A stretch of 7,046 nt of DNA from a bacterium. Its GTDB lineage: Bacteria > UBP4 > UBA4092 > JAOAEQ01. The stretch lies in assembly GCA_026416715.1 (NCBI GenBank), contig JAOAEQ010000041.1, positions 1-7,046 of the forward strand. Direction: 5' to 3'. Of the stretch, positions 1 through 7,046 are shown piece by piece; position 1 is the stretch's first letter, and every line of letters starts with the position of its first letter. The notes beneath the pieces were generated by a model, which was given only the letters and a program-made list of their open reading frames with translations, was not told where the DNA came from and did not search any database. Position numbers and translations under genes: made by a program.

Positions 1-126
1 ACATAACACAATAGTCACAATCCCCTTCTAAGCGGGTCAATCATTTCCACTGAATGGGAAAGCGTTGAAACTAGGAAATATATCACGGGGTCACAATCCC
101 CTTCTAAGCGGGTCAATCATTTCCAC
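1..126 (-). CRISPR. CRISPR array edge: two 37-nt repeats and one full spacer
   Basis: Two identical 37-nt repeats lie at 14-50 and 90-126, separated by a unique 39-nt spacer (51-89). Bases 1-13 are the end of another spacer, so the array continues to the left outside the window. On the plus strand the repeat begins GTCACAATCCCC and ends ATTTCCAC; it contains a short imperfect stem (CCCCTT against AAGCGGG). Read on the minus strand the repeat starts GTGGAAATG and ends GGGGATTGTGAC. That end resembles the conserved ATTGAAAC-type 3' end that forms the 5' handle of mature crRNAs in many type I and type III systems, so I infer transcription leftwards, with the repeat at 90-126 as the leader-proximal one. 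Repeat and spacer lengths fit type I or type III families, but the subtype cannot be set because no cas gene is present. The array is certain enough; the direction is inferred. Confidence 0.9.
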
Positions 127-450
127 AGCGGGGGTTCTACGATATTGATTTTTCTATGGTTATAACACGGTTTGCGCGGACCCCCCTCTCAAAGACAACA
201 TTTTGTAGTACAATTTCGTAACAGAATTTATAGAACATTGATTTTATTTGCGTTACGTTTAGCGCTACTCTAGGCTGTTTTTTTATTTAGATATTTATTT
301 ATTCAATAAATTATTGTATAATATACAAACAATTGATTTTTCAATAGTTATATTTTTCTAAAGAGTATAACGTTGTTGTTCGTTAAAACATTCTATTTTT
401 ATCGAAATACAAAATTTAAATAATTAACTGAACCAGTTGGTTCAATCTGT
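127..450 (-). promoter_or_regulatory. Probable CRISPR leader, AT-rich
   Basis: This gene-free stretch abuts the last repeat and becomes strongly AT-rich from about 190 to 430, as CRISPR leaders often are. Its placement as leader depends on the inferred minus-strand direction of the array; if the direction is wrong, it is merely the trailer flank. Within it are a GC-rich patch near the array (a run of C at about 181-186 next to GTTTGCGCGGA) and two near-identical 21-nt direct repeats at 144-164 and 332-352 (19 of 21 identical). A weak minus-strand promoter can be drawn as TTGAAA (339-344), 17 nt, TTATAC (316-321), which would start pre-crRNA about 180 nt before the first repeat. That promoter is only a suggestion. 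Confidence 0.5.
429..444. repeat. Inverted repeat TGAACCA-GT-TGGTTCA
   Basis: There are seven-base perfect arms around a 2-nt centre. The centre is too small for a good RNA hairpin, so a dimeric protein-binding site is the simpler reading. It sits at the outer end of the AT-rich leader candidate. Function unknown. Confidence 0.4.
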
Positions 451-724
451 TTGTATTTAATGAACCGTTCCGGTTGCACGAGATTCTCTCGTCATCCTAT
501 CCGCCCGAAACGAGGTTTAACTGCAGATGCGACTATCATATCATATCCTATAGTAGATGTCAATACATTTTTGCAAATTCTCAAAAAGATATTCAGAGGA
601 AAAAATCATATTCGAGCAAATTTGGATTATGAAACCACATTGAAGGGTCGATGCTGAATATGAAGAATCATTTGCTAAAAAGATATTAAAGTTTGCCAGA
701 TGAAACATTGTGGTCTCTATTTAT
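451..724. other. Gene-free stretch between CRISPR leader and secretin gene
   Basis: I see no convincing gene here on either strand. A TTG-started 68-codon frame (451-657) has no ribosome binding site and no recognisable composition. Towards its left end lie two small hairpins with TTC loops: AACCG/CGGTT at 463-475 and ACGAGA/TCTCGT at 478-492. The region lies downstream of the secretin gene on the minus strand, so it would be its 3' untranslated region. No hairpin followed by a T-run, as in a standard intrinsic terminator, is present for that gene. Confidence 0.5.
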
Positions 725-1609
725 CTATCCGGATGGCGGTAGCGGTTCTACCGCAGGCGGAGTTGGCGGCATTAGGTTCGGTGGGATTAACATTCGTTCG
801 TGTGGTCGGATAATATGCGGAGTAATAAAAATCACAATTTCAGTTTTCGTATTCTGGATATTTCTACTGCCAAATAATATCGGTCCGAAAAACGGTATAT
901 GGGATAATACCGGAATTCCAGCGCGATCGTTTGTGCTTAAGGTTTTATATAATCCGCCGAGCATAAAGGTTTCACCGTCTTTAACCAGAACTTGCGTTGC
1001 GGCTTCCCGAGTCGAAAATACCGGCAGTTCCGCTTGGCTTCCGCCAACCGGCATTAATCGGGTACCGGTTCGTGAACTGACTTTCGGTTTCACGTTCAGC
1101 AGAACAAAATCTTGCTCCTGAATCGTCGGCGTTACCACCAGTTCAACCCCGATTTTCTTATATTCCGTGGTTACTAACTCTGTACTCCCGACAATTTTAA
1201 CTACCGGTACCGGTTCTTCTTCACCGGTCAGGATTTTCGCTTCAACGCCATCAAGCGTAACGATTCGCGGACTCGATAGTAAATCCGCTTTTCCTTTTTT
1301 CTCTAGCGCCTGTAAGGTACCTTGAATATTTCCGTATTCGAAACTCCAGGTGCTTAATGCACCGAAGGTTATACTGATTCCACCAGCGGAAGTATCCATT
1401 CGCGGGAAATTCGCCGTGATACTGTTTATCGTCTGGAGCAGGTCATTATTGGATTTTAATCCCCAAGAGATACCGCTGCTTACCGCAGCATCATAGTTGA
1501 TTTCAACCACTTTAACTTCAATCATCACCTGCTGCGGTAACACCGCATACGAACTGAACGAAAAAAGTAAAAGGAAAATAAGCGATAAGAATAAAAAAGT
1601 TTTTCGCAT
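725..1609 (-). CDS. Short secretin (type II/III secretion or pilus outer-membrane pore family)
   Basis: This 294-aa protein carries the secretin homology domain (PF00263 type), which builds the multimeric outer-membrane gate of type II/III secretion, type IV pilus and filamentous phage export systems. Residues 1-22 form a clear signal peptide (MRK, then a Leu/Phe-rich core ending SYA). The secretin domain starts almost at once (VMIEVKVVEINYD, 28-40). It continues with LLSSPRIVTLDGVEAKILTG (110-129), KIGVELVVTPTI (152-163), VKDGETFMLGGL (209-220), GIPVLSHIPFFGPILFG (231-247) and EIVIFITPHII (257-267). The last 20 residues are proline-rich. Typical secretins are 400-700 aa and have N0/N1-type periplasmic domains before this region; none is present. 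The start is fixed by the signal peptide, although the ribosome binding site (AGGTTG) is weak. It lies 111 nt downstream of the Skp-like gene on the same strand, so co-transcription is likely. No pilus or secretion ATPase gene is in view, so the machine it serves is unknown. Confidence 0.9.
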   Translation of the reverse strand: MRKTFLFLSLIFLLLFSFSSYAVLPQQVMIEVKVVEINYDAAVSSGISWGLKSNNDLLQTINSITANFPRMDTSAGGISITFGALSTWSFEYGNIQGTLQALEKKGKADLLSSPRIVTLDGVEAKILTGEEEPVPVVKIVGSTELVTTEYKKIGVELVVTPTIQEQDFVLLNVKPKVSSRTGTRLMPVGGSQAELPVFSTREAATQVLVKDGETFMLGGLYKTLSTNDRAGIPVLSHIPFFGPILFGSRNIQNTKTEIVIFITPHIIRPHERMLIPPNLMPPTPPAVEPLPPSG

Positions 1610-1720
1610 ACGGAAACAACCTAAACATCAAACGTTGGGAAAACGATAGAAATCAATGGATATTGATTTATTGCAGGGATTACATCATGTTTCGGTTTTT
1701 TTTCGTCTAACCGTTGTTCG

Positions 1721-2125
1721 TTATTTCTGGTCAAGCGCGTCGATAACCGATTTGGTTATATCCGGTATCGGGTCGGTTGTGCCGGTAATATATCCGAGTT
1801 CACCGACTAAATCGTATTTCTTCTCTTCCGCAACTTTTTTTATCGCAGTATAGACTTTCTCGTTCGCCCGCTGGAGTAATATCCAATATAACGGATTATC
1901 GGATTTCATTTTTTCTTTTTTAATCCGCTGGTATTCTCTGGTCGCATCAAGAACTTTTGCGAGTTCAAGTTGGGCTGGGCTGGTGTAATTTTTCGGATTC
2001 CCGAAATATACTTTCTCTTCTTTAATCGTTATCTGATCGGTAGCGAACGCGCCGATAGCAAAATAAGTGAATAGAACAACACCGGCAAGCAAGTAAGCGG
2101 ATTTGATTGAAATTGGCGAAGCCAT
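1721..2125 (-). CDS. OmpH/Skp-family periplasmic chaperone-like protein
   Basis: This is a 134-aa exported protein. Residues 1-29 look like a signal sequence (hydrophobic 11-27, ending GAFA). The C-terminal third, from about 88 (NEKVYTAIKKVAEEKKYDLV, then D-P-I-P-D-I-T and IDALD at the end), matches the pattern conserved in OmpH/Skp proteins (PF03938): an amphipathic helix, K/G-YDLV, a short strand, then DIT..V...L. Residues 50-75 are a charged helix that would make the tentacle. At 134 aa it is shorter than E. coli Skp (161 aa), so the coiled-coil arms are reduced. Skp binds unfolded outer-membrane proteins in the periplasm; here the next gene encodes an outer-membrane secretin, which would be a natural client (inference). 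Start ATG 2125 has a strong GGGGGAG ribosome binding site 9 nt upstream and a near-consensus promoter just beyond. A divergent or non-chaperone role within the family is possible. Confidence 0.75.
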   Translation of the reverse strand: MASPISIKSAYLLAGVVLFTYFAIGAFATDQITIKEEKVYFGNPKNYTSPAQLELAKVLDATREYQRIKKEKMKSDNPLYWILLQRANEKVYTAIKKVAEEKKYDLVGELGYITGTTDPIPDITKSVIDALDQK

Positions 2126-2155
2126 AGGTTTTTACTCCCCCTTGTTCAAGCTACA

Positions 2156-2184
2156 ATCATAGCGCAATTACACGCTATTGTCAA
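2156..2184 (-). promoter_or_regulatory. Sigma70-type promoter of the skp-like/secretin unit
   Basis: On the minus strand there is a perfect -35 TTGACA (2179-2184), a 17-nt spacer and a -10 TATGAT (2156-2161). Transcription would begin near 2149, about 24 nt before the start codon, leaving room for the GGGGGAG ribosome binding site. This is the best promoter match in the window. Confidence 0.75.
2159..2178. promoter_or_regulatory. Inverted repeat inside promoter, possible operator
   Basis: ATAGCG, 8 nt, CGCTAT forms a perfect 6+6 inverted repeat filling the promoter spacer and overlapping the -10 box. Such a position is typical of repressor operators. The binding protein is unknown and no regulator gene is adjacent. 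Confidence 0.4.
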
Positions 2185-2352
2185 GTTTTTATTCCGTTCA
2201 CGCTGTCGAATCTTTCAACCTATATATACGAACGAACAAGACAAAAGGTTTATCCAGTTCGTAAAAAAATACAAAAGATTTTTTATCCACCTGATTTTCT
2301 TGGGGTTAAAACACTAAAAAAGATATCGGCGCATAGTCAACTATTCACCGAA

Positions 2353-3135
2353 TCAGCTGTTTCTTCGCCATTCGATTTTCGCATACGCATTATGGTTATG
2401 GATACTTTCGAAATTTTCGGATTCAACGGAAAAAAACCGTATCTGCTTGCGCTTTGCTAATTTCAATAATCGTTCCGCTACCGACCGAACAATATCTTCA
2501 ACAAACGCCGGATGCGCATACGCCTGCTCGGTTAAAAACCGTTCATCTTCGCGTTTCAATAGCGCATAGACCTGCGCAGAAGCGCATTGTTCAACCAGCG
2601 CAACGATATCTTCTATCCAAATCAGTTTTTTTGAATCAATCCGTACCGTAACCATACTGCGCTGGTTATGCGCGCTCTGTTTCGCTAATGATTTCGAACA
2701 GGGACATAAACTGGTTACCGGAACATTCACTTCAAGCATAAGATGCATCCGGTCATCATGGGAAGCAATAAACCGGCAGAGATAATCCATCAGCGATTTC
2801 GATTTCGATACCGGCGCGCGTTTCTCAATAAAATAGGGAAACGCAATCTCGATATACGCCGAATCCGCACGAAGCGCTCGTTTGATTTCTTCCAGAATCG
2901 CATGCAGGTTCGCTAAACTTACCGCACCATGATGCCGATTTAACACTTCAATAAATCGGCTCATATGGGTTCCACGAAAATGATGCGGCAGATTCACATA
3001 CATATTGATTGACGCAACGGTACTCTGCTGCTCTTTCCGTTTATCCATAACAATGATCGGATATCGGATATCTTTAACGCCGACCCGGTCGATTTTAAGT
3101 TTCCGTTTATCAGTTTCATTCTGGATATCACGCAT
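2353..3135 (-). CDS. folE2: GTP cyclohydrolase IB (FolE2)
   Basis: This 260-aa protein is the usual length of the FolE2/MptA-like family (PF02649). It converts GTP to 7,8-dihydroneopterin triphosphate plus formate, the first step towards tetrahydrofolate and, in many bacteria, queuosine. Recognisable blocks in order are VGVKDIRYP (18-26), GTHMSRFIEVL (55-65), SLCPCSK (142-148), AHNQRS (155-160), LTEQAYAHPAFVEDIVR (201-217) and ENFESIHNHNAYA (240-252). The Cys of the CPC motif (C146) corresponds to the family's active-site metal ligand. FolE2 is cytosolic and structurally distinct from FolE; in some bacteria it is the isozyme used under zinc shortage and is under Zur control, but I see no obvious Zur box here. 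The start is well set by AGAGGAG 7 nt upstream of ATG. It is divergent from the PLD gene and has a long probable 5' leader with a strong hairpin. No other folate or queuosine genes are in the window. Confidence 0.95.
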   Translation of the reverse strand: MRDIQNETDKRKLKIDRVGVKDIRYPIIVMDKRKEQQSTVASINMYVNLPHHFRGTHMSRFIEVLNRHHGAVSLANLHAILEEIKRALRADSAYIEIAFPYFIEKRAPVSKSKSLMDYLCRFIASHDDRMHLMLEVNVPVTSLCPCSKSLAKQSAHNQRSMVTVRIDSKKLIWIEDIVALVEQCASAQVYALLKREDERFLTEQAYAHPAFVEDIVRSVAERLLKLAKRKQIRFFSVESENFESIHNHNAYAKIEWRRNS

Positions 3136-3147
3136 AGGAGTTCTCCT
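3136..3147 (-). promoter_or_regulatory. folE2 ribosome binding site within a palindrome
   Basis: On the minus strand AGGAG-AA-CTCCT lies immediately before the start codon. The left arm is the Shine-Dalgarno sequence and the right arm is its exact complement, so the ribosome binding site can pair with the bases just before ATG. The stem would be only 4-5 bp, so any effect on translation is speculative. Confidence 0.45.
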
Positions 3148-3237
3148 CTAACTGTAAGGTATTCTACCATGAATAGCACCGACCTTGATACCTGCGGATT
3201 ACACGTTTTATCATTTTTTCCCCTGCGACCCGACCAC

Positions 3238-3280
3238 GGTGTTACTACGAACGAGATATTATCTCGTTCGTAGCAACACC
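3238..3280 (-). repeat. 43-nt near-perfect hairpin in the folE2 upstream region
   Basis: Arms 3238-3258 and 3260-3280 are complementary at 20 of 21 positions, centred on 3259 (plus strand GGTGTTACTACG ... CGTAGCAACACC). The one mismatch (3244/3274) is A-C on the plus strand but becomes a permitted G-U pair in minus-strand RNA, which suggests the structure matters in a folE2 transcript. No T-run follows on either strand, so it is not a standard terminator. It could be a leader hairpin, an mRNA-stabilising element, or a dispersed palindromic repeat of this genome. Confidence 0.6.
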
Positions 3281-3306
3281 ACTGATACTCCAGAGCAGAA
3301 ATTCGG

Positions 3307-3343
3307 TTGCTTTTGACCCGTATAAATGGTACAATCGTATAGT
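3307..3343 (+). promoter_or_regulatory. Candidate promoter for the PLD gene
   Basis: Two overlapping readings exist: TTGCTT (3307-3312), 17 nt, TACAAT (3330-3335); or TTGACC (3313-3318), 19 nt, TATAGT (3338-3343). Either gives a start about 55-65 nt before the PLD start codon. The match is moderate. Confidence 0.35.
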
Positions 3344-3346
3344 CAA
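3319..3346 (-). promoter_or_regulatory. Candidate promoter for folE2, overlapping the opposite one
   Basis: Reading the minus strand: -35 TTGACT (3341-3346), 16 nt, -10 TATACG (3319-3324). A start near 3312 would give a leader of roughly 175 nt that includes the 43-nt hairpin. It occupies the same DNA as the plus-strand promoter candidate, so the two could not be used at once. Confidence 0.35.
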
Positions 3347-3404
3347 ACATCTTGGTTAATTGAGAAAATCATACTCGAAAATGGAATGAATTGAGGGTAG
3401 ATTT

Positions 3405-4640
3405 ATGAAACGGCAATATCGCTGGTTGGTATATGTAATCATATTAAGTGTTTTGGTACCAAGTGTTTATAGCTTGGTGCAAGGCGGTGGGTATCCCGAT
3501 TTCGAGCTGGTTGAAAGTGTTCCGATAGAGACCGTTCTAGATAATCCGAATATTCGGAATACCGCAGAAGTCTGGCTGGAAATGATAAACGGGGCAAAGA
3601 AAACGCTGGATATTGAACAATTCTATATCTCCAACGAACCGAACGAATCGCTAGAACCGATAATTCAAGCAATCATTTCCGCTGGGCGGCGCGGGGTTCA
3701 GGTTCGAATTATTGCAGAGATGAAATTTTATAAAACCTATCCAGAAACGCTAGACCGATTGAAACAAGCGAAAAATATTTCGGTGCGATTGATTGATTTT
3801 GGGAAACTAGCTGGCGGGGTTCAGCATGCGAAATATTTCATTGTTGATAAAAAGCAGGTGTTCGTTGGAAGCCAGAATTTCGATTGGCGAGCGTTGAGTC
3901 ATATCCACGAACTTGGGTTGCGAATCGATAACGCGGACTGCGCAAAGATTTTCGGTGATGTATTCGAACTGGATTGGAACCTTGCGGAAAAAAATGATGC
4001 GCGACTGTTGAACGATGTTCTCATTAAAAAACAGTATTCAGTGCCGATAATCCTAACGGAACCAGAACATCAGAAAGTAAGCTTTGTGCCGGTCTATAGT
4101 CCGACCGGCTGGATTCCCGATGAATCGCTCTGGGATGAACCGAAACTCATCGAGTTAATTGATTCAGCGAACCAAGAACTTGTTCTGCAGGTGCTAACCT
4201 ACAATCCGAAGACGAAAGATGGCTACTATGCGGAACTGGATAATGCGTTACGACGTGCGGCTGCGCGCGGGGTTAAGGTTAAACTGGTCGTTTCCGACTG
4301 GTCGAAACGGAAACCGCAAATATTCTATTTGCAAAGTCTAGCGGTACTTCCGAATATCGAGGTTAAATTGAGTACGATCCCGCAATATTCCGGCGGGTTT
4401 ATTCCGTACGCTCGGGTTGAACATTGCAAATATCTGGTTGCGGATTCGCGTAGAAGCTGGCTCGGAACCAGTAACTGGGAGAAAGGATATTTCTATGATT
4501 CGCGAAATCTCGGGGTGATTATTGAGAGTGAACGGATTTCGGAACTGCTCCATCAAATCTTTATGAAAAGCTGGAATAGTCCGTATACCTATTATGTGAA
4601 ACCGGAAGAAGAATACCAACCACCTAGGATTGGAGAATAA
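3405..4640 (+). CDS. Exported phospholipase D-superfamily protein, PLD3/K4-like
   Basis: This 411-aa protein has two HKD (HxKxxxxD) catalytic motifs: H141-K143-D148 followed by GSQN (155-158), and H340-K342-D347 followed by GTSN (354-357). All key residues are intact. Such enzymes form a covalent phospho-histidine intermediate and cleave phosphodiesters of lipids or nucleic acids. An N-terminal hydrophobic segment (about 8-25, after KRQYR) is a signal peptide or membrane anchor, placing the enzyme outside the cytoplasm. The context after HKD1 (NFDWRALSHIHELG) and around HKD2 (ARVEHCKY, GTSNW) resembles the PLD3/PLD4/poxvirus K4 branch more than cardiolipin synthases, which carry longer membrane regions. 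PLD3 and PLD4 are known as 5' exonucleases, so a nuclease role is possible, but the substrate cannot be read from sequence. Start ATG has GAGGG 7 nt upstream. It is transcribed alone, divergent from folE2. A weak terminator may follow (TTTAGC/GCTAAA arms, then a T-run at 4742-4748). Confidence 0.9.
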   Translation: MKRQYRWLVYVIILSVLVPSVYSLVQGGGYPDFELVESVPIETVLDNPNIRNTAEVWLEMINGAKKTLDIEQFYISNEPNESLEPIIQAIISAGRRGVQVRIIAEMKFYKTYPETLDRLKQAKNISVRLIDFGKLAGGVQHAKYFIVDKKQVFVGSQNFDWRALSHIHELGLRIDNADCAKIFGDVFELDWNLAEKNDARLLNDVLIKKQYSVPIILTEPEHQKVSFVPVYSPTGWIPDESLWDEPKLIELIDSANQELVLQVLTYNPKTKDGYYAELDNALRRAAARGVKVKLVVSDWSKRKPQIFYLQSLAVLPNIEVKLSTIPQYSGGFIPYARVEHCKYLVADSRRSWLGTSNWEKGYFYDSRNLGVIIESERISELLHQIFMKSWNSPYTYYVKPEEEYQPPRIGE

Positions 4641-5116
4641 GGTTTCTCGATTTTAGCCAACTAGGAGTTAAAATATTCATTTCATATTTAGCATTTTAAA
4701 TTTCAAATTTATAATCCTAATTCTAACCGCTAAAATTCTAATTTTTTTCTATTGGACTTGACCCCAGGGTTCTCCTCGATTTATCGTGGAGATATCGTTT
4801 GTCTGCCTTATGTTTTGGGTTGAACCCCGATTATTTATTACTATCTTTCCCCCGATTTAAACATCGGGACGATTCATTATTTATTATCCCATCTCCCGAG
4901 ATGAATCTCAGGGCTATTCATAATTTGACTAGCCCCTATCTTTAGATAGGAGGTACTAATTATAAAAAACAAACCGGGCTTTAGCCCAGAACCATCATGG
5001 GTATTAAAAACATTTGCAATATAAAGTTGCGATTTAAGTCGTATCATGCGAAAATGATTAATAAATAATTCTTATTTTCCAGCGATGCTAAGTATGGTTG
5101 TAATCTGCTTTTCATT
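4641..5116. other. Hairpin-rich intergenic region
   Basis: There is no gene in this 476-nt gap. The first 110 nt are very AT-rich and end in a T-run (4742-4748), a possible weak terminator for the PLD gene. The middle carries a run of short hairpins (described separately). The last 130 nt lead to the ACT-MBL gene; I see no convincing promoter there, and no Shine-Dalgarno sequence near its start codon. Confidence 0.6.
4772..4987. repeat. Cluster of six short palindromes
   Basis: Six hairpins occur in 216 nt: 4772-4791 (CTCC.CGAT/ATCG.GGAG), 4817-4827 (GGGTT-G-AACCC), 4851-4868 (CCCGAT/ATCGGG), 4895-4913 (CCCGAGAT/ATCTCAGGG), 4935-4950 (CCTATC-TTTA-GATAGG) and 4976-4987 (GGGC-TTTA-GCCC). Most have C-rich left arms, G-rich right arms and an A/T-only or nearly A/T-only centre, and AT-rich linkers such as ATTATTTATTA and ATTCATTATTTATTA recur between them. 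They look like diverged copies of one kind of palindromic unit, as in REP-like intergenic repeats. No transposase is nearby. Confidence 0.6.
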
Positions 5117-6703
5117 ATGCCAGATAAATATTTTCGGATTTATAAAGCTGAATCGAATGAACCGGATTATCTCGGTAAAATAACGGTGTTTCTCGCTGAT
5201 CGACCGGGGTCGTTAGCAGCGTTAGCGAGTATTTTTGCGAAGTTCGGAATCAATATTATCTATTTCTATTATAACCGGTCAGAACATCCGAACCGAGTTC
5301 TGCTCGAAGTTCGCAGCGAGAGTATCGATGCATTACATAAAGTCCAGCAAGAACTCGCTAGCCAAAATCTTTTTGATCACGACCTGATGCGGCATCCCCA
5401 TCTTGAACTCGGTGTCTTGGATACCGCTAGTATCCTGCATATCGTAATTCAACTCGAAAATAAACCGGGAACGTTAGGTAAATTCGCTACGTTACTTCGT
5501 GACCATTCCGCAAATGTTATCTATATGGCATATAACGAGGATATTTCTGAAACGACAGCGGATATCTCGCTCGTGACTCAAGATTCCGGCGAAATCGACC
5601 GACTCCTGAAGGATATGAACGAACAAGGGTATCATTACAGTTTGCGGTATAAAGGCGCAGAACAGAAAGAAGTTGAAGATATTATCGGATTAAACCTGGT
5701 TGAACGGTTCTTCTTCCGACTCAAGAAAACCTTGCATACCGATGATATTAACCGACTTAAAAAACTGGTCGAATCATCGTCGCGAATGTCAGAGATGCTG
5801 GTCAAATTCAGTCAGGAAGCAGGAAAACATCTAGAAGCCGGAGAAGTGTTTACCAACATTTTAGCGTTCGCTTCAGTTTCGTTAAGTAAAACCGGGCAGA
5901 ATTTTTCGTATCGGCGCCTGCCGTCATTGCCGTTCGGAAACGTTACCTTCCATGCGTTTCGGCTACCGACTGGCGGGAATATCTATCTGCTGGAAAGCGA
6001 ACCTGAACTCGTTATGATTGACGGTGCGTATGGCGTGTATTATTCTGATGTGAAAAGGATGCTCACCGAGAACGGACTCGACCCGAGCCGAATCAGCCGG
6101 ATATATTTAAGTCATACCGATGCAGACCATGCTGGGTTAAGCGGATATTTCGCAGACGAGTTCGGTACGAAGGTATATCTACATCCGGCATCGCGCGGAA
6201 TAATCGAACATGAGAATCGCGCTTGGGGAAGCGATTCACGGCTACTCGATTTAAACCATTATTTTACGATTTTAGTTAACGAGTTTACACAGTTCCGTGT
6301 TCCGAAAACGTGGTATGAATATAACACGACTGAAATTGGTAAAGAAGACGGATTCAGCGTTATTGATACGTTCGAACTTGCCGGGCAGACGTATACCATT
6401 ATCGAAAGTACCGGCGGACATATTCCTGGGAACGTTTTTTTCATTAGTGAAGAGTCCGGTTTAGTTTTCACCGGCGATTATCTTTTATTGATCGAAAGTT
6501 TGAGTCCAGAAGATCGAACGAACCTGAATTATCCGAAGTTTATGATGACAAGCACCAACGCGGATAGCCGAAAGTTTAAACAGGAAATGGATATGCTGAA
6601 ATCGTTCGTCCAGAAATTTAACGCCCGATTACAATCGCAAAATCGCGGGGCGATTATCGTTCCCGGGCATGGAGATTATTATCCGGCGAATAGGTTGAAA
6701 TAA
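5117..6703 (+). CDS. ACT-ACT-metallo-beta-lactamase fold fusion protein
   Basis: This 528-aa cytosolic protein has three parts. Residues about 17-90 and 104-178 are two ACT-type small-molecule-binding domains (KITVFLADRPGSLAALASIF and LHIVIQLENKPGTLGKFATL, the D/N-x-PG-x-L signature). Residues about 180-265 are a charged helical linker. Residues about 270-528 are a metallo-beta-lactamase domain: SHTDADHAG (H333, D335, D337, H338), STGGH (H435), FTGD (D454) and VPGHGD (H518). The metal site is HxDxDH rather than the classical HxHxDH, so one usual His ligand is Asp; the rest is intact, so a hydrolase or related metalloenzyme is plausible. ACT domains usually bind amino acids and control the attached enzyme, so I infer an allosterically regulated hydrolase; substrate unknown. 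The frame has a stop at 5066-5068 and no earlier ATG or GTG, which fixes ATG 5117 despite no visible Shine-Dalgarno sequence. It converges on the GGDEF gene and has no operon partner. Confidence 0.88.
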   Translation: MPDKYFRIYKAESNEPDYLGKITVFLADRPGSLAALASIFAKFGINIIYFYYNRSEHPNRVLLEVRSESIDALHKVQQELASQNLFDHDLMRHPHLELGVLDTASILHIVIQLENKPGTLGKFATLLRDHSANVIYMAYNEDISETTADISLVTQDSGEIDRLLKDMNEQGYHYSLRYKGAEQKEVEDIIGLNLVERFFFRLKKTLHTDDINRLKKLVESSSRMSEMLVKFSQEAGKHLEAGEVFTNILAFASVSLSKTGQNFSYRRLPSLPFGNVTFHAFRLPTGGNIYLLESEPELVMIDGAYGVYYSDVKRMLTENGLDPSRISRIYLSHTDADHAGLSGYFADEFGTKVYLHPASRGIIEHENRAWGSDSRLLDLNHYFTILVNEFTQFRVPKTWYEYNTTEIGKEDGFSVIDTFELAGQTYTIIESTGGHIPGNVFFISEESGLVFTGDYLLLIESLSPEDRTNLNYPKFMMTSTNADSRKFKQEMDMLKSFVQKFNARLQSQNRGAIIVPGHGDYYPANRLK

Positions 6704-6726
6704 TTGAACCATCCAACTGGAACATC

Positions 6727-6776
6727 AACCAGCATGGGTTGCTATAGGCAAGAAATAGCTGGTTGGTATGCTGGTT
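6727..6776. repeat. Inverted repeat with nested stem between convergent genes
   Basis: AACCAGCAT (6727-6735) and ATGCTGGTT (6768-6776) are perfect 9-base arms. The loop holds a second stem, GCTAT (6741-6745) with ATAGC (6755-6759). A further GCTGGTT at 6758-6764 could pair with the left arm instead, giving two alternative folds. It starts 24 nt after the ACT-MBL stop codon. No T-run follows, so a transcript-end or stabilising role is only inferred. Confidence 0.5.
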
Positions 6777-6809
6777 AGAAATAAGCAAAATCCGAAGTTC
6801 GGACTTTGC
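6775..6809 (-). terminator. Likely intrinsic terminator of the GGDEF gene
   Basis: On the minus strand a 12-bp stem (6785-6809, core TCCGAA/TTCGGA extended by GCAAA/TTTGC) follows the GGDEF stop codon after about 19 nt and leads into TTATTTCT. The single mismatch on the plus strand (A6790/C6804) is a G-U pair in minus-strand RNA, supporting function in that direction. The T-run is imperfect. Confidence 0.55.
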
Positions 6810-6828
6810 GGGCAAGCGGATAGTATCG

Positions 6829-7046
6829 TTATCCCAGCTTGTCCTTGTCGGGGATACCTTCTGGTTTATCAACTTTCTTCTTGGTATTTTCAGTCGGTTC
6901 TTTCTGGTGATTGAATTCTGCGATGCAAACTCGGTTCCGCCCTGCTTCTTTCGCCGCATAAAGCGCTTGGTCAGATTTTTTTAATAAATCCTGTGGGTTG
7001 GTTCCGTGGTCAGGATATACTGCTATCCCGATACTTACCGTAATCT
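6829..7046 (-). CDS. GGDEF-domain protein (diguanylate cyclase), C-terminal fragment
   Basis: An open frame enters from the right edge and ends at TAA (6829-6831), giving 71 residues. It begins ITVSIGIAVYPDHG and continues LLKKSDQALYAAKEAGRNRV, which is the hallmark end of the GGDEF domain (the SIGIA strand, then the S/A-D-x-A-L-Y-x-A-K-x-x-GRN helix). GGDEF enzymes make cyclic di-GMP from two GTP. The catalytic GG(D/E)EF motif, inhibitory site and any sensor domain lie outside the window, so activity cannot be judged. After the domain comes a lysine- and glutamate-rich tail of about 26 residues (HQKEPTENTKKK ... KLG) that is not part of the usual fold. The gene is convergent with the ACT-MBL gene. 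Confidence 0.88.
   Translation of the reverse strand, partial: ITVSIGIAVYPDHGTNPQDLLKKSDQALYAAKEAGRNRVCIAEFNHQKEPTENTKKKVDKPEGIPDKDKLG

Follow-up and report, generated by a model that had tools for sequence, protein, structure and literature searches.

Tandem ACT domains in the arrangement of threonine deaminase (IlvA) are feedback switches of amino-acid biosynthetic enzymes, and the IlvA-type arrangement controls isoleucine synthesis. In IlvA (9d2s, Escherichia coli threonine dehydratase with isoleucine; 8y1j, Pseudomonas aeruginosa IlvA1), the pair is C-terminal and belongs to a PLP enzyme, and the acetolactate synthase small subunit (IlvH/IlvN/IlvM) regulates a ThDP enzyme from a chain of its own. 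Enzymes of the metallo-beta-lactamase (MBL) superfamily are recognized by the hallmark motif HxHxDH (PMC7785958), the second His of which is replaced by a conserved Asp in ComEC (PMC5031224), a membrane channel for DNA uptake, and by Glu in the flavodiiron proteins (FDPs), a change linked to the holding of Fe(III) (PMC7785958). A putative lactonase carries HXDXDH (PMC6146095), and in a Mn-dependent ComEC nuclease, in which H598, D600, D602 and H603 were changed, most changes to the metal ligands left the enzyme virtually inactive (PMC12455585). We found no description of a protein combining ACT and MBL domains in the open-access literature searched. The domain combination analysed here is thus new in that literature, while every one of its parts, and the motif change itself, has known precedents.

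The window, the whole stretch of 7,046 nucleotides that was analysed, spans an entire contig of a 2.96-Mb bacterial assembly (contig C41) and carries an intact open reading frame with an ATG start codon, the product of which we refer to as P0001 (Table 1). Pfam detects ACT domains in two stretches (PF01842, E 5.3e-13) and Lactamase_B over residues 284-463 (PF00753, E 9.3e-15), both exceeding the curated cut-offs. No NCBIfam model scores above its own cut-off for P0001, the nearest including those of threonine ammonia-lyase (TIGR01127, PRK07334). The earlier note, working from the letters of the DNA, had proposed a tandem ACT pair joined to an MBL domain by a helical linker, and this is borne out by Pfam, AlphaFold2 and the family alignment; the linker is present as proposed but is nearer 80 residues than the 85 first given. 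The three-part architecture, an ACT pair, a helical bundle and an MBL domain, is therefore that of a genuine, conserved protein.

Table 1. Features of the ACT-MBL gene, in positions of the window
Feature	Position	Strand	Basis
ACT-ACT-helical-MBL gene, complete (528 aa plus stop; P0001)	5117..6703	+	ORF, translation, 19-member alignment
ACT domain 1, residues about 17-90	5165..5386	+	Pfam PF01842; model strands/helices 18-82
ACT domain 2, residues about 103-181	5423..5659	+	Pfam ACT, Thr_dehydrat_C; model 106-179
Helical linker, residues 183-262, four helices	5663..5902	+	Full-length model
MBL-fold domain, residues 263-528	5903..6700	+	Pfam PF00753; PDB fold matches
Metal motif H333-T-D335-A-D337-H338 (HxDxDH)	6113..6130	+	Metal positions invariant, 19/19 members
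Family-specific block, residues 367-384	6215..6268	+	N367, R368, G371, L379, N380, T384 invariant
H435, third metal motif	6419..6421	+	Invariant
D454, predicted bridging ligand	6476..6478	+	Invariant
H518, last metal ligand, within PGHGDYY	6668..6670	+	Invariant

The protein belongs to a family of restricted distribution. A contig scan by exact peptide patterns returned a single match, L002, which is 53% identical and comes from a Thermodesulfovibrio metagenome assembly, but given the exactness of the patterns this lone match understates the spread. A two-sequence profile search located the family in 20 of 295 sampled genomes from the phylum of Thermodesulfovibrio SKYB3 (Nitrospirota) and in 2 of 17 from another phylum; elsewhere, judged from two wide-ranging sets of some 385 genomes apiece, it is close to absent. 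From the phylum of the window itself one further genome was sampled, and it does not carry the family; viral contigs yielded no relative. In the tree, P0001 falls amid proteins of the Thermodesulfovibrio phylum (the nearest fork has support 81/84, the clade of six 100/98), so that transfer between phyla is possible. The family alignment comprises 19 full-length members including P0001, to which the other 18 are 41-61% identical, and H333, D335, D337, H338, H435, D454 and H518 are all invariant throughout; the residue numbers given in the earlier note are correct. In three close pairs of members, dN/dS lies between 0.05 and 0.35 for the ACT, linker and MBL parts alike (in a fourth pair, L002/L027, dS is partly saturated), and each part is under purifying selection. 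Together with the conservation across the family, these values indicate that the fusion is an old, selected unit and no chance or assembly joint.

The ACT pair resembles the regulatory unit of threonine deaminase in its predicted fold. In the VIA-align listings, the MBL domain takes up the rows of the full-length model and the ACT pair those of the model of the N-terminal 261 residues. The pair matches 9d2s as one unit (Z 14.7, 157 residues, rmsd 3.8; residues 14-190 of the model superpose on 333-513 of 9d2s) and 8y1j almost as well (Z 13.6, 156 residues). Residues 17-178, on whose ACT fold the earlier note had staked its reading, are modelled with confidence and match solved ACT pairs; in the N-terminal model both domains are kept at a pLDDT of about 80-95, with lower confidence in the loop near 91-100. 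Each ACT domain has an invariant Pro-Gly loop (D28-x-P30-G31 in the first and P117-G118 in the second) followed, 15 residues past the Gly, by an invariant Asn (N46 and N133), and the beta-alpha-beta-beta-alpha-beta fold, the loop and the significant profile match concur in the assignment. Among the 19 members, 16 are matched by the Pfam model Thr_dehydrat_C (best 9.2e-10) and likewise 16 by the ACT model of the AHAS small subunit, PF22629 (best 3.6e-12). Outside the family, the ACT part finds three proteins in other genomes (L015, L016 and L022; E 2.9e-5 to 2.8e-4), which by sequence inspection are of the threonine ammonia-lyase type.

Direct sequence support is weak: the tandem unit is that of threonine deaminase in layout, but the ACT part matches E. 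coli IlvA at noise level, and the likeness therefore rests on the fold, on Pfam and on the threonine ammonia-lyase-type proteins, which have one ACT domain. In P0001, moreover, the pair is N-terminal and is joined to an MBL domain, and Pfam reports no match to PALP, the catalytic domain of threonine deaminase. With the acetolactate synthase small subunit, the family has in common both PF22629 and the Gly and Asn of the ligand loop, although that subunit is not fused to its enzyme. The invariant Gly and Asn correspond to Gly14 and Asn29 of IlvH, where changes give valine resistance, and a profile comparison with the AHAS small subunit of a plant aligns the two residues in the same way. Collectively, the Pfam matches, the threonine ammonia-lyase-type relatives and the Gly/Asn loop favour, without proving, a branched-chain or other hydrophobic amino acid as the ligand.

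The segment between the ACT pair and the MBL domain is probably more than a spacer. In the full-length AlphaFold2 model, built from the 19-member alignment (mean pLDDT 86.9), helices 183-261 have a pLDDT of about 70-86, as against about 35-58 when modelled without the MBL domain. Since the linker is predicted with confidence only when that domain is present, it probably packs on it. Many columns of the family alignment between residues 190 and 252 are invariant.

The MBL domain is placed within the superfamily by its PF00753 match and by its alpha-beta-beta-alpha fold, the comparison with TTHA1429 (2zo4) giving Z 18.4 and rmsd 3.2 over 207 aligned residues, a result on a par with those for class B3 lactamases and other structures. 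TTHA1429-type proteins are also the top MBL match by sequence, and a profile of the domain matches TTHA1429-type HxHxDH hydrolases, a comparison set chosen by similarity to P0001, with 99.9% probability. In a control with three-sequence profiles of equal diversity, HxHxDH hydrolases reached 99.6-99.7%, as against 22% for FDPs. Despite this kinship in fold, sequence and profile, the members of the TTHA1429-type group that we examined are without an ACT pair, several having by inspection a further C-terminal region, and their motif is HxHxDH where that of P0001 is HxDxDH.

The altered motif sets the family apart from the consensus group: the second His is Asp in 19 of 19 members, with the six other ligands kept. 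As superfamily members with Asp or Glu at this position exist, HxDxDH excludes P0001 from the consensus group and not from the superfamily. All 14 MBL-type matches examined from a 60-genome search with P0001 alone as query carry HxHxDH, and the Asp thus represents a family-specific change on a hydrolase background. The earlier note was right that the replacement is there, and it proves to be fixed, but it is not unprecedented: Asp occurs in ComEC, in the putative lactonase and in ODPs, the solved structures of which read HQDPD with Asp at the equivalent of D335, and FDPs have Glu. In view of these precedents, the swap by itself marks no new chemistry. Between the second and third metal motifs, residues 367-384 form a family-specific block with six invariant positions (Table 1). 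Neither the related HxHxDH hydrolases nor FDPs conserve three of these, N367, R368 and N380; this pattern in the alignment suggests a specific substrate pocket, to which the block may possibly contribute.

The reading to which we give slightly better than even chances is that P0001 is a stand-alone dimetal metallohydrolase switched by a small, hydrophobic amino acid. The ligand-switched hydrolase envisaged at the outset is thereby made plausible, its ACT pair being threonine deaminase-like and its MBL domain closest to hydrolases. For P0001 we infer metal binding, a ligand class, allostery and hydrolysis along the following lines. The two ACT domains would form a pair of the threonine deaminase kind, with a small and probably hydrophobic (isoleucine- or valine-like) amino acid as their ligand, and the ligand-induced change would be relayed through the helical bundle, packed on the MBL domain, to open or close the dimetal site. 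Metal site 1 would be formed by H333, D335, H435 and D454, and metal site 2 by D337, H338, H518 and D454, the bridging role of which we take from knowledge of the MBL family. Water activated at this site might then hydrolyse a substrate of the ester, thioester, lactone or phosphoester type. Should the switch prove real, the MBL superfamily, most of whose known members are hydrolases without regulation, would gain an enzyme under allosteric control, and the family offers a direct test of how the His-to-Asp change in motif 2 affects the choice of metal.

The Asp could also move the site away from hydrolysis and towards redox chemistry at Fe, and P0001 would then be a diiron sensor or reductase, with a carboxylate-rich site 1 holding Fe that meets O2, NO or peroxide, and with the ACT pair as amino-acid input. 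We regard this as unlikely, even though it accounts for several features of the domain. ODPs have Asp and FDPs Glu at the same motif position, and the Glu has been tied to Fe(III) (PMC7785958); the Pfam ODP model matches P0001 at 30.6 bits (cut-off 27.2) and 18 of the 19 members at E<=0.01; good Foldseek matches include an FDP (1vme) and an ODP (6qnm); and most of the carriers found are from the phylum of the anaerobic Thermodesulfovibrio. However, the ODP match spans only residues 288-367, the same model also finds matches in 12 of 14 control genomes, and the profile comparisons put the MBL domain with the HxHxDH hydrolases, the ODP scoring 0.1% (a single sequence, L071) and FDPs as low as in the control above. 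Pfam detects no flavodoxin domain in P0001, no redox partner is conserved beside the gene, and the genome of P0001 holds a separate FDP-like protein (L072). A more specific version appears to us a long shot: here an ACT pair of the isoleucine/valine type would directly gate a diiron MBL site rich in carboxylates, letting a single soluble protein of Thermodesulfovibrio-related bacteria combine amino-acid supply and O2, NO or redox state as inputs.

Membership in either of these diiron families was rejected. The solved ODPs (6qrq, 6qnm) share HxDxD and the fold with P0001 but are without the following His, and the partial match to the ODP family (PF19583), at 30.6 bits, compares with 249 bits over the full length of a true ODP. 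FDPs are alike in fold and in having a carboxylate, but theirs is HxExDH and not HxDxDH, the flavodoxin domain is theirs alone, and the profile comparison with them is weak. A genuine ODP with the motif HQDPDV (L071, G147:C9:265931-266512) occurs in the same genome as one family member (L027), and its stretch contains, by inspection, a chemotaxis-receptor-like ORF; the ODP of Treponema denticola is reportedly associated with a chemotaxis receptor.

Lower still we rank a nuclease or phosphodiesterase under amino-acid control whose Mn site would resemble the HxDxDH of ComEC. ComEC MBL domains have the equal Asp swap (PMC5031224), a Mn-dependent ComEC nuclease mostly becomes virtually inactive when the ligands of this motif are changed (PMC12455585), and the invariant R368 and N380 could conceivably bind phosphate. 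Against this, the profile match to one ComEC domain (66%, E 7.5e-6) is weaker than that to the hydrolases, the ComEC genes of the sampled genomes are separate and mostly without HxDxDH, and Pfam matched no beta-CASP or nucleic-acid-binding domain in P0001. ComEC membership was discarded, as Pfam and NCBIfam found no competence domain in P0001, and so was a ComEC-type nuclease as the identity of the MBL domain, which has the motif in common but the weaker profile match. Least probable among these alternatives is a non-enzymatic regulator in which the MBL fold is a binding scaffold acting through contact with a partner: ACT proteins are often purely regulatory and the gene has no conserved operon, but metal ligands and pocket block that stay invariant at 41-61% identity to P0001, together with strong purifying selection in the MBL domain, are unlike a dead active site.

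In 18 neighbourhoods of the family, conserved neighbouring genes occur only between pairs of related loci. An argD-argF-M23 peptidase arrangement lies upstream in L057/L058 only, and a nitrilase downstream in L055/L056 only (gene names by inspection). The family gene mostly stands alone, often flanked by genes on the opposite strand, and the absence of a conserved partner argues for a self-contained sensor-plus-enzyme, although it names no pathway. The preferred reading of a switched hydrolase aside, these observations describe a protein that is conserved in little-studied bacteria and seems to be self-contained. By inspection, one family member is adjoined by an apparent CBS pair protein (L058, 9071-9559) and another by a cNMP-CBS-nucleotidyltransferase-like protein (L067, 9172-11013), neither of them conserved elsewhere.

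Upstream of the ACT-MBL gene in the window is an A+T-rich intergenic stretch of 476 bases (4641-5116), with a 27-nt imperfect inverted repeat (4830-4856 and 5043-5069, 74% complementary); an Rfam search of the whole window gave no match. The reverse strand encodes a short secretin of 294 amino acids (725-1609, E 1.5e-45), consisting of the core with little N-terminal region, and adjoining it a small OmpH-like protein (1721-2125) that falls just under the Pfam cut-off; for a secretin, this layout is unusually compact. GTP cyclohydrolase FolE2 (2353-3135, reverse strand) scores 286.7 bits, as against an NCBIfam equivalog cut-off of 215. On the forward strand, positions 3405-4640 encode a phospholipase D-like protein with two HKD motifs and an apparent N-terminal signal segment; its nearest NCBIfam model is DrmC, at 91.6 bits against a cut-off of 133, and it thus provides no evidence of DISARM. 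Convergent with the ACT-MBL gene is the C-terminal end of a GGDEF protein (6829-7044, reverse strand), cut by the end of the contig.
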